A stretch of DNA of 64,000 nucleotides, taken from contig JAUVAV010000002.1 of NCBI GenBank assembly GCA_030591525.1, positions 1 to 64,000 on the forward strand, in the 5' to 3' direction. This stretch comes from a candidate division FCPU426 bacterium. GTDB lineage: Bacteria; Oederibacteriota; JAAXVQ01; JAUVAV01. A model generated the notes under the pieces. The model searched no databases and was not told the origin of the DNA. It saw only the letters and a list, made by a program, of their open reading frames with translations. Every line of letters starts with the position of its first letter. Position 1 is the first letter of the stretch. The position numbers and the translations under genes are program-made. Positions 1 through 64,000 of the stretch are shown piece after piece.

Positions 1-706
1 TCGCTGACAGATAATTGATTAAAGCTTCAAACCAGACATAAATAATATGTTCGGGATCATCAGGAAAAGGTATTCCCCACTGCGTGGAAGCCCGGGAAAT
101 AGAAATATCTTTCAATCCGCTGTTGATAATATTCACCACTTCATTGCAACGGGATACCGGCTGAATGAATTCAGGATGTTTTGCAATATGTTCCAGTAAG
201 GGCCCGGCGAAACGCGAAAGGCGAAAAAAATAATTTTCCTCCGATAGCCACACCGCCTTGATTCCGTGAGTTGGACATAACCCGTCCTTCAGTTCGGTTT
301 CTATATAGTAATTTTCACAAGAATTACAGTACCATCCTTCGTAATGTCCCGGGTATATATCGCCGGCCGCTTTGACGCGCCGTACTATTTCCTTAGCTGC
401 CTCGTGGTGTCTTTGGTCCGAGGTACGGATAAACCGGTCGTATGAAACGTTTAAAGCCTGCCAGGTCTTTTGAAAAATCTCCGCCATCCGGTCGCAGTAT
501 TCCTGGGGGGGCTGATTTAATTCTCGTGCCCGCGCTTGCACATTGGAGGAATGTTCATCCGCTCCGGTAGCGAATTGAACATCATATCCGGTTGCCCGCC
601 GCCAACGCGCCAATACATCAGTAGCAATCTCCTCGTAGGCATGACCGATATGCGGTTTGGAATTGGCATAAGTAATCGCCGTAGTAATATAATATTTATC
701 GCCCAT
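1..706 (-). CDS. metG: Methionyl-tRNA synthetase, N-terminal part (runs off the window)
   Basis: Class I aminoacyl-tRNA synthetase that charges tRNA-Met in the cytoplasm. About 235 N-terminal codons are present and the reading frame is open through position 1, so the KMSKS loop and anticodon-binding domain lie outside. The ATG is at 704-706. The HIGH signature reads PHIGHAYEE at residues 18-26, and a CNSC...CPTH zinc-knuckle insertion follows near residues 126-148. The gene starts 2 bp after the ricT stop, which makes it the last visible gene of a tmk-holB-ricT-metG run. Identity is clear from the motifs. Only the 3' part is unknown. Confidence 0.93.
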   Translation of the reverse strand, partial: MGDKYYITTAITYANSKPHIGHAYEEIATDVLARWRRATGYDVQFATGADEHSSNVQARARELNQPPQEYCDRMAEIFQKTWQALNVSYDRFIRTSDQRHHEAAKEIVRRVKAAGDIYPGHYEGWYCNSCENYYIETELKDGLCPTHGIKAVWLSEENYFFRLSRFAGPLLEHIAKHPEFIQPVSRCNEVVNIINSGLKDISISRASTQWGIPFPDDPEHIIYVWFEALINYLSA

Positions 707-708
707 AA

Positions 709-1398
709 TTATTTCCGTGCCTTCCCCTTGACTTTTTCTTCCTGAGAGGAGCGCTTTCCCCGGCGGCCTCCGCCCTCGTAGGAAAGGCAGCACATTAGCC
801 GTCCGCAGAGTCCGGATATTTTAGCGGGATTCAAGGATATATTTTGATCTTTCGCCAAACGGATCGAAACCGAGACAAAATCCTTTAAAAAGGTACAACA
901 GCACAACGGACGACCGCAGCATCCCACCCCGCCCAAGCGCCGGGCTTCATCCCGAACGCCGATCTGCCTCATTTCGATCTTGATTTTCAGAGCCCGGGCC
1001 AGTTCTTTTACCAATTCACGAAAGTCAACCCGGTTCTCAGCCGTAAAATAAAAAACCGCCTTGCGGGCATCCAGGGTATAGCTGACATCCACCAGCTTCA
1101 TGGAGAGCCCTTTTTCCAGAATTTTTTTTCGGCATATCCGGTTGGCCTCTCTTTCCCGTCGGTCATTATTCTTGAGTTGTTCCTGATCGCGGACCGTAGC
1201 CGGACGTAAAATCCGGCGCCTGGACTCCGCTATACGTTCCTCGGGTAGAATGCGTTTAGTTCTAACCACTTGCGCCATGTTCGGACCGTACTCGGTCTCC
1301 ACCACGCAAAAGGTATCAAGTTCCAGCCGCTTTCCGGCCCAAAGGCTGTAAAAAATTCTCCCGCCTTTTACTAATTGGACACCTATTGCTTCCGGCAT
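709..1398 (-). CDS. ricT: PSP1-domain protein RicT (YaaT-like)
   Basis: A 229-aa protein of the PSP1/RicT family. In Bacillus these proteins act with RicA and RicF on mRNA maturation and phosphorelay control, and they often sit next to holB as here. The C-terminal half carries the family's cysteine motifs, CCGRPLCC near residue 165 and GLCGRLMCC near residue 197, which could bind an Fe-S cluster. The tail is basic (KVKGKARK). The ATG at 1396-1398 has an AAGGAGAG ribosome-binding site 6 bp upstream. It follows holB by 28 bp and precedes metG by 2 bp. The specific role in this organism is inferred from the family. Confidence 0.9.
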   Translation of the reverse strand: MPEAIGVQLVKGGRIFYSLWAGKRLELDTFCVVETEYGPNMAQVVRTKRILPEERIAESRRRILRPATVRDQEQLKNNDRREREANRICRKKILEKGLSMKLVDVSYTLDARKAVFYFTAENRVDFRELVKELARALKIKIEMRQIGVRDEARRLGGVGCCGRPLCCCTFLKDFVSVSIRLAKDQNISLNPAKISGLCGRLMCCLSYEGGGRRGKRSSQEEKVKGKARK

Positions 1399-1426
1399 AT
1401 GTTTCTCTCCTTAATCCCGGACAGGA

Positions 1427-2413
1427 TTAATTTCTCCCGGCCTTTGCTCCCAATCTCATGAAAAGATTTTCCAATAAAAGCTGGGTATTAATGTTTTTCT
1501 TCATTTGTTGGATCGCGGTTAAAACCGCTTGGCACTTCTCTGCCAGCGACTCCGTACTTTCGTCCAAAAGGGCGCCTTCCAGTTCAGTCAGGCGATCACT
1601 ATTCATAAGCAGCTCGCGAGACGCCCGGCTGGATAATATTAGTAAGTCGCGGAACCAGGAAAGGAGTACGGCCAGCATTTCCGGCAGTTCGGCGCGATGT
1701 TCACCCCATTGGACTGCAGCCTCCGGCCAATCACGGGGCCCTAATTTTTGCAGCTTCCCGATAACCTGGTTTCGCAGCGCCTGCGTATTTTCATCCGCCA
1801 GGCGCAGAGCTTTTGCCGGACGCCCCCCGGATTGCATGGCCAGGGCCTGCGCCTGGTCCGCCGGACAGGCTAGCCGTTCCCTTAGCCAGGAGGATAAGAC
1901 CTTGGTTTCCAGCGGCCGGAAACGGACCGTCTGGCAACGCGACCGGATAGTCTCCAACAACGCAAAAGGCTGGGTGGTAATCAGTACCAGTATAACCGCC
2001 GGAGGCGGCTCTTCCAGGAGTTTCAGCAAACTGTTGGCCGCCTCCAGGGTAAGCCTCTCGGCCGAATCAAGTATGTAAAGCTTGGTACTGCCTTCCATCG
2101 GTTTTAATATTGCATCTCTTTGTAATTGTTCGCGCATCTGGTCGATTTTTAAAAATTGCCCTTCCGGCTCTATGCTTCTTACGTCCGGATGACCGCCCTG
2201 GGTAATCTTACGGCAAGCCGGGCATTCTCCGCAAGCCTCCCCTTCCGCGGATTGGGAGCAATTAAGGGCTTGGGCCAAAGCCAGGGCCGTAGCCCGTTTG
2301 CCTACTCCTTCCGGCCCGGTAAATATAAAAGCATGCCCCAGCCGTTTATTCCCAACCGCGCGCTTAAAATATTCAATCGCCCGGGTTTGCCCTTTAATGT
2401 CTTTGAACGGCAT
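1427..2413 (-). CDS. holB: DNA polymerase III delta' subunit
   Basis: Clamp-loader subunit, 328 aa, of the AAA+ family, which helps load the sliding clamp during replication. The Walker A motif GPEGVGKR is at residues 33-40. A zinc-binding module (C...CGECPAC) follows at about residues 52-68. A sensor/arginine-finger region is visible around LLKLLEEPP and IRSRCQ. The length matches delta' and is shorter than DnaX tau. The ATG at 2411-2413 has an AAAGGAG site 6 bp upstream. It lies between tmk and ricT, a common bacterial arrangement. A short gamma-like DnaX is the alternative but is less likely given the neighbours. Confidence 0.88.
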   Translation of the reverse strand: MPFKDIKGQTRAIEYFKRAVGNKRLGHAFIFTGPEGVGKRATALALAQALNCSQSAEGEACGECPACRKITQGGHPDVRSIEPEGQFLKIDQMREQLQRDAILKPMEGSTKLYILDSAERLTLEAANSLLKLLEEPPPAVILVLITTQPFALLETIRSRCQTVRFRPLETKVLSSWLRERLACPADQAQALAMQSGGRPAKALRLADENTQALRNQVIGKLQKLGPRDWPEAAVQWGEHRAELPEMLAVLLSWFRDLLILSSRASRELLMNSDRLTELEGALLDESTESLAEKCQAVLTAIQQMKKNINTQLLLENLFMRLGAKAGRN

Positions 2414-2432
2414 ACTCTACTCCTTTAAATAC

Positions 2433-2602
2433 CTAAGAGCTTGAGCAGTTAGTCGGTTTTAATATAAATAATTCCTCTCCCTCGAGGGGAGAGGTTAGGT
2501 GAGGGTGCGATTTTAAAAGCTTTTATCACCCTCCCCTTTATCCCCTCCCGTCAAAAAGGGAGGGGAATACTTGAATTCCGGACTAATTGCTCAGGCTCCT
2601 AG
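2433..2602. repeat. Family B composite repeat between tmk and holB
   Basis: The ends are related in inverted orientation: AGAGCTTGAGCAGTTAGTC on the left and GACTAATTGCTCAGGCTCC on the right, the latter followed by CTAG. The middle holds a GGGGAGAGG/CCCTCCCC-rich hairpin. The same ends occur at 16324-16461, 52677-52915, 43391-43486 and 28184. It fills most of the 211-bp gap between two genes of one operon. Confidence 0.75.
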
Positions 2603-2624
2603 GCTGCCTCCTTTTACAGAAAAT

Positions 2625-3293
2625 TTAGCATTTATTCAACCTTACATCCTTCGAGGTGGATTTTAACCTTCTCCATACTTCATTCCAAACCTCTCCGGCT
2701 ATTAACTTAATCGGGCGATCAGCCTGGATCCGGCAAACCCGGCGTGGTTCCCGCAGCGCGATTTCCAGATAAGCCTGACGAACGCGGCGGGCAAAAGCGG
2801 ATGATTCCGATTCCATCCGGTCATGTCCTTGCTTAGCCTGAAAAGCCCGGCGTAAACCTTTGGTTGCGTTAATATCAAATAACAACGTGAGGTCCGGCTT
2901 GATTCCGTTTGCGGCAAAACGATTGGCAGCCGCGACGAATTTTGGGGAAAGTCCCCGGCCGCCTACTTGGTAGGCATATGTCGAATCTGCAAAGCGTTCG
3001 CATAAGACAATATATCGGTTGGCTAAAGCCGGTTGGATAAGCGTACGAACATGCTGGGCCCGGGCTGCCAGGAAAAGCAGAAGCTCTGTCTCAACCGTAG
3101 GCGGCGTTCCCTGGTTTGAGAGCAACATTAAGCGGATTTTTTCCGCCAGCGGATGCCCTCCCGGTTCTCTAGTCTCGACTATTTTTAAACCCGCTTGCTT
3201 TAGGCTTTCAGCCAAGCATTTAAATTGAGTACTTTTACCCGATCCATCCGGTCCTTCAAAAGTAATAAAAAACCCGCGTTTCTTGGGATCCAT
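2625..3293 (-). CDS. tmk: Thymidylate kinase
   Basis: Phosphorylates dTMP to dTDP in the cytoplasm, the last kinase step specific to dTTP synthesis. The protein is 222 aa. The P-loop FEGPDGSGKSTQ is at residues 13-24. The ERFADSTYAYQ (DR[YH]-like) motif lies near residue 99, and LLFDI plus the RRAFQAKQGHDR LID-type segment follow. The length is normal for Tmk. The ATG is at 3291-3293, but no clear Shine-Dalgarno is visible. A ricT-holB-tmk grouping is seen in many bacteria and supports the call. A repeat separates it from holB. Confidence 0.93.
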   Translation of the reverse strand: MDPKKRGFFITFEGPDGSGKSTQFKCLAESLKQAGLKIVETREPGGHPLAEKIRLMLLSNQGTPPTVETELLLFLAARAQHVRTLIQPALANRYIVLCERFADSTYAYQVGGRGLSPKFVAAANRFAANGIKPDLTLLFDINATKGLRRAFQAKQGHDRMESESSAFARRVRQAYLEIALREPRRVCRIQADRPIKLIAGEVWNEVWRRLKSTSKDVRLNKC

Positions 3294-3360
3294 TTGGCAT
3301 TAATGAATAACCCTGAACTAAATAATATATTGGACGGTCGTTGTAGTATCACCGGCAGTT

Positions 3361-3388
3361 GTAGGGGCGTTTAATTAAACGCCCCTAC
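3361..3388. repeat. Family A palindrome (GTAGGGGC...GCCCCTAC)
   Basis: A perfect 28-bp palindrome with arms GTAGGGGCGTTTAA and its complement. The same or a related unit is found at 38335-38363, 57563-57590, 60687-60714, 35028-35055 and 49451-49478. It lies in the 440-bp gap 3294-3733, which is otherwise AT-rich and has no gene. Confidence 0.85.
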
Positions 3389-3603
3389 GTTCCGTAGGTG
3401 GCATATCTTAGCCTTCGAGAAATTGAAAAAACCACATGAAATATTCACATGCGGGAAAGCAAGTGGTTAATATATTACTTAAAAATTCAGGGTATCCTTT
3501 CATTTTTTTTGAAAATTCTTTTCTATCGGAAAATTATACCATAAAACAACTTTTATGGTTTTTATAAAACACTATATGTAGAAAATCAAGTTTTGTTTAA
3601 TTT

Positions 3604-3634
3604 ATATTTATCCACATAGCTTGTGGATAAATAT
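3604..3634. promoter_or_regulatory. Facing pair of DnaA-box consensus sites in an AT-rich palindrome
   Basis: TTATCCACA at 3608-3616 and TGTGGATAA at 3622-3630 are two perfect DnaA 9-mer consensus sites in opposite orientation. They sit inside a 13-bp-arm palindrome (ATATTTATCCACA). Flanking DNA (about 3480-3700) is AT-rich and contains a further hairpin at about 3539-3560. It could be a DnaA-regulated site, a titration site or part of an origin. Only two exact boxes are visible, so an origin is not established. Confidence 0.5.
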
Positions 3635-3733
3635 AAATTATTTGTGCAATCCAATAAAACTCTTTAAAAACAGCCTTTTTTAAAAAGGCATATATATCAG
3701 CCCTGTGAGTAAACCGTGCTTTTTGCCTAAAAA

Positions 3734-5452
3734 TCAGAACAATCCTTTTACTAACCCATCTTCTGTCAGGTCAATATTATTTCCAGCCGGTTGGGATGGC
3801 AAACCCGGCATGGTCCGCATATCTCCCAGCATAGGACAAAGAAATCCGGCCCCTACCGAAGCACGCACATCCCGCACTGGGATACGAAAATTTCGGGGCC
3901 GCCCTTTAAGTTTGGGGTCATGCGAAAGGGATAGATGGGTTTTAGCCATGCACACCGGAAGCCGGTCAAAACCCAGTTCCGTATATAATTTTATTTTCTT
4001 TTCCGCCATGGGCAAATAATCCACTCCATCGGCCCCGTAAATTTTGGCGGCAATGGTCTCTATCTTTTCCTTAACCGAATCCTCCAGGGAATAGAGAAAT
4101 TTAAAGTCCGAGGTTTGGTCGGCCGCCGCTACCACGGCTTCGGCCAGTTCCCGGCCGCCGGCTCCTCCGCGGGCATGGACTTCTGAGCATACCGCGGCCT
4201 GAGCGCCAAATTGCAAGGCTTGCCCGCGCACCAGTTCTATTTCATGTTCCGTATCAGTACTAAACCGATTAATCGCTACGACCACCGGCACACCGTGCAA
4301 TCGCACCGCCTGGATATGCTGTTCCAGATTTTCGCAACCCCGAATCAGAGCCTCATCATTCGGAGCCGCGGCCACGGCCGGATCCAAAGGCTTGCCGGGA
4401 CGGACCTCAAAAGCATTCCCGTGCATCTTCAAGGCCCGTATCGTACAAGTCATAATTACCGCGTCCGGCTTCAATCCTGAATAGCGGCATTTAATATTCA
4501 TGAATTTTTCGCATCCGCAATCCGCTCCAAAACCACTTTCCGTCACTACATAATCCGCCAAACGCAGAGCCATCTGGTCGGCAATAATCGAAGAATTCCC
4601 ATGAGCGATATTGGCAAAAGGTCCGGCATGCACCAAGACCGGGGTATGCTCCAGGGTTTGCATGAGGGTCGGCATGACGGCATCTTTCATCAGTACGGCC
4701 AGGGACCCGGCGCATTGTAAATCCTCGGCCGTGATTGGTTGTCCACTGCGATTAGTGCCGATAACGATGGCTCCCAGACGCGTTCGCATATCTTTTAAAT
4801 CCCGGGCCAGAGCCAGAATGGCCATAATCTCCGACGCTACGGCTATATCAAACCCGGTTTCCCGGGCATAACCGTTCTCCCGGCCGCCTAATCCGATTAC
4901 TATCTGGCGCAGGGCCCGGTCTGAAATATCCACCACCCGGCGCCAAGTAATCGCCAGGGGATCAATATCCAGCTTATTACCATGCAGCAGGTGGGAATCA
5001 ATATAGGCTGCCAAGAGGTTATTAGCCAGAGAAACGGCATGGATATCTCCGGTTAAATGAAGATTTAAATCCTCCATGGGTACTACTTGCGAATAACCTC
5101 CGCCGGCGGCACCGCCTTTAATTCCGAATACCGGGCCCAAGGAGGGCTGGCGAATACAGGTAATTACCCGCTTTCCGATCTTGGCCAGCGCTTGGGAAAC
5201 CCCTATGGTAGTAACGGTCTTGCCCTCGCCCAGCGGCGTAGGGGTAATGGCGGTTACATCAATATATTTTCCCAGCGGGCGATCCGCCTTAGCCTGAATA
5301 ATATCCAGGTGTACCTTGGCTTTGTATTTTCCATAAAGTTCCAAATCCTCGCTATCTAATCCAAGTTCTCCGGCTATCTCGGATATGGGACGCAAGACCG
5401 CCTTTTGCGCGATTTCAAGATCACTGGGTATTTTATGAAGCTTTACGTTCAT
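3734..5452 (-). CDS. fhs: Formate--tetrahydrofolate ligase
   Basis: ATP-dependent synthesis of 10-formyl-THF from formate and THF. It is the first folate step of the methyl branch of the Wood-Ljungdahl pathway and also a general one-carbon entry. The protein is 572 aa from the chosen start, typical for the family. The nucleotide site PTPLGEGKTVTTIG lies near residue 66. The family signatures RQPSLGPVFGIKGG and MEDLNLHLTGD follow. I chose ATG 5450-5452 (MNVKLHK) because AAGGAG lies upstream. An upstream in-frame extension has no family similarity. FolD, the next enzyme, is at 55947-56798. Whether CO dehydrogenase/acetyl-CoA synthase exists elsewhere cannot be seen. Confidence 0.96.
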   Translation of the reverse strand: MNVKLHKIPSDLEIAQKAVLRPISEIAGELGLDSEDLELYGKYKAKVHLDIIQAKADRPLGKYIDVTAITPTPLGEGKTVTTIGVSQALAKIGKRVITCIRQPSLGPVFGIKGGAAGGGYSQVVPMEDLNLHLTGDIHAVSLANNLLAAYIDSHLLHGNKLDIDPLAITWRRVVDISDRALRQIVIGLGGRENGYARETGFDIAVASEIMAILALARDLKDMRTRLGAIVIGTNRSGQPITAEDLQCAGSLAVLMKDAVMPTLMQTLEHTPVLVHAGPFANIAHGNSSIIADQMALRLADYVVTESGFGADCGCEKFMNIKCRYSGLKPDAVIMTCTIRALKMHGNAFEVRPGKPLDPAVAAAPNDEALIRGCENLEQHIQAVRLHGVPVVVAINRFSTDTEHEIELVRGQALQFGAQAAVCSEVHARGGAGGRELAEAVVAAADQTSDFKFLYSLEDSVKEKIETIAAKIYGADGVDYLPMAEKKIKLYTELGFDRLPVCMAKTHLSLSHDPKLKGRPRNFRIPVRDVRASVGAGFLCPMLGDMRTMPGLPSQPAGNNIDLTEDGLVKGLF

Positions 5453-5585
5453 GATATCTCTCCTTAATACGTTAGCCGCTTCATCCCCGCGTTGAAATGC
5501 GGGGATGAAGCGGCATAAAAACAAAAAACGCGCCGAAGGCCTGCGACGCGGTTCAAAAAATCTCCCCCTCGATCTATATATTCCC

Positions 5586-5617
5586 AAGCAGGGACACGGT
5601 GCACCGTGCCCCTGCTT
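5586..5617. repeat. GC-rich palindrome of family A type
   Basis: AAGCAGGG...CACGGTGCACCGTG...CCCTGCTT forms a near-perfect 32-bp palindrome just 3' of the HEAT-repeat gene on the minus strand and upstream of fhs. It may terminate transcription of the HEAT gene or be a mobile palindrome. Confidence 0.6.
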
Positions 5618-5632
5618 AATAAAGCATCCCTT

Positions 5633-7063
5633 TTATTTTTTCTTTTTACTGCTTTTCTTTTTAACTGTCTTCTTTTTGCTGCTTTTTTTGCTTTTGATCG
5701 TCTCCGCCTTTTTCGGGACAGCCACATCCGCTTTAGATTCCGGAGCAGCGCGCTTGGTAAGATCATCCGTGGAAACTCCCGGGGTTGCTTTCGTCAGCGC
5801 CCGCTTACTGGTCCGGGCTTTTTGCCGGCCCTCTCTTTTCGCGAGTACATTTTGAATACGCCTTTTAATCCATCGGCTGGTTTCTTGTTCCAAGGCTTGT
5901 TTTAAAATAGTTTTAGCTTGGGGTTTTTTTATATCCCCCAAGGCGGAGACCGCGGCCCAGCGAACGCGCTCTATTTTGTCTTCCACCAGTTTGCCTAAAG
6001 CTTTAATCGCCTTTTCGCCTTTTATCCGGCCCAAGGCTTCAGCGGCCTCTTCTCTAACATACTCATCTTTATCTCCGGCCATTTTAAGCACAATACCGAT
6101 ATGCTTGGCCTCCGCCATTTGTGCCAGCGCATGAGCGGCCGCGGATCGGACTACCCGTTTCTTTTCCTTCAGCAAGGGAAGCAGCGCCGGTATCGCACTC
6201 TGGGCGCCCAACCGGCCCAAGGCCAAGGCCGCCTCCCGGCGCATGGAACTTTGCTCATCAGTCAGCGCTTGGATTAAAACTCCTTCTGCCCGGGAATCAC
6301 CGATATTTCCCAAAGCCATAATAGCGGAACGCTTGGGATAAAGTTTTTTTTCTCCGGCTAACTGAATCAAATCCGGCACTGCAGCCCGGGCTTTTATCCT
6401 TCCCAGGGCCATGGCCGCATCGCCCTGCAGCATAGGAACCTTGGAATGGAGAACCCGCCGAATTTGATCTACTACTTCGTCGCCTTTAAACTTGGTCAAC
6501 ACCCAAATAACGCGGCGTTGAACGAGAATCTCCTTATCATTCAGCGCTTTATATAAGTCCGGCAAAACATTTCTATCCTGGGATAGGCCCACGGCTATGA
6601 CCGCCTGCTCACGAACCTTGGTTGAAGGATCCTTAAGAAAACCCTTGATCGCGGGTATTTTCTCTTTTCCTCCCAATTTAACCGTTGTAAAAACCGCCGC
6701 CGCCCGGACCTCCTCGCTTTTATCCTTCAGCAGAGGCTCAACCTGATCCAGTTGTGATTTGTCTCCCCAGGCCCGCATGGATACCAAAGCATTGGCGCGC
6801 ACTTTATCGTCCTGATCCTGCAGGGCTTTAAGCAGCTTGGGCACTACGGATTTATCACCCACGCCGCCCAGCGACATAACCGCCCGGCGCCGCTCGGCCG
6901 GATCGTTGGAATCCAGCATGCGCGAATATTTATTGATCATGGATTTCCTTTTGTGTTTCCAAGAGCGTGGTGCTTTTAGTTGCAGGGCCGCAATAATTAC
7001 CCCGGCTGCCACCATCAATACTACCATGGTAATCCATATAATCTTGGTTTTCTGCGTTGCCAT
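5633..7063 (-). CDS. Membrane-anchored HEAT-repeat protein
   Basis: A 476-aa protein. Residues about 8-30 form one hydrophobic N-terminal segment (signal anchor). About ten HEAT/PBS-lyase-type repeats of roughly 31 residues follow, with recurring AVxALGxIGD/VRxxAAxALG patterns. The tail is strongly basic and lysine-rich (KKKTVKKKSSKKKK). HEAT arrays usually serve as protein-binding scaffolds. No catalytic residues are seen, so the partner is unknown. The ATG at 7061-7063 is preceded by AAGGAGG 6 bp upstream; a TTG two codons earlier is poorer. The basic tail might contact nucleic acid or acidic lipid, which is inference only. Confidence 0.8.
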   Translation of the reverse strand: MATQKTKIIWITMVVLMVAAGVIIAALQLKAPRSWKHKRKSMINKYSRMLDSNDPAERRRAVMSLGGVGDKSVVPKLLKALQDQDDKVRANALVSMRAWGDKSQLDQVEPLLKDKSEEVRAAAVFTTVKLGGKEKIPAIKGFLKDPSTKVREQAVIAVGLSQDRNVLPDLYKALNDKEILVQRRVIWVLTKFKGDEVVDQIRRVLHSKVPMLQGDAAMALGRIKARAAVPDLIQLAGEKKLYPKRSAIMALGNIGDSRAEGVLIQALTDEQSSMRREAALALGRLGAQSAIPALLPLLKEKKRVVRSAAAHALAQMAEAKHIGIVLKMAGDKDEYVREEAAEALGRIKGEKAIKALGKLVEDKIERVRWAAVSALGDIKKPQAKTILKQALEQETSRWIKRRIQNVLAKREGRQKARTSKRALTKATPGVSTDDLTKRAAPESKADVAVPKKAETIKSKKSSKKKTVKKKSSKKKK

Positions 7064-7221
7064 GCCCAACCTCCTTAATTCACTCTATTTACATTTTATA
7101 TGGGAGAAAATTATAGCATATTAATAAAACTCACGCATTAAAAAATGTAAGTCGCATGTAATATTCAGTGCCTGGAGGAAGTTGTCTGACTTAACAACAA
7201 AAGACATTTTTTCCGAGTTTC

Positions 7222-7256
7222 CCCCTTTTCAAAAAGGGGGGCAAGGGGGGATTTTA
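7222..7256. repeat. Family C repeat (CCCCCTTTT..AAAAGGGGG)
   Basis: CCCCCTTTTCAAAAAGGGGG followed by a second AAGGGGGGATTTT block. Close copies are at 28230-28271, 43420-43440 and 55025-55122. It lies in the 724-bp gene-free stretch 7064-7787. That stretch otherwise holds a short CACCCC/GGGGTG hairpin near 7331 and the family D copies listed next. Confidence 0.75.
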
Positions 7257-7474
7257 TAAATATGCAAAAGTTGAAATATTAAATCCAAAAAGGGATGTAT
7301 TGCTTGCCTGTTTTTAGGGTTTTGTTTTCCACCCCAACGGGGTGCCCTTCTTTAAAATCATCCTGTCTTCGTTTTTTTTGGACGCGTCTTTAGTTTTCAT
7401 TCTTTTGCTTCATTATCTCTTATTGTTGTTCCGTCTTTTCGTTTCCATTCAATTAATCCATTTGCACTTCGCCC

Positions 7475-7580
7475 CGGTCACTTCGACATGCTCAGTGACC
7501 GGGGGCGAATCAATCAAAAATGGCCGTTGAGCTGTTTGTCGGTCCGGTGGCTGAGCTTGTCGAAGCCACCCGGGCCCTTT
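7475..7580. repeat. Two family D repeat copies
   Basis: CCGGTCACTTCGACATGCTC...GTGACCGG at 7475-7503 and GGCTGAGCTTGTCGAAGCC at 7549-7567 are in opposite orientation. They match the dense repeats around the GIY-YIG gene at 9005-9850, so family D brackets the TIR gene on both sides. Confidence 0.75.
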
Positions 7581-7787
7581 GTGTGCGACATTAATCCCTC
7601 TTTTAAAACAACGTTTTTCTTGTGCCTGGCACCGTGCAAACAGTGTTTTTTTCTTTCATTTTAAATAAACCTCATAATGTGTCATTGCCAAGAAATTAGA
7701 AATTGGCGCAGATGCCGTTTGCCCTGGTTGTATGCGATGTTTAGATATAGGAGTGGCCAAAATCCTTGCGTTTGGCCAAGCCATAGC

Positions 7788-8858
7788 TCACGGTATTACC
7801 TCAATCTCTCTAGATCGCGAAAATCTATACCTCTTGTCAGTCAATCGGCATAAATGAGGTATTAGTCCCGCTCCATAAAGACCAGAGTATTTTCCATTGA
7901 AACCGTAACTATCGCGCACTTGTACATTCTTGTTAAAAGCTGATATTAAATTGCTAGCTTGCTGGTTGGAAATCCTTTTTATGAACGGTAACAGTTCAGA
8001 CAAAGGGTTTGCGTCATCATATTCTCGACAACCCCGGATAGCTTCGATGTATGCGTTCAACATCCGATCATGTGGCATTAATATTTTTACGATTTCTTTT
8101 GCGACTGTATCCCACGAACAGGAAATCGCCTGAAACTTTCCTATAAAACCATAAGGATCTTTCCCTAATTTAATAGAAATAACTGGCACGCCTTGTCCAA
8201 AAGCAAAACCCACTTCTTGATCCGTCCAATCACTATCATGGAAGTTTTCCGTCATAAGAACCCCAAACGCGTCCATAGAAAAAAGGGCGTTCTCAATTTC
8301 ATTTTGCCATTCTTTATTAGGCCGAATGTCTTCATGCGCCACAAAACCAGATATTCCGAAAAGCTTTAATTTTTCTTTTAATTCTGCTGTTTCTTTTTTA
8401 ACTTCGGTTTTGTGGCTAAGAAACAATCTATACCCATCTTTCCCCCAGATACGGTTCACGGCTTCGGGCAGAATAGCACGCTTGCCTGCCAAAAGCTTTC
8501 CGGATTCTTTTCGCCAATCTCGTTCTTCTGCGAATTCCATCTCCAAAAAAACATTCTCAATAAACTCATCCTGAACATTATGAGCTTTATTTAGATCATC
8601 CCTTATTTGCTTCTGTAGTTTATCCTTTTTCTTAGCAGCGCTAATATATAATATTTCTGGCATTACCAAATAAAGGGCATGACCATATGTAATCCCGCCT
8701 ATGTTCTCGTAACCACATCCTTCACGTACCCTTATTTGAGAATTTACGATAATTTCCTGGAGTTCGTTTTGCCCATCATTCGCGTATAGTTTCGAAAGCA
8801 CCGCCAAGTAATGCTCGATATTCCGTGATAGTTGCAACTGATATTCATTTTCACTCAT
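7788..8858 (-). CDS. TIR-domain protein (putative NADase / defence effector)
   Basis: A 356-aa protein. Residues about 142-262 form a TIR domain: GYRLFLSHK opens strand A, FVAHEDI follows, then WQNEIENAL. SDWTDQEVGFAFG places a glutamate near residue 215 where TIR NADases have their catalytic Glu. The N-terminal 140 residues are a helical region that I do not recognise, and about 90 residues follow the TIR. Prokaryotic TIR proteins often cleave NAD+ or make signal nucleotides in antiphage defence, but no partner gene (Argonaute, Sir2, nucleotide sensor) adjoins. I chose ATG 8856-8858 because GAGGG precedes it; an ATG 13 codons upstream is possible. It looks AT-richer than its neighbours and sits inside repeats, which suggests acquisition. 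Confidence 0.75.
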   Translation of the reverse strand: MSENEYQLQLSRNIEHYLAVLSKLYANDGQNELQEIIVNSQIRVREGCGYENIGGITYGHALYLVMPEILYISAAKKKDKLQKQIRDDLNKAHNVQDEFIENVFLEMEFAEERDWRKESGKLLAGKRAILPEAVNRIWGKDGYRLFLSHKTEVKKETAELKEKLKLFGISGFVAHEDIRPNKEWQNEIENALFSMDAFGVLMTENFHDSDWTDQEVGFAFGQGVPVISIKLGKDPYGFIGKFQAISCSWDTVAKEIVKILMPHDRMLNAYIEAIRGCREYDDANPLSELLPFIKRISNQQASNLISAFNKNVQVRDSYGFNGKYSGLYGAGLIPHLCRLTDKRYRFSRSREIEVIP

Positions 8859-8910
8859 ATCTTTACCCTCACTTCCCCGCTTATCAACTTCGGCCATAGC
8901 GCATCTCGTA

Positions 8911-8982
8911 GATTTTCAAGATTAACGGTGCTGCCAGTGTAATAAGTCACGACAGCACATTAAAGGATAACATATAAGGCAT
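8911..8982 (-). pseudogene. Truncated 5' remnant of a second GIY-YIG gene
   Basis: Closely matches the first ~25 codons of the intact GIY-YIG gene at 9116-9613 (the segment encoding MPYMYILECADG...TVNLEK). It has a 1-bp deletion near codon 5. Similarity stops abruptly at about 8911, roughly 50 bp before the TIR gene start. It shows that a second copy existed and was broken at the edge of the TIR-bearing DNA. Confidence 0.8.
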
Positions 8983-9004
8983 TACTCGCAAGCTCCAATG
9001 CTGC

Positions 9005-9330
9005 TTCCGGCCGTTTTCCGTTTACTTCGGCAAGGTCGTTTCGACAAGCTCAACGACCGGTTTGACTGACTCAACGACCTTGTCGAAGCAGTCGAACTAC
9101 CGGGCCCCGAGCCGTTCACCGAGCTTGTCGAGGTGACGGTTCCTGATCGTTCTCGTTTGTTTCGCTCGCTTCGCCTGCTTCGACAGGCTCAGCGATCGGT
9201 TTTATTTCTATCCTTTTCTTGCACTCTACCTGAGTTGTTTGCTGAGTTTGTCGAAGCAGGCGAGGGGCGGCCTCCGGTCGTTTCGGCAGGCTCAACGACC
9301 TTGCCGAAGCAGGTAAAAGAGCCTTTCTAG
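9005..9330. repeat. Family D repeat cluster 1
   Basis: At least six copies, direct and inverted, of a core resembling CTTCGACAGGCTCAGCGACC or its complement, e.g. at 9041-9060, 9075-9090, 9176-9199, 9240-9262 and 9280-9310. From 9116 to 9330 they are read through as the C-terminal tail of the GIY-YIG protein. Spacing is irregular, so this is not a CRISPR array. Confidence 0.85.
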
Positions 9331-9613
9331 GATGCTGTGTATAGTTTTTTGCCAATTCAGGTAATTTGTTATACTCCCCTTCAATCAATGCCTTTTTCTT
9401 GGCATGACTCCATCCTTGTACTTGCTTCTCGCGATAAAACGCTTCGTCAACTCTTGCGTATTCCTCCGAATAGACTAGTCTGACTGGATGTTTTTTCTTG
9501 GTATAGTTCGCTCCGAGCATATTTTCATGCTCCCAAAGCCGCTTTTCAAGATTGACGGTACTACCAGTGTAATAAGTCCCATCAGCACATTCAAGGATAT
9601 ACATATAAGGCAT
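9116..9613 (-). CDS. GIY-YIG endonuclease with repeat-encoded tail
   Basis: A 165-aa protein. Residues 1-80 are a compact GIY-YIG nuclease domain of the UPF0213/YhbQ type: YMYILECADGTYYTG carries the GIY/YIG-equivalent YIL..YTG. RLWEHE has the conserved Arg, and YSEEYARVDEAFYREKQVQGW carries the catalytic-type Glu and the KxxxGW motif. Residues beyond about 85 (PEAAPRLLRQ, PIAEPVEAG, ETNEND) are a translation of family D repeats and are probably not a natural domain. The ATG is at 9611-9613. A broken second copy lies at 8911-8982. The nuclease could be linked to spread of these repeats, which is inference. Confidence 0.8.
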   Translation of the reverse strand: MPYMYILECADGTYYTGSTVNLEKRLWEHENMLGANYTKKKHPVRLVYSEEYARVDEAFYREKQVQGWSHAKKKALIEGEYNKLPELAKNYTQHPRKALLPASARSLSLPKRPEAAPRLLRQTQQTTQVECKKRIEIKPIAEPVEAGEASETNENDQEPSPRQAR

Positions 9614-9628
9614 TACTCGCGCCTCACT

Positions 9629-9850
9629 TTAGTCGCTTCGACAAGCTCAGCGACCAGTTTGACAGGCTCAGCAAACGGTTCAGTGACCGCGGATAATTAT
9701 GGGCCCCCTGAGCTTTTTTAACTTCCGGGCCCCGAGCTTGTCGAGGGGCCGCTTCCGGTTCGACAGGGTCGATTTGCCTGCTTCGACAGGCTCAGCAAAC
9801 GGTTCAGTGACCGGTTTGACTGACTCAACGACCTTGCCGAAACCGTCTAT
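9629..9850. repeat. Family D repeat cluster 2
   Basis: Copies of CTTCGACAAGCTCAGCGACC (9636-9655), GACAGGCTCAGCAAACGG (9661-9678), GAGCTTGTCGAGGGGCC (9733-9749) and CTTCGACAGGCTCAGCAAAC (9780-9799), in both orientations. They fill the gap between the GIY-YIG gene and the BioD-like gene. Open frames through this DNA contain the same EPVEAG/LRQAQ-type peptides and are not genes. Confidence 0.85.
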
Positions 9851-9863
9851 CCCGTCCGATGCT

Positions 9864-10970
9864 TTAAACCCCGGGATAAATTTCATCCAAATTTAAATAT
9901 TGCTCCACCAGCATAGCGGCATGTTCAATTTTGTCCTGCTCCAGAGGGCAAATTTTAACCATCAGATCATGGATCCGGGATGCCACGGTATAGGTATCCT
10001 GGTTGCAAGTGATCACCGGTATCCGGGTGCGATGAATTAAATCCAGAATAACCGGATGCGGCATGGTTTCTCCGGTCAGGACAATGCCGGCCACCATATC
10101 GGGGCGGCTTTCTCCCTTGTAGAGCGCCATCCCGATAGCCGCCAAAATAATATCTTCACGGTCTCCCGGGGTAATAATCAAAGAACCGGTTTTAAAATAA
10201 TTTAGGGCTTGATGAACACTCATGGCACCCACCAGGTTGTGCCTTACCGTCACCTCCAAGGCATGCTCCGGCAAGTTGCTGTCGATCAGTTCCCCTTCGA
10301 TTTCTTCCAGGACTTCCTTTATGGTCGGCGCGGAAAGCACATCATCGTAGGGGAGCACCCCCAGGACTTTAATCCCTCTCTGCTTAAATCCCTTAACTAC
10401 CAGTTCCTTTATCTGATCATATTTTTCCATCTTTACTTTATTGATTACCACCCCGGCTAATTCTACTCCTTCTTTCCGCAAAAGCTCACTGCTTAAAGCC
10501 ACTTCATCAATCGGACGTCCTACCCCGCCGGGAGCTACTATTACTACCGGGGCTTTTAATAATTTAGCGACTCTGGCATTGGAAAGCCCAAAAACCGAAC
10601 CTACTCCCGCATGCCCGGTCCCTTCTATTACCACAAAATCCCGGTTCTGGCTGACGTTCTCATATGCTTTCTGAATTTTTTCTTCCAGCTCTTCCCCTCG
10701 TCCGCGCTTAATATATTGGGCGGTAAATCCCTTTCCCACCCTTACCGGATTCATATCCTGCAAGCCGGCGCCGGTTTTGAAAACCGTCTCCATTAGCAGC
10801 GCATCTTCATCAACCGTTCCTTGCTCGCTCTCAACGGTTCTCTGTCCCACGGGTTTAATATATCCGATATTTTTACGGCTATGCTGCAGCTTTCCCAAAA
10901 TCCCCAGGGAGAGCATGGTCTTTCCCACGTTCTGGTGTGTTGCCGCAATAAAAATCTTTGGAGTACTCAC
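9864..10970 (-). CDS. BioD-like P-loop protein with DRTGG domain
   Basis: A 368-aa protein. An N-terminal dethiobiotin-synthetase-like P-loop ATPase region has Walker A ATHQNVGKTML near residues 9-19 and VVIEGTGHAG near residue 115. A DRTGG domain (about residues 210-320) includes the ITPGDRED signature. The same two-part architecture occurs at the N-terminus of some phosphotransacetylases, but no transacetylase domain is present, so the function is unknown. I chose GTG 10968-10970 because AAAGGAG lies just upstream; an upstream TTG would overlap the metH stop. It follows metH by 10 bp, which suggests a link to methyl or acetyl metabolism (inference). Confidence 0.75.
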   Translation of the reverse strand: MSTPKIFIAATHQNVGKTMLSLGILGKLQHSRKNIGYIKPVGQRTVESEQGTVDEDALLMETVFKTGAGLQDMNPVRVGKGFTAQYIKRGRGEELEEKIQKAYENVSQNRDFVVIEGTGHAGVGSVFGLSNARVAKLLKAPVVIVAPGGVGRPIDEVALSSELLRKEGVELAGVVINKVKMEKYDQIKELVVKGFKQRGIKVLGVLPYDDVLSAPTIKEVLEEIEGELIDSNLPEHALEVTVRHNLVGAMSVHQALNYFKTGSLIITPGDREDIILAAIGMALYKGESRPDMVAGIVLTGETMPHPVILDLIHRTRIPVITCNQDTYTVASRIHDLMVKICPLEQDKIEHAAMLVEQYLNLDEIYPGV

Positions 10971-10980
10971 GGAAACTCCT

Positions 10981-13425
10981 TTATGCCGGGTCAATCCCCG
11001 GCTTTTTCTTTTGCAATAAGCGCTTAACCAGTTCTACGCATTTTACGGCATCAGGCGCATAGCCGTCAGCCCCAATTTCATCGGCATACTGCTGGGTAAC
11101 CACTGCTCCTCCCAGTATTACTTGAATACCAAGACCTCGGCAGCGAACCAGCGAGACCACCTTTTCCATTTCCAGCATAGTAGTGGTCATCAAAGCGGAT
11201 AATGCGATAAACTTCGCCTTATACTCGATAGCTTGTGCTAAAATTGTGTTTTCATCTACTGATTTACCCAGATCTATAATTTTATATCCGTTATTCCTTA
11301 ACAATAAACCCACAATTTTTTTTCCGATATCATGCACATCGCCTTTGACTGTCGCCAGAATACCCAAGTCCCGGCTGCCTTGATTTTCCTGATTAAGATA
11401 AGGCGTAAGTAATTGCATGCCCTTTTCCATGGTCTCCGCCGAAGCTATCAACTGGGGAAGAAAGTATTCACGCTGATCGTATTTATCTCCCACGGCTTGA
11501 ATAGCTGGGATCATTATCTTCTGAACTAAATTATAAGCCGGCAGGCCTTTTTTCAGGCCGGCTTGGATAAGAGCCTGAATTTGCGTCTTTTCTCCCTGGA
11601 GAATCTTTTCATATATCTCCCCTTCCAGGGAAACTTCCGCTTTTATTTTATGGCGGTGCGTCCGGGCCTTCTGCGATCCCTGGCTCGTGCATTGATTAAT
11701 AAACTCACGAGCGCCCTCATCCCGGCCGATTAAAACCTCCGAACTGTGTTTGATTTTCATCAATAACGCTTCCATGGGATTGGCTATCACCAGGGATAAG
11801 CCCGCTGCTGCCGCCATGGCCAAAAACGCGCTGTTCAGGAATTCCCGGCCCGGCAGGCCAAAAGAAATATTGGAGAGACCCAGGATAGTATTAAGGCCCA
11901 GCTCACGGGAGGCATAGCTTATAGTGCGAAGAGTAATATTAGGGCCGGCCGGATTGGCGGAAGCCGCCAGTGCCAGTCCATCCACTACCGCATTTTCACG
12001 GGGAATACCATGCTGCTCACAGGCAGCCAAAACCCGTTCCAGCACTTTTTGGCGGCCCTCCCAATCATCTGGGATACCGCGTTCATCCAGCGGCAATATA
12101 ATGAACGCCGCGCCATATTGCCGAATCATTGGCAGTAATTTGGCCAGTTTTTCCGCTTCTCCGGAGATGGAATTTACCAGGATCCGTCCCGGATATAAAC
12201 GCGCCGCAGCCTCTATTACTTCCGGCTGATTAGAATCAATGCATAGGGGCAGCTCTGAAAAAACCGATAATTCGGAAACCGCCTTGAGCATGGTATCCTT
12301 TTCTTTAATGCCCGGCATGCCCACATTAATATCCAGGATATCCGCTCCGTTTTCCTTCTGCTCTTTGGCGTAAGTTTTAAGGACATCCAATTTCCCGGCC
12401 TTTAATTCAGCTTGAAGCTCTGCCTTGCCCGTGGGATTAATTCTCTCTCCTACTACGCGAATTGGTTTTTCCGGATTGCTTGTAATAATAACGGTTTTTC
12501 TAGGGCTGGATAAAAGCAGTTCATTTTTTTTCCGGAGCTTTTTTATCCTGGTTTTATCTTTAAGCCCTTGGTTTAGGTCCCGGATATGCCTGGGTGTCGT
12601 GCCACAACACCCGCCTAAAAGGCTGACCCCTTCTTCCCGGAATGCCTCGCCGTATTCGGAAAATTCCTCCGGCCCCATGGAAAAACGCGTTTCACCTTTT
12701 TCTACTATTGGTAAACCGGCATTAGGTTTTATCAGAATCGGAATTCTGGCATAGGCATTAATCTTTTTAACCATTTCCAGCATTTGCCGCGGCCCGGCAG
12801 AACAATTCAGCCCGAAACCGTCGGCTCCCAGGGATTGAAGAATATTCAGGCACGTCAAGGGGTCGCTCCCGGTCAGGGTCTTTCCGGTTTCATCAAAAGT
12901 CATGGATACTATTATGGGACAAGCCGCCGCCTGTTTGGCTGCCATTAAAGCTATTCTGGCTTCCTGGATATCGATCTGGGTCTCAATAACTATTAAATCG
13001 ACCCCGGCCGAATCCAAGGCCCGGATTTGTTCGCTGAAGATTTCCAGCCCTTGGTCCCAGCCGGCCTCTCCGTAGGGTTGGTAGAAAATCCCGGTAGGCC
13101 CGACATTTCCCGCTGCCCATCGCCCTTGGGAATGAGCTGTTTCCAATGACAGCTCCGCCAGCCGTTGATTAATATCGGCAACTTGTTTTTCAAGCCCATA
13201 ATCACGAAGTTTAATCCGGTTGGCTCCAAAAGTCGGCGTATAGATGATCTCAGATCCGGATTCAAGATATTCAGCCTGGATTTTCCTGATAATCTCCGGA
13301 TGTTCAAGGCAGTAAACCTCAGGTGATCCTCCGGAAGGCATTCCCATTTTTTGGAGCATGGTTCCGGTTGATCCATCCAGTAAAATTATTTTTTTATTTG
13401 AACTCAAATCTAATTTGTTCTTCAT
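10981..13425 (-). CDS. metH: Cobalamin-dependent methionine synthase core (no activation domain)
   Basis: An 814-aa protein. Residues about 1-295 are a homocysteine S-methyltransferase barrel with zinc ligands NCS near residue 205 and GGCCG near residue 271. Residues about 315-575 are a pterin-binding domain (GERINPTGK, DINVGMPG). Residues about 600-814 are a B12-binding module with the cobalt-ligating DVHDIGKK near residue 698. It transfers methyl from methyl-THF via cobalamin to homocysteine. The C-terminal activation domain of E. coli MetH is absent, and the adjacent gene encodes it. ATG 13423-13425 overlaps the upstream stop (ATGA). A corrinoid methyltransferase for another acceptor is a less likely alternative. 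Confidence 0.9.
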   Translation of the reverse strand: MKNKLDLSSNKKIILLDGSTGTMLQKMGMPSGGSPEVYCLEHPEIIRKIQAEYLESGSEIIYTPTFGANRIKLRDYGLEKQVADINQRLAELSLETAHSQGRWAAGNVGPTGIFYQPYGEAGWDQGLEIFSEQIRALDSAGVDLIVIETQIDIQEARIALMAAKQAAACPIIVSMTFDETGKTLTGSDPLTCLNILQSLGADGFGLNCSAGPRQMLEMVKKINAYARIPILIKPNAGLPIVEKGETRFSMGPEEFSEYGEAFREEGVSLLGGCCGTTPRHIRDLNQGLKDKTRIKKLRKKNELLLSSPRKTVIITSNPEKPIRVVGERINPTGKAELQAELKAGKLDVLKTYAKEQKENGADILDINVGMPGIKEKDTMLKAVSELSVFSELPLCIDSNQPEVIEAAARLYPGRILVNSISGEAEKLAKLLPMIRQYGAAFIILPLDERGIPDDWEGRQKVLERVLAACEQHGIPRENAVVDGLALAASANPAGPNITLRTISYASRELGLNTILGLSNISFGLPGREFLNSAFLAMAAAAGLSLVIANPMEALLMKIKHSSEVLIGRDEGAREFINQCTSQGSQKARTHRHKIKAEVSLEGEIYEKILQGEKTQIQALIQAGLKKGLPAYNLVQKIMIPAIQAVGDKYDQREYFLPQLIASAETMEKGMQLLTPYLNQENQGSRDLGILATVKGDVHDIGKKIVGLLLRNNGYKIIDLGKSVDENTILAQAIEYKAKFIALSALMTTTMLEMEKVVSLVRCRGLGIQVILGGAVVTQQYADEIGADGYAPDAVKCVELVKRLLQKKKPGIDPA

Positions 13426-14081
13426 TTGCTCTCTCCCGCGGGGAAGACCGGCAGCAGAGCTGTCACGGTTTTCTCCGGAAAAAGAATATTTTTATCATTA
13501 ATTTTTATCCCGTATTTTTCAAATTCCAGAATTTCATAAAAGAATTGTTGATAATTTAGTGAAAAATCGCCATATCCGCATGAAAAACGCCGGCCAATAT
13601 ATCTTCCGGTTCGATTTAATTCAATGGTTACTTCTTTTTCTATAAAATCCAGGGCAAATTCTACTTTTTCTGATAAAACCGCGTCTAAAACCACGGCTTT
13701 TTCTATGTCCCCTTCATCCTGCAACTTTTGAATTTGTATAAAATCTCCGGGCAGAACCGATGCGCCTAGAATAAATACGGATTCCGCTCCTACACACCTT
13801 GCTTGTACTAATCGGCCGGTAAATCCATATTCGTTTATAATGACCTCGTGCTTCTTTATTTCTATAGATTTTTCCTGATAAAAAGTCCTTACCCTGGTCT
13901 CCTTAACCATTTGAGTAATCATGGACTCATATCTGGCCCAAACCTTAGCTTTAAGCTCCCCGCCCTCATCTGAGTTCTTGCCTTTTATAAAATCCGGGTT
14001 TTTCCTATAATTAAGTCGGTGAAAAACCCGGATAATGGGCACCTCACTAAAAACCAGCGTTTTAATGGTTAGCGCCTTCAT
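13422..14081 (-). CDS. Methionine synthase activation-domain protein (stand-alone)
   Basis: A 219-aa protein resembling the SAM-binding reactivation domain that in E. coli is the MetH C-terminus. Visible family hallmarks are GRRFSCGYGDF near residue 172, the following SLNYQQFFYEIL, and the terminal KTVTALLPVFP. It would reductively remethylate inactive cob(II)alamin using SAM and a flavodoxin or ferredoxin. It overlaps dcd upstream (ATGA at 14078-14081) and metH downstream (ATGA at 13422-13425), so translation of the three is probably coupled. Split MetH systems of this kind are known in other deep-branching bacteria. Confidence 0.85.
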   Translation of the reverse strand: MKALTIKTLVFSEVPIIRVFHRLNYRKNPDFIKGKNSDEGGELKAKVWARYESMITQMVKETRVRTFYQEKSIEIKKHEVIINEYGFTGRLVQARCVGAESVFILGASVLPGDFIQIQKLQDEGDIEKAVVLDAVLSEKVEFALDFIEKEVTIELNRTGRYIGRRFSCGYGDFSLNYQQFFYEILEFEKYGIKINDKNILFPEKTVTALLPVFPAGESK

Positions 14082-14626
14082 GTCTTTGCCAAGGTAATCC
14101 CCCGGCTGGCCTGGTACTTGCCGCCCTTATCCGCATAGGATATCTTTGGCAGTAATTCGCTCTGTAAAAAAATCACCTGAGCAATACCCTCTTCGGCGTA
14201 AATTTTCACCGGGACCGGTGTAGTGTTCACAATCTGCATAGTTACATGCCCTTCCCACTCCGGCTCCAGAGGTGTAACATTGACCAGAACCCCGCACCGC
14301 GCATAAGTGGATTTCCCCGTGCAAATGGTAATAATATTACGTGGAATTCGAAAGTATTCCAAAGAGCATCCCAAGCAAAAAGTTTGCGGTGGCAATTCCA
14401 GTACCGGACCTCTATAATCCCGGAAATCATCCGGCCGGGCCAGTTTAGGATCCACGATTTTTTGCGTAGAGGGTTGATATATTTTAAACTCATCGGTAAG
14501 GCGCATATCATATCCATAGGATGATATTCCATAGGAGATGATGCCGCCTGAAGTTGGCTCGGCACATGGTTCAATCATGCCATGCTCTTTTGCTAACTTA
14601 CGAATAATGTGATCCGGTAGTACCAT
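14078..14626 (-). CDS. dcd: dCTP deaminase
   Basis: Deaminates dCTP to dUTP for dTTP synthesis. The protein is 182 aa, close to the normal length. The family core GKSTYARCGV...TPLEPEWEGH lies near residues 104-128 and holds the catalytic Glu. SSYGYDMRL near residue 36 and GKYQASRGI at the C-terminus also fit. I chose ATG 14624-14626 since AGGAGG is 8 bp upstream. An upstream TTG is part of the apparent leader. It heads the dcd - activation protein - metH - BioD-like gene string. A bifunctional deaminase/dUTPase cannot be excluded. Confidence 0.9.
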   Translation of the reverse strand: MVLPDHIIRKLAKEHGMIEPCAEPTSGGIISYGISSYGYDMRLTDEFKIYQPSTQKIVDPKLARPDDFRDYRGPVLELPPQTFCLGCSLEYFRIPRNIITICTGKSTYARCGVLVNVTPLEPEWEGHVTMQIVNTTPVPVKIYAEEGIAQVIFLQSELLPKISYADKGGKYQASRGITLAKT

Positions 14627-14673
14627 TTTGACTTCCTCCTGATTATTCAAACTCTCTCATACTACCCACCGGC

Positions 14674-14747
14674 GTAGGGGCCGGCTTCCATGCCGGCCCT
14701 TGGGTTTTACATCACACCGGCGGGCAGACATGGAAGTCCGCCCCTAC
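14674..14747. repeat. Two family A palindromes in tandem
   Basis: GTAGGGGCCGGC...GCCGGCCC at 14674-14699 and GGGCAGACATGGAAGTCCGCCC followed by CTAC at 14722-14747. Both carry a CATGGAAG-type centre, also present at 16302-16323. They lie between pepA and dcd. Confidence 0.75.
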
Positions 14748-14784
14748 ATCTGCCGTTATCACGGCAAACGCTAAAATACACCTC

Positions 14785-16272
14785 TTATTTTCCCGCCTTC
14801 CTTATCAACCACTCCATAATCAGACGCACCCCTGAACCAGTGGCTCCTTTGGAATAGATTGCCCCGGCCTCGCCCCAAGCTGTGCCCGCAATATCCAAAT
14901 GAACCCAGGGCATTGAATTGATAAACTTCTCCAGAAAGGCTGAGGCCGTGATTGTCCCAGCGCCTGATTTGCTGCTGATATTGGCCACATCCGCGACCTC
15001 GCTTTTTATCAGTTCCCGGTATTCATCCCACAATGGCAAACGCCATACTCTTTCTCCCGAATCCCGGGCCGCGGACTTGATTTCATCTGATAATTGATCG
15101 TTGTTTGACACTAATCCAATCGCAATATGTCCTAAAGCTACAATGACCGCTCCGGTTAGGGTTGCCAGGTCAATGATGCATTCCGGCTTAAAACGCTGGA
15201 TATAGGTCAGGGCATCCGCCAGAATCAGTCTTCCCTCCGCATCGGTATTAAGCACTTCTATGGTCTGGCCTGATAAACTGGTCAAAATGTCTCCCGGCCG
15301 ATAGGCCGTGGCAGAAGGGAGATTCTCCGCCGCCGGAATAATCCCGACCAGATTCAACGGCAATTTGAGCTCGGCCGCTGACTGGATTATGCCCAATACT
15401 GCCGCGGCACCGCACATATCATAGCGCATTTCGTCCATTTTGGCCGACGGTTTGATGGATATTCCACCGGAATCAAAAGTAATGCCTTTACCGACCAAGC
15501 CAACCGGCGCTTGTCCGGTTTTTCCTCCCCTATAAATACACTCTATCAATACCGGTGGATTGATACTGCCTGAACCGACTCCCAAGAGCGCTCCAAAACC
15601 TTGCTTGCTTAATTCCGGCTTTTGTTTGACGCGAACCGTAATTTTAGAATATTTCCGTCCCAAACTGATTGCTTCCTTGGCTAATGCCTGGGGAAAGAGC
15701 CGGTTTCCCGGGCGATTTCCCAAAGTCCGGGCAAAATTGGCTCCCTCGGCAATAATTTCTCCCTGTTTGATCTGCCTTATATTTACGGTCTTCTCCCGCA
15801 AGGCCAGGCATAGTTTAAAAGGCATTATTTTTTCTTCAGCTTTACGGGCCGGCTTATATTCGCGATATTGATATAAGGCCAGAGTCCCGGCCAGGGCTGC
15901 TGCTTGAGCCGCATTCCCGGTTTTTACCTTTCCAAGAGCAAAAGAATCCGCAGCTATGGTCAGGTTCCACTGTTTAATTTCCCGGCATTTTTTTATTGCC
16001 CGGCCTATGGCTTTGCGAATTTTTTCGATATCCAGATCCTCGCTTTTTCCCAGGCCGCAAAGAATTAAGCGGCGCGGACCTTTACCCGCCGGATAAATTA
16101 CGTACAGTTCGTCTTTTTTTCCCTTTAAATCCCCGATTTGACGAAAGCGTTTGATTTCAGCTTCCAACCCAGGTGGAAGTCCTCTGCTTCGGGCCGAACT
16201 GTTCTCTACAACCCCTACCGCTATGTTTTCAGCTTTTAATAGGTCCTTATAATCTATTATTTTAAGAGCCAT
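14785..16272 (-). CDS. pepA: Leucyl aminopeptidase, M17 family
   Basis: Cytosolic two-metal aminopeptidase that releases N-terminal residues from peptides. The protein is 495 aa. The catalytic core has VGKGITFDSGG and SAKMDEMRYDMCGAA near residues 255-285, and the family signature NTDAEGRL near residue 340 supplies the metal ligands. The N-terminal domain (macro-like) is present, so the length is normal. ATG 16270-16272 has AAGGAGG 12 bp upstream. An upstream ATG would add 13 residues not expected for the family. Repeats bound it on both sides, so it may be a single-gene unit. Confidence 0.93.
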   Translation of the reverse strand: MALKIIDYKDLLKAENIAVGVVENSSARSRGLPPGLEAEIKRFRQIGDLKGKKDELYVIYPAGKGPRRLILCGLGKSEDLDIEKIRKAIGRAIKKCREIKQWNLTIAADSFALGKVKTGNAAQAAALAGTLALYQYREYKPARKAEEKIMPFKLCLALREKTVNIRQIKQGEIIAEGANFARTLGNRPGNRLFPQALAKEAISLGRKYSKITVRVKQKPELSKQGFGALLGVGSGSINPPVLIECIYRGGKTGQAPVGLVGKGITFDSGGISIKPSAKMDEMRYDMCGAAAVLGIIQSAAELKLPLNLVGIIPAAENLPSATAYRPGDILTSLSGQTIEVLNTDAEGRLILADALTYIQRFKPECIIDLATLTGAVIVALGHIAIGLVSNNDQLSDEIKSAARDSGERVWRLPLWDEYRELIKSEVADVANISSKSGAGTITASAFLEKFINSMPWVHLDIAGTAWGEAGAIYSKGATGSGVRLIMEWLIRKAGK

Positions 16273-16301
16273 TACCCTTGTTTTCCTCCTTTTCTGCTGG
16301 T

Positions 16302-16461
16302 GGGCGGACATGGAAGTCCGCCCCTAGGAGCCTGAGCATTTAGTTGCTCAGGCTCCAGAGCATTTGAGATTCGATAGTAGAAATTTGATAAAATATCTCA
16401 AATGCGGTCTACTTTCTACTATCTACTCTCAAAAAATCAGACTAATTGCTCAAGCTCCTAG
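16302..16461. repeat. Family A palindrome abutting a full-length family B element
   Basis: GGGCGGACATGGAAGTCCGCCC (16302-16323) is joined directly to a 138-bp element (16324-16461) that begins and ends with CTAG. Inside are GAGCCTGAGC..GCTCAGGCTC and GCATTTGAGAT..ATCTCAAATGC inverted pairs. Read on the opposite strand, nearly the same sequence is found at 52780-52915, with only a handful of differences by eye. Confidence 0.85.
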
Positions 16462-16514
16462 TAGTTTACGCTTATATTGACATCGAGGCAAGATTAAATA
16501 CTTTTGTATAGCCC

Positions 16515-17321
16515 CTACTTTCCCAGCGCTGTCACTATCCTGGCAATCTCCCCCATATCAAGAGTTTCGGGCCGGCGCTTGAAATCAATGCCGGCCTGAT
16601 CAAGCGCCTCCTCCCAAGCTGAAAGCTCCGGCATTCCAGATATGCTTTGTATACATTTACGCAGCGTTTTCCGGCGGTGTGTAAACATACCGTGGACCAA
16701 GATAAAAAAATACTCCGGATTAGAGATTTCTATGGGTGGAGTGGACCGGCGGTCTATACGGACTATAGCCGAACTGACCCGGGGCGGCGGCTGAAACGCA
16801 GCAGCTGGAACTTTTTTAATAAAAGAAGGCTTGCCGTAATACTGTATTGCGATAGAATAGGCGGAATAATCCTTTCCGCCCGGCTGGGCGCACATGCGGC
16901 GCGCCACTTCTTCCTGGACCATAATCACTATTCTTTCGCACCCGTCTGGGGCAGCTAATAAATGTATCACCATTTGGGTAGCTAAATAATATGGCAGGTT
17001 GGAGACCATTTTTACTTTTTTATACCCCTTTTGGCGTAATTCCAAATTCAATGCCGACCAATCTGCCCGTCGGGCATCTTGATGGCGAATTTCCAGATTT
17101 TTATTATGCCCAAGTCTTTCATGCAGACGATTTGCCAGGCGCTCGTCCATCTCCATGGCTAAAACCTGTCCAGCTTGCGCTAATAACGCCTTGGTTAAAA
17201 CACCTTTACCCGGCCCAACTTCTATGACAGCATCCTCCCGGCTTAATTCAGCGCTATTAATAATCGGAACCAAAAATGAGAGGTCAACCAGAAAATGCTG
17301 GCCCAATCGGGGTTTTTTCAT
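16515..17321 (-). CDS. rsmA: 16S rRNA (adenine1518/1519-N6)-dimethyltransferase
   Basis: KsgA/RsmA dimethylates two adjacent adenines in helix 45 of 16S rRNA during small-subunit maturation. The protein is 268 aa. The N-terminal LGQHFLVD is typical. SAM motif I is IEVGPGKGVLT near residue 33, and the catalytic NLPYYLA motif lies near residue 106. The C-terminal part (RRKTLRKCI) fits the family. ATG 17319-17321 has AAAGGA upstream that overlaps the pdxA stop region. It follows pdxA by 6 bp; the pdxA-rsmA pair is common. Confidence 0.95.
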   Translation of the reverse strand: MKKPRLGQHFLVDLSFLVPIINSAELSREDAVIEVGPGKGVLTKALLAQAGQVLAMEMDERLANRLHERLGHNKNLEIRHQDARRADWSALNLELRQKGYKKVKMVSNLPYYLATQMVIHLLAAPDGCERIVIMVQEEVARRMCAQPGGKDYSAYSIAIQYYGKPSFIKKVPAAAFQPPPRVSSAIVRIDRRSTPPIEISNPEYFFILVHGMFTHRRKTLRKCIQSISGMPELSAWEEALDQAGIDFKRRPETLDMGEIARIVTALGK

Positions 17322-17327
17322 ACTGAA

Positions 17328-18353
17328 TTATCCTTTGGGACGCGAATTTATGACCATGTCAGCCGCCAGGGACAAAGCGGCTGACATGGAACCAGCTTGG
17401 GCCAGACCTTTTCCTGCCAGATCAAAAGCTGTGCCATGATCTGGTGAAGTGCGAATAATTGGGAGACCGGCAGTTATATTAACCCCTCGGTGAATCGCCT
17501 CCATTTTAAAAGGAATAAGCCCCTGGTCATGATACATGCATACTATCAAATCAAAAGATCGCATTATATCATTAGTAAACAAAGTATCAGGAGAGTATGG
17601 CCCGGTGACTTTAAACCTTTTATTATGGGCTAAATCCCGGATCGCTGGAATAATCTCCCGGATTTCTTCCCGGCCAAAAATACCGGCTTCGCCGGCATGA
17701 GGATTTAGTCCTGCTACTGCAATACGCGGCTGTTTAATATTGAGTCGCTCCTGTAGCTCCTTAACGGCAATATGAATAATTTTAATAATTCGCTGCCGGG
17801 TAATTAATTTCGGTACCCGGGCTATGGGCTCATGAATAGTCACTAATACCAGCCTGAACTTCCCATCCACAAACATCATGGCAAAATCCCTGGTTTTGGT
17901 TAACCGTCCGAGAAACTCAGTATGCCCGGAAAGAAATACTCCGGCAGCATGCCAAGCTTGCTTACAAATCGGAGCCGTTACTACGGCATCCGCTTCCTGG
18001 TTTAAAACAAATTTCACGGCGCGCTCAACCGCTTTATAAGATATCCGGCCGGTATAAGGGGTCCATTTTCCTGGTTTTATTCTACTGTGTGGAATGGAAT
18101 GATGCCAAACCGGTAAATGTCCAGGCCTAAACTCAACCTGACTTAACTCCTTGACCGGAATAACCTGTATATCAGCATGACAGATTTTAACTGCCTGGCG
18201 AATAACTTCCGGATCGCCCACCACCAGGGGCCGAATTCTCGCGGCGAGTTTTTTATCTTGCAGGGATTTTATTATAACCTCAGGCCCTATTCCAGCCGGA
18301 TCTCCCATGGAGATAGCTAAGCGGGGTTTGTAGGTTTTATCTCGGATTGGCAT
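17328..18353 (-). CDS. pdxA: 4-hydroxythreonine-4-phosphate dehydrogenase
   Basis: NAD-dependent, metal-using enzyme of the DXP-dependent pyridoxal phosphate pathway. The protein is 341 aa from the chosen start. SMGDPAGIGPEV lies near residue 16. The metal/substrate residues GHTEFLG, MYHDQGLIPFK and TSPDHGTAFDLAGKG are present. I chose ATG 18351-18353 because the N-terminus then matches the family. It overlaps the DUF1848 gene by 17 bp, indicating one transcript. A longer start (to 18422) would add residues unlike the family. PdxA2-type enzymes act on other hydroxy acids, so substrate is inferred. Confidence 0.92.
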   Translation of the reverse strand: MPIRDKTYKPRLAISMGDPAGIGPEVIIKSLQDKKLAARIRPLVVGDPEVIRQAVKICHADIQVIPVKELSQVEFRPGHLPVWHHSIPHSRIKPGKWTPYTGRISYKAVERAVKFVLNQEADAVVTAPICKQAWHAAGVFLSGHTEFLGRLTKTRDFAMMFVDGKFRLVLVTIHEPIARVPKLITRQRIIKIIHIAVKELQERLNIKQPRIAVAGLNPHAGEAGIFGREEIREIIPAIRDLAHNKRFKVTGPYSPDTLFTNDIMRSFDLIVCMYHDQGLIPFKMEAIHRGVNITAGLPIIRTSPDHGTAFDLAGKGLAQAGSMSAALSLAADMVINSRPKG

Positions 18354-19179
18354 AGCAATACACGCATCCTTGGGGACAGGCCATTTGATAGGACCCAATA
18401 TCCACAGATAAAGTACATCCACAATCCGGACGCTGTCCAGTATCCTTTTTTAAAACAGCTATTTCTTTTTGAGGATGTAATCTAGTCAGCAATTCACCAT
18501 CTATGCATCGGGCTGGTTTTATGCCAAATGGCGTAAGGTCCGGAGAACAACAAGCCCTAACTTCCATTCCTTTTTTTTGCGCTGTCTCTTGAAGCCGCTC
18601 TGATATCTCCTGTGTCCGGTCGGAACCGGGCGTAACCCAAGGTAGCTTGTATTTACCCGCACGGTAGCGCGACTTTTTGTACCATTGGCAGAGGGATACT
18701 GTCACCGTCCTCAAACCGGCCGCAGATGCGGCCGCGGCAATCCGCTCAAATGCCTCCAGATTGCTTTGAATATCGCCGCCTTCCCGCCAAAATACAATGG
18801 GATCAAAACGCCAGTTTACGCGTCCGGGGTCTCCGGCTAACTCGATTAGTTCCCGGAATTGATGAACGGCTTTTTCCAGGGGTATTATGCCGGGTTCAAG
18901 TAAAGTGCCGCCCAACCCGGTTATGGTAAAATGAAAAAAAACCTGCTTATAGTGTCCCAATCGCTCACGCAATCCTCCGGCATTCTCCAGGAGGGATGAA
19001 TAATCCTTAGACCATAGTACCAGGGTATGTACTAATGCCGGCTTAAGCTCTACCAGTCTTTCCCTGCCGTTAAAGGGATTTTTTACCTTAACCTGCCCCT
19101 CGCGCAACCAGGCCGACAGGGTTTCCGGGAAACAGCGGGGTAGATCCGTGCGTCGGGAAGCGGAAATAACTTGCAGCAT
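18337..19179 (-). CDS. DUF1848 protein with C-terminal cysteine cluster
   Basis: A 280-aa protein of the DUF1848 family, function unknown. It begins MLQVISASRRTDLPR, which is typical. It ends with a cysteine-rich segment (CGCTL, then CPQGCVYCYAN) spaced like an Fe-S binding site of the radical-SAM or photolyase-related kind. The CxYCYA ending is the family hallmark. ATG 19177-19179 is 1 bp before the stop of the cyclase-like gene upstream, so the two are translationally close. A redox or radical-SAM role is inference from the cysteines only. Confidence 0.8.
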   Translation of the reverse strand: MLQVISASRRTDLPRCFPETLSAWLREGQVKVKNPFNGRERLVELKPALVHTLVLWSKDYSSLLENAGGLRERLGHYKQVFFHFTITGLGGTLLEPGIIPLEKAVHQFRELIELAGDPGRVNWRFDPIVFWREGGDIQSNLEAFERIAAAASAAGLRTVTVSLCQWYKKSRYRAGKYKLPWVTPGSDRTQEISERLQETAQKKGMEVRACCSPDLTPFGIKPARCIDGELLTRLHPQKEIAVLKKDTGQRPDCGCTLSVDIGSYQMACPQGCVYCYANPR

Positions 19180-19180
19180 T

Positions 19181-21607
19181 TTATTCCGAAGAGCCGAATT
19201 GTTTATCCAAGGGGGACCCCGGAAGAGCAACTTCGCAAATCCGGCAGGGATTTTCTATCCCCTTTAACAAAACCGGTTCGGCCATTTCTCTTAGAATTAT
19301 TCTTTTTTTCAACTGCATATCATGGTAAAAAAACAAAACCTCATCCTTGAAATTGGGTTCCTCGGAAGAAAGCGATTTTATCTCGACTTCCTGCTGAATC
19401 TGATCAAATAATTCCCGGGTAATAACTATGCCACGGTTAAATAGTTTTTGATCCCAGGAATAGGCATTAAAAGGAAATGGCGGAGAATAGTGGGTTTCAA
19501 TATAATTTTTTACCAGATCCGAGGATCCTGAAAGCCGGGCTGACTGGGTCAAGCATGGCGAGATCACAATCGGTATCTTATTTTCATGATCTTCGCCCAC
19601 CAGGGCATAAAACAGCTCTCCGTTGGTCAACGCCATCCCGATATCCACCCGTGGCATTGAAAATCCCAAGGCCACCTTGGATAAAACATTACGCAGAACG
19701 GTCTCTGAAATCACATCGGTATCGGACTGGGATAACTGCGTTAAAAATTCCAGCACTTCCGGTTTTACCCCTTTTTTCACGAGACCGGACAGCACTTCCC
19801 TTATCTTTCGGGGCTGCCGGGGATTCACTCCCAACTCGCTGGCGGCTTGATAAATCTCTCTAGCCTTACGTATGTGCCCCTCCCGGGAAACTCCCTTAAG
19901 CTTGTTAAAACGGACGGCTATCAAATAAGCGGCGCGAATTGCATTCACGGCCCGCATATAGTATGCGGCATAGCCGTCGCCGGCAAAATAAATTCGCTGC
20001 CCGTGACAAGACAAGGCTCCGGTGTTAACCGCAGTGAGATAAGGCGCCAAGTAAGAGGCGGTATCCTTGGTCAGTTTCATTGTGGTTTCCGTCGAATTGC
20101 GCAGATCGGCAAACATAAAAATCACATGCTCTCTCCGCTGATCCGTCAGCGGATAAATCTCCCCCTCCGGCCGGCAGATAAAGAGATTGCCTTCCACAAA
20201 ACCGTTCTCAACCTCGGTTTGGTGCTGGGACCAGACCGGTTTGGAAACCCAACGGTTTTTGGTGCCCTGCTCCTGCTTTTCCAATATCAAATCATAGCCG
20301 CGCCATAGCCTCAGCCCCTGCCAATCTAAAACCTGGTTGGTATTCCTCCCGTAATGGGAACGCAACAGGCGAAAATCCTCCGCCAGGGTAATGTAATGGC
20401 TGATACGCTGGAGGGTCTTATCTAGTTCCATCAGTAATTCCCGCTTCCTAAGCGGGGCCCAAAAAGTCCTGCGGCTTTGGTTAACTATCTTTACTCCTTC
20501 TTTCAGGCTGGTGCGTATCGCGTCCACTTCCGGATAATGCTTTCCGCGCAGCATCTTCAGAAACCGTCTCCGTAGCGAGGGTTTGGTGAGCAACTCTCCC
20601 ATCTGCCTCTCGTTGGCCACAAAAGATATAATCTCGCGGGCATCCAAAGATGAGCGCAGGTATTCACGCAGACTGCTCCGCAGCCGCACCCGGGCGTTTT
20701 CAAAAATCAATTTAGTGCGAAGCTCGCTTTGGCGGCGAACGGATTTCAGCAAACACCGGCGTTCCTTGCGCTGCTGCCAAAGCCAGATCAAGGTAGCAGG
20801 CTCGGCTAAGGAGCGTTTAAGATTTTTAGCTTCCATTTTTTTGCTTTTAAATACCATTTGTCCCAGCTGGGTCATCAACTGGTTGCGCAGGTACTGGGAA
20901 ATTTGGTAAGGATTCGGTCCCATCAGGCTTTCTTCCAGCAATCCGGCGTCCGCTGCATCTATAAATCCCCAGATGAAGGGATTTAGCAGACGACGGTCAC
21001 AATCGTCTATTTCCGGATTTCCCAGTTTTTCCGCGCGCTGGCGCCGAAGTTCTTTGCTCTCCTCGACTTGTTTGAAAACCAGTACCAGAGAACGTCCCAG
21101 AGTCAGACGCGCGGTAGTGGCCAACCGGCCCAAACTCTCGATATTTTTTTCAAAATGTTCCGAAATGATCTCTGCTATCAAAGTGGCCAAGGCGAGCAGC
21201 ACTAAATAATTAAGGCGGGAAATGCCGGAAGCGTGTTCCTGAATTATGGCATTTAAACGCAGGCCGCGATAGGCCTCGGCCACGGCCGCCAGTTCATGGT
21301 TGACCCAGTGCTGGAAGCTTTGCATTTTCAGGCGGGGAGTTTCACACCATTGGTCGAAAAAGATATCCGCCAGTTCCGAATCCGGTATTGTAAACACCAT
21401 ATCGGCTTTCGGTCCGGCTTCCTGCAGCATTTCAGAAAATCGCTCCACCGCCTGTAATACCAGTTTCTCAATCCCCCCCTCACCTTGCTGCGGGGGCGGA
21501 AAAGCCGCTTGATGAAATTTCATTCGGCCGCCGTAATTCACTTCAGAGGAATGGTGTTCAAAAACAAAACAATCCCGGCGTTCGGGTAAAATATGTCGAG
21601 TTTTCAT
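19181..21607 (-). CDS. Large protein with divergent class III nucleotidyl cyclase domain
   Basis: An 808-aa protein. Residues 1-480 are a helical region with several Arg-rich segments (about 250-360) that I do not recognise. Residues about 495-700 resemble a class III adenylyl/guanylyl cyclase: FADLRNST carries the first metal Asp near residue 501, FAGDGYAAYY the second near 543, and VDIGMALTNGELFYALVGEDHENK plus TQSARL (near 689) the later strands. The usual Asn before the transition-state Arg is replaced, and about 90 residues are inserted between GDG and VDIGMAL. A CRIC motif ends the protein. It may make or bind a cyclic nucleotide, or be inactive. It lies between a TPR lipoprotein and DUF1848. 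Confidence 0.65.
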   Translation of the reverse strand: MKTRHILPERRDCFVFEHHSSEVNYGGRMKFHQAAFPPPQQGEGGIEKLVLQAVERFSEMLQEAGPKADMVFTIPDSELADIFFDQWCETPRLKMQSFQHWVNHELAAVAEAYRGLRLNAIIQEHASGISRLNYLVLLALATLIAEIISEHFEKNIESLGRLATTARLTLGRSLVLVFKQVEESKELRRQRAEKLGNPEIDDCDRRLLNPFIWGFIDAADAGLLEESLMGPNPYQISQYLRNQLMTQLGQMVFKSKKMEAKNLKRSLAEPATLIWLWQQRKERRCLLKSVRRQSELRTKLIFENARVRLRSSLREYLRSSLDAREIISFVANERQMGELLTKPSLRRRFLKMLRGKHYPEVDAIRTSLKEGVKIVNQSRRTFWAPLRKRELLMELDKTLQRISHYITLAEDFRLLRSHYGRNTNQVLDWQGLRLWRGYDLILEKQEQGTKNRWVSKPVWSQHQTEVENGFVEGNLFICRPEGEIYPLTDQRREHVIFMFADLRNSTETTMKLTKDTASYLAPYLTAVNTGALSCHGQRIYFAGDGYAAYYMRAVNAIRAAYLIAVRFNKLKGVSREGHIRKAREIYQAASELGVNPRQPRKIREVLSGLVKKGVKPEVLEFLTQLSQSDTDVISETVLRNVLSKVALGFSMPRVDIGMALTNGELFYALVGEDHENKIPIVISPCLTQSARLSGSSDLVKNYIETHYSPPFPFNAYSWDQKLFNRGIVITRELFDQIQQEVEIKSLSSEEPNFKDEVLFFYHDMQLKKRIILREMAEPVLLKGIENPCRICEVALPGSPLDKQFGSSE

Positions 21608-21631
21608 AAGTATGGTTTCCCTTTCTATAGC

Positions 21632-22774
21632 CTACTGCATTTCCTGCTGCACACGCTGTATATTCACACGCGCCTTCTCATGCCCGGGATCGAGCGCCAA
21701 AACCTGTTTCCAGGCAGTCAAGGCCTCATTCACTTTCCCGCGTTGATAGGCGGCCAACCCGTCGGCGTAATAGGCTTGCGCGCGGCGGGAATTCAATAAT
21801 TTCTCTTCCGCCAACTCACGGCGGACCCGCGTCAACCATTCACGACACTCGACATTTCCGGGATCCTCGGCCAAAGTTTTTTCCCATTCGCGGACCGCGC
21901 CGGTTAAATCTCCCTGGCAATACAAGGCCGCGCCAAGCTTAAACCGGCGGCGTGATCCGGAACGGGCATCAGCCTGTTTTCCCTCTTGTTTAATAGCCGC
22001 CCGGGCGCGGCGCTTTCCTTTGCCCGCCGCTTTATGCGAGGGAAAAACGTAAAGAATCTTCTTAAAATAGCTTAAAGCGCTGCGAAAGCGTCCTGCCTCT
22101 AAAGCCTGTTCGGCCCGCCGCAGTTCCCGTTTCGCCCAATTTTTCAACTTTCCCGCAGTCCACGACAATCCGTTTTTTACTTCTTCCAGAGCCGGATCCC
22201 TTCTGGCAAGATCGCGCCAATGGTCATGCGCTTTAAACCATCGACCTTTGTGCTCTGCCGCTCTGGCCAGGCTTATTAAACTCTTGATTTTATGCTCTTG
22301 CTGCCGCTCGGCCAAAGCCCGGTGGGTCATTTCCAGATATTTCTTCAATTGGGGCTGATCCGGATTAAGTTTGGCCGCTTCGGAATAACCCGCCTCAGCG
22401 CCGTCCCAGTCTTTTTTTCGAAAAGCACGCATACCCTGATGGTACAAATCCCTGGTCAGATTATCAAAAACGCAGTCCGGGTCTCCCACGTAGATTTCAT
22501 CCGCCAGGCGTTCCAGGCCGGCCCGGGCCGGCTGATTATGCGGATCCCTGGCTAAAACATGCTGCCATATACTCTTCGCTTCTTTCAACTGGTTTTGGCA
22601 ATAATGCTCTTCGGCCTTCTCCAGTTCAGCGCCTGTTCTTTGGGTAAGATCTGCAGGGGTTTTAACTTGCTCCTCCGGACATGATCCGGCTATTCTTTGA
22701 TGACAGCCGGCAAGAACTGCTATTACTAGAAAATATACTACTGGAACGAGACTTTTCACGCCAGGCTTTACCAT
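21632..22774 (-). CDS. TPR-repeat lipoprotein
   Basis: A 380-aa protein. The hydrophobic N-terminus ends in the lipobox VLAGC (Cys near residue 24), so it is probably an exported lipoprotein. At least five tetratricopeptide units follow, e.g. around residues 50-90, 105-150 and 340-378 (AYYADGLAAYQRGKVNEALTAWKQVLALDP). TPRs bind partner proteins; none is identified here. ATG 22772-22774 overlaps the DUF192 gene end by 7 bp, and the cyclase-like gene follows after 24 bp. The grouping suggests a shared envelope or signalling role (inference). Confidence 0.82.
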   Translation of the reverse strand: MVKPGVKSLVPVVYFLVIAVLAGCHQRIAGSCPEEQVKTPADLTQRTGAELEKAEEHYCQNQLKEAKSIWQHVLARDPHNQPARAGLERLADEIYVGDPDCVFDNLTRDLYHQGMRAFRKKDWDGAEAGYSEAAKLNPDQPQLKKYLEMTHRALAERQQEHKIKSLISLARAAEHKGRWFKAHDHWRDLARRDPALEEVKNGLSWTAGKLKNWAKRELRRAEQALEAGRFRSALSYFKKILYVFPSHKAAGKGKRRARAAIKQEGKQADARSGSRRRFKLGAALYCQGDLTGAVREWEKTLAEDPGNVECREWLTRVRRELAEEKLLNSRRAQAYYADGLAAYQRGKVNEALTAWKQVLALDPGHEKARVNIQRVQQEMQ

Positions 22775-23121
22775 CCCTTACCGTTAATCTGCTCCAGCAG
22801 ATCTCCCTTTTGACACACGCGTCCCTGGCAGGTCCCGGCTGCCAGTTCGAGTACTCCGCGGCAAGATGGTTTAAAAGGACCGATTCTCCATGGCAACAAA
22901 GTGCAAACCTCCAGCACTAATCCCTTAGTATCAATATAAACCGCATCAATAGTAAACCGCAAGCCCCAGGAATGCACCCCTCGGCAGGGGGTTAAATAAA
23001 GCCCTTGGCCCGGCCGGGGACCGGCATGATTGAGCCAGCCCGTCAGCCGCCCCCAAAAGCTCCGAACTTCCCTTACCTCCGGCGCCAGTATATTCCCGCG
23101 GGTCACATTCACAATTTGCAT
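22768..23121 (-). CDS. DUF192 family protein
   Basis: A 117-aa protein with the DUF192 pattern: SFWGRLTGWL, then GQGLYLTPCRGVHSWGLRFTIDAVYID, in which the HSWGLRF/IDAVYID stretch is the conserved core. VLELAAGTC follows and fits the end of the domain. The family has no established biochemical role. The protein lacks an obvious signal peptide here. It is the first gene of the long minus-strand run down to rsmA and faces the tolC gene across a 286-bp divergent gap (23122-23407) that must hold promoters for both sides. Confidence 0.82.
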   Translation of the reverse strand: MQIVNVTRGNILAPEVREVRSFWGRLTGWLNHAGPRPGQGLYLTPCRGVHSWGLRFTIDAVYIDTKGLVLEVCTLLPWRIGPFKPSCRGVLELAAGTCQGRVCQKGDLLEQINGKGW

Positions 23122-23363
23122 GAGATTGATTCTAGCAAATTTTTACTTTCTATTCAATGATATGATAAACAAGTTTTTGTAATATTTTAATTATTCACTT
23201 TGGTTTTTCTGTTCATGGTTTATGCAACAAATCGTAACACCCGCATTTTTTCTCGACTAAATATTATTTATCTGTTATAAAAATAAGTTGTTGAATTATA
23301 GGGACAATTCATAAATTACCCCCTGCAAAATAATACCCGTAACGTTACTGTACAAAACCTTGG

Positions 23364-23387
23364 CGGGAGTGTAACTCCCGGGTTTTT
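23364..23387 (+). terminator. Hairpin with T-run in the tolC leader
   Basis: CGGGAGT GTA ACTCCCG followed by GGTTTTT, 20 bp upstream of the tolC ATG. It has the form of an intrinsic terminator and could be an attenuator for the efflux operon. A GTAACGTTAC palindrome at about 23339-23348 might be an operator. Confidence 0.4.
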
Positions 23388-23407
23388 GACGGACATCAGG
23401 AGGATGT

Positions 23408-24970
23408 ATGATAAAAATCATGTATACAAAAAGAGGTTATGTTCTTTCCACTCCCAGGACTCCTTTTTTTATCGCCTTGCTGGCCGGTCTAAGCCTATGT
23501 TTTTCTGCCGTTCTTTCCCCGGCTGACTCAATTACCTTTGAGGCCGCTTTGAACCAGGCTCTCAAAAGCAATTCCAGCATTAAACAGTCCATGTCAGACC
23601 TTAAAAAATCCCAAGCCCTGGTGGAAAAAACCTATGGAATGTTCGACCTCCAGTTGGACGGCAATCTAACTTATTCCGCAACCAAAACTGAGGCCGCCTC
23701 CGTTCTCGCGCCTGAGGAAACCGAGGTTCTTGCGTACAAATTTTCTTTATCCGAAAAAATATTTACCGGCGGACGCTTAAGCCTGGATTACAATTCTTCC
23801 TGGACCAATCTTCTCTATCCGGAAAGCGGGGCTGACCCAGGCTTGCCGGGAATGGACCTTTCTATGTTCACTGCCGGCGTCAATCCCGCTTATCAGCCAG
23901 CCTGGTCCCTGGGCTTTTCCCAGCCCCTGCTCAAGGATTTGCTGGGACGGCCGGATCAAGTTGCCATTCAGATCGGCAAGTGCACGATCCGGTTATCCCG
24001 CGAACAATTAAAAAACACTATCCTTGAACAGGTTTCGGGATTACGGGAAGCTTATTTTTCCGTAATCCTGGCCGGGACGGTTTTAAACATCCAGAAAGAA
24101 AACTTGAAAGATTCGGAGGCCTTTTACCGCCAAACTCTCAAACTCAAGCAGATCGGCATGCGGGAAGAAAAAGATGTGCTTCAGACCAAGGCCTCGCTTT
24201 TAAATGCCCGGGCGGAAATCGCGCCCGCAAAAAACCAGGTAAAAGCCGCCCAAGAAAACTTTTTCCAGTTAGCCGGTTTTCCTGCCGCGCAATGGGAGAC
24301 CCTGACTCTGAATATAGAAAAAAGCGTTCCGGCAATTGAATTCCCGCGTGAACTGACACCGAAACTGGAAACCCGTCTGATCAAAAGCCAACCAGCCGTG
24401 ATCAGCTCTCAATTAGGCCGGGAAATCGCTAAATTAAGTAAACGGATCGCGGACAACGCCGCCTGGCCGGCTTTAAACTTATTTGGTAATTACGGGCTCA
24501 GCGGCCTGGACGAATCTTTCAGCTCAAGTCATGAGAAGCTGTTTTCGAATAACTACCCGGCTTTTGCCGTAGGTCTGAATTTCACAATGTATCTCCCCGA
24601 TCGTAACCGCTCGGGAGATATCACCATAAAAAACGAGGATCTGGCCAAGGCCGAAGAACAGCTGGCTTTTCTGGAAAAAACCACCAGAATCCGGATTCGT
24701 CATGCGCAGCGAAGCTTATTGTCCGCCCAGCAGAATTACGAATTGAAAAAATCCAGCTGTGAACTCCTGGAGCAATATCTCAAAATCCAGAATAAGCATT
24801 TTTTCCAGGGAAGAATCTCGACCCGGGAGCTCTTAATGGCACATGGGGATTATCATGGCGCTCAGTTTAAGGAAAGCCATGCCTTTTTCGAATACCTCAA
24901 GGCTGTAAATACCTGGAATAACCTCACCGGCCAATATGACCAATATTATACTAGCTTGGCAAAGGAGTGA
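23408..24970 (+). CDS. tolC: TolC-family outer-membrane efflux protein
   Basis: A 520-aa protein that forms the outer-membrane channel of a tripartite pump. A hydrophobic signal region spans about residues 17-38. Two related halves of long amphipathic helices follow (ALNQALKSNSSIKQS near residue 50, LKQIGMREEKDVLQTKASLLNA near 240, QGRISTRELLMAHGDY near 475), as in OEP-family proteins. The ATG has AGGAGG 4 bp upstream. The RND gene starts 4 bp after its stop, with its ribosome-binding site inside this gene's end. No membrane fusion protein gene is in the operon. Confidence 0.88.
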   Translation: MIKIMYTKRGYVLSTPRTPFFIALLAGLSLCFSAVLSPADSITFEAALNQALKSNSSIKQSMSDLKKSQALVEKTYGMFDLQLDGNLTYSATKTEAASVLAPEETEVLAYKFSLSEKIFTGGRLSLDYNSSWTNLLYPESGADPGLPGMDLSMFTAGVNPAYQPAWSLGFSQPLLKDLLGRPDQVAIQIGKCTIRLSREQLKNTILEQVSGLREAYFSVILAGTVLNIQKENLKDSEAFYRQTLKLKQIGMREEKDVLQTKASLLNARAEIAPAKNQVKAAQENFFQLAGFPAAQWETLTLNIEKSVPAIEFPRELTPKLETRLIKSQPAVISSQLGREIAKLSKRIADNAAWPALNLFGNYGLSGLDESFSSSHEKLFSNNYPAFAVGLNFTMYLPDRNRSGDITIKNEDLAKAEEQLAFLEKTTRIRIRHAQRSLLSAQQNYELKKSSCELLEQYLKIQNKHFFQGRISTRELLMAHGDYHGAQFKESHAFFEYLKAVNTWNNLTGQYDQYYTSLAKE

Positions 24971-24974
24971 CCGC

Positions 24975-27900
24975 ATGGGCTTGATACGTTATTTTGCGCA
25001 GAAAAGTATTTTTGTCAATCTGCTGGCAGTATTTGTCACCGTGGCCGGAGGCCTGACTTTTTATAACAGCGCCAAGGAGGTTTTCCCGCAAATTAAGTTG
25101 GGCTATATCGTAATCTATACGGTCTACAGCCAGGCCGGTCCCGAAGAAATCGAGAAACTCATCACCATTCCTATAGAGAATGCCATCGAGGATATCAAGG
25201 ACGTCAAGGATATCACCTCCTGGTCCAGCGAGGGGCTTTCCATGATCGGTGTGGAGCTCGAGCCCAGTACCGAGGATATTGATAAGGTGCTGGATGATAT
25301 CAAGGCTGAGGTGGAAAAAGTCAAGGATTTGCCCCAGGAGGCCGAGGATCCCGAGATTTTTGAGATCTCCTCGGATATATTTCCTTTGATTAATGTCTCG
25401 CTCTCCGGAGGAGAAAACTACGCGCAGCTGCGGGATGCCGCCAAAATCCTGGAAGAAAAAATATCCCGCATCGAGGGCGTGGGCCAAGGTGAAAAATGGG
25501 GATATTATGACAGAGCCATCTGGATCGATGTGGACAAGAACCGGCTGGAAAAATACGGTTTAACGCTTTTTAACTTTATTAGTGTGCTCCAGGACCGGGA
25601 TATTTCCATGCCGGTCGGTAATAAAGTCTTCGGCAAGAAAGAGTATTCCTTACGCTTTCTTTCCCCCATGGACAATGCCCAGGACGTTAAAAATGTCATT
25701 ATCCGCTCCAATGAGGCCGGCCACCATGTCCAGGTCCGGGATGTGGCGCGGGTCAGCGATGGTTTCAAGGACGAGGATCTTTACATGCGCTCCCAAGGGG
25801 AGCGGGCCGTTATGCTGCAGGTCATGAAGCAGCGCGGCTATGATAGTATAAAAATTACCCGGGAAGTGCGCCGGATCGCAGCCGAACTTAAAAAAGAATT
25901 CCCGCCGGACATTCAAATCGCTTTCTCGGACGATACCTCGGTTTATTTAAACAACCGGCTTAAGGTCCTTTATTCCAACGGCGCTTTCGGCGCTCTCCTG
26001 GTCGTGTTCATGCTGCTATTGCTCCTCCGCCCCTCGGTCGCCCTGGCAACCGCCATCGGCCTGCCCGTGGCGTTCACCATGGCCTTTTTCATCACCAAAT
26101 CCGCGGGCCTCTCTTTCAATATGATATCTATTTTCGGCTTTATCATGGTCTTGGGCATGATGGTGGATGACGCCATTGTGGTGGGAGAGAATGTATACCG
26201 TCATTTGGAACACGGCGCCAAACCTTTTGACGCCGCGATTATTGGCGCCAGTGAAATGATTATGCCGGTAATCGCTTCGGTAACCACTACGATTGCCGCC
26301 TTTCTGCCCTTATTAATGGTAGGCGGCATGATGGGTGAATTTTTATCCAGCATTCCCAAGGTAGTTATAATCGCCCTGCTGGCCTCCCTGATTGAATGCT
26401 TTTTTATTCTGCCCTCACACCTGGCTGACTTCGTAAAACCCAAGAAGCATCTAATCTCCGAGGGGGTGCAGGAACACTGGTTCTCCCTTTTACGCAATAA
26501 ATACGGGCAAGCGCTTAATTGGGTTCTGCACCGCAAGCTGATTTTCGCTCTCATGATTTTGGTCCTTTTGGTTGCGAGCGCGGCGCTGGAGTGGAGAAAT
26601 GGCCTGGTCTTTTCCGAGGCCCAAATATCCGAGATCACGGTAAATCTAAAAACCATTAAAGATTATTCTCTGGACGATACTGAAGCCGTGGTCAAGAAAA
26701 TAGAAAAAAAGATCATGCAATTATCCGAGCAGGACCTGGAAGCGGTTAATTCCTACGTGGGCATGCAGGAAAACCGGCAAGGCCCGCCAAAATTCGCTCC
26801 CAACATGGCCCAAATCCGGGTAGTGCTGCATATTGAGGATGAGCGCCAAACCACGGATGCCAATAAAATTGTAACCCAACTGCGCGAATGGATTGGAAAA
26901 CCCACGGGTGTGCAGGAGCTTAAAATTGACCTGGTTAAAGGCGGACCGCCCACCGGAGCCGCGATTGATATCGTGCTTTCCGGCGCCAGTTATGTTGAGC
27001 TGCAAAGCGTATCCAGTGAATTAATGGACCAGATCAGGGAAATAACTCTTCCTGCCAAGAAGTCCGGTTTTTTCTCGCGGCCGGCCCCGGAAAAATCCAT
27101 CCGGCCTGTCAAAGAGCTGTATACTGATTTTGAAGAAGGTAAAAAAGAGCTTCGGCTGATCGTCGATGAAGCCAAGGCCTCCCTGGCCGGAGTTAATTTA
27201 ACCCAGGCCAGCACCCTGCTGCGAGCGGCCATTGCGGGCATTAAATTAAAGACCATTAAGAAGCTCGGGGAAGATATTGACGTAATGGTCCGGGTGAATG
27301 AAAACAATATAACCAGCATCTCTGACCTGCTTTGCCTGAGAGTACCGAACAATATGGGGAACCGGATTTTATTAAAGGAAATTGTGCGCGTGGAAAAGGG
27401 CACCGCTTATTCCGAGCTGAAGCATAAAAACGGCAAGAAGAGCTTATCCGTCCTGGGTACGATTGATAAAACCAAGGCCAACGTCAATGCTGTTAATCAG
27501 AAAATCAAGCCCCTGTTAAAGAAGTTCCGGAAAAAGTTCCCGCGCTTTGAATTTGAGACCGGCGGTGAACAAAAGGAAATGGTGGAAGCCTTCACCGACC
27601 TGGGAAAAGCCTTTGCCGTAGCCCTGTTCCTGATTTTCATTATTCTGGCCACCCTGTTCAATTCCCTGGGCCAGCCGATCATTATCATGCTGGCCATTCC
27701 TTTTGGTTTCATCGGCGTAATGCTGACTCTGATCTTTCACGGCATGCCCATCTCTTTTATGGCCTTCATGGGATTCATCGGCCTGACCGGAGTAGTGGTC
27801 AATGATTCGCTAATCATGGTTTCATTTATCAACAATCTTCGCAAACAGGGAGAAAAAATCGAAAAGGCAATTATTGAGGGAGCTAAAACCCGTTTAAGAC

Positions 27901-28187
27901 CGGTAATACTTACCACTGTAACCACCTCGGTCGGACTTTTTCCCCTGGCTTATGGCTGGTTCGGTGGGGATGATCCCTTTATCCGGCCCATGGCCCTGGT
28001 CTTCGCCTGGGGCCTGGTTTTTGCCACTGGAATCACCTTGTTCATTATTCCCTGTTTCCTGGCTATCAGCATCAACGTGAAAACACTCTTAAAAAGGATC
28101 TTTACAAAAGATGCCTCCGAGGCCTTGATTTTCAGAAAATTTCGCCCCCTAAAATCTCCGGTCTTAAAAAAATCCAGAAAAGCCTAG
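24975..28187 (+). CDS. RND-family efflux transporter (AcrB/MexB-like)
   Basis: A 1070-aa inner-membrane proton antiporter. It has the expected two-fold layout: TM1 near residues 12-30, a porter domain with SQAGPEEIEKLITIPIENAI, TM2-6 with the proton-relay motif GMMVDDAIVVGENVYRHLE near residue 397, then a second porter domain and TM8-12. The second half has a rather long insertion around residues 690-730 (SRPAPEKSIRPV...). ATG 24975 has AAAGGAG 7 bp upstream and is preferred over an ATG 13 codons earlier that lies inside tolC. Its TAG stop (28185-28187) lies within the CTAG start of a family B repeat. Substrate is unknown. Confidence 0.9.
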   Translation: MGLIRYFAQKSIFVNLLAVFVTVAGGLTFYNSAKEVFPQIKLGYIVIYTVYSQAGPEEIEKLITIPIENAIEDIKDVKDITSWSSEGLSMIGVELEPSTEDIDKVLDDIKAEVEKVKDLPQEAEDPEIFEISSDIFPLINVSLSGGENYAQLRDAAKILEEKISRIEGVGQGEKWGYYDRAIWIDVDKNRLEKYGLTLFNFISVLQDRDISMPVGNKVFGKKEYSLRFLSPMDNAQDVKNVIIRSNEAGHHVQVRDVARVSDGFKDEDLYMRSQGERAVMLQVMKQRGYDSIKITREVRRIAAELKKEFPPDIQIAFSDDTSVYLNNRLKVLYSNGAFGALLVVFMLLLLLRPSVALATAIGLPVAFTMAFFITKSAGLSFNMISIFGFIMVLGMMVDDAIVVGENVYRHLEHGAKPFDAAIIGASEMIMPVIASVTTTIAAFLPLLMVGGMMGEFLSSIPKVVIIALLASLIECFFILPSHLADFVKPKKHLISEGVQEHWFSLLRNKYGQALNWVLHRKLIFALMILVLLVASAALEWRNGLVFSEAQISEITVNLKTIKDYSLDDTEAVVKKIEKKIMQLSEQDLEAVNSYVGMQENRQGPPKFAPNMAQIRVVLHIEDERQTTDANKIVTQLREWIGKPTGVQELKIDLVKGGPPTGAAIDIVLSGASYVELQSVSSELMDQIREITLPAKKSGFFSRPAPEKSIRPVKELYTDFEEGKKELRLIVDEAKASLAGVNLTQASTLLRAAIAGIKLKTIKKLGEDIDVMVRVNENNITSISDLLCLRVPNNMGNRILLKEIVRVEKGTAYSELKHKNGKKSLSVLGTIDKTKANVNAVNQKIKPLLKKFRKKFPRFEFETGGEQKEMVEAFTDLGKAFAVALFLIFIILATLFNSLGQPIIIMLAIPFGFIGVMLTLIFHGMPISFMAFMGFIGLTGVVVNDSLIMVSFINNLRKQGEKIEKAIIEGAKTRLRPVILTTVTTSVGLFPLAYGWFGGDDPFIRPMALVFAWGLVFATGITLFIIPCFLAISINVKTLLKRIFTKDASEALIFRKFRPLKSPVLKKSRKA

Positions 28188-28275
28188 GAGCCTGTCGGAC
28201 TTTATTGTTGACTTATGATATACTGACAGCAGTTTCCCCCTTTTCAAAAAGGGGGATTAAGGGGGATTTTATAGA
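28184..28275. repeat. Family B end plus family C hairpin
   Basis: CTAGGAGCCTGTCGGACTT at 28184-28202, matching both ends of the element at 43391-43486, followed by CCCCCTTTTCAAAAAGGGGG and AAGGGGGATTTT. It supplies the stop codon of the RND gene. No gene is seen between 28188 and the transposon. Confidence 0.75.
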
Positions 28276-28319
28276 TGTGTTTGAAAACCTGGAAGGCATA
28301 GTTAATCATAATGTGTGAT

Positions 28320-29394
28320 CCAGGACGGAGTTAGCTTAGTTTCATAATAATTTAAGCCCTCGGTCATTGGCAACCTTCTCCCCTAGCTTGATCAACCTGT
28401 TTAGCGATGGCCTGGCCATTTCCAGAAATCTTGCTATCTCCGCTCCACTTAACCCAACTTCGAGATATCCCCAAAATGCCATCACCCTTTGGCATAAGTA
28501 ATATTATTTCCCCTCCCCTTTTTTCTTAAATCTTCTTTCCCAACAGACATGATACCACAAACTTTTTCTGCTATTCGCTCCAAATGCCAACCGGCTCGTT
28601 TTAAAACCGCATTCACAAATTCCCCGTCTCCAAGAATCTGTTCTTCTCCACGCCAATATTCTTTATTCCGCTTCAATTCTAACATCCCTCTCCATCCTCC
28701 CGCACTTCTTTTTATTCCTCCGCCTACCAGTTCTTCCCGTTTTCCCATAAACCATCCATCTTCTATAAATTTCTGATAAGCCTTTTGCGCCTGGCTTTTC
28801 TTAGTTCCAAACTGTCCTAATATTTTATCGGTTGATTGCCATTGAAACTTCTGTTTTCTTGTATAAACTGAATGTCCGGTCCAGGGATACTTGTCTAACT
28901 CGCCTATGGTTGTGATAAAATCGGCACGTACAGGATTGAGGTGTATGTATCGAATTAATTCCAATAAATAGTTATCTTCTTGGCACAAGATTGATTTAAA
29001 ACGATTTTGATACAAATATCCAGTACGCTTATGCCTGTGGTTGAAATAAATGGCATACCCAGTTAGCATTTTCCTCATGAGTTCACTTAAGAATTTTTCA
29101 GATGTACGGACTAAAAGATGGACATGGTTGGTCATTAACGCCCAGGCATAACATTTACTTGAAGTTTTATTTAACGCCAGAGCAAATCGGCGCAGAAATT
29201 CTTTGCGGTCTGCTTTATCCTTGAAGAGAGCCGCTCTATTCAACCCGCGGGTGATGACGTGATAGATGGCGCCTGGAAGGTTTAATCGTCTCTGTCTGGT
29301 CATACTTATCTAGATAGAATATTTCATTTTTTCTTTCAATCTTTTTTAATTATTTTCATAAACCATTTATGAAGCTAAGCTAACTCCGTCCTGG
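28320..29394. mobile_element. Transposon-like unit with 20-bp perfect inverted repeats
   Basis: CCAGGACGGAGTTAGCTTAG at 28320-28339 and its exact complement at 29375-29394 bound a single Y1 transposase gene. The 1075-bp unit abuts an ankyrin-repeat remnant on its right. Inverted ends are not typical of IS200/IS605 elements, which use subterminal hairpins, so this arrangement is notable. Confidence 0.75.
28482..29303 (-). CDS. REP-associated tyrosine transposase (Y1/HUH), frameshifted at the C-terminus
   Basis: A 273-aa single-strand transposase of the TnpA_REP type. HVITRGLN near residue 16, the HUH pair in NHVHLLVR near residue 60, and the candidate catalytic Tyr in LTGYAIYFNHRHKRTGYLYQNRF near residues 87-107 are visible. 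The frame stops at TGA 28482-28484. Reading one base out of phase from there continues for about 47 codons to 28342 with a helix-turn-helix (GLSGAEIARFLEMARPSL) usual for the family, so the intact gene would span 28342-29303. The shift is next to CCAAAGGG. It could be a mutation, a programmed frameshift or a sequencing error. Confidence 0.88.
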   Translation of the reverse strand: MTRQRRLNLPGAIYHVITRGLNRAALFKDKADRKEFLRRFALALNKTSSKCYAWALMTNHVHLLVRTSEKFLSELMRKMLTGYAIYFNHRHKRTGYLYQNRFKSILCQEDNYLLELIRYIHLNPVRADFITTIGELDKYPWTGHSVYTRKQKFQWQSTDKILGQFGTKKSQAQKAYQKFIEDGWFMGKREELVGGGIKRSAGGWRGMLELKRNKEYWRGEEQILGDGEFVNAVLKRAGWHLERIAEKVCGIMSVGKEDLRKKGRGNNITYAKG

Positions 29395-29524
29395 TTGCCA
29401 TAAAGGCGCGGACCCGAATATGTTTTATGGGGAGACGTGGGACAAAACCACAGCTTTGCGTTTGGCTCAGGAAAACAAGCATTTTGAGGTTGTGGAGATT
29501 TTGAAAAAGGTAACCAAGAAATAA
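29395..29524 (+). pseudogene. 3' remnant of an ankyrin-repeat gene
   Basis: Starting at the transposon's right inverted repeat, one frame reads HKGADPNMFYGE...TTALRLAQENKHFEVVEILKK and stops at TAA 29522-29524. KGADPN, TALRLA and EVVEIL are ankyrin-repeat hallmarks. No start and no upstream repeats exist in the window; the left flank of the transposon does not continue it. It is a truncated remnant. Confidence 0.75.
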
Positions 29525-29770
29525 ACCATCGCCCTATTCTCTATTCAGCAAACATGCAAGAGCGGATAGGGCGAAGATGAGGGTGAGGGATTTGGTGGAT
29601 TTTTAAATTAAACAGTTATTCAAAGAACGTCTCTTTTCACATAGTTATTCTCAATGTTTTACAGAAAAAAAACAACCGGGAGACAGCGATATTTCCTTTA
29701 ATAGGTTTTGGTATCCCAAATTATTGCTGGGCTGTTATTTAAACAAGGGGTTTTGCAGCAGAATTATAAG

Positions 29771-32005
29771 TTAAACACGTCCCCTTAGTTCCTTTTTCAA
29801 GTGAATAGACCTAATTGCACTACTGGCGGGTAATTTGCGATCCAACAGTCTTCCCGCTAACTCTACTGACCTCGAGGGCCAGAGGTTTACATGAAATTGC
29901 ATCGGAAGATGTGGAATCGGAGATGGCTCCCAATTGTACCGGGCATGCACGAGACGATTGTCTACGAACCATCGAATCGTCGCAGGATACCATTCAACTC
30001 TGTAGCGATGAAAGTCCTCGGATGCATCAAAACCGAGATCAATGAGGACCGGTGTACCTCTGTAACCATATTCAAACCTCGCCCCTTCGCCTCCTGGATT
30101 ATAGTACACATTCAACAACACCTTGGTTGTATCTTTGCCAAGAAACTCAATATCGATCTCTTGGCGCGGGGAATTCCGGTGTAGAAAGACTCCGGTTACT
30201 ACGCCAGGAACACTCGCCGGTTTAATTTCAGCCTCAAATCGACCATATAAAAACTTTTGTCGGCTACAGATCGAAGCAGAGGTATAATCCCGAACGCCCG
30301 AACTCTCCTTATGCAGAATTAATCTTGCAGTACTATCATTCGTAGTTGTAAAGTTGGATGGATCGAAAAGCGCTAAATTGCTCGGAAAGGTGTCGTCTCG
30401 TAATAGCCAGAACGAATTGTCGAGCTTGCGAAAAAACTCGCATACCGTTGACCACTCATCAGCCATCTCTTCAAAGTTTCCCCCATCAGTTGGCACCCCG
30501 ATCCAGTTTTTGCTTAAACTAGCAATCCAAGGTGTTACATCGAATTTCAACCTATGCGTTCGGGGAAAATGGTCCCGGCTGACATTTATAGCTCCCAGAG
30601 AAATTCGCCGCTGCGTTTGGTCCACGAACGACGGGTATTCAGCAGTGGGTGAAACACACTCAAGAAATTCGCAAATAGATTTCCATTTGTCCAATTCCTG
30701 TGCAGGCAATATCAATAAATTATCTGACAGTTGCTGGATCTGATGAACTAGTTTGTGAATATCTCGTTGGTTGCCCTTGTTATCTGACTCTTCATGCTCA
30801 TTGCATTTTTCAACCTTTAATTCTGACAAATCACCCTTGGCATTTTCTGCGATAATGAACCTTGCGTCGGGGTACACATTCGCAATTTCTTCATAGTGTC
30901 CATCCAGTGATCCGATATTAACATATGCATTAAATACTCGCCCCTTCTTGTTACGAAATAGATTTTCACATTCGGTCGTCGGCAATTCATTAATATCACT
31001 GCAGCAGCGATAGCCAAGCATCGAGAGCGCCATGGCAAGCGACGTTAATCCAGCGCCGTTCTCGCCGACAGCAAAAACAGGGCCCTTCAATGGTCTCGGT
31101 GCAAACTGTAATGGCTTTTCCTTCTTAAGAATTCCAATCTTGGACAAAACAGGCAGAATCGAGTATGAATTATCTGATCGATGGTCCAATCTTTGATTGA
31201 TGATGGATATTGAAGTAGCAAATACATTGAGTTTTTCAAATTGATGGTTAATCCATAGATCAATGGGGCCACGAACGGGAAGGAGGCTCAAGAGTTTACG
31301 AGCCCCCCTCTTAGATAAGACGTATCCGGATAGGAACCACAAGCCACAATACGCTCGAAAGACAAAGTCAGATACATCAGATTTTTGTGCCTTAGTTTCT
31401 ACCTCTTTGTAGGACAAATATAAGACATCAAAGGACGGTGGGTATCCATACGCATTTCTCAGATCTTTCCATGCATGGTCCATAATTTGAGCGAACTTGC
31501 GGTGAAAGCAAATGTCGTCCTCAAGCACCAACGTATAGCCATGTTCACCTGAGGCTATACGTTTCCAAACCTCAATATGCGAAAGCGCCACAGCCACCTC
31601 TTGGCGTGTCATTTGAATACGTTGATCAATATTTACTCGACCTGTTGATATAGCCGGCTGTGGCTCCACATACAGCTGATCAGCAAGCGAGTAGTACGTC
31701 TCGATTATCGATTCGGCAGGGGGGCCTGCATAGTCTTTTGCATTAATTGCCGAAAAACGCTTCGTCAATTCAATTAGAGGCGCCCCAGAGTCGTTGTAAA
31801 TCTGTTGTAATTCTTGTTGCATTTGGCGCCATCGAAGAGTTTGTCGATCTAGGTTGATGACATATATCTTTTGGATCGTTTCAAATGACGAGTCAGTCGT
31901 GCAACCAAATGACTTGCAGACAGGATTTGCGGCTATCCAACGTCCTCTGAGCGCAACTCGATATGCAAACCGAAAAAGCCTACCTGGGTAACTAAAATGG
32001 TTCAT
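29771..32005 (-). CDS. Fusion: GT25 glycosyltransferase + sulfotransferase-like + GH16 glycosidase
   Basis: A 744-aa protein. Residues about 45-270 match GT25 (LPS-type) glycosyltransferases: KIYVINLDRQ at the start and LVLEDDI near residue 160 as the metal-binding acidic motif. Residues about 308-480 start with FAVGENGAGLTSLAMALSML, a pattern like the PAPS loop region of sulfotransferases, but the usual Lys/Thr is changed, so activity is doubtful. Residues about 575-735 are a GH16 beta-glucanase/agarase-type domain with the catalytic EIDIE motif near residue 617. No signal peptide is visible. ATG 32003-32005 has GGAGA upstream. A glycosyltransferase gene precedes it by 45 bp. A role in making or trimming a surface glycan is inferred. 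Confidence 0.75.
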   Translation of the reverse strand: MNHFSYPGRLFRFAYRVALRGRWIAANPVCKSFGCTTDSSFETIQKIYVINLDRQTLRWRQMQQELQQIYNDSGAPLIELTKRFSAINAKDYAGPPAESIIETYYSLADQLYVEPQPAISTGRVNIDQRIQMTRQEVAVALSHIEVWKRIASGEHGYTLVLEDDICFHRKFAQIMDHAWKDLRNAYGYPPSFDVLYLSYKEVETKAQKSDVSDFVFRAYCGLWFLSGYVLSKRGARKLLSLLPVRGPIDLWINHQFEKLNVFATSISIINQRLDHRSDNSYSILPVLSKIGILKKEKPLQFAPRPLKGPVFAVGENGAGLTSLAMALSMLGYRCCSDINELPTTECENLFRNKKGRVFNAYVNIGSLDGHYEEIANVYPDARFIIAENAKGDLSELKVEKCNEHEESDNKGNQRDIHKLVHQIQQLSDNLLILPAQELDKWKSICEFLECVSPTAEYPSFVDQTQRRISLGAINVSRDHFPRTHRLKFDVTPWIASLSKNWIGVPTDGGNFEEMADEWSTVCEFFRKLDNSFWLLRDDTFPSNLALFDPSNFTTTNDSTARLILHKESSGVRDYTSASICSRQKFLYGRFEAEIKPASVPGVVTGVFLHRNSPRQEIDIEFLGKDTTKVLLNVYYNPGGEGARFEYGYRGTPVLIDLGFDASEDFHRYRVEWYPATIRWFVDNRLVHARYNWEPSPIPHLPMQFHVNLWPSRSVELAGRLLDRKLPASSAIRSIHLKKELRGRV

Positions 32006-32050
32006 ATGTCAGAGTCTCCATGAATTGTTTATTGCTTGAGGGAGAATCGA

Positions 32051-32899
32051 CTAGTCTCCTTCCGCAAAACCTTTTCCGTTTGAGAGCCTCCAATTTCTGG
32101 TGTCATTTCGATAACTTAATGGCCAGGGACTTATTGACATAGTTTCCCAGTCAGACAAGATTAGAAAACCATGAGATTCTCCGGCCATTTCTTGGGAAAT
32201 AGCATGTCTAACTAGACTAGCGGTGAAATTTCCTGGACCGGTTGTAGATTGGATTTCTGGCATCTCTTTAGAGTTTATTAAAATGTGCGTTGCCCTTTCG
32301 AGCGCAAGGCGAACTACTGGATGTCCAGCAGGTGCGATTAGAGGGTTGTTGTTAAAGTAGAATATCCAACTGTTTGAGCATAGTCCATCTTTCATGAAGA
32401 CACTAGGCTCGATCATTGCTCCAGTTTCGATGTCGTAGCAAAGGGGTTGTAACTTTATTCTGTCATCATAAAAAAGGTGGTTCAGATCCTCTCCTTGATA
32501 CATTTCATCCGCATCAACGTAGAATCCTCCATTTGTCAAAATATAGCAAAGTCGAAAATAGTCACATCGCATTGCTGGGTGATAACAGCGATCAAAGGCC
32601 TGGACGTGGGTAGATTCAAACTGAGTAGAAATGTAACGTCTAGCTTTTCGATCATCAAAAATTAACCTAAAAAAGCCACGAGCTTCAAGTGGTTCCCAAG
32701 TATCAAGACATCTTTGCACGTCTGTGGGTATTCGGCCGAAGTCGTCCCAAAATTGAACAATTACCTTTGGTATTTTGCCTCTGAAACCTAAAGGCGGCAC
32801 CTGTGAAAATCGAGGGGCTTGAACGAGACTTCGGACGTAGCTGGAACGAGAAAGATCATTCTCTGCGCAGTCTATTGGATCGTGAAAGAGATGGTTCAT
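32051..32899 (-). CDS. Glycosyltransferase with DXD sugar-binding motif
   Basis: A 282-aa protein of the Gly_transf_sug/TcdA-like type. IPKVIVQFWDD near residue 44 opens the fold. MRCDYFRLCYILTNGGFYVDADE near residues 108-131 has the family's R-D pair and the DXD metal site that binds the nucleotide sugar. The C-terminal part (STGPGNFTASLVRHAI) also fits. ATG 32897-32899 has GGAGAG 3 bp upstream. It begins with MNH like the downstream fusion protein, and the two form a small operon in AT-rich DNA, which suggests a transferred glycan cassette. The acceptor is unknown. Confidence 0.82.
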   Translation of the reverse strand: MNHLFHDPIDCAENDLSRSSYVRSLVQAPRFSQVPPLGFRGKIPKVIVQFWDDFGRIPTDVQRCLDTWEPLEARGFFRLIFDDRKARRYISTQFESTHVQAFDRCYHPAMRCDYFRLCYILTNGGFYVDADEMYQGEDLNHLFYDDRIKLQPLCYDIETGAMIEPSVFMKDGLCSNSWIFYFNNNPLIAPAGHPVVRLALERATHILINSKEMPEIQSTTGPGNFTASLVRHAISQEMAGESHGFLILSDWETMSISPWPLSYRNDTRNWRLSNGKGFAEGD

Positions 32900-32972
32900 C
32901 GACTCTCCGATGGGTTTAAAGGATTGTGACTTCAGCAGCTTGGCACATGTCCACTTCTAGGCTAACATTGTC

Positions 32973-33014
32973 TAGACATTCTAAAGATGTCTTTTTTTAC
33001 GTCTTTAGGATGTC
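32973..33014. repeat. Imperfect hairpin upstream of the glycosyltransferase operon
   Basis: AGACATTCTAAAGA...TCTTTAGGATGTCT, 14-bp arms with one mismatch around a T-rich loop. It is 74 bp or more upstream of the glycosyltransferase start and may be an operator or terminator. The rest of 32900-33541 is AT-rich, with a short direct repeat (CTGATAGGAATTT) near 33175-33208 and no credible gene. Confidence 0.4.
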
Positions 33015-33541
33015 TAACTTCCCATACGGATTTTTTTGAAAATTATTAACTCACACAGTTCAATCTAATTATAAATAAAATTAGCTTTCTTCAAGAATAT
33101 TACCCATATTATTATCCATATTTCAAATAATTCAAACTTTTTTCAAATACGGCAGTATATTTCTTAGAAAAAACTGATAGGAATTTACTGACTGATAGGA
33201 ATTTGCTTTTCTGAACAAAATATCATTCCTGCTAAAACGCGTCAATTACTTTATTGTACACCATCCCAAACCTGCCAAAATCTACTTCCCTTTCCAGCTT
33301 TGCTGATAGCAAATTGCTTTAGAAGGATAGTATAAAATAAGCTGGAATAGTATGTCAACAGCAAGCTTCGGGCTAAAGAGGGCGTTCTCAGACTGGTGAA
33401 AACTCTAATCTGGTGGTCGGCAACGATTTTCCAGCAGCTTTTCTACACTTCAGGTAAAAATGACCTTTCTAATAGTCTGTTGAGACAGTTCTTTCCTATG
33501 CCCCAGCTACCAATTCTTCCGGTTCAAGCTGGAAATTTTTA

Positions 33542-33732
33542 GGTGCCGGAGTTCAAATGTTCAAATAAGAAAATAAAAAAAGTATGCAATAAAATCGCGA
33601 AAGATCTGCCATAATGTTTTATGGCCAGACAGAAGAGATAAAACATACCAGGAGCAATCCATCACATCATTACCCCAGGATTGAACGGGATGACGATACA
33701 AAACCTTATTTGAACATTTGAACTTCGGCACC
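33542..33732. mobile_element. MITE-like element with 28-bp inverted ends
   Basis: Left end GGTGCCGGAGTTCAAATGTT continues to 33569. Its complement ends at 33732 with one mismatch over 28 bp. The element is 191 bp, has no transposase, and contains a GCCATAA/TTATGGC hairpin inside. A short frame across it is not a gene. Confidence 0.7.
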
Positions 33733-33909
33733 CAATACTTAGGACGATTTACACTTTTCGACAGCATTGACATGTTTATCTTGCAAAACAAATTTCTATC
33801 TGTCATAAAAATCACATTTTAAGAATTTACTTATTACCCAATTTAACCGATAATAATAATGGATTAGATAGTTTAAAAAGCAATATCTAAATAATTCAGG
33901 GAGAGAAAA

Positions 33910-34893
33910 ATGGGCAAACTTTTACTCATACTTTGCACTATAGTGTCGATGGTCTCAGTGGCATTAGCCAAAGATATAAATGTTATTATGAAGAATGGCG
34001 AAATGATAACCGGTCAATACATAGGAATAAACAGCAGTGTCATATTCCTGAAAAACAGCGGGGGTAAGGTATCTCAAATAAAAATGGACACTGTATCTGA
34101 TATTTTTGATGCCGAAACCGGAGCAAAATTTGCCACGGGAATAAAAGAGCCAGCCGAGGCAGGGAGCATAAAAAACCAAGGAGATTTAGATACAAACACT
34201 TCCACCGCTCACTCTAAAAAAACGATGCTGTTTGTTTTTGGAGCTCTTCATTCCGGACTAGTAACCTATTTGCCCTGTAAACCCCTGGAAGGAACTTATG
34301 TTCCTGGTTCAGCATATACGATTGGTGCTCAGCCGTATGACTTCGCGTGGGGAGCCGGCTTTGGCATAGAATATAAGCTGACTAATTCCCTGGCAGTGTG
34401 TTTTGACGGAAGTCTAAACAGCTGGGAAAAGCTTTTAGCCAAAGAAAATGGGTATGGTGTGGGAGCTTGGGTGTGGGAACAAAGCGGGTATAATGACGCC
34501 ATAATTGGACCTTTCTCCATGGACACAACATATTATATGGATACCACGACGATGAAGCTGGGTGGAAAGTATTTCGCATCGGAAGGAACGTTGCAACCCT
34601 GGATAGGCGCTTCCTTAGGCATTTATAGATGGCGAGCAACCATAGGCAACCGGGAAGAAGGCAAGAAATATAGCGAGATCTCTTCAGATCTTTCTTTTGC
34701 ACCCTCTTTTCAGATTGGCATAGATTTCGTGTTTGATGAGTTTGCGATAAGGATATTTTCAGATTATGGTACCGCAACAGCAAATCCATACTTTGAAAAT
34801 CTTTTCCGGGACGGATGGACCTTCGAAACCTCTGGAGGTGAGCATGTCGAAGGTCCTTTCAAATTCGGACTGGCATTAGGCATGTCAATTTAG
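33910..34893 (+). CDS. Exported beta-barrel protein, probable outer-membrane
   Basis: A 327-aa protein. The signal peptide runs about residues 1-20 (ends VSVALA). Residues 21-65 contain an NVIMKNGEMITGQYIGI segment like the small Sm-fold modules seen in some exported proteins. From about residue 95 to the end, alternating strands rich in aromatic and Gly residues (WGAGFGIEYKL, GGKYFAS, FKFGLALGMSI) suggest an outer-membrane barrel of the OmpW/OprF-like sort, though the last residue is Ile, not Phe. GGGAGAG lies upstream of the ATG. No operon partner is seen. Function unknown. Confidence 0.7.
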   Translation: MGKLLLILCTIVSMVSVALAKDINVIMKNGEMITGQYIGINSSVIFLKNSGGKVSQIKMDTVSDIFDAETGAKFATGIKEPAEAGSIKNQGDLDTNTSTAHSKKTMLFVFGALHSGLVTYLPCKPLEGTYVPGSAYTIGAQPYDFAWGAGFGIEYKLTNSLAVCFDGSLNSWEKLLAKENGYGVGAWVWEQSGYNDAIIGPFSMDTTYYMDTTTMKLGGKYFASEGTLQPWIGASLGIYRWRATIGNREEGKKYSEISSDLSFAPSFQIGIDFVFDEFAIRIFSDYGTATANPYFENLFRDGWTFETSGGEHVEGPFKFGLALGMSI

Positions 34894-35027
34894 TACAAAC
34901 TTGACAGGGAAACATCCGTGCATCCCTATTCCTCCCTGTACTCTTTTGACTCTTCCTTTTTATTTGACTCCACATATTTCCAGCCCGGCCGGCACTCCGG
35001 TTTTCATCATCTGCCTTACCGACAACT

Positions 35028-35055
35028 GTAGGGGCGACGCATGCGTCGCCCCTAC
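35028..35055. repeat. Family A palindrome
   Basis: A perfect 28-bp palindrome, GTAGGGGCGACGCA and complement, between the ends of the outer-membrane protein gene and comEC (convergent). It may serve as a shared terminator. Confidence 0.8.
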
Positions 35056-35091
35056 CCGTGGACAGCACATACAAGCTTTCAAGTCTCCCCG

Positions 35092-37500
35092 CTATTTCCA
35101 GGTTTGCCAGGAAATAGCGCCCGGCCGAAGAGTTACTTCTACTGCCCCCTGGCTTTTAGTATTCAGCACTATTCCGGAAAAATCATTCAGGCGTTCCAGG
35201 GTTTCCCAATCAGGCAAGCCAAAGGGATTGCGGTTACCCGGTGTTACTACTGCCACTTGCGGTTGGACTTGAGCTAATAATCCGCATGAGCTTGAATCCA
35301 CTGCGCCATGATGTCCGGCTTTCAGCAGATCGCAGGCTTTATCCAATTGCCACTGAGCTTCTATTTTATCAGGACTGTCACCGGTAAAAAGTAGCCGGCC
35401 GGCCAAAGAATTAATCCATACTGCCAGTCAGTGTTTATTATCCCCGGCCGTTCCTCCCCGAGGCGGCCAGATGCTCTCAATCTCCATGCCCGGGAATATT
35501 TTCAGACTTTCTCCTCTTCTTAAGATAATATGAGAAACATCACGCCGCTTAATTGCCTGTTCTATGGCTTTGACCTTCGGCTTGGCTGAAGATCCCAGCC
35601 CGGCGCTGATCAATTTTGGGATACAAAAAAAGTCCAAAGCTGCCGCCGTTCCGCCGGCATGATCCGCATCCGTATGCGACAGGAGTAAGGCGTCCAAACG
35701 ATTAATGCCCCGGCCGGCTAAAAATGGTTTAACCCGCCACAAAAATCCCTGTTCCGTGCCCACATCAATTAGTATTCTGGTTCCCTGCCCATTCTCAATT
35801 AAGGCAGACTCCCCGATTCCCAAAGAAAGAAATGTTACCCGAATTTCTCCCGGCCTGGGACTGGATGGTCTGAAAAGCGGGTAGACCAGTATTAATACTG
35901 CTCCGAGTAAAAGCCCGGTTATTCGAATTACTCTATTGGTTTTTTCTATGGCGTGCTTGTTTTCTTGGGAAGTGGGATGGTTTTTCCGGTTTGGTTTTGT
36001 CTGGATTGGAGGTTTAAACCCCATAAATAACGCCGCCGCTATATAGAGGCTCATGGTCCACCAGCCGGCCCCGGGCCAAAGAAAAATGCGCCCTCCCGGC
36101 AATTCACCGACCAACCGCGCCGCGCCGGTTAATCCCCGGACCGCCCAGCCGGCCAGCCATCCGACTGCCTCAGCCCCTCCCGGCCATATCCACGCCAGCA
36201 AGGCGGCCAGCAACCCATTAACTACTACGGCGCTTAGCAGCGGGATAGCTATCAAATTCGCAGCTACGGAAACCGGAACCAGACTGAAAAAATGATAAAT
36301 TGTCAAAGGCGCGGTTCCTATCCCGGCTGCTCCTGAAACCAAAATGGAGTTTAGAGGCCAACGAATTATCAGCGGCTTTTTTTCCATCCTCCGGACTAAT
36401 GGTATTACTGCCAGTATAGATGCTGTGGCGGAAAAAGAAAGCTGAAATCCCGCATCTTGGCATGCCATGGGATTGTTGGCCAGAAGAATCAGACCGGCCA
36501 GGGCCAAACCTGACCCCGGATCTCCCCGCCGGTCGGCTAATCCGCTCAGGACCATGCCGGCTATCATAACCACGGCTCTAACTACGGGAGCTTTTCCGCC
36601 GGTCGCCAGAGCCAACAAACCTATGCCCAAGCATCCGGTTACCAGGGATATTCTTTTTGGAATCCGGAATATTCTGAGTAATCCGCACCAGGCCCCGAAG
36701 ACTATACCGACATGGAGCCCGGAAATTGCCAATACATGCGCCAGACCCGAGGCCGCCATATGCTCGCGCTCCAGCCCGGAAATTCCGGAGCGGTCGCCAG
36801 CCACCAGCGCCCTAACCAGACCCCTGGCATCTTGGGGTATGCTGCGTCTAATCCCTTCCACTAAAACGCGATGCAGTTTCCCGGCTATCCGGCCCGGAGA
36901 AAAAAACTTGGCCTGGCGTTCGCGAACCGCGTCCCCCGATTTCATGCCTTTTAGTCGTGCGCGAATGCCGTAACGGGCCAGAAAAGCGGCGTAAGCAAAC
37001 TCTCCCGGATTCACCGGGGCGTCTACTCCCTGCAGCCAGCCCCGTACTCTTATGCGGTCGCCGGGATTCCAGGCTTTGGCCTTACCCGGCATGGAAAAAC
37101 GCACCCGGCCTGTGACTGGATATTTTAGTTCGCGCCACTTCGCCTCTTCACATGCCAGTACGCCGGTCCAGTACCGGCCCGCCCGGGCCGGCTGTGTCAG
37201 GCCGCAGAGTTTGCCTTGTAAAATAATATCCCGCCGCGGAATCCAGCGCGAGATATCATGGGAAGCCACACATCCCGCTTGTATAGCCAGCCCGGCATAA
37301 AGTGAAAAAACGGCTCCCAGCAAAAGCGGAAACGCCTGGGAATTATCCCGCCGCCACCAGGCAGCCATAGCCGCAAGCAGCGCCAGGCCGAACCAAATCC
37401 GGGGAGAGATTGTGGGTAGATAGGGCCCGATCAGGCATCCCAGAAAAGCCGCTATTGCCAAAGGAATGAGAGGACGCTGGATATACTGGTATGCAGACAT
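35092..37500 (-). pseudogene. comEC: ComEC/Rec2 DNA-uptake channel interrupted by an in-frame UGA
   Basis: The inner-membrane channel that imports single-stranded DNA in competence. The first 690 codons hold the N-terminal OB-like DUF4131 region, the ComEC membrane domain (GLAHVLAISGLHVGIVFG near residue 250, many TM helices) and the start of a metallo-beta-lactamase domain with HTDADHAGG near residue 610. UGA at 35428-35430 ends the frame after WPPRGGTAGDNKH. The same frame then continues to 35092 with the expected C-terminus (LLFTGD, LLKAGHHGAVDSSS). Without it the lactamase-like domain is incomplete. Other genes here end in UGA, so it is a real stop; a sequencing error is possible. Confidence 0.85.
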
Positions 37501-37753
37501 ACTGGATTAGACAGAAAACCAGGGGGAAGCTTGCAGCAATTCTGCGTATTTTTTATATTTTCTTTTTTAGTTGTCATTCCGGCATGATTTTAAGATGCAT
37601 GTCAATAATCTCTTCCGCTCATCTCCATACTTGAGCCGGAATCCAGGGAAGATATAAAGTGTTAATACGCTCGACTGACAGGTTACCGTACGTACATACA
37701 TTATTGACAGCGAACGTATTATATGAAATAAACGATGTTAGGGGGTGATTAAT

Positions 37754-37789
37754 ATGGCCGTATCGGCTTCAACCTTGCGGCAGAATAAA
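37754..37789 (+). pseudogene. Possible antitoxin N-terminal fragment
   Basis: ATG with an AGGGGGTGA site upstream reads MAVSASTLRQN, like the first residues of Phd/YefM antitoxins, and then loses similarity. It lies 20 bp before the membrane-protein start. This rests on about 11 residues only. The rest of the 309-bp gap 37501-37809 shows nothing clear. Confidence 0.25.
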
Positions 37790-37809
37790 ATAACCCGGAG
37801 GCTCAAATT

Positions 37810-38148
37810 ATGGAAATATCCAGGAAAACGAAAGCCGGTATTGTTTTCGGTATTATTTTCGGCATTGTTGATATCATACCTATGATCCTTATGAAAATGA
37901 CTTGGGATACACTTCTATCTGCATTTTCCATGTGTGTAATAGGCGGCTTCCTCATAGCGACATCAACTTTAAAACTTCATAATATTTTAAAAGGAATGGT
38001 GATATTCTTTTTGATAGCTATTCCCATGATGATAATCGTCAGCGCCGGCGCTCCCAAGGAATTAATTCCCATGCTGTTTACAAATCTGATTATAGGAAGT
38101 TTGATGGGGTATTTTATTGGCCGTTTTGGAGAAAAACAAATTAAGTAA
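37810..38148 (+). CDS. Small four-helix membrane protein
   Basis: A 112-aa protein with about four transmembrane segments (residues about 8-29, 33-52, 60-79, 86-105), a basic start (MEISRKTK) and a GRFGEKQIK tail. GGAGG lies 7 bp upstream of the ATG, which supports translation. I do not recognise the family. It stands alone on the plus strand between comEC and the propeller gene. Confidence 0.65.
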   Translation: MEISRKTKAGIVFGIIFGIVDIIPMILMKMTWDTLLSAFSMCVIGGFLIATSTLKLHNILKGMVIFFLIAIPMMIIVSAGAPKELIPMLFTNLIIGSLMGYFIGRFGEKQIK

Positions 38149-38471
38149 TCCGGGACACTCTTAACTTGTTAACTACAAACTAGTCAAGGGTGTCCCGCAA
38201 CACTCTTGACTAGTTCGGCAACAGGCTATAAATCAAGAACCTCCCAGGTCTTTCAAAAAAATCCAACCCTAAAAACAAAATAGAAAAAAGTTATTGAGAG
38301 CGACTGCAAGAAGAGGGGCAAGTATACCGTTTGTGTAGGGGGCGTTTAATTAAACGCCCCTACATCCGTGTTGCTGGCAATGATGAAAATGAGATCATCC
38401 AAAAGGACAAATTCTCCCCGTAGCTTGCTGCGGGGAATTACAAGTTAAATATTTATAGTATCAGAAAACAA
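38149..38471. repeat. Gap with imperfect palindrome, family A unit and hairpin
   Basis: CGGGACACTCTTAACT pairs imperfectly with AGTCAAGGGTGTCCCG (38152-38202), a likely terminator for the membrane-protein gene. A family A palindrome with one extra G is at 38335-38363. CCCCGTAGC..GCTGCGGGG at about 38415-38434 could end the propeller transcript on the minus strand. No gene is seen. Confidence 0.6.
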
Positions 38472-39437
38472 TTATTTTCTCTCCGCCGGCAGTTTCCGGG
38501 GTTGAATCAGGGCCACTTTATTTTTCCGGGGATTCGCGACTGCCAGGGATCCATCGGAGAGGGCTTTTATGGCGCCGGGATAAAAACCGGTTTTAATGGT
38601 CCCAATAATTTTAGCTTTCGCCACATCGATAGCTACTACTCGATAGGAATCCTCGCAGGAAACCCAAAGAGTATTTCCCCGGGCAGAGAGCGAATTCGGT
38701 TTGCGCCGTACGCGAATACGCGCCCGCTCTTCTAATTTGGCTGTATCCACCAGTGAAATGTCATGAGATCCGTAATTTGAAATGCAAGCCGTGTTTCCCA
38801 CCAAAACAATATCGCGGGGGTATATCCCTACCGGTATCCGGGCAATTTCTTCTTTTTTAGCCGTATTAACTACAGCTACGGCATTCTCGCCTTTCAAGGT
38901 TACATAAGCCCTTGATCCGCCGCGGTTAAAGGCTAATTGCTGAGGATAACGTCCCAGTTGAATTTTATCCTTGAGCCTCAGATTTCCGGCCAATAGTATG
39001 TAAAGGGATGAAACGCCGTCACAAATCCACAATTCACCCTGGTTCGGACGCAAGGCCCCTCCGGCCAGCGTAATTCTACCGGTGCCCATGCTGCGTCTTA
39101 CCCGGACCGGCTTTCCGCCTAAAACCACCAGCACATTTTCTCCGGTATGCAAACAGAGAATCCCCCGGCGATTTATATCCCGAATCAACCGGTTCGGCCC
39201 TTTTCGAACCTCCAGCCTTTGACTGACGCAGCGATCTTCCAGATTGATTTCACATACCGTACGGCTTCCAAAACAACTGACCAGCAGATTCCCTGCGTCT
39301 AATCCGCGGGCGAATCCCTGCGGACGCTTGTCCACGGATATGGTATGGATATCGACCGGCAAGATCGGGCTTTTATCTTGTGCACATCCGGCAGCGCCCA
39401 GTAGTAAAATCAAAACCGGACTTATTATTTTAAACAC
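38472..39437 (-). CDS. YVTN-type beta-propeller lipoprotein
   Basis: A 321-aa protein. The N-terminus ends with the lipobox GAAGC (Cys near residue 18), so it is probably lipid-anchored. At least five blades with the YVTN-like pattern follow, e.g. LAFNRGGSRAYVTLKGENAVAVVNT and IPVGIYPRDIVLVGNTACISNYG. Such propellers bind partners or ligands; no active site is evident. The start is GTG 39435-39437 with GGGGAGAGG upstream. It is 50 bp downstream of the STAS gene and may share its transcript. Confidence 0.8.
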   Translation of the reverse strand: MFKIISPVLILLLGAAGCAQDKSPILPVDIHTISVDKRPQGFARGLDAGNLLVSCFGSRTVCEINLEDRCVSQRLEVRKGPNRLIRDINRRGILCLHTGENVLVVLGGKPVRVRRSMGTGRITLAGGALRPNQGELWICDGVSSLYILLAGNLRLKDKIQLGRYPQQLAFNRGGSRAYVTLKGENAVAVVNTAKKEEIARIPVGIYPRDIVLVGNTACISNYGSHDISLVDTAKLEERARIRVRRKPNSLSARGNTLWVSCEDSYRVVAIDVAKAKIIGTIKTGFYPGAIKALSDGSLAVANPRKNKVALIQPRKLPAERK

Positions 39438-39487
39438 TATTAAAATCCTCTCCCCCAGAAGGGGCCTTTGCTTTCGGGATTTTGCTG

Positions 39488-39859
39488 CTAGGCTTTTCCA
39501 AAAGCCGTTACGGCTTCTTCCTCGGTCGCGTAAGTTAAAATCAAGTTATGAAAAGCCAGCATGTTAAAGACATTACGAACCTCATATCTCATCGCAAATA
39601 GCTTGATATCGCCGTCATGTTCGCGCGTTTTTTGCAGCAAACTGACAAACAGCCCCCAACCCGCCGAAGAAACGTAGGTAACCTCTTCCATGTTGACAAG
39701 TATTTTAAAGCAATTTTCGCGTAATAATCCGGATAAATATTCATCTAGAATCAGGGTGGTGCCCGTGTCAATAACCCCTCTGATTTCCACTACCGTAATC
39801 TCGCTGTCTTCCTTACGTCTGATGTTAATATTAATGGCTTCGTCCCGGCGTAATATCAT
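39488..39859 (-). CDS. STAS-domain anti-anti-sigma factor
   Basis: A 123-aa STAS domain of the SpoIIAA/RsbV kind. VSSAGWGLF near residue 65 carries the Ser that a partner-switching kinase would phosphorylate. ITVVEIRGVIDTG is the usual opening strand. When dephosphorylated it would bind an anti-sigma factor. The SpoIIE-type phosphatase upstream (30 bp) is its likely activator. No RsbW-type kinase gene is next to it. ATG 39857-39859 has GGGAGG upstream. Confidence 0.88.
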   Translation of the reverse strand: MILRRDEAININIRRKEDSEITVVEIRGVIDTGTTLILDEYLSGLLRENCFKILVNMEEVTYVSSAGWGLFVSLLQKTREHDGDIKLFAMRYEVRNVFNMLAFHNLILTYATEEEAVTAFGKA

Positions 39860-39889
39860 GTCTCACTTCCTCCCTTCGCTTGTTCAAAT

Positions 39890-41410
39890 TCACTCTACTT
39901 TCATGGCCACTACTGCTATATCATCACTCTGCGCAAACTTTCCGCAAAATTTGTTAAGGTCATTATCCAGTCCCCCGATAATGCCCTCGGCGTTCGCTTG
40001 CTCAGCGTGCGTACGAATGGAGTTCATCAACCCGTCTACTCCGAAAACCGCTCCCTGAGGATCAACCGCTTCCGTAACCCCATCGGTGTAAAGAATAATG
40101 GCATCTCCCTGGCGAAGCGCAATCTTTCGTTCCTTAGCTAATTTATCAAATATGCCGCTGCCGTCCAGACCAAGCGGCAAACATGGCGGTTCCAGAGTAA
40201 GACCCTGGAATTTATGTCCGCGGGGATGCCAGACCATTACCGGATTATGTCCGGCCGAGGTATATGTCATGGTTTGCTGTTTGATATCCACCACCGCATA
40301 AAAAAGGGTGATAAATAATCCGCCCCGCAGATCGTTCAACAGCAACTGGTTCAGCTCCCGTATCACTCCAGCCGGCGAGATATCACTGAAAGCCACGGTT
40401 TTCAGCATGCTGCGCGCCACGCTCATTAACATGGCCGCCGGCACCCCTTTCCCGCAAACATCCGCCACGGTGATCGAAAAGTGATTCCGGTCCAGTTGGA
40501 AAAAATCGTAGTAATCGCCCCCGACTTCCTTGGCTGCCCGGTAAAGAGCGCCAAAACTAAAACCTGGAATCCGGGGAGTCTGCTTGGGCAGCAGCATATG
40601 TTGGATCTGATGGGCGACCTGAAGCTCCTTTTTTATTCTCTCCTGTTCCAGTGCCTGCTCCGTTGCCGCCTGCAATTCCCGGGTCATCCGGTTGAAGGTC
40701 ACGGCCAACTGGCCCAGCTCATTCCGCCGCATCTGGGGTATCTGATAATTCAAATTACCCTGTCCGATAGCCTGCGCGCCTTTGCTTAGTTCGGAAACAG
40801 GCCGCAGCATCAAAGTTACCAACACAATAGATCCCAACAAGCCGGCCAGCAGAAAAATGCCGGCCAGTCCGGCGGCGTTCCGCCAGGCACTGGAAACCAC
40901 CTGGTCAATGGTGGAATGTGAAACTCCGATATGCACTTCGCCGATTTTGGTTTTACCTTCCAGAATCAAGGGTATGCCGATATCAATAACCCGGCCCGCT
41001 TGGGAATGCATCCAGGTATGTATCCGCGGACTCGGCCGGTCAAGGGGATATAATCCCGGAGGACGCTGATATGCCTGGCCGATCAAGTCCGAACGATCCG
41101 CCGCAACCAGACGGCTATTCCGGTCTACCAGCAAGGCATAGACCATATCTTCGTTCTTCATAATATCGGCTACCAAGGTAGCCAAAGTAAGTTTGTCATC
41201 GGTTAAAAAAGGATCAAGACTGTGAGCCGCCACATACTGAGCCAAGGCTATACCCCGGCGGGTGACTTCCCGCTTCAATGCTTCCCGCTCCAGGCCCACA
41301 ATAAACCATGTGAGGGTTGCCGTAGTCATTGACAGCAGCAGCACAACCCAGACCGTAAATTCTATCTTCAGACTGGAGGTTTTATCCGGATGGTTTTTTT
41401 GTTTTGACAT
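39890..41410 (-). CDS. Membrane sensor with HAMP and SpoIIE/PP2C phosphatase domain
   Basis: A 506-aa RsbU-like protein. TM1 lies at about residues 18-38, an extracytoplasmic sensor domain at about 40-175, TM2 at about 178-200, then HAMP (about 200-250), a short coiled coil and a PP2C-type SpoIIE domain (about 290-505). The latter shows VGGDYYDF, DVCGKGVPAAMLMS and LYTDGVTEA, the metal-binding Asp motifs. It would dephosphorylate the adjacent STAS protein. ATG 41408-41410 is preferred to an upstream TTG. It is the first gene of a three-gene unit with the STAS and propeller genes. Confidence 0.9.
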   Translation of the reverse strand: MSKQKNHPDKTSSLKIEFTVWVVLLLSMTTATLTWFIVGLEREALKREVTRRGIALAQYVAAHSLDPFLTDDKLTLATLVADIMKNEDMVYALLVDRNSRLVAADRSDLIGQAYQRPPGLYPLDRPSPRIHTWMHSQAGRVIDIGIPLILEGKTKIGEVHIGVSHSTIDQVVSSAWRNAAGLAGIFLLAGLLGSIVLVTLMLRPVSELSKGAQAIGQGNLNYQIPQMRRNELGQLAVTFNRMTRELQAATEQALEQERIKKELQVAHQIQHMLLPKQTPRIPGFSFGALYRAAKEVGGDYYDFFQLDRNHFSITVADVCGKGVPAAMLMSVARSMLKTVAFSDISPAGVIRELNQLLLNDLRGGLFITLFYAVVDIKQQTMTYTSAGHNPVMVWHPRGHKFQGLTLEPPCLPLGLDGSGIFDKLAKERKIALRQGDAIILYTDGVTEAVDPQGAVFGVDGLMNSIRTHAEQANAEGIIGGLDNDLNKFCGKFAQSDDIAVVAMKVE

Positions 41411-41553
41411 CAATGCTCCGCCTGCTCCCGCCTTTTCGCAGTAGTCTCAAATATACACCATTATATTATTTGATTATACCTTGGGAGTGCTAAAAAAGTC
41501 CAGCCTTTACCGAGGCTTTAGGTATCCAATTACTTAGAAGCTGTGAAAAAGGC

Positions 41554-41760
41554 GGGGTCCCTATATTATTTTTTTCCAAAAATCCGGACCGGGGAAAGAG
41601 ACCATGACATGCTTCTCGTGGCCATGATCCCACGTAGAAACCATGGGACCTATGGCCGTGGCAATTTCATTACACGAAACATTCCGGCATGTTTCACGGC
41701 TTAAAGCAGTGACCCCCTGGCTGCCGATTACTTTTTGGAAAAAAATAATATAGGGACCCC
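41554..41760. mobile_element. MITE-like element with perfect 29-bp inverted ends
   Basis: GGGGTCCCTATATTATTTTT continues to 41582 and is repeated exactly in complement at 41732-41760. The 207-bp element contains further inner pairs (CCATGG-rich, AAACAT..ATGTTT) and no gene. It could be a MITE or a structured RNA. Confidence 0.75.
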
Positions 41761-41846
41761 ACCTTAGACGGCACTCACGCTACATCAGTAATCGGTTACG
41801 GCTTTAGCAATATCAAGGGCTGGTATATTACTTTTAAAGGTGGTTT

Positions 41847-42040
41847 AAAACCATGGCGCTATGGCAGCACGGGCAATTTCAATGAAGGGTCCGGGATAAA
41901 TGCCTAAAACCAGAATCCCTAACACCGTTATTAATAAAACCATTGCCAGAGGAATTGATATGGGCATGCAGGCCGGAGCGTTTTTATCCGGCGGCAGGAT
42001 ATAAATTACCCGGATAACCCAGAGGTAGTGAAAAAGGGAT
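41847..42040 (-). pseudogene. Duplicated 3' end of nuoN
   Basis: About 190 bp matching 43606-43799, the last ~60 codons of nuoN plus stop, with roughly a dozen differences by eye. The frame is still open and reads YLWVIRVIYILPPDKN...EIARAAIAPWF with mainly silent or mild changes. It has no start and no upstream nuoN sequence. With nuoN it forms a direct repeat around the toxin-antitoxin insert. Confidence 0.88.
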
Positions 42041-42054
42041 CATGTTTGAAAATA

Positions 42055-42468
42055 CTATTCCGGCTTCATTAAAACAATTCCCGCCTGCGCAAAATCACGG
42101 TCAAAAGAAAAAGCTTTTTCTATATTTAGGTTTTTCATGATTGAGAAGCAGGAAACATCTGTAAAGCTAATTTTCTTATCTTTGTATTTTTGGTAAATTT
42201 TCCATGCCGCCGCAAGATAATCAGGCGCAACATAAATCATTCTTATAAGCTTGCTGGTAAATAGTGTGTCTCCCGCCAAAACCGACTGCCGGTGACCGCC
42301 TCTCGCCAGAATGGTGGTGATAGTTTCATCAATAACATAATCAGAAGTGTAAATCTCCAACTTGGAATGTTTAACCTTTTCAAAAATATTCAGTGCCTTT
42401 TGATGGTTTATATCATTGGCCACAAAAAGAGCTACCCATCCGCTGGTATCCACAAAAACCTTCTCCAA
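42055..42468 (-). CDS. vapC: PIN-domain toxin (VapC-like)
   Basis: A 137-aa PIN ribonuclease. The acidic active-site set is visible: Asp7 (VFVDTSG), Glu48 (IDETI), Asp104 (SFTDVSC) and Asp123 (SFDRDF). VapC toxins cleave tRNA or rRNA when free of antitoxin. TTG 42466-42468 is the start, with AGGAGG 10 bp upstream overlapping the end of the antitoxin gene. It follows the antitoxin by 7 bp. The pair sits between two nuoN 3' ends. Confidence 0.88.
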   Translation of the reverse strand: MEKVFVDTSGWVALFVANDINHQKALNIFEKVKHSKLEIYTSDYVIDETITTILARGGHRQSVLAGDTLFTSKLIRMIYVAPDYLAAAWKIYQKYKDKKISFTDVSCFSIMKNLNIEKAFSFDRDFAQAGIVLMKPE

Positions 42469-42475
42469 GCCTTAC

Positions 42476-42733
42476 TTACCTCCTGCCCGGCTTTCCGTAT
42501 ATATATGAATCATGGTTCACCGAAGCATCCTGTACTGTAAGTTTAACTTTACCGACCGCCCGGATAAGCGGATCACGCTTCCAATCCGCCTTTTTCTCCC
42601 GGCTTCGCAAAAAGTGATTTATGGCTCTCCGAATCAATTCAGAAACCGGTAATTTATCCTGCCCCGCTTCCAATTTAAGCCGCCGCAATTGCTCTTCTGC
42701 CAGATATATTTGAGTTCTATGCAAATGACTCAT
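42476..42733 (-). CDS. vapB: Ribbon-helix-helix antitoxin (VapB/CopG-like)
   Basis: An 85-aa protein. Residues about 4-45 form a ribbon-helix-helix DNA-binding domain (RTQIYLAEEQLRRLK then PVSELIRRAINHFL). The C-terminal 35 residues would wrap and neutralise the PIN toxin. ATG 42731-42733 with GAGG upstream. It is first in the operon and would repress its own strong promoter at 42754-42783. Confidence 0.85.
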   Translation of the reverse strand: MSHLHRTQIYLAEEQLRRLKLEAGQDKLPVSELIRRAINHFLRSREKKADWKRDPLIRAVGKVKLTVQDASVNHDSYIYGKPGRR

Positions 42734-42753
42734 GCCCCCTCACCTCTATATGC

Positions 42754-42783
42754 ATTATACATCATACATCATATAGTTGTCAA
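42754..42783 (-). promoter_or_regulatory. Consensus sigma-70 promoter with operator-like repeats for the toxin-antitoxin operon
   Basis: On the minus strand TTGACA (42778-42783), an 18-bp spacer and TATAAT (42754-42759) match both consensus hexamers exactly, 21 bp before the antitoxin ATG. The spacer is a direct repeat of ATGATGT/ATGATGT, plausible as the ribbon-helix-helix operator. The following 42784-43122 holds no gene I can support. Confidence 0.75.
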
Positions 42784-43122
42784 GCGAAACCCCTGGCAAT
42801 ATAGCAGCGTTCGTCCCAGGTTGTGAGCATAGCGATTTTCATGTTTAATCTCATTCTTCCCCATCGGGGAAAGAGGCTGTTATAGCACTGTCTGTATTTA
42901 TTTAAACTAGATTGTACGGCTTTTATGGGATTTTGTTAAGGGAGGAATGAGAATTTTTTGTTCCCCCTTCGGTGAAGGAGGTTTGTAGGACACATCCGTA
43001 ATTTCTCAAGTGATAAAAACCATGAACGTCCCCGACCACTGACCAAAGACCTTGTGCTGTTTCCTCGGCCGCAGGGAGTGTTTCTTTTGAACTGGATAGA
43101 GAGTAAATACATATTGACTGTA

Positions 43123-43368
43123 TTACAATTGCTTTTGATTCTCGCCACCGTTCTTAGCATTATTAAAATAATTTATGGTTAACGCATATATAACTCCAAA
43201 ATAAATACATATAATCCATTCCCCATCAGTTCCTACCTGGTTTAAAATGATTTTCCGCAAGAAACAAAAAACCAACCCCACTATTAATGCTAGCCACATA
43301 ATGCCTGAAAAATGAGAGAAAGAGCTGAATTTAAAAATATTTTTGAACATGTTGAATATGCGGTTCAT
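43123..43368 (-). CDS. Small two-helix membrane protein
   Basis: An 81-aa protein with two hydrophobic segments (about residues 22-38 and 49-64) and a polar tail. GGAGG lies 6 bp upstream of ATG 43366-43368, which is the best reason to accept it. I do not recognise the family. It belongs to the DNA inserted between the two nuoN ends. Confidence 0.5.
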   Translation of the reverse strand: MNRIFNMFKNIFKFSSFSHFSGIMWLALIVGLVFCFLRKIILNQVGTDGEWIICIYFGVIYALTINYFNNAKNGGENQKQL

Positions 43369-43390
43369 TTTCCACCTCCAGTATAATGCT

Positions 43391-43486
43391 CTAGGAGCCT
43401 GTAGGACTTAAGTCTTTTTCCCCCTTTTGTAAAGGGGGAAGAGTGCTTAAAATCCGCTTTGGTACCTAAGTCCGACAGGCTCCTAG
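43391..43486. repeat. Family B element enclosing a family C hairpin
   Basis: CTAGGAGCCTGTAGGACTTA at the left and TAAGTCCGACAGGCTCCTAG at the right are inverted with one mismatch. The centre is CCCCCTTTTGTAAAGGGGG. The element is 96 bp and a complete small unit with CTAG at both edges. Confidence 0.85.
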
Positions 43487-43570
43487 TGTAGTGTTTCCAA
43501 CGCTTCTTTACATTTGATTGTCATTGCGGAATGACAAACACAGACAAAAACCAAAAAAAGGGATGGTAGC

Positions 43571-43594
43571 AGAGACGCAAAATGTTGCGTCTCT
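43571..43594. repeat. Palindrome 3' of nuoN
   Basis: AGAGACGCAA AATG TTGCGTCTCT, followed by ACCC, is a 10-bp-arm hairpin 10 bp past the nuoN stop. It probably ends or stabilises the nuo transcript. Confidence 0.6.
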
Positions 43595-43603
43595 ACCCTT
43601 CAA

Positions 43604-45025
43604 TCAAAACCAGGGCGCTATGGCAGCACGGGCAATTTCAACGAAGGGGCCGGGATAAATGCCTAAAACCAGAATCCCTAACACTGTTATCAATAAAACC
43701 ATTGCCAAAGGAAGGGATAGCGGCATGCCGGCCGGAGCGTTTTTATCCGGCGGCAGGATATAAACTACCCGGATAACCCGCAGGTAGTAATAAAGCGAGA
43801 TCGCGGTATTAATCACAGCTATAATTACCAGCCATACATATCCCTGGCTGAAGACCGCTGTAAATAAATAAAATTTAGCGGCAAAACCGGCCAAGGGCGG
43901 AATCCCGGCCAGGGAAAGCAGGGCCAACAGCATGGCCAGTCCCAAACGCGGGGAGCGCTGCGCCAATCCGGCATAAGCCGGCATATCCGTTGAGCCGGTA
44001 ACGCGCTCCACAGCTATCACCACGGCAAACGCTCCGAGGTTGGTAAAGAGATAGGTTCCTAAATAAAACAACAGAGCGGAAATACCGATTATCTTGAAAG
44101 CCACCAGGCCCATAACCATGTAACCGGCCTGGGCTATGGCAGAGTATGCCAGCAGACGCTTTAAATTAGTCTGTGGAATAGCGGCTAAATTCCCCAGAAA
44201 CATGCTGGCCACGGCCAGCGCGGCCAGGACCTGGCCCCACTCGGCCTGCGCGGCCGATAGTCCGCTGACTAATAAACGCAGTGCCAGGGCGAAGCCGGCG
44301 ATTTTGCCCGCCACGGATAAAAAAGCGGTTACCGGCGTGGGAGCGCCTTCATAGGCATCCGGAGCCCACATGTGGAACGGCACCAGGGCCAGCTTGAAGC
44401 CTATACCCGCCAGCACACAGACAACTCCCAGCAGAATGAGTACCCCCGCGTCCGCCTGGACCACGGCTGCGGCCAATTCAGGAATCCGGGTCACGCCGGT
44501 AGCCGCGTAAATTAAGGAAAGTCCAAAAAGCAAAATTGCCGATCCCATCGCTGCCATAACCAGATATTTCAGGCCGCCCTCGGCTGACTTGGCATCCGCC
44601 GGCCGGTAAGCGGTTAACAGCACCAGGGGAAAAGTGGTCAGTTCCAGTCCGACATAAAGCAATACCAACTCGTTGCCGGAAGCCAGGAATAACATACCCA
44701 GAGCTGAAGCTAATAAAAGTATTAGAAATTCTCCGCGGGGACGTTTCCATATCTCATCGAAATCCCAGGCGCTGAGAATGGTTAATCCCAGCAATAAAAT
44801 AATAATGGTCTTGAGATAGCGTCCCAGCGCATCGCCCGTCCAGGCCCGGCCAAATTCACCGTCCGGCGCCACCCAGATTAAAATCAAAGCCGCCGCCGCT
44901 CCCGCCAACGCCAGGGGGGACAACCATTTGCGGCGGGCCGCATTAAAAAACAAATCCCCGGCCAGCACACCGCCGATAGTCAGCGCCAGCACGATTTCCG
45001 GGAGCAACCGCAGCCAGCCAATCAT
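43604..45025 (-). CDS. nuoN: NADH-quinone oxidoreductase subunit N
   Basis: A 473-aa antiporter-like proton-pumping membrane subunit of complex I with about 14 TM helices. The conserved FKLALVPFHMWAPDAYEGAPTPVTAFLS segment with its Lys and Glu sits near residue 215, and LKRLLAYSAIAQAGYM near residue 290. ATG 45023-45025 overlaps the nuoM stop (ATGA) and has GGGGAGG upstream. It is the last gene of the nuo operon. Its last ~60 codons are duplicated at 41847-42040. Confidence 0.95.
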   Translation of the reverse strand: MIGWLRLLPEIVLALTIGGVLAGDLFFNAARRKWLSPLALAGAAAALILIWVAPDGEFGRAWTGDALGRYLKTIIILLLGLTILSAWDFDEIWKRPRGEFLILLLASALGMLFLASGNELVLLYVGLELTTFPLVLLTAYRPADAKSAEGGLKYLVMAAMGSAILLFGLSLIYAATGVTRIPELAAAVVQADAGVLILLGVVCVLAGIGFKLALVPFHMWAPDAYEGAPTPVTAFLSVAGKIAGFALALRLLVSGLSAAQAEWGQVLAALAVASMFLGNLAAIPQTNLKRLLAYSAIAQAGYMVMGLVAFKIIGISALLFYLGTYLFTNLGAFAVVIAVERVTGSTDMPAYAGLAQRSPRLGLAMLLALLSLAGIPPLAGFAAKFYLFTAVFSQGYVWLVIIAVINTAISLYYYLRVIRVVYILPPDKNAPAGMPLSLPLAMVLLITVLGILVLGIYPGPFVEIARAAIAPWF

Positions 45026-46482
45026 GGCGTTCCTCCCCACACCGCGGCCATGGATTTCACGCTGGTATTAATAATATCCACCAGCATACCGGGATAAACT
45101 CCTACGCCGAGCAGAATAAGCATTAAAATCGCGAGGCAGGCTTTTTCCATGGGATTGGCGTCTTTTAGATTTTTAAACTTGTCTTTTTCCGGTCCAAAGA
45201 ATATTTTTTGGACCACGCGCAATATGTAGATGGCAGTAAAAAGAATACCGGTCACCGCAATTATTGTCAGCCACGGATAAACTTTAAAAGCCCCGATAAA
45301 AACCAAAATCTCGGCTACGAAGCCTGAGAAGCCGGGCAATCCCAGGGAGACCAGACCGGCGACTATAAAAGCCAGGGCCAGATAAGGCATCCGGCGCCCC
45401 AGCCCTCCCATTTCACGAATATCCCGGGTTTGGGTCCGTCCGTAGATCATGCCCACCAAAGCAAAGAAAAGGCCGGTCATAATGCCGTGCGAAAACATCT
45501 GCAGCACCGCTCCATTTAAAGCCACGGGGTGGAGCGCGCAAATCCCCAGCAGCACAATGCCCATATGCGAGACCGAGGAATAGGCCACCACATATTTAAG
45601 ATCGGTCTGAGCCATGGCCACCAGGGCGCCGTATACGATATTTACCAGGGTAAAAATGACAAGATAAGGCGCCCACATTTGAGCGCCCGCGGGAAGCAAT
45701 TCCAGGCCCAGCCGGATAATACCGAAAGCCCCGAGTTTCATTAGGACTCCCGCGTGCAGCATGGAAACCGCGGTCGGCGCGGAGGCATGACCATCCGGCG
45801 ACCAGGTATGAAAAGGCCAAAACCCGGCCAGGATTCCGAACCCCAGAAATAGCACTGGAAAAACTACGGCCTGAAAATTACGGCTAAAGCTCTGGCGGGC
45901 TATATCGTCTAATAAAAAACTCTGACCGGGACCGCTGAAGTAGAGAGCCAGAATGCCGACCAGCATTAAGGCGCTTCCGGCCATCAGATAGATGGTCAGC
46001 TTCATGGCGGAATATTCTTTGGCTCCGGTTCCCCATATTCCGATCAGCAAATACATGGGAAGTACTGCCAGTTCGTAAAAAAGAAAAAAGAGAAAGAGAT
46101 CGCGGGCCATAAAAACCCCGAATACACCGGTAACCAGTACCAGCAGAAAAGCAAAAAATTCCTGCGGCCGCTCCCGTACATCCCAGGAAGCCAGTACCCC
46201 GCAGAAAATAATCACGGCGGTCAATATAACCATTACCAGCCCCATGCCGTCCACCGCCACCGCGTACTTAATTCCCAGTGCCGGAAGCAGTTCCCGCGCC
46301 TCTCCCAACTGGAACCCGGCAGCGCCTAAATCGTATCCCAGCAAAATTCGGCAGGATATAATTAAAGTCATTATGGTTCCGGTCAGCGCCACCCAGCGCG
46401 GCCAGGTCGTACGCTCCCGCGGCAAAAACATAATCACCAGTGCCGTTATTACCGGCACGGTTAAAAGAAAAGATAACAACAT
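45022..46482 (-). CDS. nuoM: NADH-quinone oxidoreductase subunit M
   Basis: A 486-aa antiporter-like subunit. The TM5 Glu lies in FLFFLFYELAVLPMYLLIG near residue 135, and the TM7 region is GFWPFHTWSPDGHASAPTAVS near residue 220. YVVAYSSVSHMG follows near residue 300. It pumps protons in the distal membrane arm. ATG 46480-46482 has AAGGAG upstream. It overlaps nuoN by 4 bp. Confidence 0.95.
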   Translation of the reverse strand: MLLSFLLTVPVITALVIMFLPRERTTWPRWVALTGTIMTLIISCRILLGYDLGAAGFQLGEARELLPALGIKYAVAVDGMGLVMVILTAVIIFCGVLASWDVRERPQEFFAFLLVLVTGVFGVFMARDLFLFFLFYELAVLPMYLLIGIWGTGAKEYSAMKLTIYLMAGSALMLVGILALYFSGPGQSFLLDDIARQSFSRNFQAVVFPVLFLGFGILAGFWPFHTWSPDGHASAPTAVSMLHAGVLMKLGAFGIIRLGLELLPAGAQMWAPYLVIFTLVNIVYGALVAMAQTDLKYVVAYSSVSHMGIVLLGICALHPVALNGAVLQMFSHGIMTGLFFALVGMIYGRTQTRDIREMGGLGRRMPYLALAFIVAGLVSLGLPGFSGFVAEILVFIGAFKVYPWLTIIAVTGILFTAIYILRVVQKIFFGPEKDKFKNLKDANPMEKACLAILMLILLGVGVYPGMLVDIINTSVKSMAAVWGGTP

Positions 46483-46503
46483 TAAATCAAGCTCCTTAAA
46501 TTG

Positions 46504-46630
46504 AGTAAAGGCAAGGCATGCCTTGCCTCTACAATAAATTCAAAATACCTTTGCCTTGGTAGGGCCCCCCCTGTGGTTGCCCCTACGTGTGATGCAAGAT
46601 TCCCGGGCAGGCACGGGGGCCTGCCCCTAC
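46504..46630. repeat. Three palindromic units between nuoL and nuoM
   Basis: GGCAAGGCATGCCTTGCC with TCTAC at 46510-46532, a degenerate GTAGGGCC..GGTTGCCCCTAC at about 46559-46585, and GGGCAGGC..GCCTGCCC with CTAC at 46605-46630. The TAG in the last unit is the nuoL stop codon. Confidence 0.75.
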
Positions 46631-48540
46631 AACATGGCAACTACGCGGCCGGTCGCAGGACATACATACGATCTAATAATTTCCAATATCTCGGGATGCG
46701 TCATCAGCACTGAAACCATAATCACGACTAATCCCAGAAAAAAAGCCAGGAGATAGGCCTGCAAACGGCCGACCTGCAAGCGGCGTGTCCCCTTTCCGGC
46801 CAGACGACAGAACTCACCAATCCGGTTGACCATGCCATCCACTACGTAACGGTCAAACCAGGCCAACCCCCGGGAAAGCATAAACATGCCCTGGCGTACC
46901 AGAAAAATATAAATTTCATCGATATAATATTTATGCTTTAGTAGTTTATACGTAGCGGCGAACTTACGAGCGAGCAGGGCGGCGGAAATAGTTTTCTGAA
47001 AATAAACCAGGTAGGCCCAGCCGAATCCAGCCAAAGATGCCAGCAAAGCAAACATAGGTATTAAGCGATGGTGGGGCGCCTCTCCCACCGAGGGCGCTCC
47101 CCATGAGGCGGAAAGAAAATGCCGGAAATTTTCACCCAGCCATCCCAAACTCAGAGCCAACAAGGCCAATACCAGCAAGGGCAGAATCATGACCCAGGGA
47201 GATTCGTGCGCTTGGTATTTTTTCTCTGCCGGACGCCCGGTAAAGACCACTAACCACAGGCGGAAAATATAGAAAGTCGTTAAACCAGCCGTCACAATTC
47301 CGACCATTAATAAATCCATCCGGCCGGCCGCCCAAATCCCCATCAAGATTGCATCTTTACTGAAAAATCCTGAAAAAGGCGGGATCCCGCCCAAGGCCAG
47401 AGCTGCCACCAGCATAGTTGCGGCGGTTATTTTCAGTGCCGGCCCCAGTCCGCCCATCTGCCGGATGTCATTGGTATGCACAGCGTGAATTACAGAGCCG
47501 GCGGCCAGAAAGAGCAGGGCTTTAAATACCGCGTGCGTCGTCAGGTGGAACATGCCGGCAATATAATCCCTGCAGCCCAAGGCCATCATCATGTATCCCA
47601 ATTGGGACACGGTAGAATAAGCCAGTATGCGTTTGATGTCATTTTGTACACAGGCGATAGTAGCGGCCAACAGGGCGGTAAAGCCTCCCAGGTAGGCGAT
47701 TATCATCAAGGCTGTTTCCGAGGCCGCAAAAACCGGAAAGAGTCGGGCTACCAGAAACACGCCGGCCGCCACCATAGTTGCGGCGTGAATTAAGGCCGAG
47801 ACCGGGGTCGGACCTTCCATGGCATCGGGCAGCCAGACATGCAGGGGGAATTGCGCGCTTTTTCCCGCAGCCCCTGCGAAAATTAAAAGTGCCACCATAG
47901 TGCTCCAGTGGCCGGTCAACTGTCCACCCTTAACCGCCTCGCCTACTTCCAGAATATTGAAAGTATTTAAAAAATAGGCCAGTACCAGAATCCCGATTAA
48001 AAGCCCGAGATCTCCGAAACGGGTCACTATAAAAGCTTTTTTAGCGGCATCCGCAGCCTCGGGCTTGTGGTACCAGAAACCGATTAATAAATATGAAGAA
48101 AGACCAACCAATTCCCAGAACATATAAAGCGTAATAAGGTTATTGGCCAGCACCAACCCGAGCATGGAAAAAGTAAAAAATGACATAAAAGAGAAATAGC
48201 GGACAATCCCTTGATCTCCGGCCATGTAGCCGAGCGAGTAGATCTGAACCATTAGGGAGATAAAACATACTATGACCAGCATAATAACTGAAAGTGGGTC
48301 CACCAGCATGCCAAGTTCCATGCTTAAATTTCCTGCGGAACGCAGCCAAACCATGGATACCTGCTCAACTCCGGGAGCACTGATCAGGCCGGTTAAAACA
48401 TTTAAAGCCATAATGAGCGAGAAAAAAACCGCGCCCGCGGTTATACTTCCGGCCAGGCGTGCGCTCCGTCGGCCCCCTGCACTTACCAGGATGGCGGCCA
48501 GCAATGGCAAGGCTGGAATAAGCCAGACATGTGCAATCAT
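46627..48540 (-). CDS. nuoL: NADH-quinone oxidoreductase subunit L
   Basis: A 637-aa, the largest antiporter-like subunit, with about 16 TM helices and the long lateral helix at the C-terminus. MFWELVGLSSYLLIGFWY has the TM5 Glu, and AQFPLHVWLPDAMEGPTPVSALIHAATMV the central motif near residue 235. ATG 48538-48540 has AAGGAG upstream. The stop (46627-46629) falls in a palindromic repeat, so the last few residues (GRVVAML) may differ from relatives. Confidence 0.95.
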   Translation of the reverse strand: MIAHVWLIPALPLLAAILVSAGGRRSARLAGSITAGAVFFSLIMALNVLTGLISAPGVEQVSMVWLRSAGNLSMELGMLVDPLSVIMLVIVCFISLMVQIYSLGYMAGDQGIVRYFSFMSFFTFSMLGLVLANNLITLYMFWELVGLSSYLLIGFWYHKPEAADAAKKAFIVTRFGDLGLLIGILVLAYFLNTFNILEVGEAVKGGQLTGHWSTMVALLIFAGAAGKSAQFPLHVWLPDAMEGPTPVSALIHAATMVAAGVFLVARLFPVFAASETALMIIAYLGGFTALLAATIACVQNDIKRILAYSTVSQLGYMMMALGCRDYIAGMFHLTTHAVFKALLFLAAGSVIHAVHTNDIRQMGGLGPALKITAATMLVAALALGGIPPFSGFFSKDAILMGIWAAGRMDLLMVGIVTAGLTTFYIFRLWLVVFTGRPAEKKYQAHESPWVMILPLLVLALLALSLGWLGENFRHFLSASWGAPSVGEAPHHRLIPMFALLASLAGFGWAYLVYFQKTISAALLARKFAATYKLLKHKYYIDEIYIFLVRQGMFMLSRGLAWFDRYVVDGMVNRIGEFCRLAGKGTRRLQVGRLQAYLLAFFLGLVVIMVSVLMTHPEILEIIRSYVCPATGRVVAML

Positions 48541-48565
48541 TCCCTAACTCCTTGAATAAGCGGTT

Positions 48566-48871
48566 TCACCACCGCAGCATGGTCAGCCGGTCCAGGTCCA
48601 CATCTTTCTGATTCCGGTAGATCGCGATCACCAAGGCCAACCCTACGGCCGCCTCGGCGGCGGCAACGGCAATAATAAAAATCGCAAATATCAGTCCGCC
48701 TGGTTTTCCCCAAAATTGCGCTCCGGCGGTAAAATTCAAGGCCACGGCCAGCATAATTAATTCCACGGCCAGCAGCAAGGCCACGGCATTGCGCCGGGTA
48801 AACACACCGTAAAGCCCCAGCGTAAAAAGTATAGTGGAAAGCACGAGGTAATGAACCAAGCCTATGGTCAT
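48566..48871 (-). CDS. nuoK: NADH-quinone oxidoreductase subunit K
   Basis: A 101-aa, three TM helices, the normal NuoK length. GVFTRRNAVALLLAVELIMLAVALNF carries the conserved membrane Glu near residue 38, and a second Glu lies in AAAEAAVGLALVI near residue 74. ATG 48869-48871 has AAGGAGG upstream. It lies 6 bp after nuoJ and 25 bp before nuoL. Confidence 0.95.
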   Translation of the reverse strand: MTIGLVHYLVLSTILFTLGLYGVFTRRNAVALLLAVELIMLAVALNFTAGAQFWGKPGGLIFAIFIIAVAAAEAAVGLALVIAIYRNQKDVDLDRLTMLRW

Positions 48872-48877
48872 GGATTA

Positions 48878-49369
48878 TCAATCCTCCTTGCCGCGGGCTA
48901 TAACTATAGCTCCCACTAAGGCGGCCAAAAGTAAGACTGAGACTAATTCAAACGGCAGCACATAATCGGTCATTAGCAAGGCTCCCAACTTTTGAATCGG
49001 AACCTGAGCCGGAACCGCATCCGGGGCCAAGGGTTGAATCAAAATAACTCCGGTGATTAAAACCAGCAGGGCCAAGGCCGTTCCTCCGCCCAGTATTTTT
49101 AATTCATTACTGGGCGGTAGCACGGCTTTCTCAAAATGACCGGTTAACATCACCGCAAAAACTCCCAGGACTACTACTGCGCCCACATAAATCAATACCA
49201 GTACCAAAGCCAGAAACTCTGCTCTCAGGCCGAGCATAAGTCCGGCCACTGCCAAGCTGGCCACTGCCAAGCCTAACAGCGCATGGAGAAGATTACGGCT
49301 GCTAACCAACAAAATCCCCGCGCCGATTGCCAGCAGCGCCAGTAAATAAAAACCGATAATCGTGGCCAT
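48878..49369 (-). CDS. nuoJ: NADH-quinone oxidoreductase subunit J
   Basis: A 163-aa membrane subunit with five TM helices. RNLLHALLGLAVASLAVAGLMLGLRAEFLALVLVLIYVGAVVVL matches the NuoJ TM2-TM3 region. ATG 49367-49369. A 174-bp gap with a family A palindrome separates it from nuoI, unlike the tight spacing elsewhere in the operon. Confidence 0.93.
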   Translation of the reverse strand: MATIIGFYLLALLAIGAGILLVSSRNLLHALLGLAVASLAVAGLMLGLRAEFLALVLVLIYVGAVVVLGVFAVMLTGHFEKAVLPPSNELKILGGGTALALLVLITGVILIQPLAPDAVPAQVPIQKLGALLMTDYVLPFELVSVLLLAALVGAIVIARGKED

Positions 49370-49448
49370 ATTAAGTAAGCTCCGTCTTATAATTTATTGG
49401 CTAGTTGTTATGGTAAATTGTTATATGAATTTAAAAAAACCGCTGGCC

Positions 49449-49550
49449 TAGTAGGGGCACGGCGAGCCGTGCCCCTACTATAAAGAGTATGCAGCAGGTA
49501 AAAGCATTAATAAAATACTCTCCGCCCTTTATAGCGGGATGTTTTATTCC
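49449..49550. repeat. Family A palindrome and family E hairpin in the nuoI-nuoJ gap
   Basis: GTAGGGGCACGGC GA GCCGTGCCCCTAC at 49451-49478. A second hairpin at about 49510-49550 (minus strand: TAAAACATCCCGC...GGGCGGAGAGTATTTTA) is related to 58369-58408 and 62951-62986. The nuoI TAA stop lies in its edge. Both interrupt the operon. Confidence 0.75.
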
Positions 49551-50017
49551 TTCCTCAGTCCGCCCTGCCAGGTATTATCAAACTGTATAACTTCCGCCTG
49601 AAGCCGGCGTTTCAGCCGCGTCTTATCCTCTACCGCCAATTCATGTTCATGACTCATGCGCAGGGCGTCAAAAGTACATATTTCTACACAGAGTCCGCAA
49701 AACGTACATCGATCCAGGTGATGCACATAATCCGCCAATTCACGGCGGCCGGCTTCATTGGTCCGCGTGGTGATCTCAATGGAACCATTCGGGCAGATGC
49801 GCTGGCAAAGCATGCAGGCCGTGCAGCGCACTTTCCCGGTTTCCGGATCCCGGGGCATGACCAACCGGCCACGGGTCCGCGGCGGCCAAACCAGCCGTTC
49901 CTCGGGGTACTGGATCGTGCAGGGTTTGGAAAACAACTGGCGCAAGGTTATGGCCAGGCCTTTAAACAAACCGACTACAATGTCCCATGGTTCTTGCCAG
50001 CCGTGCAGCCGGCTCAT
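49544..50017 (-). CDS. nuoI: NADH-quinone oxidoreductase subunit I
   Basis: A 157-aa peripheral subunit with two [4Fe-4S] clusters. Ligands are Cys65, 68, 71, 75 (CTACMLCQRICP) and Cys104, 107, 110, 114 (CTFCGLCVEIC). It passes electrons towards NuoB. ATG 50015-50017 overlaps the nuoH stop (ATGA). A longer open frame upstream runs antisense-free into nuoH and is not used. The C-terminus is near normal length. Confidence 0.95.
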   Translation of the reverse strand: MSRLHGWQEPWDIVVGLFKGLAITLRQLFSKPCTIQYPEERLVWPPRTRGRLVMPRDPETGKVRCTACMLCQRICPNGSIEITTRTNEAGRRELADYVHHLDRCTFCGLCVEICTFDALRMSHEHELAVEDKTRLKRRLQAEVIQFDNTWQGGLRKE

Positions 50018-51051
50018 AGCAGCACCAATATCAAGCCGGTTGCCAGGAGATTCAAAAAGGCCAAGGGCGTTAATATTTTCCAACTTAAATCCATGAGTTG
50101 ATCGGCACGAAACCGGGGAAAGGTCCACCGGAACCAGATGAATAAAAAGAGTATGGCTCCGGTTTTGGCCAGGAACCATACCCAGCCCGGAAACCACGGC
50201 CCCTGCCAGCCTCCCAGGAAAAGCGTGGCTGCCAGGGCCGAAAGTACAAACATGTTCACATATTCGGCCAGGAAGAAATAGGCAAAACGTATCCCGCCGT
50301 ATTCCGTATGAAACCCGGCGGTTAATTCGGATTCCGCTTCAGGAATATCAAACGGATTGCGGTTGGTCTCAGCTACCGCGGAAATCAGAAAGATTAAAAA
50401 ACCTAAAGGTTGAAATATAATGTAAGGCACTCTTTGGGATTCCACTATCATATGCAGATCCAGTGTTCCGGAGATCATAACCACTCCCATCAGGGAGATC
50501 AGGAGCGGCACTTCATAACTAATCATTTGGGCTGCGGAGCGCATCCCTCCGATCAGAGAGTACTTGTTGCCCGAACTCCATCCGGCCATTAAAATGCCGA
50601 TAACCCCAGGAGTCCCAACTGCCACTATGTAAATCAGACCGAGGTTCAAGTGAACCGGGGTGAGATCCCGGTCCAGGGGCAGGGCGATCAAGGCCAGAAA
50701 ACCGGCCGTAAAAACCACGTAAGGCGCGCACCGGTAAACCCAGCGATCCGCTGAACCCGGAACCCAGGTCTCTTTTACAATTAACTTGATGGTATCCGCA
50801 ATTACCTGCAAGACACCGTGCCATCCCACCCGCATGGGGCCGATACGAGCCTGCATATGCCCGGCGATTTTGCGTTCGGCATACACCAGGACCATGACCG
50901 TCAGGGCGCAAAACGCAAACAACCCGAACATGACCAGCGCGGCGCCGGCCCAGTCCCCGGCCATAACCGGCAAGCCGGCCCAGACAGCCAAGCCGCGCAA
51001 TCCCTCTAAAAGTATGGGAAAAAGTTCGGCGGGTGCAAACAAGTATCTCAT
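50014..51051 (-). CDS. nuoH: NADH-quinone oxidoreductase subunit H
   Basis: A 345-aa, eight-TM subunit that forms the quinone-access tunnel with NuoB and NuoD. YAERKIAGHMQARIGP near residue 58, FDIPEAESELTAGFHTEYGG near residue 233 and RWTFPRFRADQLMDLSWK near residue 310 are the family signatures. ATG 51049-51051 overlaps the nuoD stop (ATGA). Confidence 0.96.
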   Translation of the reverse strand: MRYLFAPAELFPILLEGLRGLAVWAGLPVMAGDWAGAALVMFGLFAFCALTVMVLVYAERKIAGHMQARIGPMRVGWHGVLQVIADTIKLIVKETWVPGSADRWVYRCAPYVVFTAGFLALIALPLDRDLTPVHLNLGLIYIVAVGTPGVIGILMAGWSSGNKYSLIGGMRSAAQMISYEVPLLISLMGVVMISGTLDLHMIVESQRVPYIIFQPLGFLIFLISAVAETNRNPFDIPEAESELTAGFHTEYGGIRFAYFFLAEYVNMFVLSALAATLFLGGWQGPWFPGWVWFLAKTGAILFLFIWFRWTFPRFRADQLMDLSWKILTPLAFLNLLATGLILVLL

Positions 51052-52175
51052 CGGTCAATCTCCGGTATGATAATATCCAGACTTCCCAGAATGGCCACTA
51101 CATCCGCCACTTTTACACCTTTAACCAGTTGGGGAAGCACTGATAGATTGGCAAAACTCGGAACGCGAATCCGGCAGCGCGCAGGTTTAACGGATCCGTC
51201 GGAAACCAGGTAAAATCCTTGAATTCCGCGGGAAGATTCCACCCTGACATAGGCCTCTCCCGGAGGAATTTTTAAAACCCGCGGCACTTTAGATCTGACC
51301 TCTCCCTCGGGCAGACCCTCCAGTACCTGGGCCACTATACGCGCGCTCTGCCGCATTTCCTCCACCCGGACCCTATAGCGGGCCAAGGCATCGCCCTCTT
51401 GGCAGGTTACTACCTGGAAATCAAAATCCGGGTAAACCGAATAAGGCTCACACCGGCGCAGGTCCTGCGCGACGCCCGATCCTCTTAAATTAGGCCCGGT
51501 TACGGCGTGCGAGTGCGCCGTGGCCGGAGAAAGATGACCTATATCCCGCATGCGTATTAAAAAGATGGGATTGTCCGATAACAATTGGTCGTATATATCC
51601 GGCAGCCGCTCGAAATACTTTATAAAAGCCTGGGTCTGTTTCGTAAATTCCGGCGGCAGATCACGAACCACCCCGCCGAGCCGGAAATAATTAAAGGTCA
51701 TACGCTGACCGCAAAGCAGATCAAAAAGTTCCAGCACCATCTCCCGCTCGCGGAAAGTATAAGTCAGCGGCGTAAAAGCTCCCAGGTCCATGCCCATGGC
51801 TCCCAGCCAGACCAGGTGGCTGGAAATCCGGCAGAGTTCAGCGGTCAGTACCCGCAGGTACTCGGCTTTCCTCGGCACCTCGATCCCGGCCAGGGCTTCC
51901 GCTGCCAGGCAGAAAGACCATTCATTCATAATGGAAGAGAGATAGTCTATGCGGTCGGTGATATGGATGTACTGGACATAGGAAAGACTTTCCGCCATTT
52001 TTTCCAAACCGCGATGAACATATCCGAAATCGGGCCGGGCCGAGACTACCCGCTCACCATCCAGGCGCAAAATCAGGCGCAGGGCGCCATGCGTACTGGG
52101 ATGCTGGGGCCCCATGTTAAGGGTAATTTCCTCGGTCTTCAGCGCTTCGGGATAATCTGTCTCAAGATTTCGCAA
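51048..52175 (-). CDS. nuoD: NADH-quinone oxidoreductase subunit D
   Basis: A 375-aa 49-kDa-type subunit lining the quinone site, related to NiFe hydrogenase large subunits but without their metal Cys pairs. NMGPQHPSTHG near residue 20 and GYVHRGLEK near residue 51 are typical. SRGIQGFYLVSDG and the final DIIIPEIDR match the C-terminus. The start is TTG 52173-52175 with AAAGGA 8 bp upstream. NuoC and NuoD are separate genes here. Confidence 0.95.
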   Translation of the reverse strand: MRNLETDYPEALKTEEITLNMGPQHPSTHGALRLILRLDGERVVSARPDFGYVHRGLEKMAESLSYVQYIHITDRIDYLSSIMNEWSFCLAAEALAGIEVPRKAEYLRVLTAELCRISSHLVWLGAMGMDLGAFTPLTYTFREREMVLELFDLLCGQRMTFNYFRLGGVVRDLPPEFTKQTQAFIKYFERLPDIYDQLLSDNPIFLIRMRDIGHLSPATAHSHAVTGPNLRGSGVAQDLRRCEPYSVYPDFDFQVVTCQEGDALARYRVRVEEMRQSARIVAQVLEGLPEGEVRSKVPRVLKIPPGEAYVRVESSRGIQGFYLVSDGSVKPARCRIRVPSFANLSVLPQLVKGVKVADVVAILGSLDIIIPEIDR

Positions 52176-52186
52176 ATCCGTTTCCT

Positions 52187-52654
52187 TTATACTCCCGGAC
52201 GTTTTAACAGCTTGTCATCCGCATAATCTTTACGCAAAGGATATCCCTGCCATTCTTCGGGCAGAAGAATGCGGCATAGATCCGGGTGCCCCTTGAACTT
52301 TATACCGAACATGTCGTAAATTTCCCGCTCGTACCAATCGGCGCAGCCAAAAAGAAATGCCAAGGTGGGAATTTCCGGCTTTTCCCGTTCCACCGGCGCT
52401 TTTACGGTCAGCCGGACGCTAATCTCCCGGGAACAGACTAAATGCAGGACTAGCATGAATTGCGTTCCCGTATCCACTGCGGTTTGATCCTCCAGCACGT
52501 CAAAACCCAGGACCGGATCGGTTTTCAAAATCCGGCAGACCTCGGGAAGATCCGCGCCCGAGGAACATATCAAGGCAGGGCCAAAGGAAGTTGTCGCTTG
52601 AATTTCAGCCTGGGGAAATGTTTTTCGCAAATTATCAATAAGTGTTTCCGCCAT
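52187..52654 (-). CDS. nuoC: NADH-quinone oxidoreductase subunit C
   Basis: A 155-aa 30-kDa-type subunit. GCADWYEREIYDMFGIKFKGHPDLCRILLPEEWQGYPLRKDY near residues 100-142 is the family signature. I chose ATG 52652-52654, with AAAAGGA 8 bp upstream, over ATGs 3 and 22 codons earlier. It is unlike the fused NuoCD of enterics. It is separated from nuoB by a double family B repeat. Confidence 0.94.
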   Translation of the reverse strand: MAETLIDNLRKTFPQAEIQATTSFGPALICSSGADLPEVCRILKTDPVLGFDVLEDQTAVDTGTQFMLVLHLVCSREISVRLTVKAPVEREKPEIPTLAFLFGCADWYEREIYDMFGIKFKGHPDLCRILLPEEWQGYPLRKDYADDKLLKRPGV

Positions 52655-52676
52655 GTTATTCATCCTTTTGTAGCTG

Positions 52677-52915
52677 CTAGAAGCTTGAGCATTTAGTAGC
52701 TTTTTTAAATTCCTGAACAATTGAACAATAGAAAATAGACCGCAATTGAGCTTTTTCTATTGCTCTATTCTCAATTGCTCTGGAGTTTGAGCAATTAGTC
52801 GGTTTTTTGAGAGTAGATAGTAGAAAGTAGACCGCATTTGAGATGTTTTATCTAATTTCTACTCTCGAATCTCAAATGCTCTGGAGCCTGAGCAACTAAT
52901 TGCTCAGGCTCCTAG
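52677..52915. repeat. Two overlapping family B elements inside the nuo operon
   Basis: The first runs about 52677-52797 (CTAGAAGCTTGAGC ... TTTGAGCAATTAG, inner CAATTGAG/CTCAATTG). The second, 52780-52915, is nearly the reverse complement of 16324-16461 and ends CTAG. Its right edge provides the last six codons and the TAG stop of nuoB. Confidence 0.85.
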
Positions 52916-53423
52916 TCCGGCGTCCGGGCAGGCGCTCCCGGGTTATTTTTTTCTCCAATTTAAGCACCGCGTCTAAAAGCGCTTCCGGTTTGGGAGGGCA
53001 GCCGGGAAGATATATATCCACGGGTATGAGCTGATCAACTCCGCGAACCGTTCCATATGAATTATAATAAAATGGTCCGCCGGAAACCGCGCAGGCCCCC
53101 ATGGCAATAACATAACGGGGTTCTCCCATCTGCTCATAAAGCCGCTTGATCCGGGGAGCCATTTTCCAGCATACGGTTCCTGCCACCACCATCATGTCCG
53201 CCTGGCGCGGTGAAGCCCGCAATACCTCGTTTCCCAAGCGGGCCCAGTCAAAGCGTGAAGCCCCGGTGGAGAACATCTCAATGGCGCAGCAGGAAAGCCC
53301 GAAAGTAAGCGGCCAAAGGGAATTCTTGCGCCCCCAATTGATGAAAAACTCCATGGTGGTCAGCAATACTCCTCCGCCGGGAAAGCGTTCTGTCACCCCT
53401 GCCAGCTTATCAATTATTGCCAC
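52896..53423 (-). CDS. nuoB: NADH-quinone oxidoreductase subunit B
   Basis: A 175-aa subunit carrying cluster N2. The ligands are Cys45 and Cys46 (LSCCAIEM), Cys111 (GACAVSGG) and Cys142 (GCPPKPE). The start is GTG 53421-53423 with AAAGGAG upstream, overlapping nuoA by 10 bp. The last residues (TRSLSN) and the TAG stop are encoded by the inserted family B repeat, so the native C-terminus has probably been replaced. Confidence 0.95.
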
Positions 53424-53776
53424 TTCAGGGCTCCTTTCTTCCAGGCGTAGGCCAGTCCGAAGAGCAGGATTACCACAAAAACGAGCATTTCAATAAATGC
53501 AAATAAGCCTAACTGCCGAAACGCGGCGGCCCAGGGAAAGAGAAAAATGATTTCCACGTCAAAAATCACAAAAAGCAGGGCCACCAGATAAAACATCCCG
53601 CGGAATTGCACTCGCGCCGTTCCCACGGTTGGTTCACCGCATTCATAAGGCTCAAGTTTTACGGGTGTGGGATTCATGGGACGAAACAGCCAGGAAATAT
53701 AAACTCCGGCCGCGAGGCAGAAAATAGCGACCCCAAGGGCTACTGCTATAGTGCTATAAGCGCCTAGACCTTCCAT
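53414..53776 (-). CDS. nuoA: NADH-quinone oxidoreductase subunit A
   Basis: A 120-aa, three-TM subunit. [16 protein letters not shown] near residue 43 is the family hallmark loop, and [17 protein letters not shown] near residue 68 carries the membrane acidic residues. ATG 53774-53776 has AGGAGA upstream. It starts 8 bp after the polyprenyl synthase stop. Confidence 0.95.
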
Positions 53777-53784
53777 TTCATCTC

Positions 53785-54756
53785 CTAGTTATCCCGCTCC
53801 CAAGCGAACCGGGCTAAACTTATTAGCGCTTGGCGGTCGGGAGAATCCGGTAAGCTTCGCAAGGCCTTCCGGGCCTGCTCCGCGTATGCTTCAGACATGG
53901 CCCGCGTCGCTTCCAAAGCCCCGCATGCTTTTAAAATCTGGGATATTGACTTCTGAGGATATTTCCCGACGCGCAGCTTGCGAAGTAATTGCTTCCGCTT
54001 TTCACCACAACAGCGTTTTAGCCCTAGAATCACCGGAAGGGTGATCCTCCCGGTTTTTAAATCCGTGCCCACGGTTTTTCCCAACCGGGAAGTCTGACCG
54101 GTTAAATCCAGCAAGTCATCACGAATCTGATACGCCATGCCCAAAGCCCGGCCGTATTGCTTAAGCTTGGCGACCCGCCGGTCCGGGGCGCCGGTCAGAA
54201 CCGCCCCCCCTTCGCAGCAACCGGCAAACAAGCTCGCTGTTTTGTTGGCAATGACAGCCAAGTACTCATTGACGGTCAGCTGCCAGGCTGTGCGCAGCCG
54301 GAGTTCCTGGATTTCACCTATACATACCCGGCTGGCAGTATTAGCCGCAATTTTTTGCACCCGTTCCGGCATATCCCGGATTAAAATATTCATTACCTGG
54401 GTAAACATCAGATCGCCTACCATTACTGAGACTTCATTGCTAAAACGGTGGTTTAAAGAGGGACGGCCGCGGCGCCGCTCAGCCTGGTCAATAATATCAT
54501 CGTGTATCAGGGTCGCGTGATGAAATATTTCCATAGCCGCGGCCAGGTGTTCCACCCGCGAATTAACTTTTCCGCAGACGCGGGCCGCCAAAACCGTCAG
54601 CTGGGCCCGTAACCGTTTGCCTCGGGCAGCTGTAATATGATTTATAAAATAACGAACAAAGCGGTCACGTGCATTTAAATGCCGCCCTAATTGCTTCTCG
54701 ATTCTGGCTAGAACGGCGGAGAGGTTCTTTACTTTAGGCATTAATATCGGCGACAT
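53785..54756 (-). CDS. Long-chain polyprenyl diphosphate synthase
   Basis: A 323-aa trans-prenyltransferase that extends allylic diphosphates, probably making the side chain of menaquinone or another quinone. The first Asp-rich motif is [13 protein letters not shown] near residue 88 and the second is [12 protein letters not shown] near residue 213; the N-terminal GKRLR is also typical. ATG 54754-54756 with AAAGGGG upstream. It is the first gene of the nuo operon by spacing (8 bp to nuoA), which links quinone synthesis to complex I. Chain length cannot be read from the motifs with certainty. Confidence 0.9.
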
Positions 54757-54778
54757 GCTGCCCCTTTAGGCGATCAAT

Positions 54779-54832
54779 AAAAAACCCCGCATCTTTTCAA
54801 GCGGGGTCACCCCGAGATTACCCTTTCGGGGT
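54779..54832 (-). terminator. Intrinsic terminator between the LOG gene and the nuo operon
   Basis: On the minus strand ACCCCGC..GCGGGGT is followed by six Ts (54779-54784). A second hairpin, ACCCCGA..TCGGGGT, lies at 54809-54832. It would stop transcripts coming from the LOG gene just before the polyprenyl synthase. Confidence 0.7.
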
Positions 54833-55024
54833 AAAAGCAGGCCATATATTACCAGATAGGTTGATTTAATGTCAATCGACAAAGAAGCCCCTAAAACCGA
54901 AATAGAAATTTTACAAAATAGAAGCAATCACATGTGTCGAAATTAGGAATTGGATAAATCTAAAAACTCTTGCATTATGAAAAATAGTTGATTCTTCAAC
55001 AAAATTGGGATATGGATTCAATTT

Positions 55025-55122
55025 TTCCCCCTTTGGAAAAGGGGGATGAAGGGGGATTTGCTGAAAAACATTGCCAATCTTATAAAAATCCCCCCGACCC
55101 CCTTTTTGTAAAGGGGGAGCAA
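55025..55122. repeat. Two family C repeats
   Basis: TTCCCCCTTTGGAAAAGGGGG..AAGGGGGATTT at 55024-55060 and, inverted, AATCCCCCCGACCCCC..GTAAAGGGGG at 55086-55120. Otherwise 54833-55218 is AT-rich without a gene. Confidence 0.75.
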
Positions 55123-55218
55123 TTCTTAATTTGGACAACTATGAGGCGAAGTCTGTGTTAGATAAGTGAAAATACCCCCTCTAAAGGGGCGATAAATTCG
55201 GCTGGAATGCCCAGGGGT

Positions 55219-55941
55219 TTAAAAATTCTCTTTGCCGGGCAAATGAATCCGGTTGCTCTTTCTAATCTCCTTTACGATAGCATCGGTGTCATCCATGATT
55301 TTAAAAATTGAGAGCTCCGCCTGATTAAGCATGCCATACTTGATCATCCGTTTTTGCATCCAATCCAGCAATCCTTGCCAATACTCCCGGCCGACCAGGA
55401 TCACCGGAATTTTTCGGATTTTCTTGGTTTGAATAAGCGTCACCACCTCGAAGCATTCGTCCATGGTGCCCATGCCGCCCGGCATAATTAGCACCGCTGA
55501 GGCATACTTGATAAACATAACTTTACGCACAAAAAAGTAGCGAAATCCCACCGGCACATTTACATAGGAATTAACGACTTGTTCCATGGGCAGGTCAATA
55601 TTCAGGCCCACCGAGCATCCCCCGGCTTCCTGGGCGCCCCGGTTCGCGGCTTCCATAATCCCGGAGCCGCCGCCAGTAATAACGCTATACCCTTTTTGGG
55701 CTAACTTAAAAGCAATCTCTCGCGCCTTGTGATAGTAAGGGTTTTTCGGCGACGTACGCGCCGAGCCGAATATGGTGACAGCCGGCCCGATCTCGGACAT
55801 CATCTCGAAACCATCCACCAATTCCGACATAATCCGGAAAACACGCCAGGTGTCTCCCTCATATTGATTGCGCCGTTTGAAAGGCTGCTTCAGCTGCTGC
55901 GCTTTCTTACGGTTGGAATTCCAACGTGGTGTCAGACTCAT
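55219..55941 (-). CDS. LOG-family (TIGR00730-like) nucleoside monophosphate phosphoribohydrolase
   Basis: A 240-aa protein. GGGSGIMEAANRGA near residue 90 and PGGMGTMDECFE near residue 154 are the LOG signatures that bind the nucleotide phosphate. Relatives cleave AMP/GMP or cytokinin nucleotides to base and ribose 5-phosphate. It has an N-terminal basic extension of about 40 residues (NSNRKKAQQLKQPFKRR). ATG 55939-55941 with GAGGAG upstream. It follows folD by 5 bp. Confidence 0.88.
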   Translation of the reverse strand: MSLTPRWNSNRKKAQQLKQPFKRRNQYEGDTWRVFRIMSELVDGFEMMSEIGPAVTIFGSARTSPKNPYYHKAREIAFKLAQKGYSVITGGGSGIMEAANRGAQEAGGCSVGLNIDLPMEQVVNSYVNVPVGFRYFFVRKVMFIKYASAVLIMPGGMGTMDECFEVVTLIQTKKIRKIPVILVGREYWQGLLDWMQKRMIKYGMLNQAELSIFKIMDDTDAIVKEIRKSNRIHLPGKENF

Positions 55942-55946
55942 TATTT

Positions 55947-56798
55947 TTACTCCTCTTTCCTGCGTGCTGCCTGCATGGTGTTGGACATCAACATGGCAAT
56001 CGTCATGGGCCCCACCCCCCCGGGCACGGGAGTAATAAATCCCGCCCGCTCCCGCGCCTGATCAAAATCCACATCACCGCCCAAGCCCTGTTCATCACGG
56101 TTAATACCAACATCAACAACCAGCGCGCCCGGCTTAATCCAATCCCCGCGAATGCCGGCACGCCGGCCGATGGCTACGACCAGAATATCCGCTGCGCGGC
56201 ACTCGGCTGCCAGGTCCTGGGTACGGGAATGACAAATCGTCACCGTGGCGTGCTCCTGAAGCAGCAGCAGCGCGGTCGGTTTGCCGACAATATTGGAACG
56301 TCCTACCACTACGGCCTTCCGGCCGGGCATGGCAATATTGGTCGAGCGGATGATTTCCAGAATCCCGGCCGGAGTACAGGGGATAAAATTCGGGCAGCCG
56401 GCCAGTAATTTACCTTGATTTTGAGGATGAAATCCGTCAACATCCTTATCCGGAGCTATTGCCGATAATACGTTTTCGGTCCGGATTTGGGGCGGAAGCG
56501 GGAGTTGTACCAGTATCCCATCAATCGTGGGATCAACGTTTAATTGCGCTATAATATCCAGAACTGCCGATTCGTCGATCTCAGCTGGCAGATCATGTAA
56601 TATAGAAGTAATCCCTACTTCCCGGCTTTTCCGGCGCTTGTTACGGACATAGATTTCCGAGGCCGGATCATTTCCGATTTTAATCACAGCCAGAGCCGGC
56701 GATCGTCCGTGCTCCGCCCGGAAATCGACCGCCTCCCGGCCTACTTTTTCATAAACCACGGCTGCCAAGGCTTTACCATCAATGATGCGAGCCGACAT
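55947..56798 (-). CDS. folD: Bifunctional methylene-THF dehydrogenase / methenyl-THF cyclohydrolase
   Basis: Interconverts 5,10-methylene-, methenyl- and 10-formyl-THF using NADP or NAD. The protein is 283 aa, standard length. YVRNKRRKSREVGI near residue 50 holds the catalytic Tyr and Lys-equivalent. ILVQLPLPP, VVGRSNIVGKP and PGGVGPMTIAML are family signatures. It links to Fhs at 3734-5452. ATG 56796-56798 with GGAGGAAGG upstream. Its 5' end overlaps a PilZ remnant by 20 bp. Confidence 0.95.
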   Translation of the reverse strand: MSARIIDGKALAAVVYEKVGREAVDFRAEHGRSPALAVIKIGNDPASEIYVRNKRRKSREVGITSILHDLPAEIDESAVLDIIAQLNVDPTIDGILVQLPLPPQIRTENVLSAIAPDKDVDGFHPQNQGKLLAGCPNFIPCTPAGILEIIRSTNIAMPGRKAVVVGRSNIVGKPTALLLLQEHATVTICHSRTQDLAAECRAADILVVAIGRRAGIRGDWIKPGALVVDVGINRDEQGLGGDVDFDQARERAGFITPVPGGVGPMTIAMLMSNTMQAARRKEE

Positions 56799-56970
56799 TT
56801 CCTTCCTCCGTTACCCCTTCGATCATTTCCCGCTGTTCCTCTGAGATATCCAAAAATTCTACGCCGGCCGTACACCAGGCTTTTTGCCTTTTCACCCAGC
56901 ATACTCTGCCTTCCAGGTTGAGGTTTCTACGGGACTCCCCCAGAGTCAAGTTTAATTGCAGGAAATACGC
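56779..56970 (-). pseudogene. C-terminal half of a PilZ domain, without start
   Basis: Directly after the receiver gene's TAG, and in the same frame, about 60 codons read LQLNLTLGESRRNLNLEGRV, CWVKRQKAW and then GVEFLDISEEQREMI, which is the last part of a PilZ domain. It stops at TGA 56779-56781 inside folD. The c-di-GMP-binding RxxxR part is missing. It may be the remains of a receiver-PilZ fusion cut by the TAG, or a truncated PilZ gene. Confidence 0.6.
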
Positions 56971-57438
56971 CTACGCTCCGGCATCAGCCTTAGGCTCCCT
57001 GGTTGCGGTTCCCCTGTTCTCCCTGTCACCCCAATTATTAAATACATATGCTATCAAATCTTCAGGCTTAAAAGGCTTCAGAAGGTAATGCTTGGCGCCG
57101 GCCAGCATACTCCGCTCAATATCTTCCCGGTGTTCCCGGCCGGCCACGGCAATAATCTCCCCGTATTTATTACGATGCTTCACGCGGCAGGTCTCGATAA
57201 ACGCACAACTATCCAGGCCCGGCAAACAGATTTCTACGAATATCAAGTCCACCCACTCTGAATTAGTCTCGAAAAACCGCAGGACTTCTTGGGAATTCGT
57301 AAACTGTTTAACTTCCAGACTTTCGGTAACCGGCTGGCCCTTCCGGGCCAAGGACTTGGCTTTAGCATAAAAACCAACCTGCAGCGACAATTTCAGCAAG
57401 TCGGATATTTGTTCCTCATCCATGATAATAACTTTCAT
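56971..57438 (-). CDS. Receiver-like protein with Glu at the phosphorylation site
   Basis: A 155-aa single receiver domain. The N-terminal acidic pair is Asp7-Glu8 (IIMDEEQ), and the conserved Lys is Lys121 (YLLKPFKPE). The phospho-acceptor position reads LIFVEICLPG, so Glu69 replaces Asp. This could mimic the phosphorylated state or abolish signalling. A ~20-residue insertion follows helix 1 (ARKGQPVTESLEV). It is followed in frame by a PilZ remnant, then folD. No histidine kinase is adjacent. Confidence 0.82.
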   Translation of the reverse strand: MKVIIMDEEQISDLLKLSLQVGFYAKAKSLARKGQPVTESLEVKQFTNSQEVLRFFETNSEWVDLIFVEICLPGLDSCAFIETCRVKHRNKYGEIIAVAGREHREDIERSMLAGAKHYLLKPFKPEDLIAYVFNNWGDRENRGTATREPKADAGA

Positions 57439-57562
57439 ATCCCGTGCTCCCTGCGCTTTATCCGCGATTCATTTTTGAGGTCCGCGAAATATTACTTTTA
57501 CACAGCTTCAGGCTGTCCCCTGACAGCTTACCCTGCCTGACATTTTTCTCCAGACATACTGC

Positions 57563-57590
57563 GTAGGGGCGTTCAATTGAACGCCCCTAC
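57563..57590. repeat. Family A palindrome
   Basis: GTAGGGGCGTTCAA and its exact complement, 28 bp, with a variant centre (TTCAATTGAA instead of TTTAATTAAA). Two compensating changes keep the palindrome perfect. Confidence 0.85.
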
Positions 57591-57657
57591 AATTTCGTGT
57601 ATGAAATTACGTCTCTTTTCTCTGCTATCCCCGCGCACGCAGAAATCCAAAAAATAA

Positions 57658-58332
57658 TTATTCATCGTCTTCTTCGGTTATGGTCATAGATTCAACCGCT
57701 TCTTTCTTCCCGGATTCCTGCGCCTGTTCCTTGATCGCTTTCCGTTGCACCGCTTCCCTCGCATGTCCCAGCTCTCTTTCGTTTTCTTTTTCCTCCTCAA
57801 CCTTTTGCAGCGAGACCATAGGCACATGCTCCGTGAGACCTCTGTATTCCGGGACCTTTATTTCGGGCGGATGACATTCCCGGCATGGAGTATATCCCTT
57901 TTTAGCCGCAGCACCCACCGTCTTGAAATATACTTTTTTAGTGTGTTTGTTTTTCTTGATAAGCGGGCACCAATAATAATGATAAACACGCGCTTTAACC
58001 TCTCCCACATATGCTCTGCCCCGTACTATGGGTAAAGCTAATCGGCGCTTAGTGGCGGTTTTTAGCCTGGGGCGGATCGATGGCAGTATACATATTCGGC
58101 AGGGATAAAAGCCTCTGGCGCCCGCTTCGGCTTCCGAGGCAAACATACACAAATTCTTTTTTTTGATCAGTTTCTTCTCTGCACATTCGCCGGTATGATA
58201 CCGTTTGGTATCGTTATCGCCATAGACCATGGCGCTACTCTGGCCTGACACACAAATTCCGACCCAGATCACGATCAGGCTCGCGCTTAACCACAGACCG
58301 GCACCATACTTCCGGGGCTTGGTCGTCCTCAT
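57658..58332 (-). CDS. Exported protein with two Ada-like cysteine modules
   Basis: A 224-aa protein. A signal or anchor segment spans about residues 11-33. Two tandem modules of about 45 residues follow: YHTGECAEKKL...GFYPCRIC (about 43-82) and YHYYWCPLIKK...GYTPCRECH (about 113-155). Each has YH-x-C and PCRxC, the pattern of Ada-type zinc-binding domains. The C-terminal 60 residues are Glu/Lys-rich. ATG 58330-58332 has AAGGAGG 6 bp upstream. A longer frame would overlap the PilZ gene. Metal binding is likely; function unknown. Confidence 0.72.
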   Translation of the reverse strand: MRTTKPRKYGAGLWLSASLIVIWVGICVSGQSSAMVYGDNDTKRYHTGECAEKKLIKKKNLCMFASEAEAGARGFYPCRICILPSIRPRLKTATKRRLALPIVRGRAYVGEVKARVYHYYWCPLIKKNKHTKKVYFKTVGAAAKKGYTPCRECHPPEIKVPEYRGLTEHVPMVSLQKVEEEKENERELGHAREAVQRKAIKEQAQESGKKEAVESMTITEEDDE

Positions 58333-58368
58333 GCCATTCCTCCTTAAATAGGGAAGGAACACTATTCG

Positions 58369-58410
58369 GATCAAAATCCTCCGCCCTTCAGAACGTGGTA
58401 TTTTAATAGC
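58369..58410. repeat. Family E hairpin at the PilZ gene end
   Basis: Minus strand TAAAATACCACG TTCTGAAGGGCGG AGGATTTTGA. Related to 62951-62986 and 49510-49550. Its left edge supplies the TAA stop of the PilZ gene. Confidence 0.65.
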
Positions 58411-58750
58411 TACTGTTTTGACTGATAAAGGTCTTGAGGCGTTGGCGATCTTCATAGCCAATTCTATTAAAAAGCAGACCATGGGCAAAAACGTGCTGTC
58501 CATCGTCCATCATCGGGCGAACCCATAGAACATCAGCACGCACTAAAACCGGCGGTTCAACTTGGGGAAGCGAAATTTCAACTTCCATACTGCTGGTAAT
58601 ACGAATAGGTGTGGTATTAATCAAAGAAGCCCCTTCTTCGCTTAAATTACTTATATAAGCCGCTATCGGTTCTTTATCCCCCCGGAAAATAATGCGTATC
58701 GGTATCTCCACTTCCACCCGCACATATCTGCGAAAATGTAAAATACTCAT
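58403..58750 (-). CDS. PilZ-domain c-di-GMP receptor
   Basis: A 115-aa single PilZ domain. The c-di-GMP ligands are visible as RRYVR (residues 8-12) and the downstream SNLSEEG near residue 37, which matches the [DN]xSxxG motif. Such proteins tune motility or secretion. ATG 58748-58750 with AGGAGA upstream. It lies about 70 bp upstream of the Ada-like gene and could be co-transcribed with it. Confidence 0.85.
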   Translation of the reverse strand: MSILHFRRYVRVEVEIPIRIIFRGDKEPIAAYISNLSEEGASLINTTPIRITSSMEVEISLPQVEPPVLVRADVLWVRPMMDDGQHVFAHGLLFNRIGYEDRQRLKTFISQNSSY

Positions 58751-58868
58751 AACCCTGTCTCCTGCTTCCTGCCGGCTGCAGAACTGACGCCAAAATTGGT
58801 CTTGCCCGCCCATAAAACACTATGGTTAAATATTATCATTAAAATATGATAATTTCAACCACTACCGG

Positions 58869-58985
58869 CGTAATCTATCAGTCATGGTACTAACATGACT
58901 GATAGATTACGAAGCATTTGAACCTTAAACTATAGATAATAATATTCAAATGCGGTCAATTTTCGATTTTCTATTCTCAACGCTT
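58869..58985. repeat. 18-bp-arm palindrome followed by a family B inner module
   Basis: CGTAATCTATCAGTCATG and its exact complement are separated by 7 bp (58869-58911). Directly after come GCATTTGAA..TTCAAATGCGGTC and a TTTTCTATTCTCAA tail (58914-58981), the same module that lies inside the elements at 16324-16461 and 52780-52915. It sits in the gap between fabH and the PilZ gene. Confidence 0.75.
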
Positions 58986-59047
58986 ACTTTGTCATAATGC
59001 GATTTTGGTACCATAACTAAAAGGTTGTACTACCGGCGCGTCCACCG

Positions 59048-60037
59048 CTACAAACGCATCAGGCAAGATCCCCAGGTAAAACCGCCCCCAAAAGCTACCA
59101 GTAAGCAAATTGCTCCTGGACCGAGACGACCTTCACGCCGGGCTTCATGTAAAGCCACGGCCGTAGTGGCCGCAGAAGTATTACCATATTTTTCAATGTT
59201 TCGATATACTCTTTCCATCGGAAGATGGGAAAGCCGGGCCGCCGCCTCAATGATCCGCGTATTCGCCTGATGCGGAATAAGCAGGTCGACTTGTTCAATA
59301 GATATACCGGTATCTTCCAATACTCGCTTATTGGCGTGCGCCATAGCCCGGCCCGCATATTTGAACACTTCATTGCCCTTCATTTTAATATAATGCAGCC
59401 GGTTATCCACAGTCTCATGGCTCGCCGGATGCCGCGAACCGCCTCCGGGCATCTCCAGCAATTCGCTCTTGCTTCCATCCGCTCCCAGATAGGTCCCTAA
59501 TATTCCTCGGGGTGCTTCTACCGGACGCAATACTGCCGCACCGGCCGCATCGCCAAACAGGATTGCAGTATTACGGTCCTGCCAATCGGTAATCCGGGTC
59601 AAAACTTCTGAAGCTACCACCAGAATCGTGCGATACATGCCATTGTTAATAAAAGCACGCGCCATGGCCAGGCCATAGATAAAACCCGAACAAGCCGCCT
59701 GGATATCAAAAGCAGCCGCCTGCTTAGCCCCTAAGTGCCGCTGAATAAAACAGGCCGAGGCCGGCCAGGGAACATCCGGCGTAATCGTAGCCGTAATAAT
59801 CAGGTCCACTTCTTCCGGGGGGATGTCAGCCTCTTCCAGCGCCTGCCGGGCTGCCCGCGCTCCCAAGGTTGATACCGTTTCTTCCGGTGCAGCTATATGC
59901 CGTTCTTTAATCCCTACCCGCGTGGTAATCCATTCGTCATTGGTTTCCACGATTTTTTCTAAATCGGCATTGGTTAATACCTTCTCGGGAACATACATCC
60001 CGGTACCCACCACGCCGGCCTGCCATAAGCCTGCCAC
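59048..60037 (-). CDS. fabH: 3-oxoacyl-ACP synthase III
   Basis: Starts fatty-acid chains by condensing an acyl-CoA with malonyl-ACP. The protein is 329 aa. The catalytic triad is Cys near 115 (QAACSGFIYG), His near 254 (LIPHQANTRI) and Asn near 284 (YGNTSAAT). The C-terminal GGGFTWG is typical. GTG 60035-60037 is chosen because AGGAGG lies 9 bp upstream and residues match from there (GVVGTGMYVPE). It is 13 bp after the DUF4416 gene. Substrate preference is not visible. Confidence 0.94.
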   Translation of the reverse strand: MAGLWQAGVVGTGMYVPEKVLTNADLEKIVETNDEWITTRVGIKERHIAAPEETVSTLGARAARQALEEADIPPEEVDLIITATITPDVPWPASACFIQRHLGAKQAAAFDIQAACSGFIYGLAMARAFINNGMYRTILVVASEVLTRITDWQDRNTAILFGDAAGAAVLRPVEAPRGILGTYLGADGSKSELLEMPGGGSRHPASHETVDNRLHYIKMKGNEVFKYAGRAMAHANKRVLEDTGISIEQVDLLIPHQANTRIIEAAARLSHLPMERVYRNIEKYGNTSAATTAVALHEARREGRLGPGAICLLVAFGGGFTWGSCLMRL

Positions 60038-60050
60038 TGCCAGTATCCTC

Positions 60051-60581
60051 CTATTTTCGGTGAGGCGTAATTTCCCGGAGGTAATCCGCATACGCCTGAT
60101 TAAAAAATGGTATAGCCTCAATATAATCGGGATAGGTCCACTCCCATGCGTGGAAACGACCGTCCTGGATTTTCAAGGTTATTTCCGCATATATTCCTTC
60201 CCGCAAGTATAAACGGTGCGCATAATCCTTGGTGCTGGCCAGTACTAATTTACCCGGAGCCAGGTAGCCGGGATCGATATTCACGCGTCGCCCCTGCGAA
60301 CCAAGACTCAAGCGTTGTTCAAGTTCATTCGCCGCCAATTTCCACGCGGCCAATTCTTCCGGCGCCTGTAGGCGCTCAAACACTAAAAACTGCCGCCATA
60401 AATCTGTTCCCATTTCGCGGGCATAATAATCCGTCTGAATAAACCGTACCGGCTCAGAGATTTGCTTAAAAGGACCAAAGCAGAGTGCTAATTCCCTGCC
60501 AACGGTCTGAAGCAACTCTGTCTGCCCGGCTAAAAGTCCGGTAAGCGGCCGTACTGCCGGCGGGGTTGTTAGTTTTCCCAT
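60051..60581 (-). CDS. DUF4416 family protein
   Basis: A 176-aa protein of a conserved family with no known function. Family-like stretches are QTDYYAREMG, RRVNIDPGYLAPGKLVLASTKD, and HRLYLREGIYAEITL ending WTYPDYIEAIPFF. I chose ATG 60579-60581; a GTG 15 codons upstream is possible. It precedes fabH by 13 bp, so the two probably share a transcript. Confidence 0.8.
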   Translation of the reverse strand: MGKLTTPPAVRPLTGLLAGQTELLQTVGRELALCFGPFKQISEPVRFIQTDYYAREMGTDLWRQFLVFERLQAPEELAAWKLAANELEQRLSLGSQGRRVNIDPGYLAPGKLVLASTKDYAHRLYLREGIYAEITLKIQDGRFHAWEWTYPDYIEAIPFFNQAYADYLREITPHRK

Positions 60582-60686
60582 ATTATCACTGAAATCGTAA
60601 TATCTTAGCCATTTGCTTTCCCGCACGTGAATATTTCATGCTGTTTTTTCACAATCCTTGAAAGCTGAGATGTACCCTCACGGAAC

Positions 60687-60714
60687 GCAGGGGCGTTTAA
60701 TTAAACGCCCCTAC
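60687..60714. repeat. Family A palindrome
   Basis: GCAGGGGCGTTTAA with the complement TTAAACGCCCCTAC; one arm base differs. It lies in the 60627-60945 gap, which also has a GGGGGATAGCTCCCCC hairpin near 60866 and no gene. Confidence 0.8.
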
Positions 60715-60945
60715 AATGGCCGGTGATGTTATAATGAATAGCTAACATATTGCCCTGAAATCCAACGCTTCCATGCCGTTTCCCATATAGCCAGCAGCGC
60801 CTTTTTTTAATAAAAACCTCCCGCCCAACTCTACTAAATTAGGTGGAAGGTTTAAATATATTCGGGGGATAGCTCCCCCGATCCCCCTTAGCGTCCTTGA
60901 GCTTGCTTCCGAAGTCTTATTCGCTCTTGAGGGGCCTCTATATTC

Positions 60946-61022
60946 TGGTAGCGGAGCAGGGACTCGAACCCCGGACGCTACGGGTATGAACCGTATGCTC
61001 TAACCAGCTGAGCTACTCCGCC
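60946..61022 (-). tRNA. tRNA-Met (CAU), elongator type
   Basis: Read on the minus strand: acceptor GGCGGAG paired with CTCCGCT (a G-U at 1-72), D arm GCTCAGCTGGTTAGAGC, anticodon stem TACGG/CCGTA with loop TTCATAC (anticodon CAT), T arm GGGGTTCGAGTCCC, discriminator A, and an encoded CCA. The 77-nt cloverleaf is complete. The paired 1-72 end argues against an initiator. A tRNA-Ile2 with lysidine at C34 cannot be excluded from sequence alone. Confidence 0.92.
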
Positions 61023-61028
61023 TAAAAT

Positions 61029-61073
61029 AAAAAAATCCTATGGTAGGATATTGAAAATACCACAGGCTTTTTT
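61029..61073. terminator. Bidirectional intrinsic terminator
   Basis: CCTATGGTA..TACCACAGG (9-bp arms, one mismatch) with an A-run on its left (61029-61035) and TTTTTT on its right. On the minus strand it ends the methyltransferase transcript 7 bp before the tRNA gene. Confidence 0.7.
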
Positions 61074-61089
61074 GTAACGCAAGTCATAT

Positions 61090-61659
61090 TTAGAAACCAC
61101 TTCTCACTATCCATACATCCGGGCCCCGGATCTCTACTCTGGCATGCTCCAGCTGCGTATGGGCCAGCAATTCACGCAACTCGGGCACGCTGGGACATTG
61201 CTCCCGAAAGCGGTAGCTTTCCCTTAAATCCGGATTGCCATAACCGGCCAACAGGGCTCCTGGCCAGCCAAGGTCGCAACGCGCATCGCCCAGAAAAAAT
61301 TCGCCTCCGAATTTTAAAACCCGGGCGATCTCATCGAAAACATCTATTGGTTGCTTCCAGGCCCGCAGACCTCCAAAGGAAAGCACGGCATCCACACTAT
61401 GGTCCGGCAGAGAAATATCCCTAAGTTCGCCGGTGTGATATTCCACCCTGGTTAACAGACCCAGTTGCCGGGCTTCTGCCATGGCCATATCCCGCTCCTG
61501 GCTGGTATAGCCTATGCCCAGCAGATCTAAATCGCGGCTGTGGCCGAGCAATTTCAAAGCCGGTCTGATCCGGCCCGGCCCCAATTCCAGAATCCTGCCA
61601 TAGGTCAGCCGCGGCCGGATTATTTGCTGCAGCATCAGGGGGATACTGTTTTTAAACAT
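61090..61659 (-). CDS. Class I SAM-dependent methyltransferase
   Basis: A 189-aa protein. Motif I ILELGPGRIRPA near residue 23 and the post-motif SVDAVLSFGGLRAWKQP near residue 88 with FDEIARVLKFGGEFFLGD near 108 match the Methyltransf_11 group. The substrate is unknown. It overlaps the Fur-FeoA gene by 8 bp, so the two are co-expressed. ATG 61657-61659. Confidence 0.82.
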   Translation of the reverse strand: MFKNSIPLMLQQIIRPRLTYGRILELGPGRIRPALKLLGHSRDLDLLGIGYTSQERDMAMAEARQLGLLTRVEYHTGELRDISLPDHSVDAVLSFGGLRAWKQPIDVFDEIARVLKFGGEFFLGDARCDLGWPGALLAGYGNPDLRESYRFREQCPSVPELRELLAHTQLEHARVEIRGPDVWIVRSGF

Positions 61660-62404
61660 TTTCAGTTCGACCCCCGCCGGCCCGGATGGTTTTATTTCTT
61701 CCCAGCGGTTGGACCATAATTTTATGCGTAATATGATGACCGATGGCCAGGCGACTGCCTCTTACCCGGATTAAGAAAGGACCGGCGAATTGATTGGATA
61801 AGACCTCAATCTCTGTTCCCGGAACAATTCCCATCTCACGTAAACGCCGCTGCAAGCCCAGCCCGCCTTCCAAACTTATTACTCGCGCCCGATGGCCGTT
61901 CTGAATTGTCGAGAGGGGAATATTCTCATCCTTGGCCATCGAGGTTGCTTCCCCGGGAAATACTTTTCCGCTTTTATCCAGCAGCTTTTGGCATTTGGGA
62001 CAGATTCCCAGGATATGCAGAGAATGCTTAATCATAGTATAACCCTGTGCCGCGCAAAGCTTGGACTGCCGAAGCTCAATGACTTCGTCCCGAAATTCCT
62101 TGATTTCTCCGCAATTCATGCAAATTAAATGATCGTGATGCAGGTGTCCGTAAATATGCTCGAAATACACCCGCCCCCGGCCAAAATAAATCTTGCGTAT
62201 CAAGCCGGATTCCACCAAGCGTTCCAGCATTTCAGTCAGTATTTGCCGGGAAACACCGGACAACCGGCGCCGCTGCCTAAGATCGCTTTCATGAAAATGG
62301 TCATGCAATTTAAATACTTCTTCGATTATATCTTCCTGGCGGGAAGAGATCACCCAACCCCTGGTACGGGCAAATTCATGGTAGCGTTGCTTAAAGCTTT
62401 GCAT
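61652..62404 (-). CDS. Fur-family regulator fused to a FeoA domain
   Basis: A 250-aa protein. Residues about 1-145 are a Fur domain: a winged helix (LSGVSRQILTEMLERLVESGLI), HHDHLICMNCGEI with Cys95 and Cys98, and CPKCQK with Cys135 and Cys138 as the structural zinc site. Residues about 160-240 are a FeoA/SH3-like domain (ARVISLEGGLGLQRRLREMGIVPGTEIEVL). The order Fur-FeoA resembles DtxR-type regulators that end in an SH3-like domain, but the DNA-binding part is Fur. It probably regulates iron genes. ATG 62402-62404. The response-regulator gene precedes it by 16 bp. Confidence 0.85.
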   Translation of the reverse strand: MQSFKQRYHEFARTRGWVISSRQEDIIEEVFKLHDHFHESDLRQRRRLSGVSRQILTEMLERLVESGLIRKIYFGRGRVYFEHIYGHLHHDHLICMNCGEIKEFRDEVIELRQSKLCAAQGYTMIKHSLHILGICPKCQKLLDKSGKVFPGEATSMAKDENIPLSTIQNGHRARVISLEGGLGLQRRLREMGIVPGTEIEVLSNQFAGPFLIRVRGSRLAIGHHITHKIMVQPLGRNKTIRAGGGRTENV

Positions 62405-62420
62405 TATAAAGCCTGCTCCC

Positions 62421-62816
62421 TCATGGTTTCATCCGGCTTACCCGGACTTTTTCAAGAACTTTTTCGGCGAATTCCCTTAGTTCTATCGGCTGAAAAGGCT
62501 TAACTACATAACCATCCGCCTGCATCTCAAACCCCCGCTCAATATCGCTTTGGTTTCCTTTCGCCGTAATCAGAATAATGGGTATATGTTTAGTTTCTTC
62601 ACTGTTTTTAAGCGTCCGGCAGATTTCATAGCCATCCAAAAGCGGCATCATGATATCCAGTAAAATCAAGTCCGGCTTCACCTGGTAAACTTTCGCCAAG
62701 GCCGCGCGTCCGTCTTCAGCTTCGAACACCTGGTAACCCCGCAGCCGGAAACTTTCTCCGATTACCTCTATTATTTCCCGGTGATCATCTACAATTAAAA
62801 TTTTTTTACCGGCCAT
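62421..62816 (-). CDS. Single-domain response regulator
   Basis: A 131-aa stand-alone receiver. Asp10/Asp11 (LIVDDH), phospho-acceptor Asp54 (LLDIMMP), Thr84 and Lys106 (VVKPFQP) are all present, so it should be phosphorylatable. No output domain follows. ATG 62814-62816 has AAGGAG upstream and is preferred to an upstream start. It lies between the sigma-28 gene and Fur-FeoA. A CheY- or DivK-like role is possible; no kinase is visible. Confidence 0.88.
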   Translation of the reverse strand: MAGKKILIVDDHREIIEVIGESFRLRGYQVFEAEDGRAALAKVYQVKPDLILLDIMMPLLDGYEICRTLKNSEETKHIPIILITAKGNQSDIERGFEMQADGYVVKPFQPIELREFAEKVLEKVRVSRMKP

Positions 62817-62950
62817 GCCCCTCTCCTTAAATCTTCCCGGCTTTCCCCCTGACATGAGATTGTCGGATATTCATACGCAGCCGCTGCCTCCCTGCCTTGC
62901 CCGCCGGGGTTGCAGCGAAAAAACATTAATGCTTTTCTGCATCTCGGATT

Positions 62951-62986
62951 AAAATACCCCGCCCTTCAGAAGAGGATATTTTACTG
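62951..62986. repeat. Family E hairpin
   Basis: Minus strand TAAAATATCCTC TTCTGAAGGGCGG GGTATTTTA. It lies in the 314-bp stretch 62817-63130 between the sigma factor and response-regulator genes. No gene is supported there. Confidence 0.65.
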
Positions 62987-63130
62987 GCGGCAGGCAGGCA
63001 TAAGCAGTTTGAGTTTATTCCGAATTTTCGGTTTGGGTTTTAGGCCTTATTGGTTTTTGAAACGCCGGATGTCCCGGGCCGAAGTCTGGAAGTATTATAA
63101 TCGCGGAATCATTCCCCTGCAAGCTAAAAA

Positions 63131-63919
63131 TCACACTGTTGCAAAATCATGACATCCGATCTTAAGCATGGCACGCAAATGAATAATTGCCTGGCTATGA
63201 ATTTGGCAAATGCGGGATTCCGTCACTTCCACCACCGCCGCAATCTCCTTGAAGGTCAGCTCTTCATAGTAATATAAGGTCAAGACCAGTCTCTCCTTTT
63301 CCGGCAGACGTTCAATCACATGACTCAACAGCTCGCGGGTCTCTTTAACCGCTACTTCGGAAAGAGCTCCTCCCCGGTTTTCATCTTTGGCGGCCGTGCA
63401 ATCCAAGGGTATCACATCCCGGTGTTTCTTCTCGGGGTCTTCCATTAATTGATCCAAAGAAACTACCGGCGGAATTTTAATTTCCCGCAGTAAATCGTGA
63501 AATCCCTGGAGCGAGCACCCCAAATACTTGGCTACATCCTCCTCCGCAACCGGCCGGACAAATTTTTTCTGCAGAACTTCATAAGCCTTTTCCAGTTCCT
63601 TGGTTTTCTGCCTAACCGAACGCGGAACCCAATCCAGCGCGCGCATTTCGTCCAGAATGGCGCCCCGAATCCGGAAATAAGCATAGGTTGAGAATTTCCC
63701 TCCTAATTCCGGTTTGAATTTCTCTAAAGCATCGATTAAACCTATGATGCCGGCGGTCATCAGATCATCAGCATCAAACCAGGAACAATTTTGCGGAAGG
63801 CACATCCGTTCAATTGTAAAGCGAACCAAAGGAACGTTATTTTCCAGCAAGGTTCCCCGGGCTTGCATATTATTTTTCTCTTTATACTTCTTCCAAAGTT
63901 CTCGATCCGTTGCTTGCAT
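63131..63919 (-). CDS. fliA: RNA polymerase sigma-28 (FliA/WhiG family)
   Basis: A 262-aa sigma factor for late flagellar and motility genes. Region 2 (DLMTAGIIGLIDALEKFKPELG, then FSTYAYFRIRGAILDEMRALDWVPRS) is the FliA hallmark near residues 52-101. Region 4 (LPEKERLVLTLYYYEELTFKEIAAVVEVTESRICQIHSQA) is near 205-245. ATG 63917-63919 with a G-rich site upstream. It lies 13 bp after an NtrC-type gene, consistent with a flagellar regulatory operon. Confidence 0.92.
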   Translation of the reverse strand: MQATDRELWKKYKEKNNMQARGTLLENNVPLVRFTIERMCLPQNCSWFDADDLMTAGIIGLIDALEKFKPELGGKFSTYAYFRIRGAILDEMRALDWVPRSVRQKTKELEKAYEVLQKKFVRPVAEEDVAKYLGCSLQGFHDLLREIKIPPVVSLDQLMEDPEKKHRDVIPLDCTAAKDENRGGALSEVAVKETRELLSHVIERLPEKERLVLTLYYYEELTFKEIAAVVEVTESRICQIHSQAIIHLRAMLKIGCHDFATV

Positions 63920-63932
63920 GTTATCCCCCCCC

Positions 63933-64000
63933 TTAAATGCCTAAGGCCTTTATTTTATTGAATAAAGTTTTGTAATTAATTTTTAAAAGCCGGGCCGCCT
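63933..64000 (-). CDS. C-terminal end of an NtrC/Fis-type regulator (runs off the window)
   Basis: The last 21 codons read AARLLKINYKTLFNKIKALGI and stop at TAA 63933-63935. This is the Fis-type helix-turn-helix at the end of sigma-54-dependent activators (AA.LLGI.R.TL..K...GI). The rest is outside. Flagellar regulators FlrC or FleQ are possible. Confidence 0.65.
   Translation of the reverse strand, partial: AARLLKINYKTLFNKIKALGI

Follow-up and report, generated by a model that had tools for sequence, protein, structure and literature searches.

Each domain encoded at the locus described here has known relatives. The GT25 family comprises LPS galactosyl/glucosyltransferases and procollagen galactosyltransferase, the oxamniquine-activating sulfotransferases of Schistosoma have a Sulfotransfer_4-like fold, and carbamoyltransferases of the NodU/NolO/WapO type carry two Carbam_trans domains. 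The GH16 domain considered below is most similar, in sequence and in fold, to licheninase (a 1,3-1,4-beta-glucanase, GH16_21) and ExoK. A comparable set of activities, with no stated homology, works in the methylmannose polysaccharide cycle of mycobacteria (ManT, MeT1, MmpH), where a cytosolic transferase, a modifier and an endo-hydrolase cut and re-prime a glycan, the endo-mannosidase making primers for its own transferase (PMC9883506). The mycobacterial cycle is chromosomal and uses an alpha-mannan and methylation, whereas the cassette described here is mobile and combines a GH16 domain with predicted carbamoylation. Hachiman and Gabija are found in the same slot of the same family of integrative conjugative elements (ICEs) as this cassette (see below), yet they are nuclease/helicase systems and have no domain in common with it.

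The cassette was analysed in a 64,000-nucleotide stretch of DNA from a candidate division FCPU426 bacterium (the whole stretch is referred to as the window). It consists of a GT32-type glycosyltransferase gene and a gene for a three-domain fusion protein, often accompanied at related loci by a third gene for a NodU-type carbamoyltransferase. The individual domains are ordinary; their combination and setting are new, and the function itself is one that we infer. No literature on a combination of GT25, sulfotransferase and GH16 was found in open-access papers, nor was a described protein joining GT25, a dead sulfotransferase and GH16. Intracellular synthesis or cleavage of a glycan chain is, to our knowledge, not a feature of any characterised defence system. 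The features of the cassette in the window are the following:

29771-32005, minus strand: three-domain fusion GT25 / pseudo-sulfotransferase / GH16, 744 aa; an unbroken frame of 744 codons filling exactly this interval from ATG to stop, with Pfam matches and homologues at 36-61% identity
31259-31873, minus strand: GT25 domain, residues 45-249 (PF01755, E 2.4e-19)
31514-31522, minus strand: GT25 acidic motif E162-D163-D164, conserved in every alignment row covering it
30596-31075, minus strand: middle domain, approximately residues 311-470, a sulfotransferase fold without PAPS motifs (PF17784 above cut-off, profile and fold match)
31034-31072, minus strand: decayed PAPS-loop position, residues 312-324, FAVGENGAGLTSL; Arg/Lys not conserved in 14 homologues
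29867-30364, minus strand: GH16 domain, residues 548-713, nearest to 1,3-1,4-beta-glucanases (PF00722, E 2.5e-32; PDB sequence and fold)
30146-30160, minus strand: GH16 catalytic motif EIDIE, residues 616-620; E616, D618 and E620 unchanged in every homologue covering it
32051-32899, minus strand: partner GT32-type glycosyltransferase, 282 aa (PF04488, 24.3 bits, cut-off 23)
32507-32515, minus strand: GT32 DXD motif D129-x-D131, invariant in 12 homologues

Architecture of the fusion protein and its partner genes

The original prediction described one protein joining a GT25, a sulfotransferase-like and a GH16 domain, and Pfam indeed found all three above their cut-offs (GT25, 70.4 bits against 24; Sulfotransfer_4 over residues 311-386, 29.0 bits against 22.8; GH16, 112.2 bits against 22). 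The first domain, placed in GT25 by the curated cut-off together with the acidic EDD motif, matched procollagen galactosyltransferase 1 in the PDB and differs from the family in being joined to two further domains. The last domain matched the beta-jelly-roll fold of GH16 and carries the ExDxE triad, so that the EIDIE motif is intact as had been stated. Its closest solved relatives in the PDB, by sequence as well as by fold, were 1,3-1,4-beta-glucanases, and the string EIDIEFLGKDTTKV is common to it, licheninase and ExoK. Unlike these two enzymes, it is fused to other domains, has no signal peptide and carries a shorter, basic loop ahead of the catalytic motif, with invariant H609 and R610; the fusion stayed below the corresponding NCBIfam equivalog cut-offs (BglS, 125.6 of 300 bits; ExoK, 75.9 of 350). 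Sugar transfer by GT25 and GT32 is predicted, and trimming or transglycosylation by GH16 is plausible.

In agreement with the expected cytoplasm-type protein, no signal peptide or membrane helix was evident in the fusion. The N-terminus is basic in the alignment rows having that part and amphipathic beyond shuffles in some homologues only, which is suggestive of an N-terminal amphipathic helix. The AF2 model of the full-length protein was moderate (pLDDT 69, pTM 0.42), and its domain arrangement and active-site geometry were left uninterpreted. The sole PHROG match covers the GT25 part, and annotated records label the fusion ‘family 16 glycosylhydrolase’ or similar.

The middle domain is a pseudo-sulfotransferase, with a sulfotransferase fold from which both PAPS-binding motifs are lost. 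A profile of eight middle-domain homologues gave significant matches in the PDB to sulfotransferases only (5tiz, E 3e-5), and the 15 best Foldseek matches of the AF2 model of this domain (pTM 0.73) were sulfotransferases as well (probability 1.00, TM 0.48-0.58 on the query). The structure prediction proposed earlier for the middle region thus led to sulfotransferases, and an unrelated fold is contradicted by the profile and fold searches alike. The best matches in both searches were the Schistosoma enzymes, compared to which the middle domain has a helical segment deleted and lacks both the PAPS-loop Arg and the Arg..Ser that binds the 3'-phosphate. We confirmed the predicted degeneration of the PAPS loop, where GENGAGLTSL (GxxGSGLTSL) replaces the GLPRTGTKSL of solved sulfotransferases; the basic residue of this loop (5'-phosphosulfate) was not conserved in any of 14 alignment rows, and the same holds for the 3'-phosphate-binding Arg..Ser. 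With the PAPS-binding residues lost, the suggested modification by sulfation is unlikely, and active sulfation was rejected as a function. A comparison of the Klebsiella copy with that of E. coli gave dN/dS values of 0.10 for GT25, 0.31 for the middle domain, 0.44 for the linker and 0.07 for GH16, indicating strong constraint on GT25 and GH16 and moderate constraint on the middle domain.

The partner gene lies 45 bp upstream of the fusion in the window, and its score above the cut-off together with the DXD motif places it in GT32 (Gly_transf_sug). A pairing of the fusion with this upstream DXD glycosyltransferase had been proposed, and the two genes adjoin each other in 14 of the 15 loci with an intact or nearly intact fusion, L021 being the exception (the window, L014, L015, L016, L017, L018, L020, L021, L023, L025, L037, L038, L041, L044 and L045; near-copies counted once, L045 cut by a contig end). 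The NodU-type carbamoyltransferase, with both Carbam_trans domains, was adjacent or very near in nine of them (L015, L017, L018, L021, L025, L037, L038, L041 and L045) and scored below the NodU equivalog cut-off of NCBIfam (253.8 of 1000 bits). None was found in the window's genome by a search run without a positive control.

Horizontal spread of the cassette

Homologues of the fusion were found in several bacterial phyla, mostly at full length. A tblastn search of PLSDB retrieved the architecture in full (94-97% coverage, 37-46% identity) from Klebsiella michiganensis, Citrobacter freundii, Rhizorhabdus, Sphingobium, Rhizobium and four Aliarcobacter plasmids. The E. coli ICE bears the cassette in 4 of 5426 genome records, two of which are the same strain, and other copies came from Colwellia, one further genome of its order and an Acidimicrobiaceae MAG. 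The copy in a Planctomycetota MAG (61% identity) has no N-terminal part and adjoins a transposase-like gene, and that of Pseudoalteromonas is decayed. The hosts of L021 and L019 are MAGs, for which the taxon may be a binning error. Four viral contigs bear the cassette (alignment queries), while a scan of viral contigs and a phage collection with a single protein gave no match. Overall, the cassette is mobile, being found on plasmids, conjugative elements and prophages and in distant bacteria.

In the tree of the fusion, the window and the planctomycete form one pair, Aliarcobacter and Colwellia another, and Citrobacter is placed with Rhizorhabdus; this mixing of phyla points to horizontal spread. 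Vertical inheritance was rejected on the basis of the tree and of the window's phylum, where one of 45 genomes, the window's own, has a full-length fusion. The GC3 values of the fusion (0.44) and GT32 (0.37) are lower than those of most sampled neighbours (0.49-0.61), which fits acquisition of both genes from elsewhere. In three samples the fusion was present in 2 of 296, 1 of 369 and 1 of 294 genomes (approximately 0.3-0.7%), each count including the genome on which the sample was centred.

The surroundings of several copies contain traces of mobile elements. In the window, a Y1 (IS200-like) transposase gene (28482-29303) lies between the two arms of a 28-bp inverted repeat (96%; 28320-29394) on one side of the cassette, and an opposite-direction fragment on the other (33621-33686; 33620-33686) matches the first 22 residues of this transposase, so that the cassette has an intact element as one neighbour and a remnant as the other. 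Short dispersed repeats of 30-100 bp also flank the region (28183-28280, 33190-33360 and 35017-35060); they recur in many contigs of a congeneric genome (G001) and have a REP- or MITE-like appearance. A ComEC-like gene at 35092-37500 is split into 690 aa and an other-frame fragment (35092-35406) by a frameshift or sequencing error, and forms one 804-aa frame in the congener. The congener was checked for an empty cassette site, and its contig stops just past ComEC. On the Klebsiella plasmid (L014), the cassette lies between direct 300-nt copies that are 97% identical (12613-12912 and 17272-17571), located at small tyrosine recombinase genes, and these repeats could permit its excision; the E. 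coli ICE retains a decayed recombinase gene on the same side. The Citrobacter IncC plasmid (L025) carries the cassette together with resistance genes (blaLMB-1, sul1, arr-3 region), and an Aliarcobacter butzleri plasmid (L026) carries it together with erm(B) and aminoglycoside genes.

Defence genes near the cassette and the ardC-mobC slot

PADLOC recognised defence genes near at least 11 of the 15 loci, the scan reaching at most part of the surroundings in the case of the window, L021, L037 and L045; none was recognised near the window's copy in the part scanned. Gabija directly adjoins the cassette in Colwellia and is nearby in L044, Lamassu is near it in L041 and the E. coli ICE, and Lit is found near it in L038 and, with Shedu, in Aliarcobacter (PADLOC, annotation). 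AbiD and SngA are near the Rhizorhabdus cassette, DUF262 proteins near those of Rhizobium and Citrobacter, a methyl-directed nuclease near that of Klebsiella, and E1-like and Fic genes near that of Sphingobium (all PADLOC, the Fic gene assigned from annotation). The genes of the cassette themselves (fusion, GT32 and carbamoyltransferase) had no match among the PADLOC models at E 0.01. Adjoining the Aliarcobacter cassette in L016 (9863-13555) is a 1230-aa protein that matches nSTAND3 weakly (E 0.0023) and none of the PADLOC models at E 0.01; it may represent a further, uncharacterised defence protein.

A set of six plasmids was compared with the opposite-side windows of the same plasmids as a control, a comparison that comprises six replicons and was not blind. 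The PADLOC matches in the test set were Orf5, PDC-S06, Lit, SduA, SngA, AbiD, SoFic and NsnA. Among the matches listed for the control at E <= 1e-15 were reverse transcriptase models (one a group II intron), a methyltransferase, a mad3-like ATPase, homing-endonuclease models and DrmD; no dedicated defence matches beyond the methyltransferase and broad models were seen in the control windows. DrmD matches occurred in control and test set alike, and probably stem from transposition genes.

The strongest single observation is that the cassette lies in a slot that elsewhere accommodates proven anti-phage systems. Between ardC and mobC of the E. coli ICE, four genome records have the cassette, the closest ICE relative (strain A38) has Gabija, with GajA split by IS3 plus GajB, and strain K71-77 has the Hachiman genes HamA/HamB, as do further records by annotation; the slot is empty in other records. 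Because it can also house the non-defence genes hchA and lysE, this remains guilt by position. The cargo left of ardC in this ICE family (L072-L080) is, by annotation, a defence island with Kiwa, ABC-three-component systems, TIR proteins, a retron Eco8 effector and restriction-modification genes. The recurrent location of the cassette in defence islands and in this slot is as expected of an anti-phage role.

Possible roles of the cassette

We tentatively favour the explanation that the cassette is a horizontally moving, self-contained cytosolic module that builds and trims a glycan and serves in conflict with phages or mobile elements. A role in conflict appears most likely because the cassette is carried like, and exchanges places with, proven anti-phage systems. 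The cassette would act in the cytosol, possibly at the inner membrane face, where the two glycosyltransferases would build a short oligosaccharide or glycoconjugate and GH16 would cut or transglycosylate the product, probably at a beta-glucan-like linkage. Where present, the carbamoyltransferase would cap the product with carbamoyl groups, and the dead sulfotransferase domain, kept as a fold, would probably bind a ligand or the nascent chain, or position the two active domains. A cytosolic or inner-leaflet oligosaccharide is suggested by the intact transferase motifs and GH16 triad, the frequent carbamoyltransferase and the lack of an export path. The range of hosts (enterobacteria, sphingomonads, Campylobacterota, Planctomycetota and an actinobacterial MAG) favours a system that is self-contained and depends on common precursors only.

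The defence role rests on position, from which the cassette may be an unrecognised glycan-based defence system. Position alone argues weakly for defence, since defence genes abound on plasmids, ICEs and prophages, and the rarity of the fusion, below that of common defence systems, speaks against it. A more specific version is possible, if on the doubtful side: a new anti-phage immunity in which an intracellular glycan is made, carbamoylated and cut, or a phage component is glycosylated, with the pseudo-sulfotransferase as a sensor or scaffold gating GH16.

The original prediction suggested that the fusion could make a surface polymer, which we favour less than a cytosolic module. No flippase, polymerase or transporter/exporter recurs in the compared neighbourhoods or is annotated beside the cassette, the fusion has no signal peptide, and sphingomonads, which lack LPS, are among the hosts, so that one shared surface acceptor is doubtful. 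An alternative explanation is that the transferases and the carbamoyltransferase decorate the LPS core or another inner-leaflet lipid-linked saccharide and thereby mask phage receptors, as in serotype conversion, with GH16 editing the chain. GT25 covers LPS-core transferases (Pfam name), and the basic N-terminus, amphipathic in some homologues, and the carriage on prophages and the ICE are consistent with such a modification. Carbamoyl groups also link to this idea, as one in Pseudomonas LPS cores was attributed to wapO (PMC8005017) and the phage-resistance hits of P. syringae pv. porri included Tn5 insertions within a carbamoyltransferase gene (PMC7216180). Receptor masking would fit the defence slot too. 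However, the hosts include LPS-less sphingomonads and an actinobacterial MAG, neither flippase nor polymerase is recurrent beside the cassette and a non-exported GH16 is hard to fit, and we regard this explanation as rather doubtful.

The cassette could also be metabolic or stress cargo, providing a capped cytosolic oligosaccharide that aids the host and has no role against phages, similar to the mycobacterial methylmannose polysaccharides. The activities match this known cytosolic cycle of transferase, modifier and primer-making endo-hydrolase (PMC9883506), hchA is also found in the E. coli slot, and the Rhizobium copy is otherwise surrounded by metabolic genes. Recurrent dedicated anti-phage neighbours, and a site where the cassette alternates with Hachiman and Gabija, count against such cargo, which we consider unlikely. 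GT domains are present in known toxins, and on a mobile cargo the transferases might attack a target, either in competitors or, in the manner of a toxin-antitoxin system, inside their own cell; however, a secretion signal is absent, no immunity or antitoxin gene is recurrent and the endo-glycosidase and carbamoyltransferase would have no role, which makes a toxin very improbable. A chimeric assembly or chance frame is practically out of consideration as the origin of the fusion, since the identical architecture is present in independent finished plasmids and chromosomes of several phyla and is under purifying selection.

For the favoured cytosolic glycan module, the close copies on E. coli and Klebsiella elements allow direct tests, in E. 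coli K-12, of the proposed role against phages as well as of the glycan chemistry. Should a role in defence not hold up, the cassette would still be an unexplained, widely travelling cargo, carried in part on plasmids with antibiotic-resistance genes.
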